DNA from: Halopseudomonas litoralis
GTDB taxonomy: Bacteria > Pseudomonadota > Gammaproteobacteria > Pseudomonadales > Pseudomonadaceae
Assembly: GCF_900105005.1 (NCBI RefSeq)
Contig: NZ_LT629748.1
Location: 3,472,001-3,536,000, forward strand
Length of the DNA stretch: 64,000 bases
Direction of reading: 5' to 3'
A program made the position numbers and the translations under genes. This document shows, one piece after another, positions 1 to 64,000 of this stretch (positions within the stretch are counted from its first letter, which is position 1; each line of letters starts with the position of its first letter). Under the pieces are notes generated by a model, which searched no databases, was not told the origin of the DNA, and worked only from the letters and a program-made list of their open reading frames with translations.

Positions 1-1
1 G

Positions 2-1330
2 GCCAAGACTCTGGAAGCCATGGGCGTCGATTCCCTGGCAATCAAGGACATGGCCGGTCTGCTGACGCCCTTTGCCACCGGTGAGCTGGTCGAGGCGCTG
101 AAGGCGGCCACCAGCCTGCCGGTATTCATCCACTCCCATGACACCGCCGGCCTGGCTGCCATGTGTCAGCTGAAAGCCATCGAGTGCGGTGCAGATAACA
201 TCGATACCGCCATCGGTTCCATGGCCTGGGGCACCAGCCATCCGGGCACCGAGTCCATGGTCGCGGCGCTCAAAGGCACGCCCTATGACACCGGGCTGGA
301 TCTGGAGCTGATCCAGGAGATCAGCATGTACTTCATGGAAGTACGCAAGAAATACCACCAGTTCGAAAGTCCCTTCACCGGTGTGGATACCCGCGTGCAG
401 ATCAACCAGGTGCCGGGCGGCATGATGTCCAACCTGGCCAACCAGCTGAAGGAACAGGGCGCGCTGAACCGCATTCAGGAAGTGTTCGACGAGATTCCGC
501 GGGTGCGTGAAGACCTCGGCTTCCCGCCGCTGGTGACACCGACCTCGCAGATCGTCGGCACGCAGGCGGTGTTCAACGTGCTGGCCGGCGAACGCTACAA
601 AACCATCACCAACGAAGTGAAGCTGTATCTGCAGGGCCGCTACGGCCAGGCACCCGGCACCATCAACCCGGAACTGCAGGTGCGCGGAATCGGTGATGAG
701 CACGTCATCGACGTGCGCCCGGCGGACCTGCTCAAGCCCGAGATGGACCGGCTGCGCAATGAAATCGGCAATCTTGCCAAGAGCGAAGAAGATGTACTGA
801 CCTTCGCCATGTTCCCGGATATCGGGCGCAAGTTTCTCGAAGAACGCGCCGCCGGCACCTTGGAGCCGGAAGTGCTGCTGCCGATTCCGGATGGCGACAG
901 CAAGCCCGCTGCCGCCGAAGGCGTGGCCACCGAGTTCATGATTGACGTGCACGGTGAAAGTTACCGTATCGATATCACCGGTGTGGGCGTCAAAGGGGAC
1001 GGCACTCGCCATTTCTACCTCAGCGTGGATGGCATGCCGGAAGAAGTCGTTCTCGAAGAGCTCAATCAATTCGTCGGTGGCGCCGGTGGCAAGGCCCGTC
1101 AGCATGCGACCAAACCCGGTCACGTCACCACCAGCATGCCCGGCAACGTGGTCGATGTGCTGGTGGCCGAAGGCGACAAGGTCAAGGCCGGTCAGGCGGT
1201 GCTGATCAGCGAAGCGATGAAAATGGAAAGCGAAATCCAGGCAGCAATCAACGGTACTGTGAAAGCCGTGCATGTCGCCAAGGGTGATCGCGTCAATCCA
1301 GGTGAGATATTGATCGAGATCGAGGCCTGA
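2..1330 (+). CDS. oadA: Pyruvate carboxylase subunit B / oxaloacetate decarboxylase alpha subunit (5' truncated by window)
   Basis: The reading frame is open from base 2, so the gene begins before the window; about 442 codons remain of a family that is usually near 600. The visible part is the end of the HMGL-like TIM barrel carboxyltransferase domain (conserved IKDMAGLL near the left edge and HSHDTAG), a conserved PYC_OADA linker domain, and a C-terminal biotinyl domain. The biotin-accepting lysine is in SEAMKMES, at about base 1220. The family moves the carboxyl group between biotin and pyruvate/oxaloacetate. In pseudomonads it pairs with a separate biotin carboxylase subunit encoded just upstream, which would lie outside the window; the anaplerotic pyruvate carboxylase role is therefore inferred. 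A strong hairpin follows the stop codon. Confidence 0.93.
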   Translation, partial: AKTLEAMGVDSLAIKDMAGLLTPFATGELVEALKAATSLPVFIHSHDTAGLAAMCQLKAIECGADNIDTAIGSMAWGTSHPGTESMVAALKGTPYDTGLDLELIQEISMYFMEVRKKYHQFESPFTGVDTRVQINQVPGGMMSNLANQLKEQGALNRIQEVFDEIPRVREDLGFPPLVTPTSQIVGTQAVFNVLAGERYKTITNEVKLYLQGRYGQAPGTINPELQVRGIGDEHVIDVRPADLLKPEMDRLRNEIGNLAKSEEDVLTFAMFPDIGRKFLEERAAGTLEPEVLLPIPDGDSKPAAAEGVATEFMIDVHGESYRIDITGVGVKGDGTRHFYLSVDGMPEEVVLEELNQFVGGAGGKARQHATKPGHVTTSMPGNVVDVLVAEGDKVKAGQAVLISEAMKMESEIQAAINGTVKAVHVAKGDRVNPGEILIEIEA

Positions 1331-1336
1331 ACAAAG

Positions 1337-1358
1337 CGGGGAGCCAGCCGGCTCCCCG
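1337..1358 (+). terminator. Hairpin terminator after oadA
   Basis: A 9-bp perfect GC-rich stem (CGGGGAGCC / GGCTCCCCG) with an AGCC tetraloop begins 6 bases after the oadA stop. The following GTTAACACC is only weakly T-rich, so termination may be partial. Confidence 0.6.
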
Positions 1359-1378
1359 TTAACACCGAAACAGCGAGC

Positions 1379-2071
1379 GTGCCCATGCCCTATAAAAAAC
1401 TGAAGAGTGCTGACGATGCCATTCAACAGATCGTTGATGGTTACAAGCACTTCCATGAAGAGGTGTATCCCCAGCAGGAAGAGTTATTCCGGAAACTGGC
1501 CTTCGAGCAGACCCCCAAGGCCATGTTCATTACCTGCGCCGACTCCCGCGTTGTGCCCGAGCTGATCACCCAGAGCTCGCCAGGCGACCTGTTCGTCACC
1601 CGCAACGTCGGTAATGTGGTACCACCCTACGGCCAGATGCTCGGCGGTGTCTCCACTGCCATCGAATATGCCGTGGTAGCCCTGGGTGTGAAACACGTGA
1701 TTATCTGCGGTCATTCCGACTGCGGCGCCATGAAAGCCGTGCTTGACCCAGCCCAGTTGAAGGGAATGCCCACGGTAAAATCCTGGCTGCAGCATTCGGA
1801 AGTCGCCAAGATAGTGGTGCAGGAAAACTGTGGCTGCGCCGATCACACTACCCTCGGCATCCTTACCGAGGAGAACGTGGTTGCCCAACTCGGTCACCTG
1901 GCCACCCATCCTTCGGTTGCTTCACGTCTGGCCCGCGGCGATCTGTTCATCCACGGTTGGGTTTACGATATCGAAACCAGCCAGATCCGCGCCTACGATA
2001 CCGAGAAGGGCGAATTCCGCCGCATCGGTGATGGTCCGCTGCCGATGGCGACGCCCAGACCACGCTACTAG
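1379..2071 (+). CDS. Beta-class carbonic anhydrase
   Basis: This enzyme interconverts CO2 and bicarbonate in the cytoplasm. The zinc site of the beta class is complete: CADSR (Cys53, with the Asp55-Arg57 dyad) and GHSDCG (His112, Cys115), counted from the GTG at 1379. The length of about 230 residues is normal. Two starts are possible, GTG 1379 or ATG 1385; neither has a strong ribosome binding site, and the ATG is slightly favoured. Lying next to a biotin carboxylase partner gene it could supply bicarbonate for carboxylation, but that link is only inferred from position; a terminator hairpin separates the two genes. Confidence 0.93.
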   Translation: MPMPYKKLKSADDAIQQIVDGYKHFHEEVYPQQEELFRKLAFEQTPKAMFITCADSRVVPELITQSSPGDLFVTRNVGNVVPPYGQMLGGVSTAIEYAVVALGVKHVIICGHSDCGAMKAVLDPAQLKGMPTVKSWLQHSEVAKIVVQENCGCADHTTLGILTEENVVAQLGHLATHPSVASRLARGDLFIHGWVYDIETSQIRAYDTEKGEFRRIGDGPLPMATPRPRY

Positions 2072-2104
2072 CAGCCGGCTCCTTCAAGACATGAGCAGAG
2101 CCTC

Positions 2105-2356
2105 AGGGTGTAGCGCACCTGCGCTACGCCAGTGACTGTGCAGGCTACTTGCCCCCTCCTGTCGTCGAGCAGGCGCTCGACAACCCTGCCCCAGGCTCAG
2201 CCACGCAGCGTACTACCCGCCTGGACCGATCCGCGTATAGCTGATCTTTTTCCTATGGCCGGAAACAGCAATCCCCGGTGAGCCGGAGATTGCTGTAAAG
2301 CCTGGGAAAACCAGCTCAAGTTACGACAATGTGGAAATGTACCTGACCCCATTTTC
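2105..2356 (+). repeat. Intergenic palindrome-rich repeat, copy A
   Basis: This copy of about 250 bp fills the gap between the carbonic anhydrase and the response regulator. It starts with the perfect palindrome GTAGCGCA-CC-TGCGCTAC (2110-2127), continues with a GTCGAGCAGGCGCTCGAC palindrome, and carries a 14-bp stem with one mismatch (2265-2278 with 2283-2296, loop TGAG). It ends in the box GTACCTGACCCCATTTTC (2339-2356). The same modules recur in order at 6540-6694 and 7983-8207. No open frame of note lies inside it. Confidence 0.75.
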
Positions 2357-2464
2357 ACCATTAAAGGCGGACACCTGTGATGGCCATTTGCCCTGTCGGC
2401 CCTTGCCCCGTCCAGCTACAATAAGATGGCTGCCAACAGGCGCAGCATCGAACCGGGCCGCGAC

Positions 2465-4069
2465 ATGATCGAATACAACACCAAGCGTTTTCTCATAGTG
2501 GATGACTTCACCGACTTCCGTTCGGCGCTCACCGGTATGCTCCGCCAGTTGGGGGTTGCCGATGTCGATGCTGCGGTCAGTGGTGAGGAAGCCCTGGCTC
2601 TGTGCAGGAAGAAGAGTTATGACGTCATCCTGCATGACTACAATCTTGGCAAGGGTAAGAACGGCCAGCAGGTGCTGGAAGAGTTGCATCACGACCAACT
2701 GATCAGCCCACATTGCATATTCATCATCATTTCCGCAGAAAGCAGCCAGGCCATGGTCATGGCCGCGCTGGAATGCGAGCCGGACAGCTATCTGACCAAA
2801 CCCTTCAATCTGGCCAGTCTGCAGCAGCGGCTGGACAAGTTGATCGCCATGAAGACCGCGCTCAGGCCGGTGTTGGAGGCTGAAATTCGGGGTGAGCATG
2901 TGGCGGTGCTTGAGGCCTGCGCCAAGATCATCGCCGCGCATCCACGTTATGCTCCACAATGCCGGCGCCATCAGGTTTCTGCGCTGGCAGCGCTGGGCCG
3001 GCAGCCGGACCAGGAGCGTCTGTTGCAATCGTTGGTCAGCGAGCGGCCATTACCTTGGGCGCTGGTAGCCCTGGCAGATCTCTGGCGGGAAACCGGTAAG
3101 CTGGATAAGGCGCACGCGCTGTACCAGGACGGCATCCGTCAGTTTCCGATGATTCCGGCGTTATATGACGGGCTGGCTGCTACCGAGCTGGCCCGCGGCA
3201 ACCTGGAGGAAGCGCAGCAACATCTGCAGCATGGGCTGCGCGTCTCGCCCAACTCGCTGCAGCGTCAGGAGCGCATGGGCCAGATCGCCCAGCGCAACAA
3301 TGATCACGAACAGGCCACACGCGCCTTCCGCCATGCTGTGGACCTGGGGCGCAATTCGCTGTTTCGCAATCCCGAGAACCACTTGAGTCTCGCCTCCAGC
3401 CTGACTGCCCAGGCCGGCGATACCGTGCTTGGCCCAAGGGCGCTGGCGGAGGTTCACCAGACGCTGAGCGAGCTGGACAAGACCTGGCGTAGTGATCCTG
3501 CCCTGTCGGTACGCTCGCGGCTGCAGCAGGCGAGTACTCTGGACAAGGCCGGGCAGGTAGCCCAGGCATACAAGTTGGCGGAACAGGTGGCGAGCGAGAT
3601 CGCCGAGCTGGATAGTTTCTTTGCCGCCGACGTGGCACTGCAGGCCGCGCAGCAACTACGTGGCTTGGGCCAGGCTCAGCAAGCCGACGGGGTGCTGGCC
3701 ACCTGTGCGGAAATGTATGGAGACGACCCCGCGGTATTGGCCAATATCGCTCGGCATACCGATAACCCGGACATTCTCGCCGCAGGCTCGCAGGCCCTGG
3801 AATGGAATCGTCAGGCCATCCAGTTCTATCAGCAGAAGAACTACTCCAAGGCACTGGAGCTGTTCCGCCAAGCCTTGGCCAGCCAGCCGCGCAATATCAG
3901 CTTCGCCCTGAACACGGCCCAGTCGCTGCTGCGCCTGGTTGTTGCCAGCCCCAAGCCGGAACTGCTGGCCGAGTGCGAGCGCTGCCTGCAACAAGCCGCC
4001 ACCATGCCCACCAACGATCACCGCCGCGAGCGTTACCGTAAACTTCGCGAGCGGCTGGAGCAGCTATGA
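2465..4069 (+). CDS. Response regulator with N-terminal receiver and C-terminal TPR repeats
   Basis: With the ATG at 2465 the protein has 534 residues. The first ~120 form a CheY-like receiver: acidic pair in FLIVDDF (Asp13/Asp14), phosphoacceptor Asp58 in ILHDYNLG, and the conserved Lys112 in LTKPF. The rest is helical and TPR-like (for example ALYDGLAATELARGNLEEAQ and KNYSKALELFRQAL) and has no DNA-binding or enzymatic output domain. It probably acts by phosphorylation-controlled protein contacts. The upstream in-frame ATG at 2426 is possible but extends outside the receiver fold. Its stop overlaps the start of the kinase gene by four bases (ATGA), so the two are translationally coupled and likely cognate. 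The actual signal and target cannot be read from the sequence. Confidence 0.85.
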   Translation: MIEYNTKRFLIVDDFTDFRSALTGMLRQLGVADVDAAVSGEEALALCRKKSYDVILHDYNLGKGKNGQQVLEELHHDQLISPHCIFIIISAESSQAMVMAALECEPDSYLTKPFNLASLQQRLDKLIAMKTALRPVLEAEIRGEHVAVLEACAKIIAAHPRYAPQCRRHQVSALAALGRQPDQERLLQSLVSERPLPWALVALADLWRETGKLDKAHALYQDGIRQFPMIPALYDGLAATELARGNLEEAQQHLQHGLRVSPNSLQRQERMGQIAQRNNDHEQATRAFRHAVDLGRNSLFRNPENHLSLASSLTAQAGDTVLGPRALAEVHQTLSELDKTWRSDPALSVRSRLQQASTLDKAGQVAQAYKLAEQVASEIAELDSFFAADVALQAAQQLRGLGQAQQADGVLATCAEMYGDDPAVLANIARHTDNPDILAAGSQALEWNRQAIQFYQQKNYSKALELFRQALASQPRNISFALNTAQSLLRLVVASPKPELLAECERCLQQAATMPTNDHRRERYRKLRERLEQL

Positions 4070-4761
4070 ACAACAATGACCATGAGGGTCTGGACTTCTC
4101 CACGGTGCTGGCCTCCACCGTCCACGACATGAAAAACTCCCTGGCCCTGCTGATGCAGAGCTGGAGCCAGTGGGTCGAGCGCTTGCCGCCGGAGCTGGCG
4201 CAATCTGGCGAACGTGGCGTGATCGAATATGAGTCGCTGCGGCTCAACGGCATGCTCATGCAGATGCTCGGGTTGTATAAACTACAGATCAACGCCCTGC
4301 CGCTACACCCCGACTGGGTGGAAGTTGACGATCTGTTGCAGGCGCAGCTGGCGCGCCATGCGGAGATTCTGCAGGCGCGCGATATCAGCAGCAGCTACAG
4401 CATCGATGATGCTGAACTGTTGCACTTCATGGATGCGGAACTGATCGGCTCGGTGATCGCCAATGTCATCAACAACTCGATCCGTTACACGCGCTCGGCC
4501 ATCCATCTGCACGCCGCGCTGGAGGATGATCTGCTGATGATTTCGGTGAGCGATGACGGCAGCGGCTATCCCGCCGACATGCTGGGCCGCTACAGCACCG
4601 GCACCCGCGATGCGGACGTCAGCAACGGCAGCACGGGATTGGGCCTGTATTTTGGTCAATGCATCGCCAGATTGCATCAGCGCGAAGGCCGCCAGGGGTA
4701 TATAGAGCTGAGCAACGACGGACGGCTTGGCGGCGGCGAGTTCCGTCTGTACCTTCCCTGA
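4066..4761 (+). CDS. Soluble histidine kinase without a sensor domain, partner of the TPR response regulator
   Basis: This is a 231-residue cytoplasmic kinase. It contains an H-box-like STVHDMKNSL (His20), an N box NVINNSIRYT (around Asn132-136), a G1 box DDGSGY (162-167) and a G2 box STGLGLY (188-194), so the dimerisation/phosphotransfer and HATPase_c parts are present. There is no transmembrane segment, PAS, GAF or HAMP domain. The short length suggests that input comes from a partner protein, perhaps the TPR region of the preceding gene, whose stop codon it overlaps (ATGA, 4066-4069). Kinase or phosphatase direction cannot be decided. Confidence 0.82.
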   Translation: MNNNDHEGLDFSTVLASTVHDMKNSLALLMQSWSQWVERLPPELAQSGERGVIEYESLRLNGMLMQMLGLYKLQINALPLHPDWVEVDDLLQAQLARHAEILQARDISSSYSIDDAELLHFMDAELIGSVIANVINNSIRYTRSAIHLHAALEDDLLMISVSDDGSGYPADMLGRYSTGTRDADVSNGSTGLGLYFGQCIARLHQREGRQGYIELSNDGRLGGGEFRLYLP

Positions 4762-4770
4762 ACGCTTATG

Positions 4771-4792
4771 ACCTATCAACACCATAGGTTTT
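4771..4792 (+). terminator. Weak hairpin after the kinase gene
   Basis: ACCTAT (4771-4776) pairs with ATAGGT (4784-4789) across a 7-base loop and is followed by TTT. The stem is short and AT-rich, so this is a tentative call. Confidence 0.35.
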
Positions 4793-4836
4793 GACGGTTT
4801 TCTGATTGTCTGATCCGTGCTTATCTGGGCTGTTTC

Positions 4837-4842
4837 TATAAT
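4837..4842 (+). promoter_or_regulatory. Possible -10 element for the AMP-forming ligase
   Basis: A perfect TATAAT lies 31 bases before the ATG at 4873. No good -35 hexamer sits at 16-18 bases upstream, so an activator may be needed or the match may be chance. Confidence 0.35.
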
Positions 4843-4872
4843 TAAAAAGATCGTCTGAACGGAGTCCTGCGC

Positions 4873-6531
4873 ATGTTTGATCGTCATTACGCCGCCTGGC
4901 CTGATCTGGTACCGCATTTTCTGGATCTACCGGCCACCAGTCTGTACTCCAACCTGAGCGTTTCTGCGCTGCGCTATCCGACGCACCCGGCCATCATCTA
5001 TTACGGCACACCGCTGACCTATACCGAGCTTGAGCGTCAGGCCGAGGCGCTGGCCGGTTATATGCAACGTGCTGGCGTAAAAGCGGGTGACCGTGTCTTG
5101 CTGTATATGCAGAACAGTCCGCAATTCGTTATCGGCTTCTACGCCATTCTGCGTGCCAATGCGGTGGTGGTGCCGGTCAACCCGATGAATCGCCAGGCCG
5201 AACTGGAATATCTGATCGCCGACACCGAGGCGGAAGTCGCTCTGTGTGGCCGCGAATTGCTGGATAACATCAGCGGACTGGTCGAAAGCACCGGGCTGCG
5301 TGAAGTGGTGGTCAGCGCCTACGGCGAATATGTGCTTGAGCCCACTGACCTGGACCTGCCGGAAGCCGTGACCCTGTCCAGCGATATCCCGGATATCCAA
5401 GGCCTGACTGGCTGGCAACAGGCACTCACCGCAGCCTACGAGCCGGGCCCATTGACCGCAGGCCCGAATGATCTCTGTGTGATTCCCTATAGCTCCGGTA
5501 CCACCGGCAATCCCAAAGGCTGCGTACACACCCACCACAGCGCCATGGCCACCACGGTGTATTGCTCGGTGTGGGGTAATGCTCAGCACAACAGTGTGCA
5601 GTTGGTGTCGGTACCGATGTTCCATGTCACTGGCATGCAGGTCTGCATGAACGCAGCCATCTATCTGGGTTCGACCCAAGTCATCATGACCCGCTGGGAC
5701 CGCCGCACCGCTGCGAAGCTGATCGAGCGTCACGGCATCACCTCCTGGCGCAATATTCCGACCATGGTGGTGGACCTGCTCTCCGATCCGGATATCGACC
5801 AGTACGATATCAGTAGTTTGAAAGCCATCGGTGGCGGCGGTGCGGCGATGCCGGCAGCCATAGCAGCCAAACTGGAAAACAGGCTGGGTCTGCGCTACTC
5901 GGAAGGCTATGGCCTGTCGGAAACCCTCAGCGCCACCCACATGAACCCGCCACAGGCACCCAAGCCACAATGCCTGGGTATCCCGATCATTGGCGTGGAT
6001 TCACGAATTATCGATGTGGACAGCCTTCAGGAAGTCGGCGTGGGCAAGGTCGGTGAAATCGTCCTGCAAGGTGAGCAGTTATTCCAAGGCTATTGGCGCC
6101 GCCCCGAAGCCACAGAAGAAGCCTTTCTGGAGCTGGACGGCAAGCGCTTCTTCCGCACCGGTGATCTGGCCTATTACGACGAAGAAGGCTATTTCTTTCT
6201 GGTCGACCGGGTCAAACGGATGATCAACGCGTCCGGTTACAAGGTCTGGCCAGCGGAGGTGGAATCCCTGCTTTACGGCCATCCCGCTGTGCAGGAAGTC
6301 TGTGTGATCTCGGTGCCGGATGAACGCCGCGGGGAAACGGTCAAGGCGGTGGTGGTGCTGGCTGCGGGACAGGCCGACACCAGTGCTGAGGACATCATCA
6401 GTTGGTGCCAGACCAACATGTCAGCCTACAAATGCCCGAAATTGGTGCAGTTCACCGACGCCCTGCCCAAATCCCCCGCCGGCAAGATCATGTGGCGGGC
6501 ATTGCAGGAACAGGAGTGGGCCGAGAGCTGA
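4873..6531 (+). CDS. AMP-forming acyl-CoA ligase (long-chain fatty-acid-CoA ligase-like)
   Basis: This 552-residue protein belongs to the class I adenylate-forming superfamily, which activates a carboxylic acid with ATP and joins it to CoA. The phosphate-binding loop SSGTTGNPKG is at 207-216, the core motif YGLSETLS follows, then the hinge region RTGDLAYYDEEGYFFLVDR. The C-terminal catalytic lysine is in SPAGKIMWR (about Lys538). All active-site motifs are intact. The substrate is unknown; medium to long fatty acids are the usual assumption for this branch. It stands alone between a regulator pair and intergenic repeats, so context does not help. Confidence 0.87.
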   Translation: MFDRHYAAWPDLVPHFLDLPATSLYSNLSVSALRYPTHPAIIYYGTPLTYTELERQAEALAGYMQRAGVKAGDRVLLYMQNSPQFVIGFYAILRANAVVVPVNPMNRQAELEYLIADTEAEVALCGRELLDNISGLVESTGLREVVVSAYGEYVLEPTDLDLPEAVTLSSDIPDIQGLTGWQQALTAAYEPGPLTAGPNDLCVIPYSSGTTGNPKGCVHTHHSAMATTVYCSVWGNAQHNSVQLVSVPMFHVTGMQVCMNAAIYLGSTQVIMTRWDRRTAAKLIERHGITSWRNIPTMVVDLLSDPDIDQYDISSLKAIGGGGAAMPAAIAAKLENRLGLRYSEGYGLSETLSATHMNPPQAPKPQCLGIPIIGVDSRIIDVDSLQEVGVGKVGEIVLQGEQLFQGYWRRPEATEEAFLELDGKRFFRTGDLAYYDEEGYFFLVDRVKRMINASGYKVWPAEVESLLYGHPAVQEVCVISVPDERRGETVKAVVVLAAGQADTSAEDIISWCQTNMSAYKCPKLVQFTDALPKSPAGKIMWRALQEQEWAES

Positions 6532-6539
6532 GTGACACG

Positions 6540-6694
6540 TGGGTGTAGCGCAGGCGAGACTGGACATGGTAAGGAAACCTGTCGTCGAGCAGGCGCTCGA
6601 CAACCTTGCCCCAGGCTCTACTACAATCCCCGGCGAGCCGGGGATTGTAGTAGAGCCTGGGAAAGTCTGGAAATGTACCTGACCCCAATTTTCC
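6540..6694 (+). repeat. Intergenic palindrome-rich repeat, copy B
   Basis: This short version of the repeat is 155 bp. It shares GGTGTAGCGCAGG, the GTCGAGCAGGCGCTCGAC palindrome, the CCCCAGGCTC arm and the end box GTACCTGACCCCA with copies A and C, but lacks their middle segment. It lies just after the acyl-CoA ligase and carries the longest perfect palindrome of the family. Confidence 0.75.
6610..6661. repeat. 52-bp perfect inverted repeat inside copy B
   Basis: The left arm 6610-6634 (CCCAGGCTCTACTAC... to ...CCCCGGC) is exactly complementary to 6637-6661, with only GA between them. As RNA it would fold into a very stable hairpin and, with no T-run after it, could act as a roadblock or processing site rather than a classic terminator. 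Confidence 0.8.
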
Positions 6695-6812
6695 TCTCTC
6701 GAAAAGTGTGTTTCTCCTCCCAATTCTTAACGTCGGCTGTTGCCCAGTTGCACGGAGCGAGTACCATCCTCGCCCTACTATCTGAGCGGACTTGGTAATA
6801 GGACGTAAATGT

Positions 6813-7391
6813 ATGTCTAAATGGATTGGACTGTTATTACTGACAGTTGCCGTTGGAGCAAACGGCCATCAAACCTGCAACAACTCGGTCCTTGAAACCG
6901 AGTTGCCCGTATCCAAAACCGTAGAAGGTCAAACTCTGGTTCTCGCTGGACCAGCGAGGCTTGAATTGAACCCGGGCGAGACGGCAATGACTATCGCCCA
7001 CCTTCCGGAAATGCTGATCGTCAAATATCCGGATGGCGCTTCCCTTTCGCACCGCTGGATGGACGAATCAGAAATGCGCAAGAATCACTCCAGTAAGCTT
7101 GCCTTCGCTGATTTTATTCGCCTGGTATTCCGGATGAACATGCATGATGCCTCAAATGCCGATCGCAAAGAGGCTGACGCCGTCTGGGACGCTATGACTT
7201 CGGGATGCATAAACGCCAGGCATTACCATCTTTCAGACACCGATATTTTCACCTACTCGCAGACCCGAGCGAGCGGGGAACGCTACCACGCATTTTTCAT
7301 TCTCGATGACGGTATCGTTCATTACCTCGATATCCGCGGTAACGATGCGCTTGCAGATAATGTCTTAACCACTTTCAATAAACAGGATTGA
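6813..7391 (+). CDS. Unrecognised exported protein
   Basis: I do not recognise this protein. The ATG at 6813 follows an AGGACG ribosome binding site and gives 192 residues; an in-frame start at 6792 is less likely. The first ~20 residues (KWIGLLLLTVAVGANG) look like a signal peptide, so the product is probably periplasmic. The remainder is polar, with two cysteines (TCNNS near the new N terminus and SGCIN), which could form a disulfide. The next gene starts 4 bases after its stop, so the two are co-transcribed. Both lie between repeat copies B and C, which suggests acquired or strain-specific DNA. Confidence 0.6.
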   Translation: MSKWIGLLLLTVAVGANGHQTCNNSVLETELPVSKTVEGQTLVLAGPARLELNPGETAMTIAHLPEMLIVKYPDGASLSHRWMDESEMRKNHSSKLAFADFIRLVFRMNMHDASNADRKEADAVWDAMTSGCINARHYHLSDTDIFTYSQTRASGERYHAFFILDDGIVHYLDIRGNDALADNVLTTFNKQD

Positions 7392-7394
7392 GCC

Positions 7395-7715
7395 ATGAGT
7401 CCTTATGAACAAGACGACATCCGCTATATTCTCAATCGCATCTATTCCCCTGCAATTGCTGGCCGCTGGGAAGTAAACGAACGCGTCGCGGAGACTCTGC
7501 TTGAGATGAGTAGCGCGCTGAGCAATTGTTCAAAGCTGATGGAGCTGGCGCCCCGGCCGATGCCACCCGGCGCCAGACCGCTCCGATATCTTTCAAAAGA
7601 GGCGCGAAAGGCACTGATGCGCCAGTTGAAAGAAGATGACACTTATATTTCCTGCGTTAAGGTTGGGGCGATCGCTTATCGCTCACAATTCGAAGCTGCA
7701 AGCCGGGGTCTATGA
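7395..7715 (+). CDS. Unrecognised small cytoplasmic protein
   Basis: This 106-residue protein has no recognised domain. It is charged and probably helical, without a signal peptide or membrane segment. Its start is 4 bases after the stop of the exported protein gene, with the binding site GGATTGAG overlapping that stop, so the two form a small operon. An effector/partner or immunity-type pairing is imaginable, but nothing in the sequence shows it. Confidence 0.5.
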   Translation: MSPYEQDDIRYILNRIYSPAIAGRWEVNERVAETLLEMSSALSNCSKLMELAPRPMPPGARPLRYLSKEARKALMRQLKEDDTYISCVKVGAIAYRSQFEAASRGL

Positions 7716-7982
7716 GTAAACAGCCGTTAAGCTGACGTAACTCCTCTTGGCAGAATAGCCACCTCTTCCTACATGCTAGTCGCCGAGTTGGTCGTCCGGA
7801 ACGCGCCACTGATGCCGACCCTTTGTACTTGGCGCAATAAAGCCAAATCCGAAGGACGCTCCGTGCCAGGTCGCTCAGCCAAACCCGCAGGAAGATGTAC
7901 CTGGACTCCTTTTTCCCAAAACTAATGGGCCTCCACGAAGGCTCAGGCGCCACCCAAGCCAAGCAGATGATCACCGCACCGG
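7716..7982. other. Non-coding stretch without recognisable content
   Basis: No convincing gene, hairpin terminator or promoter was seen here. A minus-strand open frame of 120 codons crosses it but overlaps the end of the preceding gene and has basic, low-quality composition, so I treat it as a chance frame or a decayed remnant. Confidence 0.4.
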
Positions 7983-8207
7983 AGTGTAACGCGCCTGCGC
8001 TACGCCAGCACGCCGGCACGCCAGCGACTGTAATGGCTGCTCATCCTCCTGTCGCTCGACAACCTGCCCCAGGCTCGGCCACGCAGCTAATACCCGTCTG
8101 AACCAATCTGTATATACCTGACCTTTTCCTATGGCCGGAAACAGCAATCCCCGGTGAGCCGGGGAAAGTCAGATCAGGTTATGGAAATGTACCTGACCCC
8201 ATTTTCC
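7983..8207 (+). repeat. Intergenic palindrome-rich repeat, copy C
   Basis: This copy has the same module order as copy A: GTGTAACGCGCCTGCGCTACG, CGCTCGACAACC, CCCCAGGCTCGGCCACGCAG, TTTTCCTATGGCCGGAAAC, a hairpin CCCCGG-TGAG-CCGGGG, and the end box GTACCTGACCCCATTTTC. The right arm of its hairpin is shortened relative to copy A. It ends 3 bases before the stop codon of the broken pilin gene. Confidence 0.75.
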
Positions 8208-8210
8208 TTC

Positions 8211-8299
8211 TTAAGGAGTGGTAGTCGCCTTAAAACTACCAGTCATCCAGTTTGCGCGGGTATCTGCGCACGACCATGCAGTCACAATACCGGCGTTAG
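8211..8299 (-). pseudogene. 3' end of a type IV pilin gene cut off by the IS5 insertion
   Basis: Read on the minus strand and joined to the sequence beyond the IS (removing one TTAG copy), this fragment continues the pilin frame as NAGIVTAWSCADTRANW, then MTGSFKATTTP and a TAA stop (8211-8213). The Trp-Ser-Cys followed about 15 residues later by GSFK resembles the C-terminal disulfide loop of type IV pilins (W-x-C ... GSCK). The second cysteine seems to have become Phe (TTT), a one-base change from TGT. That is an inference from the family pattern. Confidence 0.8.
8296..8299. repeat. Left target-site duplication TTAG
   Basis: TTAG directly abuts the left IS end and is repeated at 9490-9493. 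It matches the YTAR preference of the IS5 group. Confidence 0.9.
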
Positions 8300-9489
8300 G
8301 GAAGGTCTGAAAAAGACTTCCTGAAAAGGTAAAATGCGTCAGCGCCATTTTCGAGACCACCGCATGAAACAGATGAGCTTTGCAGACGCCGAATACGCTG
8401 GTAAACGTAAGCAGACCCGCCGTGAGCGCTTTCTGCTGGAAATGGATCAAGTGGTTCCCTGGAAGCCATTGCTGGCGCTGATCGAGCCGCACTATCCCAA
8501 GGGCGAAGGTGGTCGACCTGCTTACCCGCTCGACGCGATGCTGCGAGTTCATCTGATGCAGAACTGGTTTGGGTACAGCGATCCAGCGATGGAAGAAGCG
8601 CTGTATGAAACCACCATCTTGCGACTCTTCGCGGGCCTTCAACTTGATCGCATTCCGGATGAAACCACTATTCTCAAATTCCGTCGGCTGCTGGAACGCT
8701 ACGGCCTGTCCACGGCGTTGTTCGAAGTGGTCAATCGTTACCTGGGTGAGCACGGGCTAATGCTGCGCCACGGCACCGTGGTCGATGCAACCATCATTCA
8801 TGCACCCAGTTCGACCAAGAACAAAGAAGGTAAGCGCGATCCCGAGATGCATCAGACCAAGAAGGGTAACCAGTATTATTTTGGCATGAAGGCCCACATT
8901 GGCGTTGATGCTGAGTCAGGGCTGGTTCACAGTCTCGTGGGGACGGCGGCCAATGCGGGCGATGTTACTCAGGTAGACAAGCTTCTGCATGGCGAAGAAA
9001 CCCATGTATGCGGTGACGCCGGCTATACCGGCGTTCAGAAACGGGATGAACACAAAGGGCGCAAGCAGGTGGTCTGGTCGATTGCGATGCGCCCAGGCAA
9101 GCTCAAGACATTGAGCAAAACCAAGCTGATCGAGAAAGGCTTGCGCCGAATCGAGCGGGCCAAAGCCAGTACACGAGCCAAGGTCGAGCATCCGTTTCGA
9201 GTGATCAAATGCCAGTTCGGATTCACCAAGGTGCGCTACAAGGGCCTGGCGAAGAACACGGCCCAGTTGCATACCTTGTTCGCCCTGGCCAACCTATGGA
9301 TGGCCCGAAAACAGCTGTTAAGTGCAGGATAAATCCGCCCGGAGTACTGGGTACAGCGGCCTGGATGGCCGAAAAGGGGCTGCAACGCGCTGAAAACGCG
9401 ACTGAGGGCGATGAAATCGTTCCTGAAATGTTTTTTTTGTGAGTCGAGGTCATAATCGCCGCCCATATGGCCGGTATTTCAGACCTTCC
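8300..9489 (+). mobile_element. Complete IS5-family insertion sequence, 1190 bp
   Basis: The ends are exact 13-bp inverted repeats, GGAAGGTCTGAAA at 8300-8312 and its complement at 9477-9489, and both outer sides carry TTAG. A single intact transposase fills the element. The length of 1190 bp, the GGAAGG ends and the TTAG duplication fit the IS5 group of the IS5 family. Perfect ends, intact duplication and an unbroken gene point to a recent, probably still active insertion. It split a type IV pilin gene on the opposite strand. Confidence 0.95.
8364..9332 (+). CDS. IS5-family DDE transposase
   Basis: The protein is 322 residues from the ATG at 8364 (an in-frame ATG at 8334 lacks support). The catalytic triad is visible: Asp141 in GTVVDATII, Asp218 in VCGDAGYTG and Glu275 in KVEHPFRVIK, the last being the Y/H-x-R-E-type region of the family. 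The N-terminal part contains the RPAYPLDAMLRVHLMQNWFG and IPDETTILKFR segments typical of the IS5 N-terminal domain. No frameshift or stop interrupts it, so it should be functional. Confidence 0.95.
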   Translation: MKQMSFADAEYAGKRKQTRRERFLLEMDQVVPWKPLLALIEPHYPKGEGGRPAYPLDAMLRVHLMQNWFGYSDPAMEEALYETTILRLFAGLQLDRIPDETTILKFRRLLERYGLSTALFEVVNRYLGEHGLMLRHGTVVDATIIHAPSSTKNKEGKRDPEMHQTKKGNQYYFGMKAHIGVDAESGLVHSLVGTAANAGDVTQVDKLLHGEETHVCGDAGYTGVQKRDEHKGRKQVVWSIAMRPGKLKTLSKTKLIEKGLRRIERAKASTRAKVEHPFRVIKCQFGFTKVRYKGLAKNTAQLHTLFALANLWMARKQLLSAG

Positions 9490-9493
9490 TTAG
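9490..9493. repeat. Right target-site duplication TTAG
   Basis: This TTAG directly follows the right IS end and is identical to 8296-8299. Confidence 0.9.
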
Positions 9494-9855
9494 CAAGCGG
9501 ATCAGGTGTAAGTACAACTTCCGGTTGAGTGCTGCCACCTAAAGCTGCGCCCCGTTGCAGTAACTTTGCCGGTTCCATCAACAAACACTGTAGCCACATA
9601 TTGACTTAATTCATTGGCGGTTGCCGCCGTCGCTGTGCAAGAGGCATAGTCAGCGGCTGTATGATCCGCTGCTCCTTGGTTTATCTCTTGGACGCAAGTC
9701 CGGGCAGCACTCGCAGCGAATACTATCTCAGATATCTTAGCCTTATTCTTATAATCCTGATAAGCCGGCAACGCTATCGCCGCCAGAATCCCAATAATCA
9801 CCACCACGATCATCAGCTCAATAAGAGTAAAACCTTTCTGCATTTGAGCTTTCAT
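9490..9855 (-). pseudogene. 5' part of a type IV major-pilin-like gene, frameshifted and IS-interrupted
   Basis: The start [18 protein letters not shown] is a classical type IVa prepilin: short leader cleaved after Gly8, Phe at +1 of the mature protein, Glu at +5 (Glu13) and a hydrophobic N-terminal helix. The gene reads normally to about residue 102 (KVTATG). There the GGGG run (plus-strand CCCC, 9550-9553) puts it out of frame, so it stops at 9502 after 117 residues. Dropping one G restores [20 protein letters not shown], which runs straight across the IS junction into the fragment at 8211-8299. The restored product would be about 149 residues, the usual pilin length. It lacks pil assembly neighbours, so it is an orphan pilin. 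Confidence 0.88.
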
Positions 9856-10159
9856 TTCTCAACTCTATTGTTTGTAAGATAGCTGATCAGGAGCATCCGG
9901 ACGCCATGCACAACCTCGCCAAGTTGCATATAAAGGGTATAGGCTGCCCAGGGATGAAACCAAGAGGCTGATGTGGCTGGCCAAGGCGGCTTCATGCGGT
10001 CATCCCATCGCTGCGCAGCAGGTGGCGGCGCTGCATTCGCGGCAAAAGCCGGAGCAGGGCGAGTAGCGCACCGGTCCACGTTTGAGCCTGCGTCTGCCGC
10101 CGCTCGGCCAGGCATCGTCGCTCTGTCGGTATCAGGCTGGTTCGGCGGGCACTTTAGGT
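9856..10159. other. Intergenic DNA between the pilin remnant and the purE leader
   Basis: No gene is supported here. A minus-strand frame of 87 codons ends at 9852, overlapping the pilin start, but it shows no family features. The part next to the pilin presumably holds its promoter; two GG-N-GC pairs were examined for a sigma-54 site but both have the wrong spacing by one base. Confidence 0.4.
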
Positions 10160-10231
10160 TATAATTGCCCGTTTCCGGCCACCGGCCGATCTGTCCAATC
10201 TCGAGCCACGCCTATGCGTGGCTTTGTTTTT
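10160..10231 (+). promoter_or_regulatory. purE leader with promoter element and terminator-type hairpin (possible attenuator)
   Basis: A TATAAT hexamer (10160-10165) has a poor -35 partner. About 40 bases downstream lies AGCCACGC-CTAT-GCGTGGCT (10204-10223), followed at once by TTGTTTTTC, a textbook intrinsic terminator. It ends 20 bases before the purE ATG. The only gene upstream points the other way, so this terminator can only act on transcripts heading into purE. A purine- or translation-controlled attenuator is a reasonable inference; no known riboswitch fold was recognised. Confidence 0.5.
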
Positions 10232-10251
10232 CGTCATCAAGAGGCACGACA

Positions 10252-10743
10252 ATGACCGCACTGGTTGGCGTGATCATGGGCTCCAAGTCCGACTGGTCTA
10301 CCATGAGCCACACGGCAGACATGCTGGAGCAGTTGGGCATCCCCTTTGAAGTGAAGGTGGTCTCCGCACACCGCACTCCCGACCTGCTGTTCGACTATGC
10401 TGAACAGGCGGACGGTCGGGGCATCGAGGTGATCATTGCCGGTGCCGGTGGCGCAGCCCACCTGCCGGGTATGTGTGCGGCCAAGACCCACCTGCCGGTG
10501 CTGGGCGTGCCGGTGCAATCGTCCATGCTCTCGGGCGTCGACTCGTTGCTGTCCATCGTGCAGATGCCCGGCGGTGTGCCGGTGGGTACACTGTCGATCG
10601 GCAAGGCCGGTGCAATCAATGCGGCGTTGCTGTCAGCCAGCATTCTGGGCGCCAAACATCCGCAGTATCATCAGGCGTTGAAGGATTTCCGTACCCAGCA
10701 GACCGATACCGTGCTGGATAATCCGGACCCACGTCAGGCTTGA
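10252..10743 (+). CDS. purE: N5-carboxyaminoimidazole ribonucleotide mutase
   Basis: PurE converts N5-CAIR, made by PurK, to CAIR in purine synthesis. The 163-residue protein begins at ATG 10252 with [18 protein letters not shown], carrying the GSxSD phosphate-binding motif, and continues with SAHRTPD and the glycine-rich [11 protein letters not shown], all typical of class I PurE. The longer in-frame opening at 10165 runs through the leader hairpin and is not a likely start. purK begins 10 bases after its stop, so the two form an operon. Confidence 0.97.
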
Positions 10744-10753
10744 GGAAGCAATC

Positions 10754-11833
10754 ATGAAGATCGGCATCATCGGTGGTGGTCAACTCGGACGCATGCTGGC
10801 CCTGGCCGGCACGCCGCTGGGTCAGCAATTCGCCTTTCTCGATCCGGCACCCGACGCCTGCGCGGCGGCGCTGGGCGAACATCTGTGCGCCGCCTATGAC
10901 GACCGCGAGCAGCTGCGTCAGTTGGCGGAAGACGCCAATGTGGTGACCTTCGAGTTTGAAAGCGTCCCGGCCGAAACGGTGGCTTTCCTGGAGCAGTATG
11001 TGCCGGTATTCCCCAATGCCGAATCGCTGCGCATTGCCCGAGATCGCTGGTTCGAGAAGTCCATGTTTCTGGAACTGGGCATTCCCACTCCTGAATTCGC
11101 TGATATCCAGTCCCAGACCGATCTGGATGCGGCCGTCGAGCGAATCGGCCTGCCCGCCGTAATGAAAACCCGCACCCTGGGTTACGATGGTAAGGGCCAG
11201 AAACTGCTGCGCCAGCCGGAAGACGTGACTGGCGCCTTCGCCGAACTGGGCAATGTGCCCTGCATCCTGGAAGGCTTCGTGCCCTTCACCGGCGAAGTCT
11301 CATTGATTGCAGTACGCGGCCGCGATGGCGACACCTGCTTTTATCCATTGGTGCACAATACCCATGAGCAGGGCATCCTGCGTCTGTCAGTAGCCAGCAC
11401 TGCCCACCCACTGCAAATCCAGGCCGAGAACTATGCCGGCCGCGTGCTGGACAAGCTGAATTACGTCGGCGTGCTGGCTTTCGAGTTCTTCGAGGTGGAT
11501 GGCGGTCTCAAGGCCAACGAGATTGCCCCGCGTGTGCATAACTCTGGTCACTGGACCATCGAAGGCGCCGAGTGCAGCCAGTTCGAGAACCATCTGCGGG
11601 CCATTGCCGGATTGCCGCTGGGCGCCACCGACAAGATCGGTGAAAGCGCTATGCTCAATTTTATAGGTGAAGTCCCGCCGGTGGCCAAGGTCACGGCTAT
11701 TGCTGATTGCCACCTGCACCATTACGGCAAGGCCTTCAAACCCGGGCGCAAGGTCGGACACGCCACTCTGCGTTGCGCCGATGCGGCGGTGCTGCAATCA
11801 CGTATCGCCCAGGTCCAGGCCCTGATCGACTGA
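10754..11833 (+). CDS. purK: N5-carboxyaminoimidazole ribonucleotide synthase
   Basis: PurK uses ATP and bicarbonate to carboxylate AIR, feeding PurE. The 359-residue length and the ATP-grasp layout are normal: N-terminal GIIGGGQLGRMLALAG, the central KTRTLGYDGKGQ loop, FVPFTGEVSLIAVR, and NEIAPRVHNSGHWTIEG near the metal/ATP site. It is encoded directly behind purE with a good GAGGAAG binding site. A 7-bp inverted repeat (CCTGATC/GATCAGG) spans its stop codon but has no T-run. Confidence 0.97.
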   Translation: MKIGIIGGGQLGRMLALAGTPLGQQFAFLDPAPDACAAALGEHLCAAYDDREQLRQLAEDANVVTFEFESVPAETVAFLEQYVPVFPNAESLRIARDRWFEKSMFLELGIPTPEFADIQSQTDLDAAVERIGLPAVMKTRTLGYDGKGQKLLRQPEDVTGAFAELGNVPCILEGFVPFTGEVSLIAVRGRDGDTCFYPLVHNTHEQGILRLSVASTAHPLQIQAENYAGRVLDKLNYVGVLAFEFFEVDGGLKANEIAPRVHNSGHWTIEGAECSQFENHLRAIAGLPLGATDKIGESAMLNFIGEVPPVAKVTAIADCHLHHYGKAFKPGRKVGHATLRCADAAVLQSRIAQVQALID

Positions 11834-11861
11834 TCAGGGTCATGCCACATCGGAAAACTCC

Positions 11862-12389
11862 ATGTTGCGTCTGCTGATTACTCTGCTACTGCTTTGTCCC
11901 GCTCTGATTCTGGCCTCACCGCGAGAGGTGGACTGGCTCGACCTGCTGCCCGAAGAAGACTACCAGGCCATGCTCGACATGCCCGAAATCAGCCATGATT
12001 GGGGCGCCGAGGCCCCTGGTGACTTCTCCAGTAGTTTGCGCTCACCTGACCGCAACCTGCCCGAGGTCATGTACTCCACTCGCGTGGTCAATGAGATGGA
12101 CGGGCAGCATATCGAGCTGGGCGGCTATCCGGTCCCCCTGGAAACCGACGAGCAAGGCCGCTATATCAGTTTCTTCCTGGTGCCTTACCCCGGCGCCTGC
12201 ATCCATGTGCCTCCGCCCCCGCCGAACCAGATCGTTCTGGTTGACTATCCTGCCGGCATCGCCATCGCCGATATCTACCAGCCTTTGCTGCTGACCGGGG
12301 TATTGCAGATAGCGCAAACCAGCAATGAACTGGCTGATGCCAGCTATCGGCTACAGGCTGACAACGTGGAAAATTACCCTTACGAATAG
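11862..12389 (+). CDS. DUF3299-type exported protein
   Basis: The 175-residue product starts with a signal peptide (MLRLLITLLLLCPALILAS) and should be periplasmic. The core has ELGGYPVPLETDEQGRYISFFLVPYPGACIHVPPPPPNQIV, which matches my memory of the DUF3299 family. That family has no established enzyme activity; its single conserved Cys-His (CIHVPPPP) could bind metal or heme, which is speculation. It follows purK by 28 bases but is probably not functionally linked to purine synthesis. Confidence 0.75.
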   Translation: MLRLLITLLLLCPALILASPREVDWLDLLPEEDYQAMLDMPEISHDWGAEAPGDFSSSLRSPDRNLPEVMYSTRVVNEMDGQHIELGGYPVPLETDEQGRYISFFLVPYPGACIHVPPPPPNQIVLVDYPAGIAIADIYQPLLLTGVLQIAQTSNELADASYRLQADNVENYPYE

Positions 12390-12484
12390 TACTGGCTTTA
12401 TGCGATCGCCCACACGGGTGAGCGCTCTGAAATGGGGTTTACGTTAAGCTCACGGCTCTCAGCGAATCATGCATTGGAGGCAGG

Positions 12485-13414
12485 ATGGGCGTTCTAGGAG
12501 TGCTGGCACTGGTATTGCTGGCAGGTTGGTATGCCCGCAACTGGTTGCTTAGTCGGCAGGTGCCGCAACGACAACAGGTGCACATGGATGCCGAGGTCTA
12601 CCGTGCAGGCGAGGCCTTTGTTATTCGCCGCCGAGCTCAGAATCCGTCCTGTTCTGTTGTGGTCATGCACGGCTTTCTGGAAAACCCGCTGTATTTCACC
12701 CGTTATTACGATGACCCCGCTATCGAGCTGATCATGGTCACCTGTGCAGGCTATCATCTGCCACTTCGTGCACCGCTTTTTCAACAACCTCCCTGGAACG
12801 CCTCGGCAACCATGGCCACAGGGACTATCGCCAGCGATGCACAGGTATTGAATCTGGCCCTGGAGCACTTGATCAGCATGCCCAATGTGCGAGTGCATGG
12901 TCATTCCCGAGGCGGCGCCGTCACTCTCGAAGCAGCACGGCAGCGACCCGACCTGTTCGAATCGGTCGAAGTATTACTGGAGGCCCCCGTATTACCTCAG
13001 GGCCAGCCATATCGACCACCGTCTCGCATTGTCCATTGGCTGATGCCGCTGGTTCATCTACTATGGCAGCGCAAGCCGAGCAGGATGTTGTCCAGCCCCA
13101 TATGGGGCCCGTTGAATGATGCCGCCAAGCGCGAGTTGATCACGGCTATGCCGTTCAATCCACGGCGCAGCCAGGTGTTGATGACCAATGTCGAGGATAT
13201 CGGTGACTGGATGAACACCACCGGGCCGGATATCTATCGTCACGTCAAACGCGGAGCGGTGTTGGTACCCGGCAAGGATCGTGTACTGGACTGCAATGCC
13301 ATGTTGGACAGCGCCCGGCAGGCCGAGAACCTGCAGATAATTGAAGTGCCTGAGGGCAGTCACTTTGTATTGCTGGATAACCCTGAGGCAATACCACCGT
13401 TACTCCGGAACTGA
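12485..13414 (+). CDS. Alpha/beta hydrolase
   Basis: The protein has 309 residues with an N-terminal hydrophobic stretch (GVLGVLALVLLAGWYARNW), probably a membrane anchor. The oxyanion motif MHGFLENP is followed by the nucleophile elbow GHSRGG (Ser141). A late acid in PGKDRVLD and a histidine in GSHFVLLDNPE (about His293) complete the triad. Its substrate is not predictable. The ribosome binding site GGAGG is well placed. The trmO gene starts 4 bases after its stop. Confidence 0.8.
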   Translation: MGVLGVLALVLLAGWYARNWLLSRQVPQRQQVHMDAEVYRAGEAFVIRRRAQNPSCSVVVMHGFLENPLYFTRYYDDPAIELIMVTCAGYHLPLRAPLFQQPPWNASATMATGTIASDAQVLNLALEHLISMPNVRVHGHSRGGAVTLEAARQRPDLFESVEVLLEAPVLPQGQPYRPPSRIVHWLMPLVHLLWQRKPSRMLSSPIWGPLNDAAKRELITAMPFNPRRSQVLMTNVEDIGDWMNTTGPDIYRHVKRGAVLVPGKDRVLDCNAMLDSARQAENLQIIEVPEGSHFVLLDNPEAIPPLLRN

Positions 13415-13417
13415 TAC

Positions 13418-14107
13418 ATGTCCTATAGCTTCGAGCCGATTGGTCTGGTGCATTCCTGTTTTGCCGAGAAGTTCGCTATCCCCCGTCAGCCCCAGCTGGC
13501 ACCTGCCGCGCGCGGCGTGCTCGAGCTATTCCCTCCCTATGACAAACCCGAAGCAGTGGCCGGGTTGGAAGGTGTCAGCCATCTCTGGCTGCTATTCGTA
13601 TTTCACGCTGCCGCCTCAGGCGAACAACATCTGCGGGTACGGCCGCCAAGACTGGGCGGCAATCAGCGCATCGGCGTATTCGCCAGCCGCTCGACCCACA
13701 GGCCCAATCCCATTGGCCAATCCGTGGTCAGGCTGGACGGCATTGAGGATGGTCGTCTGCTGCTGTCCGGTATAGATCTGCTCGACGGCACGCCGATTCT
13801 GGATATCAAGCCCTATGTGCCCTATGCCGATGCCTTGTCTGATGCCAGCAATACCCTAGCCGAAGCGGCTCCCGCTCAGCTTGTGGTGGATTGGAGCGAG
13901 CCGGCTCTGCAGCAGGCGCGCGCGCAAGCGCTGCGTCTGCAACAGCCGGTCATTGAGCTGATAGAACAGTGCCTGGCACAGGACCCCAAGCCCGCCTATC
14001 AGCGGCCTGATACAAATCGGGAGTATGGTGTGCGCTTCTGGGATATCAATGTCCGCTGGCATTATCCACAGGCGGACCGTATTCGCGTGGTGGCCGTGGA
14101 GCAATGA
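13418..14107 (+). CDS. trmO: tRNA (N6-threonylcarbamoyladenosine(37)-N6)-methyltransferase TrmO
   Basis: TrmO (YaeB/TsaA, UPF0066) methylates t6A37 of threonine tRNA using S-adenosylmethionine. This 229-residue protein carries the family hallmarks: opening FEPIGLVHSCFAEKFAIPRQP, the central HLWLLFVFHA, FASRSTHRPNPIG and LLDGTPILDIKPYVPYAD. The C-terminal extension EYGVRFWDINVRWHY is also typical of bacterial TrmO. It is translationally close to both neighbours (3 and 1 spacer bases). TsaC, which acts earlier in t6A synthesis, is also encoded in this window. Confidence 0.93.
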   Translation: MSYSFEPIGLVHSCFAEKFAIPRQPQLAPAARGVLELFPPYDKPEAVAGLEGVSHLWLLFVFHAAASGEQHLRVRPPRLGGNQRIGVFASRSTHRPNPIGQSVVRLDGIEDGRLLLSGIDLLDGTPILDIKPYVPYADALSDASNTLAEAAPAQLVVDWSEPALQQARAQALRLQQPVIELIEQCLAQDPKPAYQRPDTNREYGVRFWDINVRWHYPQADRIRVVAVEQ

Positions 14108-14108
14108 C

Positions 14109-14474
14109 ATGATCGATCTGGGACATGTAACACTGATGCTGCTGGCCGCGCTGGCCGGCGCCTGGGTCTGGCGCGGCCTGGGGTTGCGGGATCAGGCGCT
14201 GCGTATGGTTCGTCAGCATTGCCAGCGCACCAGTGTGCAGCTTCTGGATGAGAGCATCGCGCTGAATCGCTTGCGCCTGGGCCGTGGTCGCCATGGCAGG
14301 CCGGGCATAATCCGACGTTACGGGTTCGAATTCACAGTAACCGGTGAGCGCCGCTATGCCGGCTTTATTGAATTGCACGGCAGCGCACTGCAGAAAATCG
14401 AGCTGGCGCCACACCCCTTTCCCGGAGAAGAACCAGAGCCACCGCCGCCCCGAAATAACGTGCATTACTTGTAA
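14109..14474 (+). CDS. DUF3301-type membrane-anchored protein
   Basis: This product of 121 residues starts at ATG 14109, one base after the trmO stop; a longer frame inside trmO is ignored. The first ~20 residues are a hydrophobic anchor (GHVTLMLLAALAGAWVWRG). The soluble part, with DQALRMVRQHCQRTSVQLLDESIALNRLRL and RRYGFEFTVTGERRYAGFIELHG, corresponds to the DUF3301 family as I recall it. Its function is unknown. It ends the trmO operon. Confidence 0.7.
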   Translation: MIDLGHVTLMLLAALAGAWVWRGLGLRDQALRMVRQHCQRTSVQLLDESIALNRLRLGRGRHGRPGIIRRYGFEFTVTGERRYAGFIELHGSALQKIELAPHPFPGEEPEPPPPRNNVHYL

Positions 14475-14511
14475 TAACCCGTTATCAAAATAAAGCCAGC
14501 TATTCCTTTTC

Positions 14512-14525
14512 GTTCCACGTGGAAC
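14512..14525. promoter_or_regulatory. parS site 1 (ParB binding)
   Basis: GTTCCACGTGGAAC is a perfect 14-bp palindrome identical to the core of pseudomonad parS. It sits in the intergenic gap before 14605, about 21 kb from oriC, and would be bound by the ParB encoded at 26465-27325. Confidence 0.9.
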
Positions 14526-14604
14526 ACAACATAGGGACTCCTCTTGCTTGCTGCGAACCCCGCCGGCGGATTAAGGTAGCGTTTTTATCCAGGGACCGGA
14601 ATAC

Positions 14605-14961
14605 ATGAACCGCTGTCTATTTCTGCTCATACTTCTGTGCATCAGCACTGCCGCACAGTCAGCGGCGTGCCTGATCGAATCCAATGACGATGCGTTACCG
14701 ATTCGTATGTGCCAGCAGAACATCAGTATCCCGCCACAGCTATTCACTGACAGTTTCTGTCAGCCGCAGATTGCCGAGCGCAGCTTTGATATCAGTTTCC
14801 TGGAGCAGTGTCCCGAGGGCGCCTATGGCATCTGCGATGACGCTCAGAGCGAAGGCGTCGGTTACCGGCAGGCCATACATTATTACAGCGAACCCGGCGA
14901 TAAGCCGGTGTTGAAGGCGTATTGCGAACAGTTCAGCCAAGGCCGGTGGCGTAGCCCCTGA
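14605..14961 (+). CDS. Small exported cysteine-rich protein of unknown function
   Basis: The 118-residue product starts with a signal peptide (MNRCLFLLILLCISTAAQSA). The mature part contains seven cysteines (ACLIES, RMCQQN, FCQPQ, QCPEG, ICDDA, AYCEQF and one near the cleavage site), so several disulfides are likely in the periplasm. No enzymatic motif is visible. It converges on the DUF192 gene with only 7 bases between them. Confidence 0.65.
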   Translation: MNRCLFLLILLCISTAAQSAACLIESNDDALPIRMCQQNISIPPQLFTDSFCQPQIAERSFDISFLEQCPEGAYGICDDAQSEGVGYRQAIHYYSEPGDKPVLKAYCEQFSQGRWRSP

Positions 14962-14968
14962 GTCTGGC

Positions 14969-15475
14969 TCAGTAGGCTGGCGGCGGCGTCAGGTTATGGT
15001 CGGCCAGATCCAGATGATCGCCGGGCTGCAGCCCCAGATCTTCGGCAGTCCCTGGAGAGACCTCTATGACAAAACGCAGCGGCTGATCGGCCTGGTAGAT
15101 GACACAGGGCGATGCGGTACAAGGCGGTACATCAGCAAATATCTGCAGCAGACGAGCATGCTCATCGACGAACAGCAGATCCAGCGACATCTGCATGTTA
15201 CGCATCCAGATCGCCGGGCGGGTGCCCTCGGGAAAATCGAACAGCATGCCCGTTCCCGGCGCCAACTCGGTACGCCCCATCAGCCCCTGACGGCGACTAT
15301 CCGGATCGGCGACCAGTTCCAGTTGGTATGATCGATCGCCGAGCGTGGCTTCTATAGTGTGCGCCTGCAGCGGAAAGGCAATCAGCAACCATAACGTGAG
15401 TGCATACCAGCAAGGACGCCCCTGGCTTTGTTGAGGTTGCATCGCGTACTGAGCTGCTGCGCCAGAGCCATCCAT
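14969..15475 (-). CDS. DUF192 family exported protein
   Basis: The 168-residue product has a hydrophobic export signal about 20 residues in (WYALTLWLLIAFPLQA) and then a DUF192 domain: SRRQGLMGRTELAPGTGMLFDFPEGTRPAIWMRNM...LDLLFVD and FVIEVSPGTAEDLGLQPGD. The family is widespread and small; its biochemical role is unknown. The ATG at 15475 overlaps the stop of the PilZ gene by one base, but an internal start at Met12 would put the signal peptide at the N terminus. Confidence 0.85.
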   Translation of the reverse strand: MDGSGAAAQYAMQPQQSQGRPCWYALTLWLLIAFPLQAHTIEATLGDRSYQLELVADPDSRRQGLMGRTELAPGTGMLFDFPEGTRPAIWMRNMQMSLDLLFVDEHARLLQIFADVPPCTASPCVIYQADQPLRFVIEVSPGTAEDLGLQPGDHLDLADHNLTPPPAY

Positions 15476-16335
15476 CAGAGTTTTTCCTTGAGCAAATTCT
15501 GATAAACCATGTTGGTCAGATATAGCCGGTCCGCTTCACTCAGGCGGATGAACTCCACTCCGGTGATCACCTGATCGCCATCCTGGCTGACAGCCCGCAC
15601 CAGCGCCGCAACATTGAGGTATACCTCGACTCCTCCCGGATTGATGCGAAACGCCAACTTCAATTCATCACCGGAGGCAGCGAAAGGCACAGTTGATACC
15701 ACCCGCGCGCCACCGGGGCTCAAATCCGCAATACGCGCCGCACTTTGCCCCTGCTCGCCCGTAACCATGCATACCAGATCAACCGACACCCGGGATGAGC
15801 TGCGAATACGCATGGTCTGCACCTCATCTGGCCAGGCCAGATGCAGATACGCAAAGGGCGCCAGACTGGATTTCAGCACCCGGGTGTTATAGGCCACTGC
15901 ATCCTTGCCGATGAAGCCCCGAGCCAGGAAGCGCTGACCTTCCTTGATGAAGACCAGACGGCCATTGAGCGTGGGTGCCGTGACCAGCAGACTGATCGGC
16001 GCATGGAAGCCGATCACCCGCACCTGATAGCGTTCGCTGTGGTTGGGGCTGAGCACTTGCAGCTGCAACATGTCGCCGGGTGCCAGCGACAGTTGCGACA
16101 GACTGACAGGAGCTTGGTCCTGTAACTCAGCTGTCGCCTCGGCACGGCGGTAAACTCCCTTGTCTATCAGCTTTTGCAACAGCGGGCCGCTGTCAATACG
16201 CTGGCTCTGGCGGAATAGAACCTTACCCTCGGCATCCAACAGATCCCACGGCAGCGGTGCACCAAGAACAAAATCATCAGAATCAAGCAGCTTCAGTAGC
16301 ACTCCAATCTCCGCAGAATCCCGAGAATCAGTCAA
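15475..16335 (-). CDS. YcgR-like c-di-GMP-binding protein with PilZ domain
   Basis: This protein of up to 286 residues has an N-terminal YcgR-like (PilZN) beta-barrel region and a C-terminal PilZ domain. The c-di-GMP contacts are present: RSSSR (Arg178, Arg182) and DLSPGG (Asp204, Ser206, Gly209). YcgR proteins link c-di-GMP to motility or envelope behaviour. The longest frame would start with TTG at 16335 without a clear binding site. A GTG at 16302 preceded by GCGGAG is an equally good candidate. Its 3' end overlaps the DUF192 start. Confidence 0.85.
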   Translation of the reverse strand: MTDSRDSAEIGVLLKLLDSDDFVLGAPLPWDLLDAEGKVLFRQSQRIDSGPLLQKLIDKGVYRRAEATAELQDQAPVSLSQLSLAPGDMLQLQVLSPNHSERYQVRVIGFHAPISLLVTAPTLNGRLVFIKEGQRFLARGFIGKDAVAYNTRVLKSSLAPFAYLHLAWPDEVQTMRIRSSSRVSVDLVCMVTGEQGQSAARIADLSPGGARVVSTVPFAASGDELKLAFRINPGGVEVYLNVAALVRAVSQDGDQVITGVEFIRLSEADRLYLTNMVYQNLLKEKL

Positions 16336-16393
16336 TCTAGCAGGCTGGCCATTACTGCGCCATTAAAGAAACGCCTCGCCTTGTGCCAATTTG

Positions 16394-17578
16394 TCATTGA
16401 TAGATATCCTCACGGGTCCAGGGCACATGATGACTACCGTCAGACAATGGTTTGACCGCCAGGATCTGATGAATATTCATCCAGTTGCGGCGGAAGCCGT
16501 AGGCACATCCCGCCAGATAGATACGCCAGATACGCAGCGCCTTGTCCGATACCAACTGACTGGCCTGCTCCAGGGATCGCTCCAGATTACTGCTCCAGTG
16601 CTCCAGAGTGCGCGCATAGTGCAGGCGCAGGCTCTCGACATCCAGCACCTCCAGACCCTGTTCGCTCATGCGCGCGATCGCCATCGACAGATGCGGCAAC
16701 TCACCATGAGGAAAGACATAGCGGCCAATGAACTTGCCCGCCCCCCGGCCGACCTGACGTCCATCGATATACTTGGCGGTAATCCCGTGGTTCATTACCA
16801 ACCCGCCCGGCTTGACCTGCTCATGCAGAATCTTGAAATAGGCACCCAGATTGGCATGACCGACATGTTCGAACATGCCGACACTGACAATCTTGTCGAA
16901 ATTTTCCCGGCCGGGAAGGTCGCGATAATCAAGCAACTCGAAAGTCACCCGATCTGACAGTCCTGCTGCATCACACCGCGCCCGGGCCAATTCCAGCTGC
17001 GCCTTGCTCAGAGTAATACCATGTACCTGAACGTCGTAGAAACGCGCCGCATGGCGGGCCAGACCGCCCCATCCGCAGCCGACATCCAGCAGGCGCTCTC
17101 CCGGCTTGAGCCTTAATTTGCGGCACAGGTGATCAAGCTTCTGGGTCTGCGCGGTCGCCAGGCTGTCTTCGGGATTTCGGAAGTACCCGCAGGAGTAGAC
17201 CATCTGCGGGTCCAGCCATAGGGCATAGAAATCATTGGATAGATCATAGTGGTAGGAGATGGCTTCGGCGTCCATCCGCTTGTCATGCTCGGTGCGCTCG
17301 ACGGCAGGCTCGGTATTATCCCCAAGCAAGCCCTTGCTCAGCCGATCCGCGACGGCAATGACATCCATGATGTTGCCCTGGATTTCCAGCCTTTGGTCGA
17401 TATAGGCCTCACCCAGCTTATCCAGTGTGGGGTTCTGCATTTCCTGCAGCAGCTTCAGATCATTGATCTGCAGGGTGACTCGAGGCTCTGGACCGAGATC
17501 AAGCGTCGGCCCACCCTTGACCACCACTCGCAGGGGCAATTGGAGCTCACCCAACGTTTCAGAAAATTGTGCAAACAT
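16394..17578 (-). CDS. cfa: Cyclopropane-fatty-acyl-phospholipid synthase
   Basis: The 394-residue enzyme transfers a methylene group from S-adenosylmethionine to the double bond of membrane phospholipid acyl chains. The SAM-binding motif LLDVGCGWGGLA is at 163-174. HYDLSNDFYALWLDPQMVYSCGYF, MFEHVGHAN and the C-terminal RIWRIYLAGCAYGFRRNWMNIHQIL are all typical. Complete length. It is separated from the PilZ gene by 58 bases. Stationary-phase or stress induction is common for this family but is not visible here. Confidence 0.95.
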   Translation of the reverse strand: MFAQFSETLGELQLPLRVVVKGGPTLDLGPEPRVTLQINDLKLLQEMQNPTLDKLGEAYIDQRLEIQGNIMDVIAVADRLSKGLLGDNTEPAVERTEHDKRMDAEAISYHYDLSNDFYALWLDPQMVYSCGYFRNPEDSLATAQTQKLDHLCRKLRLKPGERLLDVGCGWGGLARHAARFYDVQVHGITLSKAQLELARARCDAAGLSDRVTFELLDYRDLPGRENFDKIVSVGMFEHVGHANLGAYFKILHEQVKPGGLVMNHGITAKYIDGRQVGRGAGKFIGRYVFPHGELPHLSMAIARMSEQGLEVLDVESLRLHYARTLEHWSSNLERSLEQASQLVSDKALRIWRIYLAGCAYGFRRNWMNIHQILAVKPLSDGSHHVPWTREDIYQ

Positions 17579-17664
17579 CCCTCATCTCCGGTGTCCATCG
17601 GCCAAGACTCAAACCAATATAGGACACAGGATCGGAAATTGCCTGTTGCTGAAGCGCGTTGCCC

Positions 17665-19035
17665 CTAAGGCTTGAACTGCTTGACCGGCCGGTTCCAGCC
17701 CTGAATGTTGCGCTGGCGGCCCCGCGCGACGCCCAGATTGGCATCGGGAATATCCTGGGTGATAGTCGAGCCTGCCGCAGTAGTTGCCTGATTACCCACA
17801 GTCACCGGCGCCACCAAGGCAGTGTTGGAGCCGATAAAGGCGCCATCGCCAATACGGGTGACGAACTTGTTCACGCCATCGTAATTGCAGGTAATGGTGC
17901 CAGCACCGACATTGGCGCCTTTACCTATCTCCGCATCACCCACATAGGAAAGGTGGTTGATCTTTGAGCCTTCGCCGACAACAGCCTTCTTGGTTTCAAC
18001 GAAGTTGCCGACCTTGGCAGCGGTGTGCAGCACGGTGCCCGGACGCAGCCGGGCGTAAGGGCCAACATCGCATTGCTCGCCCACCTCGGCGCCCTCAAGG
18101 TGACTGAACGCTTTGATAGTACTGCCCGCCTTGATGACCGAGTCCTTGATCACACAATGCGACCCGATAACCACGTTGTCCTCGATCACCACTCGACCCT
18201 CGAATACCACGTTGACATCGATACTGATATCACGGCCGATACTCACCTCACCGCGCACATCCAGCCGTGCCGGGTCAGCCAGCGACGCGCCCAGAGTCAT
18301 CAGTCGCTCGGCTTCACGTTGCTGCCAACCGCGTTCAAGCACCGCCAGCTGCAATCGGTTATTGGCACCCAGCACTTCCAGCTCGTCGCCCGCTTGCGCC
18401 ACTTCCACCGCTATCGAACCGGCAACCGCCAGGGCCACCACATCGGTCAGGTAATACTCACCCTGGGCATTGTTGTTGGACAGGCTGGACAACCACTCAA
18501 TGGCTTTATCTCCCGGTAATACCATAATCCCGGTATTGCCCTCATTGATCAGCAACTGTTCCGGCGAAGCGTCTTTCTGTTCAACAATCGCCTGGACCTG
18601 GTCATCCCGGTTGCGGATGATACGTCCATAGCCGGTCGGGTCCTGCATCAGAACCGTCAGCAATCCCAGTGACTGGCGGCCTGCCTGATCGACCAGAGCA
18701 CGCAGCGTCTCGACCCGAATCAAAGGGACGTCGCCGTACAACACCAGAATCTGATCAGCATCGCTGATATGGGGCAGTGCCTGTGCCACTGCGTGACCGG
18801 TACCCAGTTGCTCGGTTTGCTGCACCCAGTTGAGGTCATTGCTCTCCAGCGTGTCACGCACCTGCTGTGCACCATGCCCGATGACCACATGAATGCCCGC
18901 AGGCAACAAGGCACGCGCGCTGTCGATGACATGCTCCAACATGGGCTTGCCCGCTACCGGATGAAGTACCTTGGGAAGCGCAGAACGCATGCGGGTGCCT
19001 TGGCCGGCGGCGAGGATGACAACGTGGAGATTCAT
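17665..19035 (-). CDS. glmU: Bifunctional UDP-N-acetylglucosamine pyrophosphorylase / glucosamine-1-phosphate N-acetyltransferase
   Basis: GlmU makes UDP-GlcNAc for peptidoglycan and lipopolysaccharide. The start is ATG 19035, preceded by AAGGAG, giving 456 residues; the in-frame extension upstream has no support. The N-terminal uridyltransferase opens with [23 protein letters not shown]. The C-terminal half is a left-handed beta helix of hexapeptide repeats with [27 protein letters not shown], the acetyltransferase active-site region. It follows the ATP synthase operon behind a bidirectional terminator, as in other pseudomonads. Confidence 0.97.
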
Positions 19036-19174
19036 GAGAAGGAGTCCTGGAAATATGCTTGGGTTGGGATGATAGAAGCAGGTAACGATCAGCTGCAAGT
19101 ATACAAAGGATATGCCGGAAAGTTCCTGATACGCCTGCTCTGAGCGACAACACGGAACCCCGAAAAGAAAACAC

Positions 19175-19201
19175 AAAAAAAGCAGCCGAAGCTGCTTTTT
19201 T
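19175..19201. terminator. Bidirectional terminator between atpC and glmU
   Basis: GCAGC-CGAA-GCTGC (19182-19195) is flanked by an A-run on the left and a T-run on the right, so it can terminate in either direction. It lies 28 bases beyond the atpC stop and closes the ATP synthase operon. Confidence 0.85.
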
Positions 19202-19229
19202 ATCGAACAGATCAGCGAATAATCGCCGA

Positions 19230-19652
19230 TCAGCCGTATTTCTTGCGCAGTTCCTGCACGGTCCGCAATTGTGCTGCGGCTTCGGCAAGGCGGGCCGAGG
19301 CCGCGCCGTAGTCGAACTCGGCGCCTTTCTCGTTGAGCGCCTTTTCCGCGGCTTTCTTTGCGTCTGCTGCAGCTGCTTCGTCAATATCGCCGGCACGGAG
19401 CGCCGTGTCAGCGAGAATCTTGACCATGCTCGGCTGAACTTCCAGGAATCCGCCGGAGATGTAGAACACCTCTTCGCTCTTGTCCTGTTTGATCACCCGA
19501 ACCGGGCCTGGCTTGAGGTCGGTCAGCAGCGGCGTGTGACCCGGCAGAACGCCGATGTCACCCATGTTGCCGTGTGCCACGACCATCTCGACCAGGCCGG
19601 AAAACAGCTCTTCTTCCGCGCTTACGATATCGCAATGCACTGTCATAGCCAT
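19230..19652 (-). CDS. atpC: ATP synthase F1 epsilon subunit
   Basis: The 140-residue subunit starts at ATG 19652 ([19 protein letters not shown]); the frame upstream enters the atpD spacer and is rejected. The N-terminal beta-sandwich contains the conserved [19 protein letters not shown]. The C-terminal helical hairpin is alanine-rich and ends in [12 protein letters not shown]. It is the last gene of the operon and would connect the rotor to the catalytic head and regulate hydrolysis. Confidence 0.97.
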
Positions 19653-19696
19653 TTGAGTTGCCTCGGTTCTGCGCCCGCTTGCGCGGGCGCGGCCCA

Positions 19697-21118
<1,422 letters not shown>

Positions 21119-21124
21119 TCATGA

Positions 21125-21985
21125 TCAGACCGCCGCGGCGCCGCCGACGATTTCCGAAATTTCCTGGGTGATCGCGGCCTGACGTGCCTTGTTGTAGATC
21201 AGCTGCAGGTCATCGATGATATCGCCCGCATTGTCAGTCGCATTCTTCATCGCGATCATCCGTGCCGCCTGCTCACTGGCACTGTTCTCGACGACAGCCT
21301 GATAAACCTGTGATTCGATATACCGCTTCAACAGGCCATCCAGCAATGCCTGGGCATCCGGCTCGTATACGAAGTCCCAACGCTCCTGCAGTTCTGCCGT
21401 GTCCGACGGAACCAGTGGAATCAGTTGCTCCACCTTGGGCTTCTGCACCATGGTGTTGACGAACTCGTTGGAAACCAGATACAGGCGATCGATGCGACCT
21501 TCGTGGTAGCCATCAAGCATTACCTTGACGCTGCCGATCAGGTCGTTCAATGCCGGCTGTTCACCCAGATTGCTGATTGCCGCGACAACGTTGCCACCGT
21601 AGCTGCGGAAAAACGCAGCTCCCTTGCTGCCAATCACGCACAGCTCGGTTTCGACGTTACGGTCACGCCACTCTTTCATGTTTGTTACCAGTGCCTTGAA
21701 CAGGTTGGTGTTCAAACCACCGCAAAGACCACGATCCGTGCTGACCACGATATAACCAACCCGTTTGACTTCACGCTCTTGCATGAAGGGGTGGCGATAT
21801 TCGGGGTTGGCATTGGCCAGATGGCCAATGACCTGACGGATCCGCTCAGCGTAGGGACGACCGGTAGCCATGCGCGCTTGTGCCTTGCGCATCTTGCTGA
21901 CCGCCACCTTTTCCATGGCGCTGGTGATCTTCTGAGTACTCTTGATACTCGAAATTTTACCGCGAATCTCTTTTGCGCCTGCCAT
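21125..21985 (-). CDS. atpG: ATP synthase F1 gamma subunit
   Basis: The 286-residue rotor shaft begins [28 protein letters not shown] and ends [37 protein letters not shown], the two helices that form the coiled coil inside the alpha3beta3 head. The middle domain contains DRGLCGGLN. Length and order are standard. Confidence 0.98.
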
Positions 21986-22059
21986 GTCACACCTTTCAGG
22001 TTAGCCCGTGGCCGTATCGCACGAAGCGGGACGGGGCATAGCCCTGTCCCGCCCTCGGC

Positions 22060-23604
22060 TTACCAGCTTTGGGTCGCCTTGAAGTTCTCGATGCCAGACT
22101 TGATACCGGCTTCGATCTCGTCGTTGTAGTCGCCCTTCTCGTTGATCCGGGACAGCAGAGCAGACTGCTCACGCTTGAACCAGGCGAGCATGGCCTTCTC
22201 GAACGCGCCGACCTTGTTGATCGCAACGTCGGTCAGGAAGCCTTTCTCGGCGGCGTACAGGCTGATCGCCATTTCGCCAACCGACATGGGCGCATACTGA
22301 TCTTGCTTCATCAGTTCGGTGACGCGCTGACCGTGCTCCAGCTGTTTGCGGGTAGCTTCATCCAGATCCGATGCGAACTGGGCAAAAGCCGCCAGTTCAC
22401 GGTACTGAGCCAGTGCAGTACGGATACCGCCGGACAGTTTCTTGATGATCTTGGTCTGTGCCGAGCCACCTACACGGGATACCGATACACCGGCGTTGAC
22501 CGCCGGACGGATACCCGAGTTGAACATGTCGGATTCGAGGAAGATCTGACCGTCGGTGATCGAGATCACGTTGGTCGGAACGAATGCGGACACGTCACCG
22601 GCCTGGGTTTCGATGATCGGCAGTGCGGTCAGGGAACCAGTGCGGCCTTTCACTTCGCCCTTGGTGAACGCCTCAACGTACTCCTCGGATACGCGGGATG
22701 CGCGCTCCAGCAGACGGCTGTGCAGATAGAAAACGTCACCCGGGTAGGCTTCACGGCCCGGCGGACGACGCAGGAGCAGGGAAATCTGACGGTAGGCAAC
22801 GGCCTGTTTGGACAGGTCATCGAATACGATCAGCGCATCTTCGCCGCGATCGCGGAAGAATTCGCCCATGGTGCAGCCAGCGTACGGAGCCAGATACTGC
22901 AACGCGGCAGATTCGGACGCCGAAGCGGCTACCACGATGGTGTTGGACAGAGCGCCGTGCTCTTCCAGCTTGCGCACCACGTTGGCAATGGTCGACTGCT
23001 TCTGACCGATAGCCACGTAAACGCATTTGATGCCGCTGTCACGCTGGTTGATGATCGCGTCGACAGCCAGGGCAGTCTTACCGATCTGGCGGTCACCGAT
23101 GATCAGCTCACGCTGGCCACGGCCAATCGGAATCATCGCGTCGACGGCCTTGTAACCGGTCTGCACCGGCTGGTCGACCGATTTACGCCAGATAACGCCC
23201 GGCGCCACTTTCTCAACGGCGTCAGTCAGCTTGGCATTGACCGGACCCTTGCCATCAATCGGGTTACCCAGCGCGTCAACCACGCGACCCAGCAGTTCCG
23301 GACCAACCGGGACTTCCAGGATGCGGCCGGTGCACTTGGCTTCCATGCCTTCGGCCAAAGTCAGGTAGTTACCCAGGATTACTGCACCGACGGAGTCTTG
23401 CTCCAGGTTCAGTGCCATACCATAAACACCATCGGGGAATTCGATCATCTCCCCGTACATCACGTCAGCCAGACCGTGAATGCGAACGATACCGTCAGAT
23501 ACGCTGACGATAGTACCGACATTGCGAGCCTGTGAGTTCACATCGAGCTTCTCGATGCGCTGCTTGATAATTTCGCTAATTTCGGAAGGATTCAGTTGCT
23601 GCAT
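22060..23604 (-). CDS. atpA: ATP synthase F1 alpha subunit
   Basis: The non-catalytic nucleotide-binding subunit has 514 residues and opens [21 protein letters not shown]. The P-loop [18 protein letters not shown], the phrase [15 protein letters not shown] and the arginine-finger region SDGQ...[37 protein letters not shown] are all present. It is encoded between atpH and atpG. Confidence 0.99.
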
Positions 23605-23619
23605 GCCATGTCCCTCAAA

Positions 23620-24156
23620 TCAGGATTTCAACGCCTCGGCCAGCTTTTCAAGCTTGCCGCGGACCGAACCGTCGATGACCAGGTCACCCGCACGAATCAA
23701 CACACCGCCAATAAGGGCCGGGTTGATGGTCACATGAGGAGTTACTGTGCGGTCTAACCGCTTGGTTAAAGCGGTTGCCAGCGTTTTCTGTTGATCGTCA
23801 GTCAGTTCGAAGGCCGATTGCACCTCTACTGTGATACTGCGATCGTGTTCCGCCTTGTATTGCTCAAAGAGCTCGGCGACTACTGGAATCAGGGACAGAC
23901 GATCGTTGTCAGCCAGGGTCCGGACAAAGTTGCCGAACGCCTGGTCGACCTGACCGTCGCACACCATGAGCAGATCGTCGGCCTTGCGCTCCCAGGTCAA
24001 ACCGGGGTTACGCAGCCTCTGGGCAAAAGCCGGATCGGAGACTGCCGCTGCTGCCAATGCCAGCATGCCTGACCAGGCATCCAGCGTATTGGCAGAAGAA
24101 GCAAACTCGAAAGCCGCTTTTGCGTAAGGCCGAGCTAGCGTAGTGATAGTAGCCAT
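23620..24156 (-). CDS. atpH: ATP synthase F1 delta subunit
   Basis: The 178-residue stator subunit joins the peripheral b stalk to the top of F1. It shows the N-terminal ARPYAKAAFEFA and the C-terminal signature DRTVTPHVTINPALIGGVLIRAGDLVIDGSVRGKLEKL. It sits 12 bases downstream of atpF. Confidence 0.98.
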   Translation of the reverse strand: MATITTLARPYAKAAFEFASSANTLDAWSGMLALAAAAVSDPAFAQRLRNPGLTWERKADDLLMVCDGQVDQAFGNFVRTLADNDRLSLIPVVAELFEQYKAEHDRSITVEVQSAFELTDDQQKTLATALTKRLDRTVTPHVTINPALIGGVLIRAGDLVIDGSVRGKLEKLAEALKS

Positions 24157-24167
24157 GCTCGCCTCTC

Positions 24168-24638
24168 TTAGAGTTGTGAGGCCAGTTTGTTGACCAGCTC
24201 ACTGTGGGCCGCGGAATCCACTTCGGACTCCAGAACCTGCTCGGCACCCTTGATGGCCAGTACGGCGACCTGGGCGCGAAGTTGATCCTTGGCGCGGTTT
24301 ACTTCCTGCTCGATTTCAGCTTTGGCAGCTGCAATCAGACGATCACCTTCGGAACGTGCCTGCTCGCGAGCTTCCTCGACGATGAGGGTGGCACTCTTGT
24401 TGGCCTGCTCGATGATCTGAGCAGACTGCTCCTTGGTCTCACGCAGGGTCTGGGAAGCTTTTTCCTGGGCGAGGCCCAGGTCGCGCTGGGCGCGGCCAGC
24501 CGCATCCAGGCCTTCGGCGATTTTTTTCTGGCGTTCCTGCATGGCGTGAGTAATCGGCGGCCATACGAACTTCATGGTAAACCAGACAAAAATAGCGAAG
24601 GCAATCGTTTGACCGAACAGCGTCAGATTAATATTCAC
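24168..24638 (-). CDS. atpF: ATP synthase F0 b subunit
   Basis: The 156-residue peripheral stalk protein has one N-terminal membrane helix ([23 protein letters not shown]), then a long charged helix rich in Ala, Glu, Lys and Gln ([19 protein letters not shown] onward) that forms the dimeric stalk. It ends in the delta-binding region [11 protein letters not shown]. Confidence 0.98.
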
Positions 24639-24730
24639 AGCGATTCACCTCGTGCTATTTCGTTGAGTCCTGGGGATAACATTGATACGGCAGGACCTGC
24701 GCCCTGCCGTTCATCGTTACCAGTCAAAAA

Positions 24731-24985
<255 letters not shown>

Positions 24986-25034
24986 TCAAAGTTGACGTTC
25001 AAGTTTATCGTTGGTTGAACAAGGTTCCGGCTGC

Positions 25035-26304
<1,270 letters not shown>

Positions 26305-26392
26305 TCCGACCTTCTCGATGAGACCTTGCAGCTTCAACCGCGTATTTTTACTGCTTGGCCAGCTGTTTTTACCTAGCCAAAATAGCGCGAGG

Positions 26393-26421
26393 AGTATATG
26401 TGCATTAGTCGGGCGATTCAA
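26393..26421 (-). promoter_or_regulatory. Sigma-70 promoter of the atpIBEFHAGDC operon
   Basis: Read on the minus strand: -35 TTGAAT (26416-26421), a 17-base spacer, and -10 TATACT (26393-26398). It lies about 90 bases before the atpI ATG and after the end of parB, so it drives the whole ATP synthase operon. Confidence 0.7.
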
Positions 26422-26464
26422 CCGCAACTATTGATTTCCGGGGCGCGCCGCAATGTCGCAGTTG

Positions 26465-27325
26465 TTACTTAATGTGCATCAACACGCCGTCGAGTTCATC
26501 CAGAGAGTTGTAACTGATGACCAGCCGCCCTTTGCCTTTGGCGCCGTGCTGTATTTTCACTTCCGCGCCAATGCGTTCAGCAAGATCCTGTTGCAATCTG
26601 TCTATATCCGGATTGCTGCGCTGACTTCCGGAATCCGAACGCGGACTCAGCCATTGACGAACCAGTGCCTCGGTCTGACGCACGGTCAAGCCCCGTGCAA
26701 CCACCTGTCTTGCGGCTTCGATCTGCTGCTCCGCCGCCAGGCCGAGCAGCGCCCGGGCATGCCCCATTTCGATATCGCCGCGCTCGAGCAACAGCTTGAC
26801 CTCGTCGTGCAGCGACATCAGGCGCAGCAGGTTGGTGATGGTCACCCGGGATTTGCCCACCGCATCAGCCACCTGCTGCTGAGTCAGTTCGAACTCCTGT
26901 TGCAGGCGCTGCAGAGCGATGGCTTCTTCAATCGGATTGAGGTCTTCGCGCTGGATGTTCTCGATCAGCGCCATGGCAATGGCGGCTTCATCGGGCACAT
27001 CGCGGATCACTGCTGGAATACTATTCAACCCGGCCTGTTGCGTAGCACGCCAGCGCCGTTCACCGGCGATGATTTCATAACGGTCGCCAGCGATCGGGCG
27101 CACCACGATCGGCTGCATGACGCCCTGGGCCTTGATTGACTGAGCCAGTTCTTCCAGCGCCTGGGGGTCCATATCACGTCGCGGCTGATATTTTCCACGT
27201 TGAATAAGGTCAATCGGCAGGTCACGCAGCTGCTGATCTTCACTGCCTTCGGTCTTATCGTTGGGGCTGGCCTGCCCCAGCAGTGCATCCAGTCCCCGTC
27301 CCAAGCCGCGCTTCTTGACCGCCAT
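26465..27325 (-). CDS. parB: Chromosome-partitioning protein ParB
   Basis: The 286-residue DNA-binding CTPase recognises the parS sites found in this window. Opening MAVKKRGLGRGLDALLG is the conserved ParA-contact segment. The GERRWRATQQAGL box belongs to the nucleotide-binding domain. LTQQQVADAVGKSRVTITNLLRL is the helix-turn-helix that reads parS. The C-terminal GAKGKGRLVISYNSLDELDGVL dimerises the protein. It follows parA by 22 bases. Confidence 0.98.
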   Translation of the reverse strand: MAVKKRGLGRGLDALLGQASPNDKTEGSEDQQLRDLPIDLIQRGKYQPRRDMDPQALEELAQSIKAQGVMQPIVVRPIAGDRYEIIAGERRWRATQQAGLNSIPAVIRDVPDEAAIAMALIENIQREDLNPIEEAIALQRLQQEFELTQQQVADAVGKSRVTITNLLRLMSLHDEVKLLLERGDIEMGHARALLGLAAEQQIEAARQVVARGLTVRQTEALVRQWLSPRSDSGSQRSNPDIDRLQQDLAERIGAEVKIQHGAKGKGRLVISYNSLDELDGVLMHIK

Positions 27326-27347
27326 GCCTGTTCTGTCCTTTTTCCGG

Positions 27348-28145
27348 TTAATCGTTTACAGCGGCAGCCTGTTTGGCTGCCTTGCGCGTGCGTCTGACCA
27401 GTTCTCCGGCCAGTGCGAGATAGGCGACAGCACCGCGCGACTGCTTGTCATAGGTCAGCACCGGCATGCCGTAACTGGGCGCTTCGGCCAGCCGAACGTT
27501 GCGCGGAATGACGGTCTGGTACAACTGGTCACCGAAATGACTGCTCAGCTGCTCGGACACTTCACGGGTCAAGCTGTTGCGCGGGTCATACATGGTACGC
27601 AGCAACCCCTCGATCTGCAGCGCCGGGTTGAGCACCGCGCTGACGCGCTGAATGGTGTTGACCAGTGCCGACAACCCTTCCAGCGCATAATATTCGCATT
27701 GCATGGGGATGATCACGCCGTCCGCAGCGACCAAGCCATTGATCGTCAGCATGTTCAGCGAAGGCGGGCAATCAATGAGAATGAAATCGTATTTATCGCG
27801 CAAATTGGTCAGTGCATCGCGCAGCCGACTTTCCTTCATCTTGAAATCCAGCAATTCGACTTCGGCGGCAGTCAGGTCGGCGTTGGCCGGGAGCAGGTCG
27901 TAGCCGCCATGTTCGGATTGGTGCAAGGCCTGATCCAGAGTGCAGCGCTCGGTGAGCAACTCATAGACTGAATTGTCCAGCTGCGACTTGTCGATACCGC
28001 TGCCCATGGTCGCATTGCCCTGAGGATCGAGATCGATCAACAGCACCTTGCGTTTGGTTGCCGCCAGAGACGCAGCCAGATTCACCGTGGTGGTCGTTTT
28101 GCCGACGCCGCCTTTCTGGTTGGCAATTGCCAGTACCTTGCCCAC
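27348..28145 (-). CDS. parA: Chromosome-partitioning ATPase ParA
   Basis: The 265-residue Walker-type ATPase has the deviant P-loop QKGGVGKTTTTVNLAA (residues 10-25), LIDLDPQGNATMG and FILIDCPPSLNMLTINGL. It acts on ParB-parS complexes to segregate newly copied origins. It is encoded in the order mnmG-rsmG-parA-parB, standard around bacterial origins. Confidence 0.98.
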   Translation of the reverse strand: MGKVLAIANQKGGVGKTTTTVNLAASLAATKRKVLLIDLDPQGNATMGSGIDKSQLDNSVYELLTERCTLDQALHQSEHGGYDLLPANADLTAAEVELLDFKMKESRLRDALTNLRDKYDFILIDCPPSLNMLTINGLVAADGVIIPMQCEYYALEGLSALVNTIQRVSAVLNPALQIEGLLRTMYDPRNSLTREVSEQLSSHFGDQLYQTVIPRNVRLAEAPSYGMPVLTYDKQSRGAVAYLALAGELVRRTRKAAKQAAAVND

Positions 28146-28170
28146 TACGATCTCCTCTCGGGTTTGAATC

Positions 28171-28800
28171 TTATGCCGTGCGTCGCAGTATCAGCAGATG
28201 GCGGCTGGCCTGACAACCGGGTACCAGTAATTCTTCGCTTCGCAGCACGCAGAAGTCATCCGGCATCCCCTGCAGTTCTGCATCCGGATACAGGCCTTTC
28301 ATCGCCAACCAGTTGGTATCCGGGGTACTCAGGTGTCGGGTCAGTCCGGTGAAATCCGCCAGCGAACTGAATGCTCGGGACACTATACCGTCAAAAGGTT
28401 CGGCCGGGGTAAAGGCTTCTACTCGGCTGTTGACCACCTGCAGATTGTGGAGTCCCAGCTCCAGCTTGACCTGGGTCAGAAAACGGGTCTTCTTGCCGTT
28501 GCTGTCGAGCAGCGTGAAGTCGCTGTCGGGCAGCATGATCGCGAGGATAGCTCCGGGCATACCGCCACCACTGCCCACATCCAGCCAGCGGGGTCCGGTG
28601 ACGAAGGGCAGCACACTCAGACTGTCGAGCAGATGACGGCTGACCATTTCATCCGGGTTGCGTACAGCAGTCAGGTTGTACGCCTTGTTCCACTTGTTCA
28701 GCAATGTCAGGTAGTTCAGCAGCTGGGCTACCTGCTGTTCGGTCAATGTCAGACCCAGCTGTTCTGCACCGCTGACCAGTTGCCTGGCGTGATCAACCAT
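28171..28800 (-). CDS. rsmG: 16S rRNA (guanine527-N7)-methyltransferase
   Basis: The 209-residue SAM-dependent enzyme, formerly GidB, methylates G527 of 16S rRNA. The SAM site is [37 protein letters not shown], and [17 protein letters not shown] and [12 protein letters not shown] are conserved. It starts 6 bases after mnmG, so they are co-transcribed. Confidence 0.97.
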
Positions 28801-28805
28801 ACCGC

Positions 28806-30704
28806 TTATGCCTCCTGGGCCAATTTACCGTCGTTCAGTGCATTGCGCTTTTTCAGATGTACCAGCAACAGACTCACGGCAGCCGGGGTTACCCCGGGGA
28901 TACGTGATGCCTGACCGAGAGTCTGGGGACGAATGCTCGCCAGCTTCTGACTGATTTCCTTAGACAGGCCGCTCAGCGCAGCGTAATCCAGATCAGCCGG
29001 CAGCAGGGTTTGTTCATGCTGACGCAACTTGTTGATCTCGTCCTGCTGTCGCTCGATGTAGCCTGCGTACTTGGTGTGAATTTCCACCTGTTCGGCAGCG
29101 TCGACCGGGATATCCACCACACCGGTGATCTGCGTCAGCGTCTGATAATCGACTTCCGGTCTGCGCAGCAGATCCAGCAGACTGTACTCGTGGGTCAGCG
29201 GCGTCTTGAAATGCTCGGCAAATACCTTGCCGATGTCACTGCCCGGTTGTACCCAGGTGGAACGAAGGCGCTGATGTTCTGCTTCGATGGCTTCGCGCTT
29301 GGCGCTGAACACAGCCCAGCGGGCATCGTCCACCAGCCCCAATTCACGGCCTTTTTCGGTCAGACGCAGATCGGCATTGTCTTCGCGCAATACCAGTCGA
29401 TATTCCGCGCGCGAGGTGAACATGCGATAAGGCTCACGGGTGCCCATGGTGATCAGATCATCGACCAATACACCGATGTAAGCTTCGTCGCGACGCGGGC
29501 ACCAGCTGTCCAGCCCCTGGGCGCGACGCGCTGCGTTCAGTCCAGCGAGCAGACCCTGAGCACCGGCCTCTTCGTAACCCGTGGTTCCGTTGATCTGCCC
29601 AGCGAAGAACAATCCGCCGATCACCTTGGTTTCCAGCGAGTATTTCAGGTCCTGTGGGTTGAAATAATCGTATTCGATCGCGTAACCGGGACGCAGGATG
29701 TGCGCATTCTCCATGCCGCGAATCGACTGCACCACCTGCAACTGCACGTCAAACGGCAAGGAAGTGGAAATGCCGTTGGGGTACAGCTCATGAGTGGTCA
29801 GGCCTTCGGGCTCGATGAAAACCTGATGCGAATCCTTGTCGGCGAAGCGATGGATCTTGTCTTCGATCGACGGGCAGTAGCGTGGCCCCACGCCCTCGAT
29901 GACTCCGGTAAACATCGGCGAGCGATCGAGATTGTTGCGGATGATCTCGTGGGTACGCTCGTTGGTATGGGTGATCCAGCAGTTGACCTGCTCGGGATGC
30001 TCCTCTGCACTGCCGGTGAAGGACATTACCGGGATCGGCGTATCGCCCGGCTGTGCGGTCATCTTGGAAAAATCCACGGTACGCCCGTCGATGCGCGGTG
30101 GCGTGCCGGTTTTCAACCGATCAACTCGTAACGGCAATTCCCGCAGACGGTGGGCCAGGGCGATGGCGGGGGGATCACCAGCGCGTCCGCCGGAATGGTT
30201 ATCCAAGCCAATGTGAATAACACCACCGAGGAAGGTACCAGCGGTCAACACCACGTTATCTGCGAAGAAGCGCAGGCCCATCTGGGTCACAACGCCGCGT
30301 ACCTGATCCTGTTCAACGATAAGATCATCGCAAGCTTGCTGGAATATCCACAGATTCGGCTGGTTTTCCAGCGCGTGGCGAATCGCCGCTTTGTACAGCA
30401 CGCGGTCAGCCTGGGCACGGGTTGCCCGAACGGCAGGGCCCTTGCGCCCGTTGAGCACCCGAAACTGAATGCCGGCGCGGTCGGTTGCCTTGGCCATGGC
30501 GCCACCGAGGGCATCGATTTCCTTGACCAGGTGGCTCTTGCCAATCCCACCGATGGCCGGGTTGCAGCTCATCTGCCCCAGGGTCTCGACGTTGTGACTG
30601 AGCAGCAGAGTTTTCACGCCCATGCGGGCAGCCGCCAAGGCAGCCTCGGTACCGGCATGGCCGCCACCTATCACAATCACGTCAAAACGATCTGGGAAAT
30701 CCAA
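28806..30704 (-). CDS. mnmG: tRNA uridine-5-carboxymethylaminomethyl modification enzyme MnmG
   Basis: The 632-residue FAD protein (GidA) works with MnmE to modify wobble uridine 34. The FAD motif [21 protein letters not shown] starts near residue 9. The signature [23 protein letters not shown] and [22 protein letters not shown] are present. The start is a TTG at 30704, giving the standard MDFPxRFDV N terminus. It has a GAGG binding site 6 bases upstream; no in-frame ATG or GTG is better. Confidence 0.97.
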
Positions 30705-30753
30705 CGTACACCTCGTTGTCCGGAGCTGAGCCGGGCGTCGGGAAAAGGGGCTG

Positions 30754-30782
30754 ATTATAGGGGCAGGGCAGAAAAATTACAG
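30754..30782 (-). promoter_or_regulatory. Possible mnmG promoter
   Basis: On the minus strand a perfect -10 TATAAT (30754-30759) lies about 50 bases before the mnmG start. At 17 bases spacing the -35 is CTGTAA, which is poor, so confidence is limited. Confidence 0.4.
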
Positions 30783-30835
30783 CCCTGACTGAACATTTTT
30801 TGAACAGCGCCCATGAGCCACTCACTCAGCCGATC

Positions 30836-31094
30836 TGTTAATAGATTAAAGATAGAGAATATTTAAAAACCTTTATGTTAATGCTGTATATGGTGAAGCA
30901 TTTTTCTGTGGGTAAGTGAAAAAATACCAATAAATTCAGTATTTTGAAGAAAGCACAAGCCTGTGCGCTGCTTGGGCACAGGCGGTGTCGGGATGGAGGT
31001 ACATCCTGTGTATAAGCCAGCCGGTTATCCACAGGCAGGTTTGGCCTCTGGTTACACACAGGGTTATAGGTAGGGCTCAGGTAAGTTGTACACA
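30836..31094. other. Origin-like region between mnmG and mnmE: AT-rich DNA plus DnaA-box cluster
   Basis: The stretch 30836-30955 is strongly AT-rich. It is followed by one perfect DnaA box TTATCCACA (31025-31033), one with a single change, TTATACACA on the minus strand (31007-31015), and two weaker ones, TTACACACA (31052-31060) and TTGTACACA (31086-31094). The gap of more than 500 bp between mnmG and mnmE has no gene. Whether it acts as a second origin, a DnaA titration site or a regulator of mnmG is open. Confidence 0.6.
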
Positions 31095-31201
31095 GGGCTT
31101 ACTGGCGAAAATGTGCCGCTAAACTAACGCGAAGACGGAGCTTGCGGAGACTTTCAGCAAGGAATTGATAATCCAGAAACAGATTCAGTAAAGGAAGGAA
31201 G

Positions 31202-31220
31202 ATGAATGGCAGCCATTCAT
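31202..31220. terminator. Near-perfect palindrome downstream of mnmE
   Basis: ATGAATGGC-A-GCCATTCAT lies 20 bases beyond the mnmE stop (minus strand). The 9-bp stem has an impossible one-base loop as drawn, so the real hairpin is shorter; the T-run after it is broken (CTTCCTTCCTTT). A weak terminator or a binding site are both possible. Confidence 0.4.
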
Positions 31221-31239
31221 TGCGAATGACTGCGTGTTT

Positions 31240-32610
31240 TTACTTGCCGATACAGAAACTCGAAAAAATCCGTCCCAACAGATCATCTGCGCTGAACTCA
31301 CCGGTGATACTGCCCAACGTCTGTTGTGCCATGCGCAGATCCTCCGCCAGTAGCTCACCGGCACCGGCCAGGGTCAGTTGCTGGTAGCCATGCTGCAAAT
31401 ACTCCCCGGCTTCTTCCAGGGCGTCCAAGTGTCGGCGGCGGGCGCTGAACAGGCTCTCTGCAGTCTGCTCGAAGCCCATGCAGGTTTTGAGGTGTTCGCG
31501 TAACAGATTGATACCCTCGCCACTGCGGGCACTGAGACGCAGACTGACGCTTCCATCTTCGGCTGCTTCCAGACCGGTTGTTTCACCACTGATATCCACT
31601 TTGTTGTAGATCAGAGTGACCTTGGCGGGGTCGGGTTTCTTTTGCAGAAACTCCGGCCAGAGTTGTTCCGGGTTGCCGGCTTCGGGTTGAGTTGCGTCGA
31701 TCATCAACAGGATACGGTCAGCTTCGGCAATGGCAGCCATGGCCCGTTCCACGCCGATTTTTTCCACCACATCATCGGTATCCCGCAGCCCAGCTGTGTC
31801 GATGATATGCAGCGGCATGCCGTCGATGTGGATATGTTCACGCAGAATGTCCCGCGTGGTACCGGCAATATCGGTAACGATAGCGCTGTCACGACCGGCC
31901 AGCGCGTTCAGCAGGCTGGACTTTCCGGCGTTCGGACGCCCGGCGATGACCACGGTCATACCGTCGCGCAGCAGCGCCCCCTGTCCGGCCTCCCGGCGCA
32001 CCTGAGCCAGCTGTTGCTGTACGGCCTGCAGCTGACTGAGGACATGCCCATCGGCCAGAAAATCGATTTCCTCTTCGGGAAAATCAATCGCAGCTTCGAC
32101 GTAGATGCGCAGGTTGATCAAGGCTTCGGTCAGTGCATGGACGCGTTGGGAGAAGGCACCCTGCAGTGATTGCACGGCATTGCGTGCTGCCTGTTCAGAG
32201 CTGGCTTCGATCAGATCGGCGATGGCCTCGGCCTGGGCCAGGTCCAGTTTATCGTTGAGAAAGGCGCGCTCGCTGAATTCGCCCGGGCGAGCCGGGCGCG
32301 CACCGAGAGTGAGACAGGACTTGAGCAGCATATCCATTACCACCGGGCCGCCATGCCCGTGCAGTTCCAATACGTCTTCACCGGTGAACGAGTGGGGGCC
32401 CGGAAAATACAGTGTGAGCCCTTGATCCAGGGACTCGTCCTGATCCCAGAACGCCCCGTAATGGGCATGTCGCGGTCTGGGTTCAAAGCGGCAGATCTGT
32501 CTGGCGATCGGCAGGGCGTCCGGGCCGGAGATCCGGACAATTCCCACGCCGCCCTGACCTGGGGCGGTGGCAATGGCGGCAATGGTGTCGGCGTGGTAAC
32601 TGCGGCTCAT
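31240..32610 (-). CDS. mnmE: tRNA modification GTPase MnmE
   Basis: The 456-residue protein (TrmE) has an N-terminal tetrahydrofolate-binding domain ([22 protein letters not shown]). The G domain carries GRPNAGKS at 224-231, DIAGTTRD and the DTAGLRD switch, and NKVD is present. The C-terminal CIGK (453-456) holds the catalytic cysteine. It partners MnmG in wobble uridine modification. It follows the yidC operon after a strong terminator, so it probably has its own promoter. Confidence 0.98.
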
Positions 32611-32642
32611 GATCCGTTCCTGTACGGCGGAAGATGGATGGC

Positions 32643-32667
32643 AAAACGCCCCGAAATCGGGGCGTTT
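32643..32667 (-). terminator. Terminator after yidC
   Basis: AAACGCCCCGA (32644-32654) pairs with TCGGGGCGTTT (32657-32667). On the minus strand the right arm ends in TTTT. It lies 23 bases beyond the yidC stop and ends the rpmH-rnpA-yidD-yidC operon. Confidence 0.85.
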
Positions 32668-32689
32668 GCGTCTGGCTTGGTAGCGGCGA

Positions 32690-34378
32690 TCAGTCGTTTG
32701 CCGCGGCCCGTTCGATCTGCCGGGTAATGTACCACTGTTGTGCGATCGACAGGACGTTGTTGACCACCCAGTACAGTACCAGACCGGCTGGGAACCACAG
32801 GAAGAAGAAGGTGAAGATGATCGGCAGCATCTTCATCACCTTGGCCTGCATCGGATCCGGCGGAGTCGGGTTGAGCTGCTGCTGGATGAACATGCTCACG
32901 CCCATCAGAATCGGCAGAATGAAGAAGGGATCCTTCAGAGACAGGTCAGTGATCCAACCCAGCCATTCAGCCTGGCGCATCTCGACACTTTCCATCAGCG
33001 TCCAGTACAGCGCGATGAATACCGGCATCTGCACCAGGATCGGCAGACAGCCGCCCAGTGGATTGATCTTCTCCTTCTTGTACAGCTCCATCATGCCCTG
33101 GGACATTTTCTGACGATCATCACCGTACTGCTCGCGCAAGGCCTGCAGTTTCGGGGCGACCCGGCGCATGTTGGCCATGGAGCGGTAACTGGTAGCCGAC
33201 AGCGGGAAGAATACCAGCTTGATCAGTACGGTGAGCAGGATGATGCTCCAACCCCAGTTACCCACCACGCTGTGAATCAGACTCAACACCCAGAACAGTG
33301 GTTGGGCTATCCACCAGAGGAAGCCGTAATCCACAGTCAGCTCCAGGCCGGGAGAGATTTCCTTCAGACGATCCTGAATTTTGGGCCCGGCGTAGAAATT
33401 GGCGCTGATACTGGCCTGTTCACCGGCAGATACATTCACTGCAGGGCTGACAAAACCGACAATGTAATTACCCTGGCTATCCTTACGCGTCTGATAGACG
33501 TGCTGCTGCTCGGCGTTGGGTATCCATGCACTGACAAAATAGTGCTGCAGCCAGGCAATCCAACCACCGTTGACGGTTTCCTTCAGTCGGTTGTCATCCA
33601 GTTTGCTGAACTTGAGCTTGGTATATTCGTTATCGGCATTCCAGTAGGCAGCGCCCAGGAAGGTGGCCATGCCCGTGGCGCTCGAGCTGGATGGATCACC
33701 GCTCTGGTCACGCTTGATCTGACCGAACAGGCTGCCGGTCCAGGCGGAATCACTCTGGTTGTCGATCAGATAATCGACATCGACCAGATACTCACCGCGA
33801 GTAAAGGTGAAGCGCTTGATGTAGTTGACGTTGGCTTCGCTGAAGCGCAGATCGACGGTCAGAGTATCGCTGCCTTCTTCCATCTGGTAGCTGGTCTGCT
33901 CGACAGAATACAGCGGCCGGCCGTTGGCGCGAGCATCGGGACCATTGCGTCCGGCGAGTCCGCTTTGCGCGATATAGGTGCGGTTGTTGGTCTGCTCCAG
34001 CAGTTGGAATGGCAGATCCGGACGATCCTTGCGCATCGGATAGTCTGGAAGCGACAGGGAAACGATATCACCACCCAGCGGGTTGATACTCAGGTGCAAC
34101 GTATCGGTCTGCACACGGATCAGATCGGAGGTAGCAGCTGCAGTCTGCACCGACGTGGTGGGGATATCACCCGCATCGGGCTCCACAGCCTGAGGCACAT
34201 CGCCTTCAGCGCTATTATCGTTCGTCTGCAGGGTCGGCAAATCACCATTGCCAGCCGACAGCTCGGTTTCGCTGGCCGGTAGTGGCTCACCCTGACCATA
34301 ATCATTGTTCCACTGCAGAACCATGAGATAGGTAATCACGAGCAAGGCAGCTATCAGGATGTTTCGTTGCATGTTCAT
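32690..34378 (-). CDS. yidC: Membrane protein insertase YidC
   Basis: The 562-residue insertase has an N-terminal membrane helix ([17 protein letters not shown]), a large periplasmic beta-domain, and five further helices including [25 protein letters not shown], the conserved groove region. It also has [22 protein letters not shown]. It inserts and folds inner membrane proteins alone or with SecYEG. The ATG at 34378 is 3 bases beyond the yidD stop; Met3 is an alternative. Confidence 0.98.
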
Positions 34379-34381
34379 GGT

Positions 34382-34624
34382 TTATTTGGCCATCTGAGAA
34401 GAACGATTGTTCTGAAGGGGTACTGGATCATATCCACCTGGATTCCAGGGATGACAGCGAGACAGGCGTCGTGCGCTGAGCAGACTGCCCTTGAGAAAAC
34501 CATGATGTTCGATGGCTTCCTGGGCGTAGCAGGAACAGGACGGATAGAAACGACAATGACTGGCCATCATTGGGCTGATGGCGTAACGGTAAACCTTGAT
34601 CAGTCCGAGCGCGATACTACGCAT
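34382..34624 (-). CDS. yidD: Membrane protein insertion efficiency factor YidD
   Basis: The small 80-residue protein has an amphipathic N terminus and the signature [21 protein letters not shown]...[18 protein letters not shown] with conserved cysteines. It assists YidC-dependent insertion. Its start overlaps the end of rnpA by 8 bases. Confidence 0.95.
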
Positions 34625-35021
34625 TGGATGATGGGGATCCGGAATTGCGGGAGCGATTGTACTTGTCAGCGGCCTTGTTCAACCGTCGCCACATATCCTG
34701 AAACAGGCTATGCAGTGCGGCATTGTCAAGCTCGCCCAGACCCTTGCGGGCCAGGACGACAATATCCAAGTGATCCAGCTCAGCACGATGGTGTCTGAAG
34801 GATTCACGGGCGATGCGTTTGATCTTGTTGCGATCGACCGCATGCCGGACATTTTTCTTGGCAATGACCAGTCCCAATCGTGCATGTGTCTGGCTGTTAT
34901 GCCGGGACAGCAACAGAATATTGGGACCTGAGGCCTTACAGGTGGCTCCATCGAATACATTCTTGAACTGTGCAGGCGTCAATAGCCGTTGTTCAGGACT
35001 GAATCCGAGATCCACCTGCAA
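34617..35021 (-). CDS. rnpA: Ribonuclease P protein component
   Basis: RnpA assists the catalytic RNA in processing tRNA 5' ends. The 134-residue basic protein has the family signature [30 protein letters not shown]. The frame would begin with TTG at 35021, 8 bases after the rpmH stop; a GTG at 35015 is an alternative, and both binding sites are weak. Confidence 0.95.
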
Positions 35022-35029
35022 TACCGATC

Positions 35030-35164
35030 TTAAGCTGACAGCTGATGACGGCCTTTGGCACGACGACGAGCCAGAACGGCACGACCGTTCTTGGTAGCCA
35101 TACGGGCACGGAAACCGTGGTTACGTTTGCGCTTCAAAACGCTGGGTTGGAAAGTTCTTTTCAT
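35030..35164 (-). CDS. rpmH: 50S ribosomal protein L34
   Basis: The 44-residue protein reads [18 protein letters not shown], then [20 protein letters not shown], then RHQLSA. The MKRTFQPS opening and the arginine-rich core are diagnostic of L34. It is the first gene of the operon and is read away from oriC. Confidence 0.98.
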
Positions 35165-35221
35165 CTTCAGATACCTGAGTAATTCACGACAGAGCCGCTA
35201 AGCCCTTTCAAGGGATCGGGA

Positions 35222-35250
35222 ATTCTAGAGAAGAAGCGGGCTCAGGTCAA
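35222..35250 (-). promoter_or_regulatory. Sigma-70 promoter of rpmH-rnpA-yidD-yidC
   Basis: On the minus strand, -35 TTGACC (35245-35250), a 17-base spacer and -10 TAGAAT (35222-35227), about 58 bases before the rpmH ATG. Both hexamers are close to consensus. Confidence 0.75.
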
Positions 35251-35739
35251 TTTGAATTCTCAGTAGGTAGATAAATAACAATACAAAGAAAAGATTTTTA
35301 AAAGATTATGTATGTAGATCTTAATGAGGAAGGGATTTTCTGTGGATAAGGGGGCCCACGCCAGATAGGCCGCTCGATTGCCGAGAGCACAACTCGGTGA
35401 GTAAATTGTTCACAGAGGGCATCATCCATTGTGCAGCCCCTGTGGATAACAGGTCTTGATATCCACAGGGGGATTTATCCCCTGTTTTCACTCCCGTTTG
35501 CCAACAGACTGATACAGACCTTGTCCACAAGGCTCATGCTGCCGGTTTTACAAGGACGAGCGCTGATAAATGCAACGTAATTCAGGCGCAAGAGCCTCGG
35601 GCGATCCTATCTGTGATGTGGATAAGTAAGGGGGGAAAGGCTAGAATGACGGGTGTTTCCCCGGGGCTGACGAGTGCTGCTTCGGGGAAGGTTTTTATCA
35701 ACAACTCGAGCCGCTCAGGCTTGGAGTCGGGGGAATTCA
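35251..35739. other. Chromosomal replication origin oriC
   Basis: The gap between rpmH and dnaA holds an AT-rich stretch (35255-35330, with ATTTTTAAAAGATTATG) suitable for unwinding. Three perfect DnaA boxes TGTGGATAA lie on the minus strand at 35341-35349, 35441-35449 and 35617-35625. Single-mismatch boxes on the plus strand are ATATCCACA (35459-35467) and TTGTCCACA (35521-35529). A weaker TTGTTCACA is at 35406-35414. Location and content match pseudomonad oriC. Confidence 0.9.
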
Positions 35740-37218
35740 GTGTCCGTTGTACTCTGGCAGCAATGCATAGATTTTTTGCGTGATGAGCTTCCATCCCAGC
35801 AGTTCAATACCTGGATTCGTCCGCTTCAAGTGGAAGGGGATCCAGACGAACTGCGCTTGTACGCTCCGAACCGATTTGTGCTGGATTGGGTCAACGACAA
35901 ATACCTGAACCGTATTCAGGAATTGCTTGATGATCTATCTCAGGGCCAGGCTCCCCTGGTCTCACTGTTAATCGGCAGTCGACGCAGCAGCCCCGCTGTT
36001 GCTCCAGCGCAAACTGCACCGGCGAGAGCGCCAACGCGTACCGAGCCGGTGGAGCAAAATCCGCCGCCTGCCGTTCCCCGGGCGCAGGCCACCACGCAAG
36101 GGTTTCAACCCGAGCCGAGTCCTTATGACAAGCGCGCCGAGGAAGATCCCCGTCCGCCGCAACGTGCCGACCAGGCTAATAATACGGTGGTCAAGCACAC
36201 CAGTTATCTGAATCGCAGCTTTACCTTTGAAAATTTCGTTGAGGGTAAATCAAACCAGCTGGCTCGGGCTGCCGCCTGGCAAGTGGCCGATAACCCGCGG
36301 CATGGTTATAACCCCCTGTTCCTATATGGCGGCGTCGGTCTTGGTAAGACGCACTTGATGCATGCCGTCGGCAACCACCTGCTGAAGAAGAACCCTGCCG
36401 CCAAGATTGTATATCTACATTCCGAACGCTTTGTCGCCGACATGGTTAAGGCGTTGCAGATGAATGCCATCAATGATTTCAAGCGTTATTACCGTTCGGT
36501 TGATGCGCTGCTGATTGATGACATTCAGTTTTTCGCCAAGAAAGAGCGATCACAGGAAGAATTCTTCCATACTTTCAATGCCTTGCTTGAAGGTGGTCAG
36601 CAGGTGATTCTTACCAGCGACCGTTACCCGAAAGAGATTGATGGGCTGGAAGAGCGGCTCAAATCCCGTTTCGGCTGGGGACTTACCGTTGCGGTCGAAC
36701 CGCCAGAGCTGGAGACGCGGGTGGCTATTCTGATGAAGAAGGCCGAGCAATCGCGGATCGATCTGCCCCACGATGCGGCCTTCTTCATCGCCCAACGGAT
36801 CCGCTCCAATGTCCGTGAACTTGAAGGTGCACTCAAGCGGGTCATTGCCAGCGCTCACTTTATGGGCCGCGATATCACTATCGAACTGATCCGCGAGTCA
36901 CTCAAGGATCTGCTTGCCTTGCAGGACAAGCTGGTGAGTATCGACAATATTCAGCGCACCGTGGCCGAATATTACAAAATCAAGATAGCGGATATCCTGT
37001 CGAAGCGGCGTTCGCGCTCGGTAGCTCGCCCGCGTCAGGTCGCCATGGCGCTGTCCAAGGAGCTGACCAACCACAGTTTGCCGGAGATCGGTGACGCCTT
37101 TGGCGGACGAGATCACACAACTGTGCTCCATGCCACACGAAAGATCGCAGAATTACGTGAAATAGATGCGGATATCCGCGAAGATTACAAGAATCTGCTA
37201 CGGACACTGACCACCTGA
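35740..37218 (+). CDS. dnaA: Chromosomal replication initiator DnaA
   Basis: The 492-residue AAA+ initiator starts with GTG 35740, preceded by GGGGGAA, giving the family N terminus [24 protein letters not shown]. The longer frame to 35674 lies in oriC. Domain III has the Walker A GGVGLGKT at 197-204 and the Walker [10 protein letters not shown]. Domain IV ends with the DnaA-box-reading [22 protein letters not shown] and [10 protein letters not shown]. Domain II is a variable Pro/Ala-rich linker (about residues 85-160). Confidence 0.98.
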
Positions 37219-37267
37219 GTCTGAGTGCCCAGCAAACAGCCAACCTGCACGAGGTCGAAGGAAGACA

Positions 37268-38371
37268 ATGCAATTTACCATCCAACGCGAAGCCCTGTTG
37301 AAGCCACTGCAACTGGTGGCTGGTGTCGTTGAACGCCGGCAGACGTTGCCGGTGCTGTCCAATGTTCTTGTGATAGTTGATGGCAACACGCTGTCGCTGA
37401 CCGGCACTGATCTTGAAGTCGAATTGATCGGGCGGATTCCGCTGGAAGAACAGGCTGAGCCAGGCGAGATTACCGTCCCGGCCCGTAAATTGATGGATAT
37501 CTGCAAGTCGTTGCCAGAGGATTCCACGATCAATTTCCGGGTGGAAGAAGGCAAGGCTATCGTCAAGGCCGGCCGCAGTCGTTTCACTCTGACCACACTG
37601 CCCGCTGCCGACTTCCCGAATGTGGAAGACGGGGAAGGTGCAATGAGTTTTGCCGTCAGTCAGAGCAAGCTGCGGCGTTTGATTGAGCGAACCGGCTTTG
37701 CCATGGCGCAGCAGGACGTACGCTATTACCTCAACGGCATGCTTCTGGAAATCAATAATGGCCAACTGCGCGCAGTCGCTACAGACGGTCACCGCATGGC
37801 AATGTGTACTGTCGATGCCAATATCGATTACCAGGAAAAGTATCAGCTGATCGTGCCGCGCAAGGGGATCCTGGAGCTTGCCCGACTATTGGGTGAGGCT
37901 GACGATCTGATCAATATCGTTCTGGGCACCCATCACATCCGCGCTACTACAGGTGATTTCACCTTTACCTCCAAGCTGGTTGACGGCAAATTCCCGGATT
38001 ACGAGCGGGTGTTGCCCCGTGGCGGTGACAAGATCGTCCTGGCTGATCGTCAATCCTTGCGCAATGCATTCAGCCGTACCGCCATTCTGTCCAACGAAAA
38101 ATACCGAGGCATCCGCCTGATGCTCAGTGATTCGCTGCTGAAAATTCAGGCTAATAACCCCGAGCAGGAAGAAGCAGAAGAAGATGCGGTAGTTGATTAT
38201 TCTGGCGCACCGCTGGAAGTTGGCTTCAACGTCAGCTATTTGCTGGATGTCATGAATGTGTTGAGCAATGAACAGATCAAGATAATTCTGTCCGATGCCA
38301 ATAGCAGTGCGCTGATTCAGGAATCCGAATCGGACGACAGCCTCTACGTCGTCATGCCCATGCGTCTCTGA
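37268..38371 (+). CDS. dnaN: DNA polymerase III beta sliding clamp
   Basis: The 367-residue clamp begins [34 protein letters not shown] and ends [17 protein letters not shown], the conserved partner-binding tail (VMPMRL). Three topologically similar domains are expected. The start has an AAGGAAG site. It is 49 bases after dnaA and 5 bases before recF. Confidence 0.98.
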
Positions 38372-38376
38372 GCCGC

Positions 38377-41906
<3,530 letters not shown>

Positions 41907-41966
41907 TTTCTATCTACAGTAGTAGGTCAAGGGCTCAGCCAGCGGCTGACTCGTGCGAGAAGAGAG

Positions 41967-41996
41967 AGGCCCGATAGCGTTTTTATCGGGCCTTTT
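41967..41996 (+). terminator. Terminator after gyrB
   Basis: AGGCCCGATA (41967-41976) pairs with TATCGGGCCT (41984-41993) and is followed by TTTATTT. It ends the dnaA-dnaN-recF-gyrB cluster. Confidence 0.9.
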
Positions 41997-42135
41997 ATTT
42001 GAGGCTACTGAGAGCCAAGCCTGGGTATGTTCCCGCTCGGCGTCATTCTGGGGGGACAACGTAATATGATCCGCTTATCGCCGTCCGATGTAGCCGCTGC
42101 ACAATGTAAATTGTTGACCCAGCCAAGGGACAAAG

Positions 42136-42783
42136 ATGAAGCTCGTGTGCGTATCCGATACCCACAGCCTGCATTGGGACATCCCGGACATCCCGGATGG
42201 AGATGTACTGATTCATGCGGGAGACAGCCTTGGCCAAGGCACGCTGAATAACGTTGAAGACCTCAATAACTGGCTGGGGGCCTTGCCTCACCGCCACAAG
42301 ATCGTCATTGCCGGCAACCATGACTGGGCGTTTCAGGACACCCCCGAGTTGGCCCGGAAGGCGTTGAGCAATGCTATCTATCTGGAAGACAACGGTGTCG
42401 AAATTGAAGGCGTCCGGTTCTGGGGTTCGCCCTGGACGCCGGCTTTTATGGACTGGGCCTTCATGCTGGACCGAGGGCAGCCGTTGCATGATGTGTGGGC
42501 TCTCATTCCAGAGAATACGGATGTGCTCGTTACCCACGGACCACCGCTGGGATATGGCGATACGGTTGATCTGGGCCTGGGCAGCCATAATGTGGGTTGC
42601 CGGGATCTTCTGGAGCGGATCGATGAGCTACGCCTGAAAGCAGTCATTTTCGGCCATATCCATGAGGGTTACGGGGTGTACCAGCGGGGCGGTACGCCGC
42701 TGCTCAACGCCAGCTCGTGTACCGAGCGTTATGAGCCTTATAACCCGCCCATTGTCCTCGATCTGGATCACGCAGGAGAATAA
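42136..42783 (+). CDS. Calcineurin-like metallophosphoesterase
   Basis: The 215-residue protein has all metal ligands of the family: SDTH (Asp8, His10), HAGD (Asp30), GNHD (Asn61, His62), THGPP (His134) and FGHIHEGYG (His174, His176). The compact size and motif order fit the MPPED-like metallophosphatase branch. The substrate is unknown. The ribosome binding site AAGGGA is good. Standing alone between two terminators, it has its own transcript. Confidence 0.87.
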   Translation: MKLVCVSDTHSLHWDIPDIPDGDVLIHAGDSLGQGTLNNVEDLNNWLGALPHRHKIVIAGNHDWAFQDTPELARKALSNAIYLEDNGVEIEGVRFWGSPWTPAFMDWAFMLDRGQPLHDVWALIPENTDVLVTHGPPLGYGDTVDLGLGSHNVGCRDLLERIDELRLKAVIFGHIHEGYGVYQRGGTPLLNASSCTERYEPYNPPIVLDLDHAGE

Positions 42784-42814
42784 AGTTTCCCTGCCGATAT
42801 TTCCGGCAAAAAAA

Positions 42815-42846
42815 CTCCGGTCAGAGTGATCTGCCGGGGATTTTTT
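42815..42846 (+). terminator. Terminator after the metallophosphoesterase
   Basis: CTCCGG and CAG (42815-42824) pair with CTG and CCGGGG (42831-42839), followed by ATTTTTT. A smaller TGCCG/CGGCA hairpin with an A-run lies just before it and could serve the opposite strand. Confidence 0.8.
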
Positions 42847-42857
42847 ATGCGTTCGAC

Positions 42858-43592
42858 TCAGCCAGCCTGCATTTCCTGTATCGCCTTGTTCACCCAAGCC
42901 TCGGCCTGCTTGTTAACCTCGACGATGGAGCGTGGATCCGCACCTTTGGGGTAGATGGCGGGCCCGATCTTCACCTGTACTGTACCGGGGCGCTTGCCCC
43001 AGCCGTTGCGCGGCCAGAACTCACCGGCATTGTGCGCTACAGGCACCACAGGGGCGTTGTTGGCGCAGGCCAGGGCACTGCCCCCGCGGGTGAACTTGAT
43101 CGGGCTGCCAGGCAGCACCCGGGTGCCTTCAGGGAATACCAGCACCCACATGCCATCCCGCAGGCGCTGACCACCGATGCGGTTCAGTTGCTGTAAGGAG
43201 CTACGCGCCTTGCTGCGATTGATGGCGATGGGTTTGAGCAGGGCGTAGGCCCAGCCGAAGAAGGGTACGTATAACAGTTCCTTCTTGATCAGCTGTGTTT
43301 GTGGACGGAAGATCTGCTGCAGGAAAAAGGTTTCCCAGGTGCTCTGGTGATTGGACAAGATCACGCCGGGCTGATCCGGGATGTTCTCCAGACCGGTCAC
43401 TTCGTAGCGAATACCGACCATGCGTCGCGTCAGCCAGATAGCGAAACGGCACCACCATTCCAGCACCAGCTTGAAGCGCATACGGTATGGCAGAAACGGA
43501 GCGATAACCAGCATCAACACACCCCATATGGCGGCGCTGGCGGACAGTAGCAGATAGAACAGGGTGACGCGCAGAACCATCAACACGGACAT
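42858..43592 (-). CDS. 1-acyl-sn-glycerol-3-phosphate acyltransferase (PlsC-like)
   Basis: The start ATG 43592 gives 244 residues; the upstream frame lies inside gmhB. After N-terminal membrane helices (LFYLLLSASAAIWGVLMLVIAPF) come the acyltransferase motifs NHQSTWE (HX4D/E type), INRSKARS, FPEGTR and APVVPVAHN. It would acylate lysophosphatidate in membrane lipid synthesis. The gene is 4 bases after gmhB, so co-translated. In P. aeruginosa the gene at this place is, as I recall, named lptA. Confidence 0.9.
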   Translation of the reverse strand: MSVLMVLRVTLFYLLLSASAAIWGVLMLVIAPFLPYRMRFKLVLEWWCRFAIWLTRRMVGIRYEVTGLENIPDQPGVILSNHQSTWETFFLQQIFRPQTQLIKKELLYVPFFGWAYALLKPIAINRSKARSSLQQLNRIGGQRLRDGMWVLVFPEGTRVLPGSPIKFTRGGSALACANNAPVVPVAHNAGEFWPRNGWGKRPGTVQVKIGPAIYPKGADPRSIVEVNKQAEAWVNKAIQEMQAG

Positions 43593-43596
43593 TGGA

Positions 43597-44130
43597 TCAG
43601 GATTCCAGCAGGTAACTGGCCACGGCGGCCAGATCATCAAACACACGGGTACCGGCAGGCAGGTCTTTACCTTCGGTCATCCGTCCTTTCCCGGTACGTA
43701 CCAGATAGGGCTGACAGCCCATCGCCGCACCGGCTTGCAAGTCGCGCAGACTGTCTCCAACCGTTGGCACGCCATCAAGAGCAACAGCGTAATGCGCGGC
43801 AATCTGTTGAAACAGGCCGGACAGCGGTTTGCGGCAATCGCAGCCATCATCCGGGCCATGCGGACAATGCCGGATCAGGTCAATCCGCCCGCCTTGCTGA
43901 GTGACCAGGTCATGCAACCGCTGATGCATGGCCTGCAACGTCTGCTCGCTGAAATAGCCGCGCGCCAGACCGGACTGATTGGTGGCGACGGCTACCGTCC
44001 AGCCGGCTTGGCTAAGCCGGGCGATGGCATCGATGGACCCCGGTAGCGGGATCCACTCATCCACTGATTTGACGAAGGCGTCGGAGTCTTCGTTGATGAC
44101 CCCGTCGCGGTCGAGAATGATCAGTTTCAT
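43597..44130 (-). CDS. gmhB: D-glycero-beta-D-manno-heptose 1,7-bisphosphate 7-phosphatase
   Basis: The 177-residue HAD-family phosphatase makes heptose monophosphate for the lipopolysaccharide core. The nucleophile motif is LDRDGVIN (Asp7, Asp9), then TNQSGLARG, the zinc loop [14 protein letters not shown], and [11 protein letters not shown]. Its start overlaps the end of glyS by four bases (ATGA). Confidence 0.95.
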
Positions 44131-46184
44131 CCGAGCAGGGAGATGTCAGCGACGCCCAGGAACAGCCCGCGCAGACGGGCCAGCAACGCATAGCGGTTGG
44201 CTTTGACCTGTGGATTCTCGGCTTTGACCAGTACCTGGTCAAAGAACGCATCCACCGGTTCGCGCAAAGCCGCCAGCTGTTCCAGCGTGGCGCGGTACTG
44301 ACGCTCTGCGGCCAAGGGGGTGACTTTGGCCTCCGCGTCCAATACAGCGTCGGCCAGGGCCTGCTCAGGGGTTTCATTCAACAATGCCGGGTCTATGGCG
44401 GCTGGCACGGCGCTGTCAGCCTTGGCCAGAATGTTCGACACCCGTTTGTTGGCAGCCGACAGCGCAGCGGCTCCCGGCAACTGGCGGAATGCCTGAACCG
44501 CCTGCACACGCTGATCAAAGTCCAGCGGCGAATCAGGATGGACGGCGCGCACCGACTGATACACGGCCACATCGATACCTTCATCTTCATAGCGCGCACG
44601 CAGGCGGTCGAAGATGAAGTCCTGTACCTGATCGACCAGACCTTCGCTTTTTACTGCGACGCCATATTGCGCAATGGCGGTTTCCAGGGCAGCGTGCAGA
44701 TCCAGTTCCAACCGCTTCTCGATGAGGATGCGCAGTACACCCAGCGCAGCGCGGCGCAATGCATAGGGGTCCTTGCTACCGGTCGGCAGCATGCCGATCC
44801 CGAAGATGCCGACCAGCGTATCGAGCTTGTCAGCCAGGGCCACAGCGGCGCCGGTCAGCGTGCTCGGCAGCTCGGCACCGGCGCCGCGCGGCATGTACTG
44901 CTCGTTCAGCGCCAGCGCCACATCCTCGGCCTCGCCATCGTGTCCGGCATAATAGTAGCCAGCGATACCCTGCAGCTCAGGAAACTCGCCGACCATTTCA
45001 CTGGCCAGATCGCATTTGCTCAGCAGACCGGCGCGCGCAGCATTGGCCGTGTTGCCGCCGATGCGCTGGGCGATGAAGGCGGCCAGGCTGGAAACCCGTA
45101 CGGCCTTGTCATACACGCTGCCCAACTGCGCCTGGAATACCACATTGGCCAGCCGCTCATTGTTCTGTTCCAGCGTGTGCTTCTTGTCCTGCTGGAAGAA
45201 GAACTCGGCATCGGTCAGACGCGGACGAACTACCTTTTCGTTACCGGAAATGATCTGCGCCGGATCGCTGCTCTCGATATTGGCCACAGTGATGAAGCGC
45301 GGCAGCAGACGACCATTGGCGTCCAGCAGGCAGAAATACTTCTGGTTGTCCTGCATGGTGGAAATCAGCGCTTCCTGAGGTACGTCGAGGAAGCGTTCCT
45401 CGAAGCTGCACACCAGCGGCACCGGCCATTCGACCAGCGCGGTCACCTCGTCCAGCAGATCTTCGGGAATGATTGCGGTGCCCTGCTGTTCGCTCGCCAG
45501 TTGCTCCACTCGCTGGCGGATCAATTCGCGGCGCTCGGCGAAGTCAGCGATCACATGGGCCTGACGCAGGTCATCTGCGTAACTGGCCGGGGTGCTGATA
45601 CGCACTTCGTCCGGATGGTGGAAACGGTGGCCCAGTGAGGTACGACCCGCCTGTTGGGACAGAATATCGCAAGGGATCATGCTGTCGCCCTGCAGCATCA
45701 CCAGCCATTGGGTCGGACGCACGAATTCGGTCTTGCCAGCACCCCAGCGCATGCGCTTGGGAATCGGCAGCGCGGCCAGTGCGTTATCCACAATGGCTGG
45801 CAGCAGGTCGGCAGAAGCCTGTCCGGGAATGTTCTGTACATGGCGCAGGCGTGGGCCGCTCTGGTCCAGCTCGCTCAGTTCAACACCGCACTTGCGGGCA
45901 AAACCCAGCGCGGCCTGGGTCGGCTGGCCGTCGGCATCAAAAGCCGCCTTGAGTGGTGGGCCGTCCATTTGGCTGGTGCGGTCGGGTTGCTGCGTCGCCA
46001 ATTGCTCGACGAACACCGCCAGACGCCGGGGGGCGGCGAAGTAACGTGCCGACTGATATTGCAGACCGGCCTCGTTCAGGCCCTTCTCCACGCCTTCCTG
46101 AAAAGCGTCGGCCAGACGCTTCAACGCTTTGGGTGGCAGTTCTTCGGTACCCAGTTCAACCAGAAAATCCAAAGCCAGCATCAT
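44127..46184 (-). CDS. glyS: Glycyl-tRNA synthetase beta subunit
   Basis: The 685-residue beta subunit opens [19 protein letters not shown], contains [17 protein letters not shown] and [14 protein letters not shown], and ends in an anticodon-binding domain. Together with GlyQ it forms the alpha2beta2 enzyme. Its start overlaps the glyQ stop; Met1 or Met2 could be used. Confidence 0.98.
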
Positions 46185-47128
46185 TCGGCCTCCTTCAGTT
46201 TGGCCAGTACTTCATCACGCAGTTCGGGGCTGGCCATGGGGAAGCCGAGCTTGGCGCGGGCATGCAGATAGCTGTGAGCAATGGCGCGAGACAGAGTCCG
46301 CACGCGCAGGATGTAACGCTGACGCTCGGTCACCGAGATCGCGCGGCGGGCATCCAGCAGGTTGAAGGTGTGGGACGCCTTCATCACCATTTCGTAGGCC
46401 GGTAGCGGCAATTCGGCCTCGATCAGCCGATTGGCTTCGCTTTCGTAGAAACTGAACAGTTCGAACAACTTTTCGACGTTGGCATGCTCGAAGTTGTAGG
46501 TCGATTGCTCCACCTCGTTCTGGTGGAACACGTCACCGTAGGTGACCTTGCCGAACGGACCATCGGAATAGACCAGGTCATAGACCGAATCCACACCTTG
46601 CAGATACATGGCCAGACGCTCCAGACCGTAGGTGATCTCACCGGTGACCGGGTAGCATTCAACACCGCCGACCTGCTGGAAGTACGTGAACTGGGTCACT
46701 TCCATGCCATTCAGCCAGACTTCCCAACCCAGACCCCAAGCGCCCAGAGTCGGCGATTCCCAGTTGTCTTCCACGAAGCGGATATCATGTACCAATGGGT
46801 CGATGCCGATATGGCGCAGCGAATCCAGGTACAGCTCCTGGATATTGTCCGGATTCGGTTTGAGCACCACTTGGAACTGGTAGTAGTGCTGCAGACGGTT
46901 GGGGTTCTCGCCGTAGCGGCCGTCAGCCGGGCGGCGACTGGGTTGAACATAGGCCGCGTTCCAGTTTTCCGGGCCGATGGAGCGCAGGAAGGTCGCGGTA
47001 TGGAAAGTGCCGGCACCTACTTCCATGTCATAGGGCTGGAGCAATACGCAGCCCTGCTGCGCCCAGTAGTTCTGCAGCGCAAGGATCAGGCCCTGGAAGG
47101 TTTGGGCGGCTGGATTAGTCTGAGTCAC
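46181..47128 (-). CDS. glyQ: Glycyl-tRNA synthetase alpha subunit
   Basis: The 315-residue catalytic subunit is recognised by [58 protein letters not shown] and [21 protein letters not shown]. The start is taken as GTG 47128, which gives the family N terminus ([11 protein letters not shown]) and has GGTGA just upstream. A TTG at 47143 would add 5 residues. Confidence 0.97.
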
Positions 47129-47199
47129 GTTTTCACCGGTCAACTGTGAAGAAAGGGCGAAGTATACAATCCCGACGGGATGGCATACAGCTCGGACAT

Positions 47200-47326
47200 C
47201 TCTGAAAACTACTGCGCTCGGTCATGCTGCGTTGAAATCCTCCTCAAGATGCTCATTTACTACAGTAAACTGCGCTCTTGCGTCGGGTTTCGCCTTGCCT
47301 GACCGTCGCTCGCTGCGTTTTCAGAG
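47200..47326. repeat. Small palindromic element, possible MITE
   Basis: The ~127-bp intergenic segment between glyQ and ppnN is bounded by the inverted repeat CTCTGAAAAC (47200-47209) and GTTTTCAGAG (47317-47326). It contains the internal palindrome TTTACT-AC-AGTAAA and CGCTCG/CGCTCGCTGCG motifs. It has no gene. Such GCGCTC-rich elements are common between genes in pseudomonads; only one copy is in this window. Confidence 0.55.
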
Positions 47327-47343
47327 GCGTCCTATCCGAGAGA

Positions 47344-48714
47344 TCAACTGACGACGCGGTAGGAGGGCTGGTAGGCGGAGCCGTTTGGCAGTTTCATCCG
47401 CTGCTGCTCGACGAAGGCGGTGAGCAACGCCTCCAGTGGCTGCATGATCTCCGGATCGCCGTGGATCTCATAGGGTCCATATTGCTCGATCAGGCGTATG
47501 CCCTTGTCCTTGACGTTCCCGGCGACAATGCCGGAAAACGCCCGGCGCAGGTTGGCGGCCAGTTCATGCGGTGGTGTGCTGCGGCGCAGCTCCAGGTTGG
47601 CCATGTTTTCATGGGTCGGCTCGAAGGGCCGCTGGAAGCTTTCCTCGATTTTCAGCAGCCAGTTGAAGTGGAAGGCATCGCTGCGCTCGCGACGAAACTG
47701 TTTCACTTCTGCCAATCCCTGTTTCATCTTGCGTGCCACCAGCACCGGATCTTCGATGATGATCTCGTAGCGCGCCTGCGCCGCTGGACCCAGGGTGGCG
47801 CCAACGAACTCATGCAGTTGTTGCAGATAGCCGGCCGATTCCTTCGGTCCGCTGAGGATCAGCGGGAACGGTAGTTCGCGGTTGTCCGGGTGCAGCAAGA
47901 TCCCCAGCAGATAGAGGAATTCTTCGGCAGTACCCACGCCACCCGGGAAGATGATGATGCCATGCCCGACCCGGACAAAGGCTTCCAGACGCTTTTCGAT
48001 ATCCGGCAGGATGACCAGCTCATTGACGATGGGGTTCGGCGCTTCGGCGGCAATGATGCCCGGCTCGGTCAGACCCAGATAGCGACCGTCCGTCACCCTC
48101 TGCTTGGCATGGGCGATGGTCGCACCTTTCATCGGGCCCTTCATCACCCCGGGTCCGCAGCCGGTGCAGATGTCCAGGTTGCGCAGGCCCAGTTCATGGC
48201 CGACCCGTTTGGTGTACTTGTATTCTTCGGTGTTGATCGAATGACCACCCCAGCACACCACCATCTTCGGTTCAACGCCGGGCGTCAGAGTGCGGGCATT
48301 GCGCAACAGGTGGAAGACGTAATCGGTGATGCCATTCGAGTTGCTCAGATCCGCTCGCTGATTGCGCAGTTCGCTTTCGGTATAGACGATATCGCGCAGG
48401 GCGCTGAACAGCATTTCCCGAGTGCTGGCGATCATATGGCCATCGACAAAGGCATCGGCCGGCGCGTTGCGCAGCTCCAGGCTGACACCGCGGTCGAGCT
48501 GATGGATGTGCACCTCGAAATCGGCATAGGCTTCGAGAATGGTCTTGGCGTTATCGACGCGGGCACCGGTATTGAGAATCGCCAGCGCACACTGGCGGAA
48601 CAATTGATAAGTACTGCCCGAGCCGAACTGGCTCAAATTCTGGACTTCACGCTGGGACAGGATTTCCAGACTGCCCCGGGGGGTTACTGAAACGTTGACG
48701 ACTTGTCTTGGCAT
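47344..48714 (-). CDS. ppnN: Pyrimidine/purine nucleotide 5'-monophosphate nucleosidase PpnN
   Basis: The 456-residue protein (YgdH) cleaves nucleotides into base and ribose 5-phosphate and is known in E. coli to be controlled by (p)ppGpp. The central LOG-type Rossmann domain has VCWGGHSI, TGCGPGVMKGPMKGA and the catalytic FPGGVGTAEEFLYLLG, flanked by the longer N- and C-terminal domains that distinguish PpnN from short LOG proteins. The start is ATG 48714 with GGAAG upstream; the frame reaches a GTG at 48720. Confidence 0.93.
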   Translation of the reverse strand: MPRQVVNVSVTPRGSLEILSQREVQNLSQFGSGSTYQLFRQCALAILNTGARVDNAKTILEAYADFEVHIHQLDRGVSLELRNAPADAFVDGHMIASTREMLFSALRDIVYTESELRNQRADLSNSNGITDYVFHLLRNARTLTPGVEPKMVVCWGGHSINTEEYKYTKRVGHELGLRNLDICTGCGPGVMKGPMKGATIAHAKQRVTDGRYLGLTEPGIIAAEAPNPIVNELVILPDIEKRLEAFVRVGHGIIIFPGGVGTAEEFLYLLGILLHPDNRELPFPLILSGPKESAGYLQQLHEFVGATLGPAAQARYEIIIEDPVLVARKMKQGLAEVKQFRRERSDAFHFNWLLKIEESFQRPFEPTHENMANLELRRSTPPHELAANLRRAFSGIVAGNVKDKGIRLIEQYGPYEIHGDPEIMQPLEALLTAFVEQQRMKLPNGSAYQPSYRVVS

Positions 48715-48852
48715 TATCACTTCCGCGTTGAAAATGGACGCCCCATCTTACGCTACCGCACCCAGGCAAGTGCAACGGGGCTTTTTGCAGCGTTGGTTTT
48801 CGGTACGATGCAGGGTATAAAACGAACTCAATTGTCAATCAGGAGTTGCGCA

Positions 48853-49458
48853 TTGAACCCCTCTCGCAATGACGTCACCCGCTGCCGATGGTGCTCTGCC
48901 GATCCTGTGTATCAGCACTACCACGACCATGAATGGGGCGTGCCGGAATATGATGCGCAGCGGTTATTCGAGAAGCTGCTGCTTGACGGGTTCCAGGCAG
49001 GACTGTCGTGGATCACCATACTCAAGAAGCGCGAGCGCTATCGACAGGTGTATCGTGGTTTTGATGTGCAACTCATGGCGGCGCAGAGCGATGCCGATCT
49101 GCAGATACTGATGCAGGACCCAGGCATTATTCGCAATCGGCTGAAGATCCAGGCTGCAAGGCAGAATGCCCGGGCCTGGCTGGTCCTGGCGAAGCGGACC
49201 GACCCGGCAGCCTGGCTCTGGCAGTTTGTCGATGGTCGGCCGCTGATCAACCAGTTTGCCAGCCATGCCGAGGTGCCGGCCATTACGCCGCAGGCTCAGG
49301 CCATGAGCAAGGCGCTGAAGAAAGCCGGTTTCAGTTTTGTCGGGCCGACAATCTGTTATGCATTCATGCAGGCGACCGGCATGGTTATGGACCATACTCT
49401 GGATTGTTTCCGCTACGCGGAATTGGGCTGTGGGACTTTTACCGTCGAACAACAATAA
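48853..49458 (+). CDS. tag: DNA-3-methyladenine glycosylase I
   Basis: The 201-residue enzyme removes 3-methyladenine from DNA. It has the zinc and active-site motifs CRWCSADPVYQHYHDHEWGVPEYD, LLLDGFQAGLSWITILKKRERYR and FVGPTICYAFMQATGMVMDHTLDCFRY. The start is a TTG at 48853 with AGGAG 7 bases upstream; no ATG is in a suitable place. It lies head to head with ppnN. Confidence 0.95.
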   Translation: MNPSRNDVTRCRWCSADPVYQHYHDHEWGVPEYDAQRLFEKLLLDGFQAGLSWITILKKRERYRQVYRGFDVQLMAAQSDADLQILMQDPGIIRNRLKIQAARQNARAWLVLAKRTDPAAWLWQFVDGRPLINQFASHAEVPAITPQAQAMSKALKKAGFSFVGPTICYAFMQATGMVMDHTLDCFRYAELGCGTFTVEQQ

Positions 49459-49473
49459 TGATGGAGACCATCC

Positions 49474-50427
49474 ATGCAACTGACCAAACGTTTGGGTCTG
49501 CTGGCCGCTGCTGCGGCGCTGACCGCCACCACTGCGGTGTTTGCCGCGCCGACCTATATCAATGTGCTCACTGGCGGCACCAGCGGAGTGTATTACCCCA
49601 TCGGGGTGGCCATCTCGCAGCTGTATAATCAGATCGACGAGGCTAAACCCTCAGTGCAGGCGACCAAGGCCTCGGTGGAAAACCTCAATCTGTTGCAGGC
49701 CGGCCGCGGTGAATTGGCCTTTGCTCTCGGTGACTCGGTGGCCGATGCCTGGAATGGTGTGGAGGACGCCGGCTTCAAGGCGCCGCTCGAACGCCTGCGC
49801 GCCATTGCCGGCACGTACAGCAATTACATCCAGGTAGTGGCCAGTGAGGAATCCGGTATCAAGACGCTGGAGGATCTCAAAGGCAAACGGATCTCGGTTG
49901 GCGCGCCCAAATCCGGTACCGAACTCAATGCCCGGGCCATCTTTGCGGCAGCGGGGTTGAGCTACGATGACATGCGCCGTGTCGAGTTCCTGCCCTACGC
50001 CGAATCCGTCGAGCTAATCAAGAATCGGCAACTGGATGCAACCTTGCAGTCGTCTGGTCTGGGCATGGCCGCCATTCGTGATCTGGCCAGCACCATGCCG
50101 GTGACGTTCGTGCCGATTCCTGAAGAAGTGGTGCAGAAGATCAACAACCCCGCCTATCAGCCCGGGGTGATTCCAGCCGGCACCTACGATGGTCAGGAGC
50201 AGGATGTGCCGACTGTCGGTATTACCAATATCCTGGTCAGCCACGATAAGGTGCCCGAGGATATTGCCTATCAGATGACCAAACTGATCTTCGACAACCT
50301 GGATGCGCTGGGTAATGCCCATGCTGCAGCCAAGGCGATCAAGTTGGAGACCGCTGCGGGCAACCTGCCGATCCCATTGCATCCGGGGGCCGAACGCTTC
50401 TATCGGGAAGCTGGTGTTCTGGAATAA
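49474..50427 (+). CDS. TAXI-family TRAP transporter solute-binding protein
   Basis: The 317-residue periplasmic protein has a clear signal peptide (RLGLLAAAAALTATTAVFA) and the TAXI pattern YINVLTGGTSGVYYPIGVAISQLYN and GKRISVGAPKSGTELNARAIFAAAGLSYDD. TAXI proteins capture substrates such as glutamate or other organic acids for a fused TRAP permease. The permease gene starts 26 bases later. The substrate cannot be deduced. Confidence 0.94.
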   Translation: MQLTKRLGLLAAAAALTATTAVFAAPTYINVLTGGTSGVYYPIGVAISQLYNQIDEAKPSVQATKASVENLNLLQAGRGELAFALGDSVADAWNGVEDAGFKAPLERLRAIAGTYSNYIQVVASEESGIKTLEDLKGKRISVGAPKSGTELNARAIFAAAGLSYDDMRRVEFLPYAESVELIKNRQLDATLQSSGLGMAAIRDLASTMPVTFVPIPEEVVQKINNPAYQPGVIPAGTYDGQEQDVPTVGITNILVSHDKVPEDIAYQMTKLIFDNLDALGNAHAAAKAIKLETAAGNLPIPLHPGAERFYREAGVLE

Positions 50428-50453
50428 GCCTCGGCAATGCGCGGGAGTAGCTC

Positions 50454-52478
50454 ATGAGTGAAGATCGGGGGCTCAGTGCGAGCCCCGCCGACTGGCCCAG
50501 AGCCCTGTTTTATGTGGCTCTGCTGTTTTCCTGTTATCAGATTGTCACCGCTGCCTTTCATCCGGTGTCGACCCAGGTGTTGCGGGCCGGACACGTGGGT
50601 TTTCTGCTGTTGTTGGTGTATCTCAGTTATCCGCTGCGTGGCAATGCGCGTCCCTGGCAACCCCTGGCCTGGATACTGGGGTTGGCAGGTATGGCGACTT
50701 TCGCCTACCAATGGTATTTCGAGGCGGATCTGATCCAGCGCTCTGGTGATCTGACTACCACTGACATGGTGGTTGGCATCATCTTGATCGCCTTGGTATT
50801 CGAGGCGGCGCGGCGGGTAATGGGCATTGCTCTGCCGATCATCTGCGGGCTGTTTCTCGCCTATGGCTTGTTCGGCAATCACCTGCCGGGCGATCTGGCC
50901 CATCGCGGCTATTATCTGGACCAGGTGGTCAATCAGCTGTCCTTCGGCACCGAGGGGCTGTACGGCACGCCGACCTATGTGTCCGCCACCTATATCTTCC
51001 TGTTCATCCTGTTCGGCTCGTTCCTCGAGCAGGCCGGAATGATCCGTCTGTTCACCGATTTCGCCATGGGCCTGTTCGGGCACAAGGCCGGTGGACCGGC
51101 CAAGGTGTCGGTAGTGTCATCGGCGCTGATGGGCACCATCACCGGGTCCGGCGTGGCCAACGTGGTGACCACCGGCCAGTTCACCATCCCCCTGATGAAG
51201 CGTTTCGGTTATCGCTCGGCGTTTGCCGGCGGAGTCGAGGCGACATCGAGCATGGGCAGCCAGATCATGCCACCGGTGATGGGCGCCGTGGCCTTCATCA
51301 TGGCCGAAACCATCAACATGCCCTATGTTGAGGTGGCCAAGGCGGCTTTGCTGCCGGCGCTGCTGTATTTCGGCTCGGTATTCTGGATGGTGCACCTTGA
51401 GGCTCGCCGCTCGAAACTCAATGGCCTGCCGAAGGACGAATGCCCCAGTGCCTGGGCGGCGGTCAAGCAGCGCTGGTTCCTGCTGATTCCGCTGGCAGTA
51501 CTGATCTGGCTGCTGTTTTCCGGGCGCACGCCGATGTTTGCCGGGACCATCGGCCTGGCACTGACGGCGATCGTGATCCTCGGGTCGGCGCTGATCCTGC
51601 GGGTGTCGTCCACGGCAATCCGGCTCATCTTCTGGGTGGCCCTCGGTGTGCTTTGTGCCGGCTTCTTTCAGTTGGGCATTGGCGTGATCTTCGGTGTTAT
51701 CGGCGTACTGGTGGCGGCTTGCTGGTTCATCAAGGGTGGGCGCGATACCTTACTGATCTGCCTGCATGCGCTGGTGGAAGGGGCGCGCCATGCGATTCCC
51801 GTCGGGATTGCCTGCGTGCTGGTGGGGGTGATCATCGGTATCGTTTCGCTGACCGGGGTGGCCTCGACCTTTGCCGGCTATATTCTGGCAATCGGCCAGG
51901 ACAATCTGTTCCTGTCGCTGCTGCTGACCATGCTTACCTGTCTGATGTTGGGCATGGGTATTCCGACCATTCCGAACTACATCATCACCAGCTCCATTGC
52001 CGCGCCGGCGCTGCTGGATCTGGGTGTACCGCTGATCGTTTCGCACATGTTCGTGTTCTATTTTGGCATCATGGCTGATCTGACGCCGCCGGTGGCGCTT
52101 GCGTGCTTCGCTGCCGCGCCGATCGCCCGTGCCAGTGGTCTGAAGATCAGCATGTGGGCCATACGTATCGCCGTGGCCGGCTTCGTGGTGCCCTTCATGG
52201 CGGTCTACAACCCGGCACTGATGATGCAGGGCGGTGACTGGGCGGCGACGCTTTACATGCTGTTCAAGGCGGCCTTTGCGATCGGCCTGTGGGGCACGGT
52301 TTTCACCGGTTATTTCATGCAGCGCCTGACGTGGTGGGAACTGCCGCTGGGTTTTGTCGCGGGTGGGCTGATGATTCTGGCGCTGCCGATCAGTGATGAA
52401 CTGGGTTTCGCGCTGGGCGCCGTCTTCGTCGCACAACATTGGTGGCGCGCACGTCGCGCTCTGACCGCCGCGGCATGA
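50454..52478 (+). CDS. TRAP transporter fused permease (small and large subunits)
   Basis: The 674-residue membrane protein combines the 4TM (DctQ-like) and 12TM (DctM-like) parts in one chain, as is usual with TAXI systems. It shows many hydrophobic helices, GSFLEQAGMIRLFTDFAMGLFGHKAGGPAKVSVVSSALMGTITGSGVANVVTTGQFTIP, typical of the DctM domain, and MGIPTIPNYIITSSIAAPAL. Transport is driven by an ion gradient rather than ATP in this class. It overlaps the DUF1850 start by four bases. Confidence 0.95.
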   Translation: MSEDRGLSASPADWPRALFYVALLFSCYQIVTAAFHPVSTQVLRAGHVGFLLLLVYLSYPLRGNARPWQPLAWILGLAGMATFAYQWYFEADLIQRSGDLTTTDMVVGIILIALVFEAARRVMGIALPIICGLFLAYGLFGNHLPGDLAHRGYYLDQVVNQLSFGTEGLYGTPTYVSATYIFLFILFGSFLEQAGMIRLFTDFAMGLFGHKAGGPAKVSVVSSALMGTITGSGVANVVTTGQFTIPLMKRFGYRSAFAGGVEATSSMGSQIMPPVMGAVAFIMAETINMPYVEVAKAALLPALLYFGSVFWMVHLEARRSKLNGLPKDECPSAWAAVKQRWFLLIPLAVLIWLLFSGRTPMFAGTIGLALTAIVILGSALILRVSSTAIRLIFWVALGVLCAGFFQLGIGVIFGVIGVLVAACWFIKGGRDTLLICLHALVEGARHAIPVGIACVLVGVIIGIVSLTGVASTFAGYILAIGQDNLFLSLLLTMLTCLMLGMGIPTIPNYIITSSIAAPALLDLGVPLIVSHMFVFYFGIMADLTPPVALACFAAAPIARASGLKISMWAIRIAVAGFVVPFMAVYNPALMMQGGDWAATLYMLFKAAFAIGLWGTVFTGYFMQRLTWWELPLGFVAGGLMILALPISDELGFALGAVFVAQHWWRARRALTAAA

Positions 52479-52873
52479 ATGCCCTGTGTCTCGGCTTGGC
52501 TGGAGTGATCTGGGCACAGCTGCCATTAGCCGAGTTCACCCTGGCCTGGAATCACAGTGTCGAAAAGATACGCTGGGAAGAGGACTGGCAGGTTGAAACT
52601 GCCGGCCTGTTATTGCGCGAGGCCAGAGTGCGCGGCAGTGGCGCGGGTATGGAAATACCTGAGGATGCTGTGCTGCGGCATGGCAGTTGGCACTACCGGC
52701 CGCAGCTGCCCGCACTGCAACCCTTGCGACTGGGGCGCAGCAGTGCCCCGGCGGCCGGCGATTATCAATTATGCACCGACACGGGCTGCCACCCCCTGGC
52801 CGATTGGCTGGGAGCGCCGGACCCGCAGCAACCGGTGGTGGAATTGTGGAGCTGTTCGGCGCCGGTGGGATGA
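52475..52873 (+). CDS. DUF1850 protein linked to the TAXI-TRAP transporter
   Basis: The 132-residue product starts at ATG 52475, overlapping the permease stop (ATGA). It has an N-terminal hydrophobic segment and the DUF1850 core FTLAWNHSVEKIRWEEDWQVETAGLLLREARVRGSGAGMEIPEDA. DUF1850 proteins are commonly encoded beside TAXI-TRAP operons; their role is unknown. Confidence 0.85.
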   Translation: MNALCLGLAGVIWAQLPLAEFTLAWNHSVEKIRWEEDWQVETAGLLLREARVRGSGAGMEIPEDAVLRHGSWHYRPQLPALQPLRLGRSSAPAAGDYQLCTDTGCHPLADWLGAPDPQQPVVELWSCSAPVG

Positions 52874-52923
52874 TGCCTGTGCTCAGGCTACAATGGCGTT
52901 TTTCAAATGCTGGAGTGTGGTGA

Positions 52924-53811
52924 GTGGAAAGGCTCAAGGGTGCTGTTGTAGTGGGTTTTCTCAAGCTGTTTTCGCTGCTGCCGTTCGGTGTAGCGCAGCG
53001 CCTGGGCGCCTTTGTTGGCTGGCTGATGTGGAAGCTGCCGAACCGTTCGCGTGAGGTGGTGCGTATCAACTTCGCCCATTGCCTGCCGGAATTGTCAGAG
53101 GTGGAGCGGGAAAAGCTGGTCGGTGAAACCCTGCTCAATATCGGTCGCAGCTTCGCCGAAAGCGCCTGCGCGTGGATGTGGAGCCCACAGAAAACCGTGG
53201 CCCTGATCAAGGAGGTGGAGGGCGAGCATCTACTGGATGAGGCCTTGGCCGAAGGCAAGGGGCTGGTCGGAATCACCAGCCACCTGGGTAACTGGGAAGT
53301 GCTCAACCATTGGTATTGCCTGAAATGCTCGCCGATCATTTTCTACCGTCCGCCGAAGCAGAAAGCGGTGGACGAGCTGCTGCAGAAACAGCGCACCCAG
53401 CTGGGCAACAAGGTGGCTGCCTCTACTCGCGAGGGCATCATCAGCGTCATGCGTGAGGTACGTCGCGGCGGCGCTGTGGGTATTCCCGCAGATCCCGAAC
53501 CGGCGCTGAAAAGCGGCCTGTTCGTACCCTTTTTCGGCATTCAGGCATTGACCAGCAAATTCGTCCCCGGCCTGCTCAAGGGAGGGTCGGCCAATGGCGT
53601 CTTCCTGCATTGCGTACGCCTGCCCGATCACAGCGGTTTCAAGGTCATAGTGGAGCGGGCGCCCGAGGCGCTTTATAGTGAAGACGAGAACGTCGCGGTA
53701 GCCGGCATGAGCAAAGCCATTGAAGGCTATGTGCGGCGCTGGCCCAGCCAGTATATGTGGACCATGAAGCGCTTCAAGAAGCGCCCCGCCGGCGAGAAGA
53801 AATGGTATTGA
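52924..53811 (+). CDS. Lipid A biosynthesis acyltransferase (LpxL/HtrB family)
   Basis: The 295-residue inner-membrane acyltransferase adds a secondary acyl chain to lipid A. The catalytic HX4E motif is His120-LGNW-Glu125, with IFYRPPK and GGAVGIPADPEPALKSGLFVPFFG further on. In this motif the usual D/P pattern of LpxL (ADQ/ADP) is present as ADPEP. The start is GTG 52924. The substrate chain (lauroyl or hydroxylauroyl) is not decidable from sequence alone. Confidence 0.9.
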   Translation: MERLKGAVVVGFLKLFSLLPFGVAQRLGAFVGWLMWKLPNRSREVVRINFAHCLPELSEVEREKLVGETLLNIGRSFAESACAWMWSPQKTVALIKEVEGEHLLDEALAEGKGLVGITSHLGNWEVLNHWYCLKCSPIIFYRPPKQKAVDELLQKQRTQLGNKVAASTREGIISVMREVRRGGAVGIPADPEPALKSGLFVPFFGIQALTSKFVPGLLKGGSANGVFLHCVRLPDHSGFKVIVERAPEALYSEDENVAVAGMSKAIEGYVRRWPSQYMWTMKRFKKRPAGEKKWY

Positions 53812-53843
53812 AGAAGTAGTCTTGAAGACAAGGAATGTAAGCC

Positions 53844-54113
53844 ATGAGTAACCAACGGCAATATCCACGGACGATGATGAAGTGCCGGATCAAGATCAGC
53901 CACCCTGCCTTTGGCTCGCTGACCGCCCAGACCAAGGATCTGTCCGACGGCGGGGTGTTCATCGAACATCCGGATCTGGCAGCGCTGGCGGTCGGTGATG
54001 AGGTGACCGGGCAGGTGCAGGACATGCCGATCGAGGCGCCCGTTCTGCGCATGGTGATCCAGCGTGTCGTTGCCGGTGGGGGCGTGGGCTTGGCCTTTCT
54101 CGACGAAGAATGA
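53844..54113 (+). CDS. Single-domain PilZ protein
   Basis: The 89-residue protein consists almost only of a PilZ domain. The c-di-GMP motif RxxxR is RQYPR (Arg5, Arg9), and DLSDGG (Asp32, Ser34, Gly37) completes the site. It would act as a small c-di-GMP-responsive adaptor. It lies 32 bases after the LpxL-like gene and converges with trkH, leaving one base between stops. Confidence 0.9.
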   Translation: MSNQRQYPRTMMKCRIKISHPAFGSLTAQTKDLSDGGVFIEHPDLAALAVGDEVTGQVQDMPIEAPVLRMVIQRVVAGGGVGLAFLDEE

Positions 54114-54114
54114 C

Positions 54115-55563
54115 TCAGCGCCGCCAGAACATCGGGGTCAGCAATACCAGCAGGGTGAAGACTTCCAGTCGGCCCAACAGCATGGCGAAGCTGAGCATCC
54201 ATTTGACCGTCGCCGTCATATCACCATAGTGCGCGGCGACATCTCCCAACCCCGGCCCCAGGTTGTTCATGCATGCCGTCAATGCCGAGAAAGCGGTAAC
54301 GAAGTCCAGACCAGTGCTGAGCAGCAATAGAAACAGTACCGCAAATGTGAACACATATACCGAGCAGAAACCCCACACTGCTTCCACCACCCGATCACCC
54401 ACCGCCGTACTGCCAAGCTTGACCGGGAACACGCCGTTGGTATGCAGCAGCCGCTTGATCTCGCGCACACCTTGCTTGAACACCAATACCACCCGAATGA
54501 CCTTCATGCCGCCCCCGGTGGAGCCGGCGCAGGCGCCGACGAAACTGGCGTACAACAGCATGAACGGCAGCACCGATGGCCAGGAGGCAAAGTCGGTCAC
54601 CCCGAAACCCGTGGTGGTGGCGATGGAAACTGTCTGGAAAGCAGCAAAGCGGATTGACGAGGCAACGTCGTAATACTGGGAATAGATCAGTATCATGCTG
54701 CAGATAATGAACAGACCGACGAGAATCAGCAGATAGCTGCGGCACTCGGAGTCCTGCCAATAGCTCTTGATGGAACGGAATCGCCAGGCAGCAAAGTGCA
54801 GAGCGAAGTTGATTCCCGAGATGACCATGAACAGCATGCATATGAGTTCGATGAGCGGACTATCGAAATAGCCGATACTGGCGTCGTGGGTCGAGAAGCC
54901 GCCAATTGCAACGGTAGAAAAACTATGCCCAATGGCGTCGAACAGCGACATCCCGGCCAGCCAGTAGGCACCGGCGCAGGCCAGAGTCAGACCGGTATAG
55001 ATGAACCACAACACCTTGGCGGTTTCGGCAATACGCGGGGTCAGTTTGTTGTCTTTCAGGGGGCCGGGCATTTCCGCCCGGTACAGCTGCATGCCGCCGA
55101 CACCCAGCAGCGGCAGGATGGCCACCGCCAGCACGATGATGCCCATGCCGCCGAACCACTGCAGCTGCTGGCGATAGAAAAGCAGTGAGCGTGGCAGGGT
55201 ATCCAGCCCGGTAATCACCGTGGCCCCGGTAGTGGTGAGGCCGGAGAAGGACTCGAACACCGCATCGGCTACCGTCAGGTCGGGCATGTCCAGCAGATAC
55301 AGGGGTACCGCGCCAAACAGTCCCAGTACGAGCCAGAACAATACCGTGATCAGATAACCATCGCGGGTGCGCAGCTCGTTGCGTCGTTTGCGCACCGGTA
55401 ACCACACCAGCAGGCCGACGAACAGGGTAATGGCAAAACCCACCAGGAAGGCTTCTCTGGCCTGCTCGCCGTAGTGCAGACCGACCGCCGCTGCCGGCAG
55501 CATGCTGAGGGAGAACAGCATCAGCAGAATGCCGAGAATGCGCTGAATCTGAGAATACTGCAT
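54115..55563 (-). CDS. trkH: Potassium uptake channel subunit TrkH
   Basis: The 482-residue membrane protein has four M1-P-M2 selectivity repeats of the Trk/Ktr family: ESFSGLTTTGATVITGLD, FSTVAIGGFSTHDASIGYF, VSIATTTGFGVTDFASWP and LTACMNNLGPG. Potassium enters through the conserved glycines. It is the last gene of the fmt-rsmB-trkA-trkH row, 28 bases after trkA. Confidence 0.97.
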   Translation of the reverse strand: MQYSQIQRILGILLMLFSLSMLPAAAVGLHYGEQAREAFLVGFAITLFVGLLVWLPVRKRRNELRTRDGYLITVLFWLVLGLFGAVPLYLLDMPDLTVADAVFESFSGLTTTGATVITGLDTLPRSLLFYRQQLQWFGGMGIIVLAVAILPLLGVGGMQLYRAEMPGPLKDNKLTPRIAETAKVLWFIYTGLTLACAGAYWLAGMSLFDAIGHSFSTVAIGGFSTHDASIGYFDSPLIELICMLFMVISGINFALHFAAWRFRSIKSYWQDSECRSYLLILVGLFIICSMILIYSQYYDVASSIRFAAFQTVSIATTTGFGVTDFASWPSVLPFMLLYASFVGACAGSTGGGMKVIRVVLVFKQGVREIKRLLHTNGVFPVKLGSTAVGDRVVEAVWGFCSVYVFTFAVLFLLLLSTGLDFVTAFSALTACMNNLGPGLGDVAAHYGDMTATVKWMLSFAMLLGRLEVFTLLVLLTPMFWRR

Positions 55564-55591
55564 GCGCTGTGCTACCTGTCCGGATAGAAAG

Positions 55592-56965
55592 TCAGAGGAA
55601 AGTCAGACCGACCTGGAACAACCGCTCGACATCACGAATGTGTTTTTTGTCGATCACAAAAAGGATGACGTGATCATCGGATTCGATAGCCGTGTCGTCA
55701 TGGGCGATCAGGACTTCTTCCTTGCGCACCACCGCACCAATAGTGGTCCCCGGTGGCAGCTTGATCTCGCTGATAGCCTTGCCTACCACTTTGGACGAGC
55801 GGGCATCACCATGGGCGATCACTTCAATAGCCTCGGCGGCGCCCCGACGCAGGGAATACACATTGACGATATCGCCGCGGCGCACATGGGCGAGCAAGGT
55901 GCCTATGGTGGCCTGGGACGGCGAAATGGCGATGTCGACCTGACCACCCTGAACCAGATCCACATACGCCGGGTTGTTAATCAGCGCCATTACCCGACGA
56001 GCACCCAGCCGCTTGGCCAGCATGGACGACATGATATTGGCTTCATCATCATTGGTGACCGCAATGAAGATATCCACTTCCTCGATATTCTCATCAATCA
56101 ACAGCTCGCGGTCCGAAGCGCTTCCATAGAGTACGATGGCCTGCTCCAGGTTTTGCGATAGGTAGTCGGCGCGGGCGCGATTGTTCTCGATGATCTTCAC
56201 TCGATAGCTGCTCTCGGTGGCTTCAGCCAGACGCTCACCGATATTGCCGCCTCCGGCAATCATGATGGTCTTGTTGCGTTTTTCCACTCGCCGCAACTCG
56301 CTCATCACCGCACGGATATCCTGCGAGGCAGCGATGAAGAACACCTCATCATCGGCTTCGATGACGGTATCGCCCTGGGGAGTGATTGGCCGGTCGCGGC
56401 GAAAAATCGCTGCCACACGGGTTTCCACACCGGGCATGTGCTGGCGCAGATAACGAAGTTCCTGGCCAACCAGAGGACCGCCGTAGTATGCGCGGACAGC
56501 TACCAGCTGTACTTTACCTTCGGCAAAGTCGAGTACCTGCAGCGCGCCGGGATGTTGGATGAGACGCTTGATGTAGTTGGTGACGGCCTGCTCGGGGCTG
56601 ATCAGCACGTCAATCGGGATAGCTTCATTCTGAAACAGCTGACCACGAACCAGATAGGCCGACTCGCGGATACGGGCGATCTTGGTGGGGGTGCGAAACA
56701 GGGTATAGGCGACCTGACAGGCGATCATGTTGGTCTCGTCACTGCTGCTCACCGCGATCAGCATATCTGCGTCGTCAGCTCCGGCCTGGCGCATGATCGT
56801 CGGCAGCGAGCCGCGCCCCTGCACCGTGCGAATATCCAAGCGATCGCTCAACGCCCGCAGGCGCCCGGCATCGGTGTCCACAACAGTGATGTCGTTGGCT
56901 TCACTGGCCAGTTCGGCAGCCAGACTACCGCCGACCTGACCTGCGCCGAGAATGATGATCTTCAT
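55592..56965 (-). CDS. trkA: Trk system potassium uptake protein TrkA
   Basis: The 457-residue cytoplasmic regulator has two RCK units, each with a Rossmann fold: [21 protein letters not shown] at the N terminus and [17 protein letters not shown] in the second half. Each is followed by a TrkA_C domain. NAD(H) binding controls TrkH. Its start overlaps rsmB by four bases. Confidence 0.98.
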
Positions 56966-58311
56966 GCGTCTTCCTTGTTGCCCACGTCAGTGTAGCTGTT
57001 CACCGGTGGGTTGCTGGCGACCTTCAGCAGTTTGGCCAGATAGAAGCCGTCGTGACCGTCAGGCTGGGGCAACAATTGGCGTCCGCAGGGCTGCTCCAGG
57101 CCGAAATCATTATTGATGGGCAGCTGCCGGGCGCCGGATTGGCGCGCCAGAAAGGCCTCGATCAACTGGGTATTCTCCTGTGGCAGCACCGAACAGGTGG
57201 CATATACCAGAATGCCGCCGACCGCCAGGGTGCGCCAGATCTGGTCGAGCAGTTCAGCTTGGAGTACCACCAGTGCGGCGATATCGTCCGGTTGGCGAGT
57301 CAGCTTGATATCAGGATGACGACGAATTACCCCGGTGGCAGAACAGGGCGCATCCAGCAGGATGCGGTCGAATGGTTGGCCATCCCACCAGACATCCAGA
57401 TCCCGCCCATCGGCGGCCTTGAGTGTCGCCTGCAGGCCCAGGCGCTGCAGGTTCTCCTGCACACGCACCAGCCGGGTCGGCTCCAGATCCAGCGCCACAA
57501 CTTCCTGCAGGTCGCTTTGCTGTTCGAGAATATGGCAGGTCTTGCCTCCCGGAGCGCAGCAGGCATCCAGCACCCGCTGGCCGGCTTGCAGTTCCAGCAG
57601 CGGTGCTGCGAGCTGAGCGGCTTCGTCCTGCACACTCACGGCACCAGTGGCGAAACCGGGCAGCTGCTGCACGTCGCAGGGCTGGGCCAGGGTCACGCCG
57701 TCGACGCTGAACGGACAGGCAGTTGCAGTGATACCGGCAGCGTGCAGTTGCTCGAGATAGACATCGCGACTGTGCTGGCGGCGATTGACCCGCAGGGTCA
57801 TCGGCGGATGCAGATTATTGGCGGCGCATAGCGCCTCCCAGTGCTCGGGCCACATCTGTTTGAAGGTCTTCTGCAACCAGCGCGGATGCGAGACGCGGAT
57901 CACCGGGTCATGTTCCAGCTCGGCCAGCAGTTCGGTGCCTTCGCGCTGCACACGCCGCAGTACGGCATTGAGCATGCCCTTGGCCCAGGTTTTCTTCATG
58001 GTGACGGCCAACTGTACCGTCTCGCCAATCGCCGCATGGGCCGGTACCCGGGTATACAGCAGCTGATACATGCCGATCAGCAGTAACGCATGCAGATCAC
58101 GATCAGCGGCTTTCAACGGCTTTTGCATCAGGTGCCCGGCAAGCCCATCCAACCGTTGAAACCAGCGCGCGGTGCCCAGCGCCAATTCGCGGGTGAGCGC
58201 ATGGTCGCGGGGCGCTACCTGTTTCAACTGTGCTGGCAGACTGCTGCCCAACGACGCCTTGCCGGCCATCACGGTGGCCAATGCATTGGCTGCGGCCAGA
58301 CGCGGACTCAT
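56962..58311 (-). CDS. rsmB: 16S rRNA (cytosine967-C5)-methyltransferase
   Basis: The 449-residue enzyme has an N-terminal NusB-like RNA-binding domain and a C-terminal SAM domain with [35 protein letters not shown] (catalytic-cysteine motif) and [16 protein letters not shown] (second catalytic cysteine). Its start overlaps the fmt stop (ATGA). Confidence 0.97.
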
Positions 58312-59261
58312 TGGCCGTTAGCCAGTGATTGACCGACGGCGAACTGGTCGCGCCGGGCGTTATACAGGTCAGCAAAAGCCAGTGGTTTGCCGCCAGGCAG
58401 TTGCAGGCGGGTCAGGCGCAATGCTCCTTCGCCACACGCCACCAACAGACCCGATTTGCTGCAATCGAGAATTTCCCCCGGCTGGCCCTGGCCGGCTTCC
58501 GGCTGTGCTGCCCAGACTTTCAACGGCTGATCCTGCCATCGCGCGTGAGCCAGTGGCCAAGGATTGAAGGCGCGGATCATGCAATCCAGTTCCGCGGCGG
58601 GGCGGGTCCAGTCGATGCGCGCATCGGCCTTGCCCAGCTTGTGCGCGTAGGTGGCCAGACTGTCATCCTGGCTGTTATCTGCCAGCGTGCCAGCGGCGAG
58701 CCCGTCGATAGCCTGCAACACGGCCTGGGGTCCGAGTTCTGCAAGTCGGTCGTGCAGGCTACCGCCGGTATCTTCGGCACTGATCGGTGTGCTGCTCTTA
58801 AGCAGCATGGGCCCGGTATCCAGCCCTGCTTCCATGCGCATCACGGTGACGCCGGATTCGCTGTCGCCGGCTTCAATGGCACGCTGAATCGGCGCCGCCC
58901 CGCGCCAGCGCGGCAACAGCGAGGCATGGCTGTTGATACAGCCCAGACGCGGGATATCCAGCACCGCCTGCGGCAGGATCAAGCCGTAGGCCACTACCAC
59001 CAGCAGGTCCGGTTGCAGGGCTGCCAGTTCGGCCTGCGCCTCGGCATCACGTAGCGTCACTGGTTGATGGACCGGCAATTGGTGTTGCAGCGCCAGCTGC
59101 TTGACGGCGCTCATGGTCAGCTTGTGGCCGCGCCCGGCAGGCCGGTCCGGCTGGCTGTAGACGGCGACGATATTCAGCCCGGCCTCCAGCAGTGCCTGCA
59201 GATGGGCTGCGGCAAATTCCGGTGTGCCGGCGAAAACGATGCGTAGATCAGAGCTGCTCAT
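58308..59261 (-). CDS. fmt: Methionyl-tRNA formyltransferase
   Basis: Fmt formylates initiator Met-tRNA. The start ATG 59261 gives 317 residues with [20 protein letters not shown], the catalytic signature [20 protein letters not shown] and [17 protein letters not shown]. The longer frame reaches into the spacer to def, which holds a terminator. The gene continues into rsmB with overlap. Confidence 0.98.
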
Positions 59262-59340
59262 GCAATGGCGCCTTGTTGGATAAGCAAGCGAGTGCACTGA
59301 TCGGCACAGCTTGGTGAATGGTTGTATTCCGGGTAAAGAA

Positions 59341-59362
59341 AAGGCTTGCCGGAGCAAGCCTT
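59341..59362 (-). terminator. Terminator between def and fmt
   Basis: AAGGCTTGC-CGGA-GCAAGCCTT, followed on the minus strand by TTCTTT. It lies 11 bases beyond the def stop, so def and fmt may be only partly co-transcribed here, although they commonly share a transcript. Confidence 0.75.
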
Positions 59363-59372
59363 GGGCTCTTTA

Positions 59373-59885
59373 TCACGCGTTGCCCTGCGCTTTGTGGATT
59401 TTTTCCAGCTTCTTGCGAATGCGGTCACGCTTGAGGTTGGACAGATAATCCACAAACAGTTTACCGTTCAGGTGATCGCATTCGTGCTGGATGCACACTG
59501 CCAGCAGACCTTCACAGACGATATCGAAGGCTTCGCCATCGCGCCCCAGCGCTTTGACGCGGACTCGCTCGGGACGGGTTACCGTCTCGTAGAAACCGGG
59601 CACTGAGAGACAGCCTTCCTGCATCTCTTCGAGCTCCTCGGTCAGCGGCAGCAGCTCCGGGTTGATGAAGACCATTGGTTCACTGTGGTCTTCGGAAAGG
59701 TCGATGACGATGACGCGCTCGTGAACGTTCACCTGGGTAGCCGCAAGGCCAATGCCCGGCGCGTCGTACATGGTTTCAAACATGTCGTCGACCAGTTGTC
59801 GGATGCGTTCATCGACAACCTCGACCGGCTTGGCAATGGTGCGCAGCCGGGAATCGGGAAATTCGAGAATATTTAATATAGCCAT
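59373..59885 (-). CDS. def: Peptide deformylase
   Basis: The 170-residue metalloenzyme removes the formyl group from new proteins. All three motifs are intact: [16 protein letters not shown] with the metal Cys, and QHECDHLNG with the two His and catalytic Glu. ATG 59885 ([11 protein letters not shown]) is chosen because it matches the family start; an in-frame ATG at 59921 is less likely. Confidence 0.98.
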
Positions 59886-60026
59886 GTCGGTTTGTGATGT
59901 ACGTTTGTAGAACTGATTCATAAGGTGCTGCTAATATGGCAGGCAGCTTGGAAGTATAGCTGGTCCACGTGCCGGAGAAGGCATGGGACTTTGGGTGCTG
60001 GCCTCTATAATAAAGGGATTCATGTC

Positions 60027-61052
60027 ATGAGGAAAACATTACTCGGCCTGTTGCTGCTCTCGGTGAGCATTCTGGTGCAGGCTCAGGAGTCGGTGTTCAG
60101 GGAAAACCACCCGGAGCGGTACCAGGTAGTCAGGGGTGACACCCTGTGGGACATTGCCGGTCGATTTCTCAGTCTGCCCTGGAAGTGGCCGGAAATCTGG
60201 CATGCCAATCCGCAGATCAACAACCCCCATCTCATCTACCCCGGCGATATCATCTCACTGGTGTACATCGACGGCCAGCCGCGTCTGACAGTCAACCGTG
60301 GCCAGGGTGGCACCATCAAGCTGTCACCCACTGTACGTTCTTCGCCTGTGGCCGAAGCCATCCCGACCATTCCGCTGGAGGCCATCAATGCCTTCCTGAA
60401 TGCCGGCCGTATCATGGACGATGCCGATCAACTGGAAGCAGCACCCTATATCATCGGTGGCGAAGCTGAAAGTGTCGTGGCCGGTGCCGGCAACCGCGTC
60501 TACGCCCGGGGTGATGTCGTCGAGGGCATGCCAGCCTTCGGTCTCTATCGCCGCGGCAAGGCCTACACCGATCCGCAGAGCGGCGAATTCCTCGGTATCC
60601 ACGCTCAGGAAATCGGCAATGTCGACGTGCTGGCGACAGAACGTGACATCACCACACTGATGGTCACCCGTAGCCGCCAGGAAGTACGCATCGGTGACCG
60701 GCTGCTGGAAACCGAAGAGCGCGCAGTCGCCTCGACCTTCTTCCCCAGCGATCCGGAAGGTGAAGTCGATGGTCTGATTCTCGACGTGCCCAATGGTGTC
60801 ACCCAGATCGGTCAGTATGACGTGGTGATCCTGAACAAGGGCGCCCGGGACAATCTCCAGGAAGGCAACGTGCTGGCGATCTACAAGACCGGCGAAACGG
60901 TGCGCGACCGCGTGCAGAACGAGCGGGTGCAATTGCCCGACGAACGCGCCGGTCTGCTGATGGTATTCCGCGTCTATGACCGCATGAGCTACGGCATCGT
61001 GCTGAACGCCCAGCGTCAGCTGGCGATCATGGACAAGGTCCGCAACCCCTGA
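60027..61052 (+). CDS. LysM domain-containing exported protein
   Basis: The 341-residue protein begins at ATG 60027 with a signal peptide (MRKTLLGLLLLSVSILVQAQ). A LysM domain at 32-80 (YQVVRGDTLWDIAGRFL ... LIYPGDIISLVY) should bind peptidoglycan. The remaining ~250 residues lack a recognised catalytic domain. It is divergent from def and precedes dprA, the same place it has in other pseudomonads. Confidence 0.88.
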   Translation: MRKTLLGLLLLSVSILVQAQESVFRENHPERYQVVRGDTLWDIAGRFLSLPWKWPEIWHANPQINNPHLIYPGDIISLVYIDGQPRLTVNRGQGGTIKLSPTVRSSPVAEAIPTIPLEAINAFLNAGRIMDDADQLEAAPYIIGGEAESVVAGAGNRVYARGDVVEGMPAFGLYRRGKAYTDPQSGEFLGIHAQEIGNVDVLATERDITTLMVTRSRQEVRIGDRLLETEERAVASTFFPSDPEGEVDGLILDVPNGVTQIGQYDVVILNKGARDNLQEGNVLAIYKTGETVRDRVQNERVQLPDERAGLLMVFRVYDRMSYGIVLNAQRQLAIMDKVRNP

Positions 61053-61056
61053 TGAA

Positions 61057-61090
61057 CAACCGCGCCGCCCTGAATCGGGTGGCGCGGTTG
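61057..61090 (+). terminator. Long hairpin after the LysM gene
   Basis: CAACCGCGCCGCCC (61057-61070) pairs with GGGTGGCGCGGTTG (61077-61090), 14 bp with one G-T pair. The tail TGCTGTTCTC is poor in T, so readthrough into dprA is possible. Confidence 0.6.
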
Positions 61091-61132
61091 TGCTGTTCTC
61101 AGCCCTTCATTTTTTCTGCCGAAGGCTGATCT

Positions 61133-62251
61133 ATGCCCCTGCACCTGACCGACCGCCGGCAAGCCTGGCTGGCCCTGAGCATGCTCGATGGGCTGGGACC
61201 GGCTGCGCGGCGTCATCTGCTCGACCATATCATCGCCCCCACCGAGCTGTTTGCAGCCGACCTGTTAACGCTCGGAGGTCTGGGTTTCAACAAGCGTATT
61301 CAGGATGCCATTCTGCAATGCCAGCAGGGCGATAGTGTCGTCCTGGAACGTGTCGAGCAGTGTCTGGCATGGTCGCGGCAGCCCGACTGTTATTTGCTGA
61401 CGTTCGACGATCCAGGCTATCCGCCGCTGCTGCGTGAAATCACCGATCCGCCACTGGTGCTGTTTGTGAGGGGTAATCCGGCGCTGCTGACTGATCCTCA
61501 GATCGCCATGGTAGGCACCCGTAATCCGGGGCCCCAGGGCGCAGCCACGGCCCGCGCCTTTGCGCGCAGCTTTACCGATAACGGCCTGCTGGTGACCAGC
61601 GGTATGGCACTGGGTATTGATGGCGCCTGCCATCAGGGTGCGCTGGATGTTAGTGGCCAGACCATTGCGGTCTGGGGCACTGGCTTGGACAACTGCTATC
61701 CCCGGCGGCACCGCCAGCTGGCTGAACAGATTCTGGACGCAGGGGGCGCACTGGTATCCGAGCAGCCGCCACCCACCAGCCCTCACGCCGGGCTATTTCC
61801 GCTGCGCAACCGCATCATCAGTGGCCTGAGCCTGGGCACCCTGGTTATCGAGGCGAGTCTCAACAGCGGCTCGCTGATCACTGCCCGGCTGGCTATGGAG
61901 CAGAACCGTGAGGTGTTTGCCATGCCCGGTTCTATCCACAATCCACAGGCGCGTGGTTGTCATCGACTGCTGCGCGACGGCGCCACCCTGGTGGAAACCG
62001 TGCAGGATGTGTTCAATGTGTTGCAGGTGCCGCTGCATGCGGCTCTGGCGACGACGCAGCGGCCGGCAGAACCCCGGCAGGTCAAACATCCACTGTGGCG
62101 TTGGCTGGGGCATGACGCCGTCACCGCAGACTGGTTGGCAACCCAGAGCAACCTGCCGATCCATCAGGTGTTGCAGGGGTTGATGGAGCTTGAGCTGAGC
62201 GGGTACGTACAGCACACCCCTCACGGGTATTCGCGCCGGGCTGATTTCTGA
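61133..62251 (+). CDS. dprA: DNA processing protein DprA
   Basis: The 372-residue protein loads RecA on incoming single-stranded DNA during natural transformation. The Rossmann-like core has [42 protein letters not shown] and [33 protein letters not shown]-terminal winged-helix-like segment is present. All core motifs are intact. Confidence 0.96.
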
Positions 62252-62348
62252 CCCTCAGAAACAATGGACCACAGGTTTTTCCGAGCTCCCCTTGAGCCTG
62301 ACCGCTGGCTCGGCTAATGTCGCCACTCGCAAATCGAAGAGGTGCACT

Positions 62349-62906
62349 ATGCTGGCGGGCTGGCGGGTGAGGCAGGTACAGAGAATTCTGCAGGCCGGGG
62401 GCGTCATCGCCTATCCGACCGAGGCGGTATGGGGCTTGGGGTGCAATCCCTGGAAACCCGAAGCGGTGGAACGACTGCTATTGCTCAAGCAGCGGCCGGT
62501 GGAAAAAGGCTTGATTCTGGTTGCCGGGAGCATGGACCAGTTCGAATTTCTGTTATGGGATCTGCCGCACAGCCAACTGGCCAAACTGCAGCTGTCCTGG
62601 CCGGGCCCCAATACCTGGCTGGCACCGCACCAGGGCCGTTTGCCGCCGTGGATCACCGGCGATCATGCTACCGTTGCCCTGCGCGTCAGTGATCATCCAC
62701 AGATCCGCCAGATGTGTGCCATCACTGGCCCCTTGGTGTCGACCTCATGCAACCCTGCCGGACGCCCGCCGGCCCGTTCGCGGCTGCGCGTAGAGCAGTA
62801 TTTTCACGGTTACCTGGACGATATCGTGCCGGGGGTTTTGGGACAGCAGCGCAACCCCAGTATCATCAGAGACCTGCAAACCGATACCGTCATCCGCCCG
62901 GCCTGA
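62349..62906 (+). CDS. tsaC: Threonylcarbamoyl-AMP synthase TsaC
   Basis: The 185-residue enzyme (Sua5/YrdC/RimN family) makes threonylcarbamoyl-AMP for tRNA t6A. It starts at ATG 62349, preceded by AGAGG, and has [49 protein letters not shown], and [12 protein letters not shown]. The longer frame from 62292 lacks a binding site. Confidence 0.95.
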
Positions 62907-63847
<941 letters not shown>

Positions 63848-63848
<1 letters not shown>

Positions 63849-64000
63849 TGGACCGTTATGCGGTGATCGGTAACCCGATCGCTCACAGCAAATCGCCGCT
63901 GATCCACAGTATGTTCGCCCGGCAGACCGGCGAAGACCTGCAGTACGAGGCGCTGCTGGCGCCACTGGACGATTTTTCCGGCACCCTGCGCAGCTTCCTC
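63848..64000 (+). CDS. aroE: Shikimate dehydrogenase (cut by the window end)
   Basis: The first 51 codons are visible: [20 protein letters not shown], then [18 protein letters not shown] and onward. The NPIAHSKSP shikimate-binding signature is diagnostic. AroE reduces 3-dehydroshikimate. The start overlaps the hemF stop (TGATG). Confidence 0.93.

Follow-up and report, generated by a model that had tools for sequence, protein, structure and literature searches.

The pilin gene beside purE in the 64,000-nucleotide stretch of Halopseudomonas litoralis DNA that was analysed (the window) is almost certainly a pseudogene, and what is left of an accessory pilin module (Table 1). A reading made from the sequence alone had described a decaying orphan pilin gene hit by an insertion sequence. 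This description held, because its three lesions (the insertion, a frame break and a changed cysteine) are real. Two further ones came to light: the promoter and intergenic region are gone, and so is most of a partner gene; both this loss of the promoter region and the partner remnants at 9885-10054 had been overlooked. In its original state the module would have consisted of a major-pilin gene with a sigma54-type promoter and a divergent gene, here called the partner, for a protein with a predicted winged-HTH (MerR/Xis-like) domain and a Sel1 part. The partner protein probably bound palindromes between both genes and in this way controlled the pilin. Comparison with sister loci shows that the region between the genes and the greater part of the partner are missing. 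The partner remnant and the pilin are both frame-broken, conserved pilin residues have changed, and an IS5-family element, presumably arriving late, has split the pilin. The window copy is thus expected to yield no functional pilin, and the pilus of the cell would use one of three intact pilins encoded elsewhere in the genome.

Table 1. Features of the broken pilin locus and its surroundings, in window coordinates.
Feature	Position	Strand	Remarks
Carbonic anhydrase gene, conserved flank	1379..2071	+	PF00484
Block missing between carbonic anhydrase and purE in relative L026	2194..10080		pilin wreck at right edge
Pilin gene, 3' piece with stop codon	8211..8299	-	last loop Cys to Phe, conserved Pro to Thr
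Target-site duplication TTAG, left copy	8296..8299
IS5-family insertion sequence	8300..9489	+	1190 bp, 13-bp perfect terminal repeats
IS5-family transposase, 332 aa	8334..9332	+	NF033581 E 1e-103; DDE_Tnp_1 and DUF772
Target-site duplication TTAG, right copy	9490..9493
Pilin gene, 5' piece	9502..9855	-	117-aa open frame, prepilin N-terminus, ends out of frame; N_methyl PF07963 E 5.6e-10
Frame-break interval versus intact relatives	9541..9551	-	frame change between P0002 matches
Homology junction	9883..9885		pilin 5' flank homology ends, partner-gene 3' end homology begins; blastn to L062, L102, L061, L094, L096
Partner-gene remnant (divergent winged-HTH/Sel1)	9885..10054	+	last ~55 codons, two frames; tblastn; blastn 82% L094, 80% L096
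purE, conserved flank	10249..10743	+	tblastn matches in relatives

The element inside the pilin gene is an ordinary IS5-family member of the NF033581 type. The IS5-type DDE transposase scores 346 bits (cut-off 140), and terminal inverted repeats and a 4-bp YTAR target duplication, which together characterize the family, are both present at 8300-9489. The earlier claim of an IS5 element splitting a type IV pilin gene was borne out in its length and its flanking TTAG copies, and the terminal repeats have 13 identical bases. The genome contains 14 matches to the element, 13 of them at least 97% identical (one of these truncated) and one at 79%. Perfect 4-bp duplications surround 12 of the 14; one match has unequal flanks, and one is truncated with its flanks unread. 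Because these 12 copies duplicate 4 bp and all flanks seen in the genome fit YTAR, 8300-9489 represents a normal insertion and not a chance arrangement. The window element is identical to three other genomic copies, which argues for a late arrival.

The two host pieces were read and compared separately, and the sequence was never joined or mended. For comparison we used the best 119 listed of 7994 relatives (at least 52% identity, the window's own row set aside). Among the matches listed, the closest intact relatives are P0002 and P0003, both of 156 aa and with 75-77% identity over the 5' part. P0002 aligns with the 117-aa frame over its residues 1-109, as far as about 9541, and with a second frame (about 9551 to 9492) over its residues 106-125. 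From residue 126 on P0002 matches the 3' piece, so that it is covered gaplessly across the insertion by the window pieces. P0003 matches the 3' piece with its residues 125-152 (tblastn, 75%, E 3e-13 in a two-record database). The frame break is therefore real, since both relatives pass from one frame to the next within the 5' piece and then continue on the 3' piece. The sequence-only reading had left its reconstruction open to contradiction by the 3' ends of relatives; in this check, run on protein relatives, P0002 and P0003 agree with the 3' piece and the claim was not refuted. It had also placed the frameshift, as a lesion independent of the insertion, in the GGGG run at 9550-9553. The break itself stands; these alignments place it within about 9541-9551, an interval at whose edge the run lies.

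With a homopolymer so near, the frame break might be an assembly error while the insertion and the other lesions are true, but we consider this improbable. The flanking purE, purK, DUF3299 and hydrolase genes are open and of full length, and the genome is complete in a single contig of 3,987,842 bp with a completeness of 100 and a contamination of 0.22. The other lesions stand regardless: a sequencing error at the break would give back neither promoter nor partner nor cysteine, and the pseudogene reading keeps those lesions.

The 3' piece has clearly decayed. The final loop cysteine, which the earlier reading had correctly seen as phenylalanine, is cysteine in 117 of 117 aligned relatives (best 119 listed of 7994; two rows gapped), and the proline replaced by threonine in the window is likewise proline in all 117 aligned listed relatives. 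Two of the five columns conserved to at least 90% in this piece are thus changed, a number equalled only by the two gapped rows among the 119. In the 5' part, three of 42 columns conserved at 90% depart, as many as in two of the 119 listed relatives, and at the level of at least 95% the departure is restricted to one of 37 columns, with 17 of the 119 listed relatives departing as much or more. These counts indicate clear decay of the 3' end and only slight decay of the 5' part, where the decay is therefore young or mild.

Type IVa major pilins of the PilA type (PF00114/PF07963), such as P0002 and P0003, have a prepilin leader, a conserved N-terminal helix, and in the relatives a W-x-C ... P-G-S-C loop motif. 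In the window the prepilin N-terminal motif is present (PF07963, see Table 1; TIGR02532), but the gene is split, does not have one continuous frame (the break lies inside the 5' piece and the insertion follows), has lost the two-cysteine C-terminal disulfide loop with its last cysteine, has no promoter and does not adjoin pilB. The 5' piece has kept an open frame and its prepilin signal is intact, which counts against a pseudogene. Together with the mild departures of the N-terminal part, this would fit a functional short pilin, in which the 117-aa frame encodes a genuine minor pilin whose end is unusual. However, 111 of the 119 listed relatives end their alignment to this frame by residue 106 and the other eight share only zero to five of up to 12 residues beyond. 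In addition, the matching frame continues on the far side of the insertion, and the promoter region is missing. We therefore regard a working short pilin as very unlikely and the pseudogene as the reading to follow.

The loss upstream of the pilin is seen from DNA homology. In blastn comparisons, the sister pilin loci L062 and L102 are matched up to 9883, 28 bp upstream of the pilin ATG, and from 9885 the homology shifts to the 3' end of the partner gene at about codon 149. Because the homology of the pilin flank jumps here directly into the partner 3' end, the whole intergenic region with the promoter is missing, as are about three quarters of the partner gene. Beside the window pilin the partner survives only as a remnant, truncated and frame-broken, and its closest DNA matches among the loci compared are the 3' ends of L094 and L096. 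All 17 other pilins scored have a box like TGGCAC-N5-TTGCW 46-74 bp before the start (8-11 of 11 positions, the start used for L100 being off by 3 bases). For pilA in Pseudomonas, such boxes are established sigma54 promoters. Within 300 bp upstream of the window pilin the best score is 7 of 11, and a sigma54-like box and thus a promoter like that of the related pilins is absent; in the control, 205 of 3600 shuffles reached at least 9 anywhere in the region. No palindrome sites are found in the 450 bp upstream of the window pilin, where their region is missing. A reversible state, in which excision of the element or slippage in the G run toggles the pilin on and off, is hardly conceivable, because the loss of promoter and partner and the residue changes are not reversible that way and a four-base run is short for phase variation, even though the break interval borders on the G run and three other copies of the element are identical to that in the window.

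The window pilin was rejected as the only pilin of the genome. Three intact orphan pilins that keep the last cysteine are located at 1639 kb, 2335 kb and 3846 kb, and each adjoins a partner gene. Those at 1639 kb and 2335 kb each stand in divergent orientation to an adjoining open gene whose product has 153-161 residues (the longer open frame at 1639 kb). In the 3846-kb cassette (L063:8664-11150) the intact pilin is separated from a frame-broken partner by one of the other genomic copies of the window's IS5 element, and the palindrome array and the pilin promoter box are still on the pilin side of the element. The 1639-kb module (L061:8822-10027), with intact pilin and partner, is situated between phage tail and endolysin/Rz (spanin) genes, a typical site for phage-carried extra genes. 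The pilB and pilC genes are side by side in the genome, the gene following them we take as pilD from its sequence, and two shorter motor ATPases encoded in tandem at 3714 kb we take as pilT/U. No pilin match was found in the 18-kb stretch L089 around pilBCD, which reaches 6.8 kb upstream of pilB, and a pilin hidden beside pilBCD was accordingly rejected. DUF4394 and apparent anti-sigma and sigma genes are found there in place of pilA (L089:9465-18000, genome 479-488 kb). The second, intact pilA that the earlier reading had suggested to look for near pilBCD is thus not in this stretch, while intact pilins do exist elsewhere as the three orphans. Across the genus a pilin lies within 2 kb of the pilB start in 29 of 32 pilB-bearing genomes (37 searched; tallied by eye), the exceptions being this genome, G018 with none in 7 kb, and G016 with a pilin 2.8-3.8 kb away.

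The N-terminal domain of the partner protein is predicted to be a winged-HTH, closest to the Xis, NmlR and BldC folds, and thus resembles the DNA-binding domains of MerR/Xis/BldC type. The C-terminal part matches Sel1 proteins and resembles these repeat proteins. We know of no described protein uniting a winged-HTH and Sel1 beside a pilin, and a search for literature joining Sel1 with pilin found nothing relevant. In the family, the partner was found in nine of 398 genomes at 15 places (E 1e-10). A divergent pilin adjoins it at 11 of these 15 chromosomal loci, including the 3846-kb locus with the element in between. Two loci (L094 and L096) have the partner without a pilin, and the other two are at contig ends and not judgeable. 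In L094 and L096, which belong to two species, the pilin-less partner is next to an apparent RNA-helicase gene. Of ten partner loci in IMG/VR, a set of predicted viral contigs that may include host DNA, nine have a pilin within 1.5 kb (eight divergent, one on the same strand). Contig L121 holds the same genes as the 1639-kb locus; L127 and L128, as well as L122 and L123, look alike and are therefore not independent. Two queries for the partner had no match in 50,697 records of annotated phages. Five proteins compared to an anti-phage model library gave no match either. Partner matches were obtained in 23 plasmid records, of which four cover at least 80% of the query, and the pilin adjoins the partner on all four plasmids inspected, namely the four with most of the query covered. 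Three of them, 6.6-6.9 kb in size, are from Antarctic Pseudomonas and the fourth is from Aquincola, hence from a gamma- and a beta-proteobacterium (pA62H1, pA46H2, pA6H3 and Aquincola plasmid A at loci L131, L132, L134 and L133, respectively). The three Pseudomonas plasmids also carry integrase and RelE-type toxin genes.

Arrays of palindromes of the form TGGCACA-N8-TGTGCCA or TGTCACA-Nx-TGTGACA lie upstream of the pilin in 10 of the 11 chromosomal modules, the motif being derived from these same cassettes and controlled only by the pilB-linked set and a genus-wide pattern search; the exception, L062, has degenerate palindromes and scores 0. At most two of 100 shuffles hold a palindrome site. 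The palindromes are absent from all 13 pilB-linked pilin upstreams (from 11 of the 29 genomes having one; the start position is approximate for G030b and G001b), and their role as general pilin-promoter elements, for example for a binder like PilR, was rejected. They are also absent from both partner-only loci, L094 and L096. Five of the nine pilin-bearing viral loci score (L121, L126, L127, L128 and L129), and L122 to L125 score 0, with palindromes of another form in L122 and L123 and none seen in L124 and L125. In the 37 genus genomes the exact first form occurs at seven places, six of which are pairs 32 bp apart in three cassettes, and the reversed pattern occurs nowhere. The seventh site, in G023, is tied to no cassette. 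On the three Pseudomonas plasmids both genes are on the same strand and palindromes of this kind are placed between partner and pilin. They thus precede the pilin rather than the partner, which suggests control of the pilin promoter. Judged by position, specificity and predicted fold, the partner probably binds the palindromes.

The main text of PMC6896180 describes the pilA regions ('PIL modules') as the places where otherwise near-identical Antarctic plasmids differ, and states that two of three plasmids raise the adherence of E. coli DH5alpha; neither 'Sel1' nor 'tetratricopeptide' occurs in that main text. The PIL modules of pA6H3, pA46H2 and pA62H1 resemble the module described here as an accessory pilA on small plasmids; in the plasmid sequences inspected, a homologous Sel1-type gene lies just upstream. 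They have partner and pilin on the same strand and both open, whereas the window copy is broken and its remnant divergent.

The broken gene alone is ordinary genome decay. Its value lies in the recurrent module that its neighbourhood exposes, a pilin together with its probable own regulator and operator, found at several chromosomal sites, in prophage-like DNA and on plasmids. The module is repeated and partly mobile, the window contains a dead copy of it, and a function can be proposed for it. It is possible, although we hold this only tentatively and think it somewhat less likely than not to be correct, that the window preserves the fossil remains of a mobile module for pilin replacement. 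Such a module, with a major pilin of its own and a dedicated winged-HTH/Sel1 regulator that reads the promoter palindromes, would be carried by prophages, small plasmids and islands, which would so change the pilus of the host; in this genome, where the pilBCD-linked pilA is gone, travelling modules may supply the pilin. If true, such a change could, for example, keep out rival pilus-dependent phages or affect attachment or the uptake of DNA, and by swapping the host pilin mobile elements could change the receptor of pilus-dependent phages.

The pilin wreck is part of a larger insertion. In the relative L026 the carbonic anhydrase and purE flanks are contiguous where the window has 7.9 kb extra, and carbonic anhydrase is directly before purE in 12 of 18 loci of relatives, which were found with the DUF3299 gene two genes beyond purE (62-91% identity, one 41%) and are mostly named Halopseudomonas or Pseudomonas. 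The 5' pilin piece has no match at E 1e-4 in these 18 purE-region loci (7.5-20.5 kb), by which a synteny of pilin and purE in relatives is rejected, and an uninterrupted pilin copy at the same locus was not found in the relatives' loci compared. Apart from the pilin wreck, response-regulator/TPR and ATPase genes and a gene for an acyl-CoA ligase lie in the block, together with two short genes without a Pfam match. The latter are adjacent (6792-7391 and 7395-7715) and have no PADLOC match either. Three direct-repeat copies are present in the block (2091-2355, 6578-6691 and 7967-8205), whose core GGAAATGTACCTGACCCCATTTT has no further occurrence in the genome with one mismatch allowed. The repeats are partly derived from the carbonic anhydrase-purE spacer and bound the gene blocks of the insertion.
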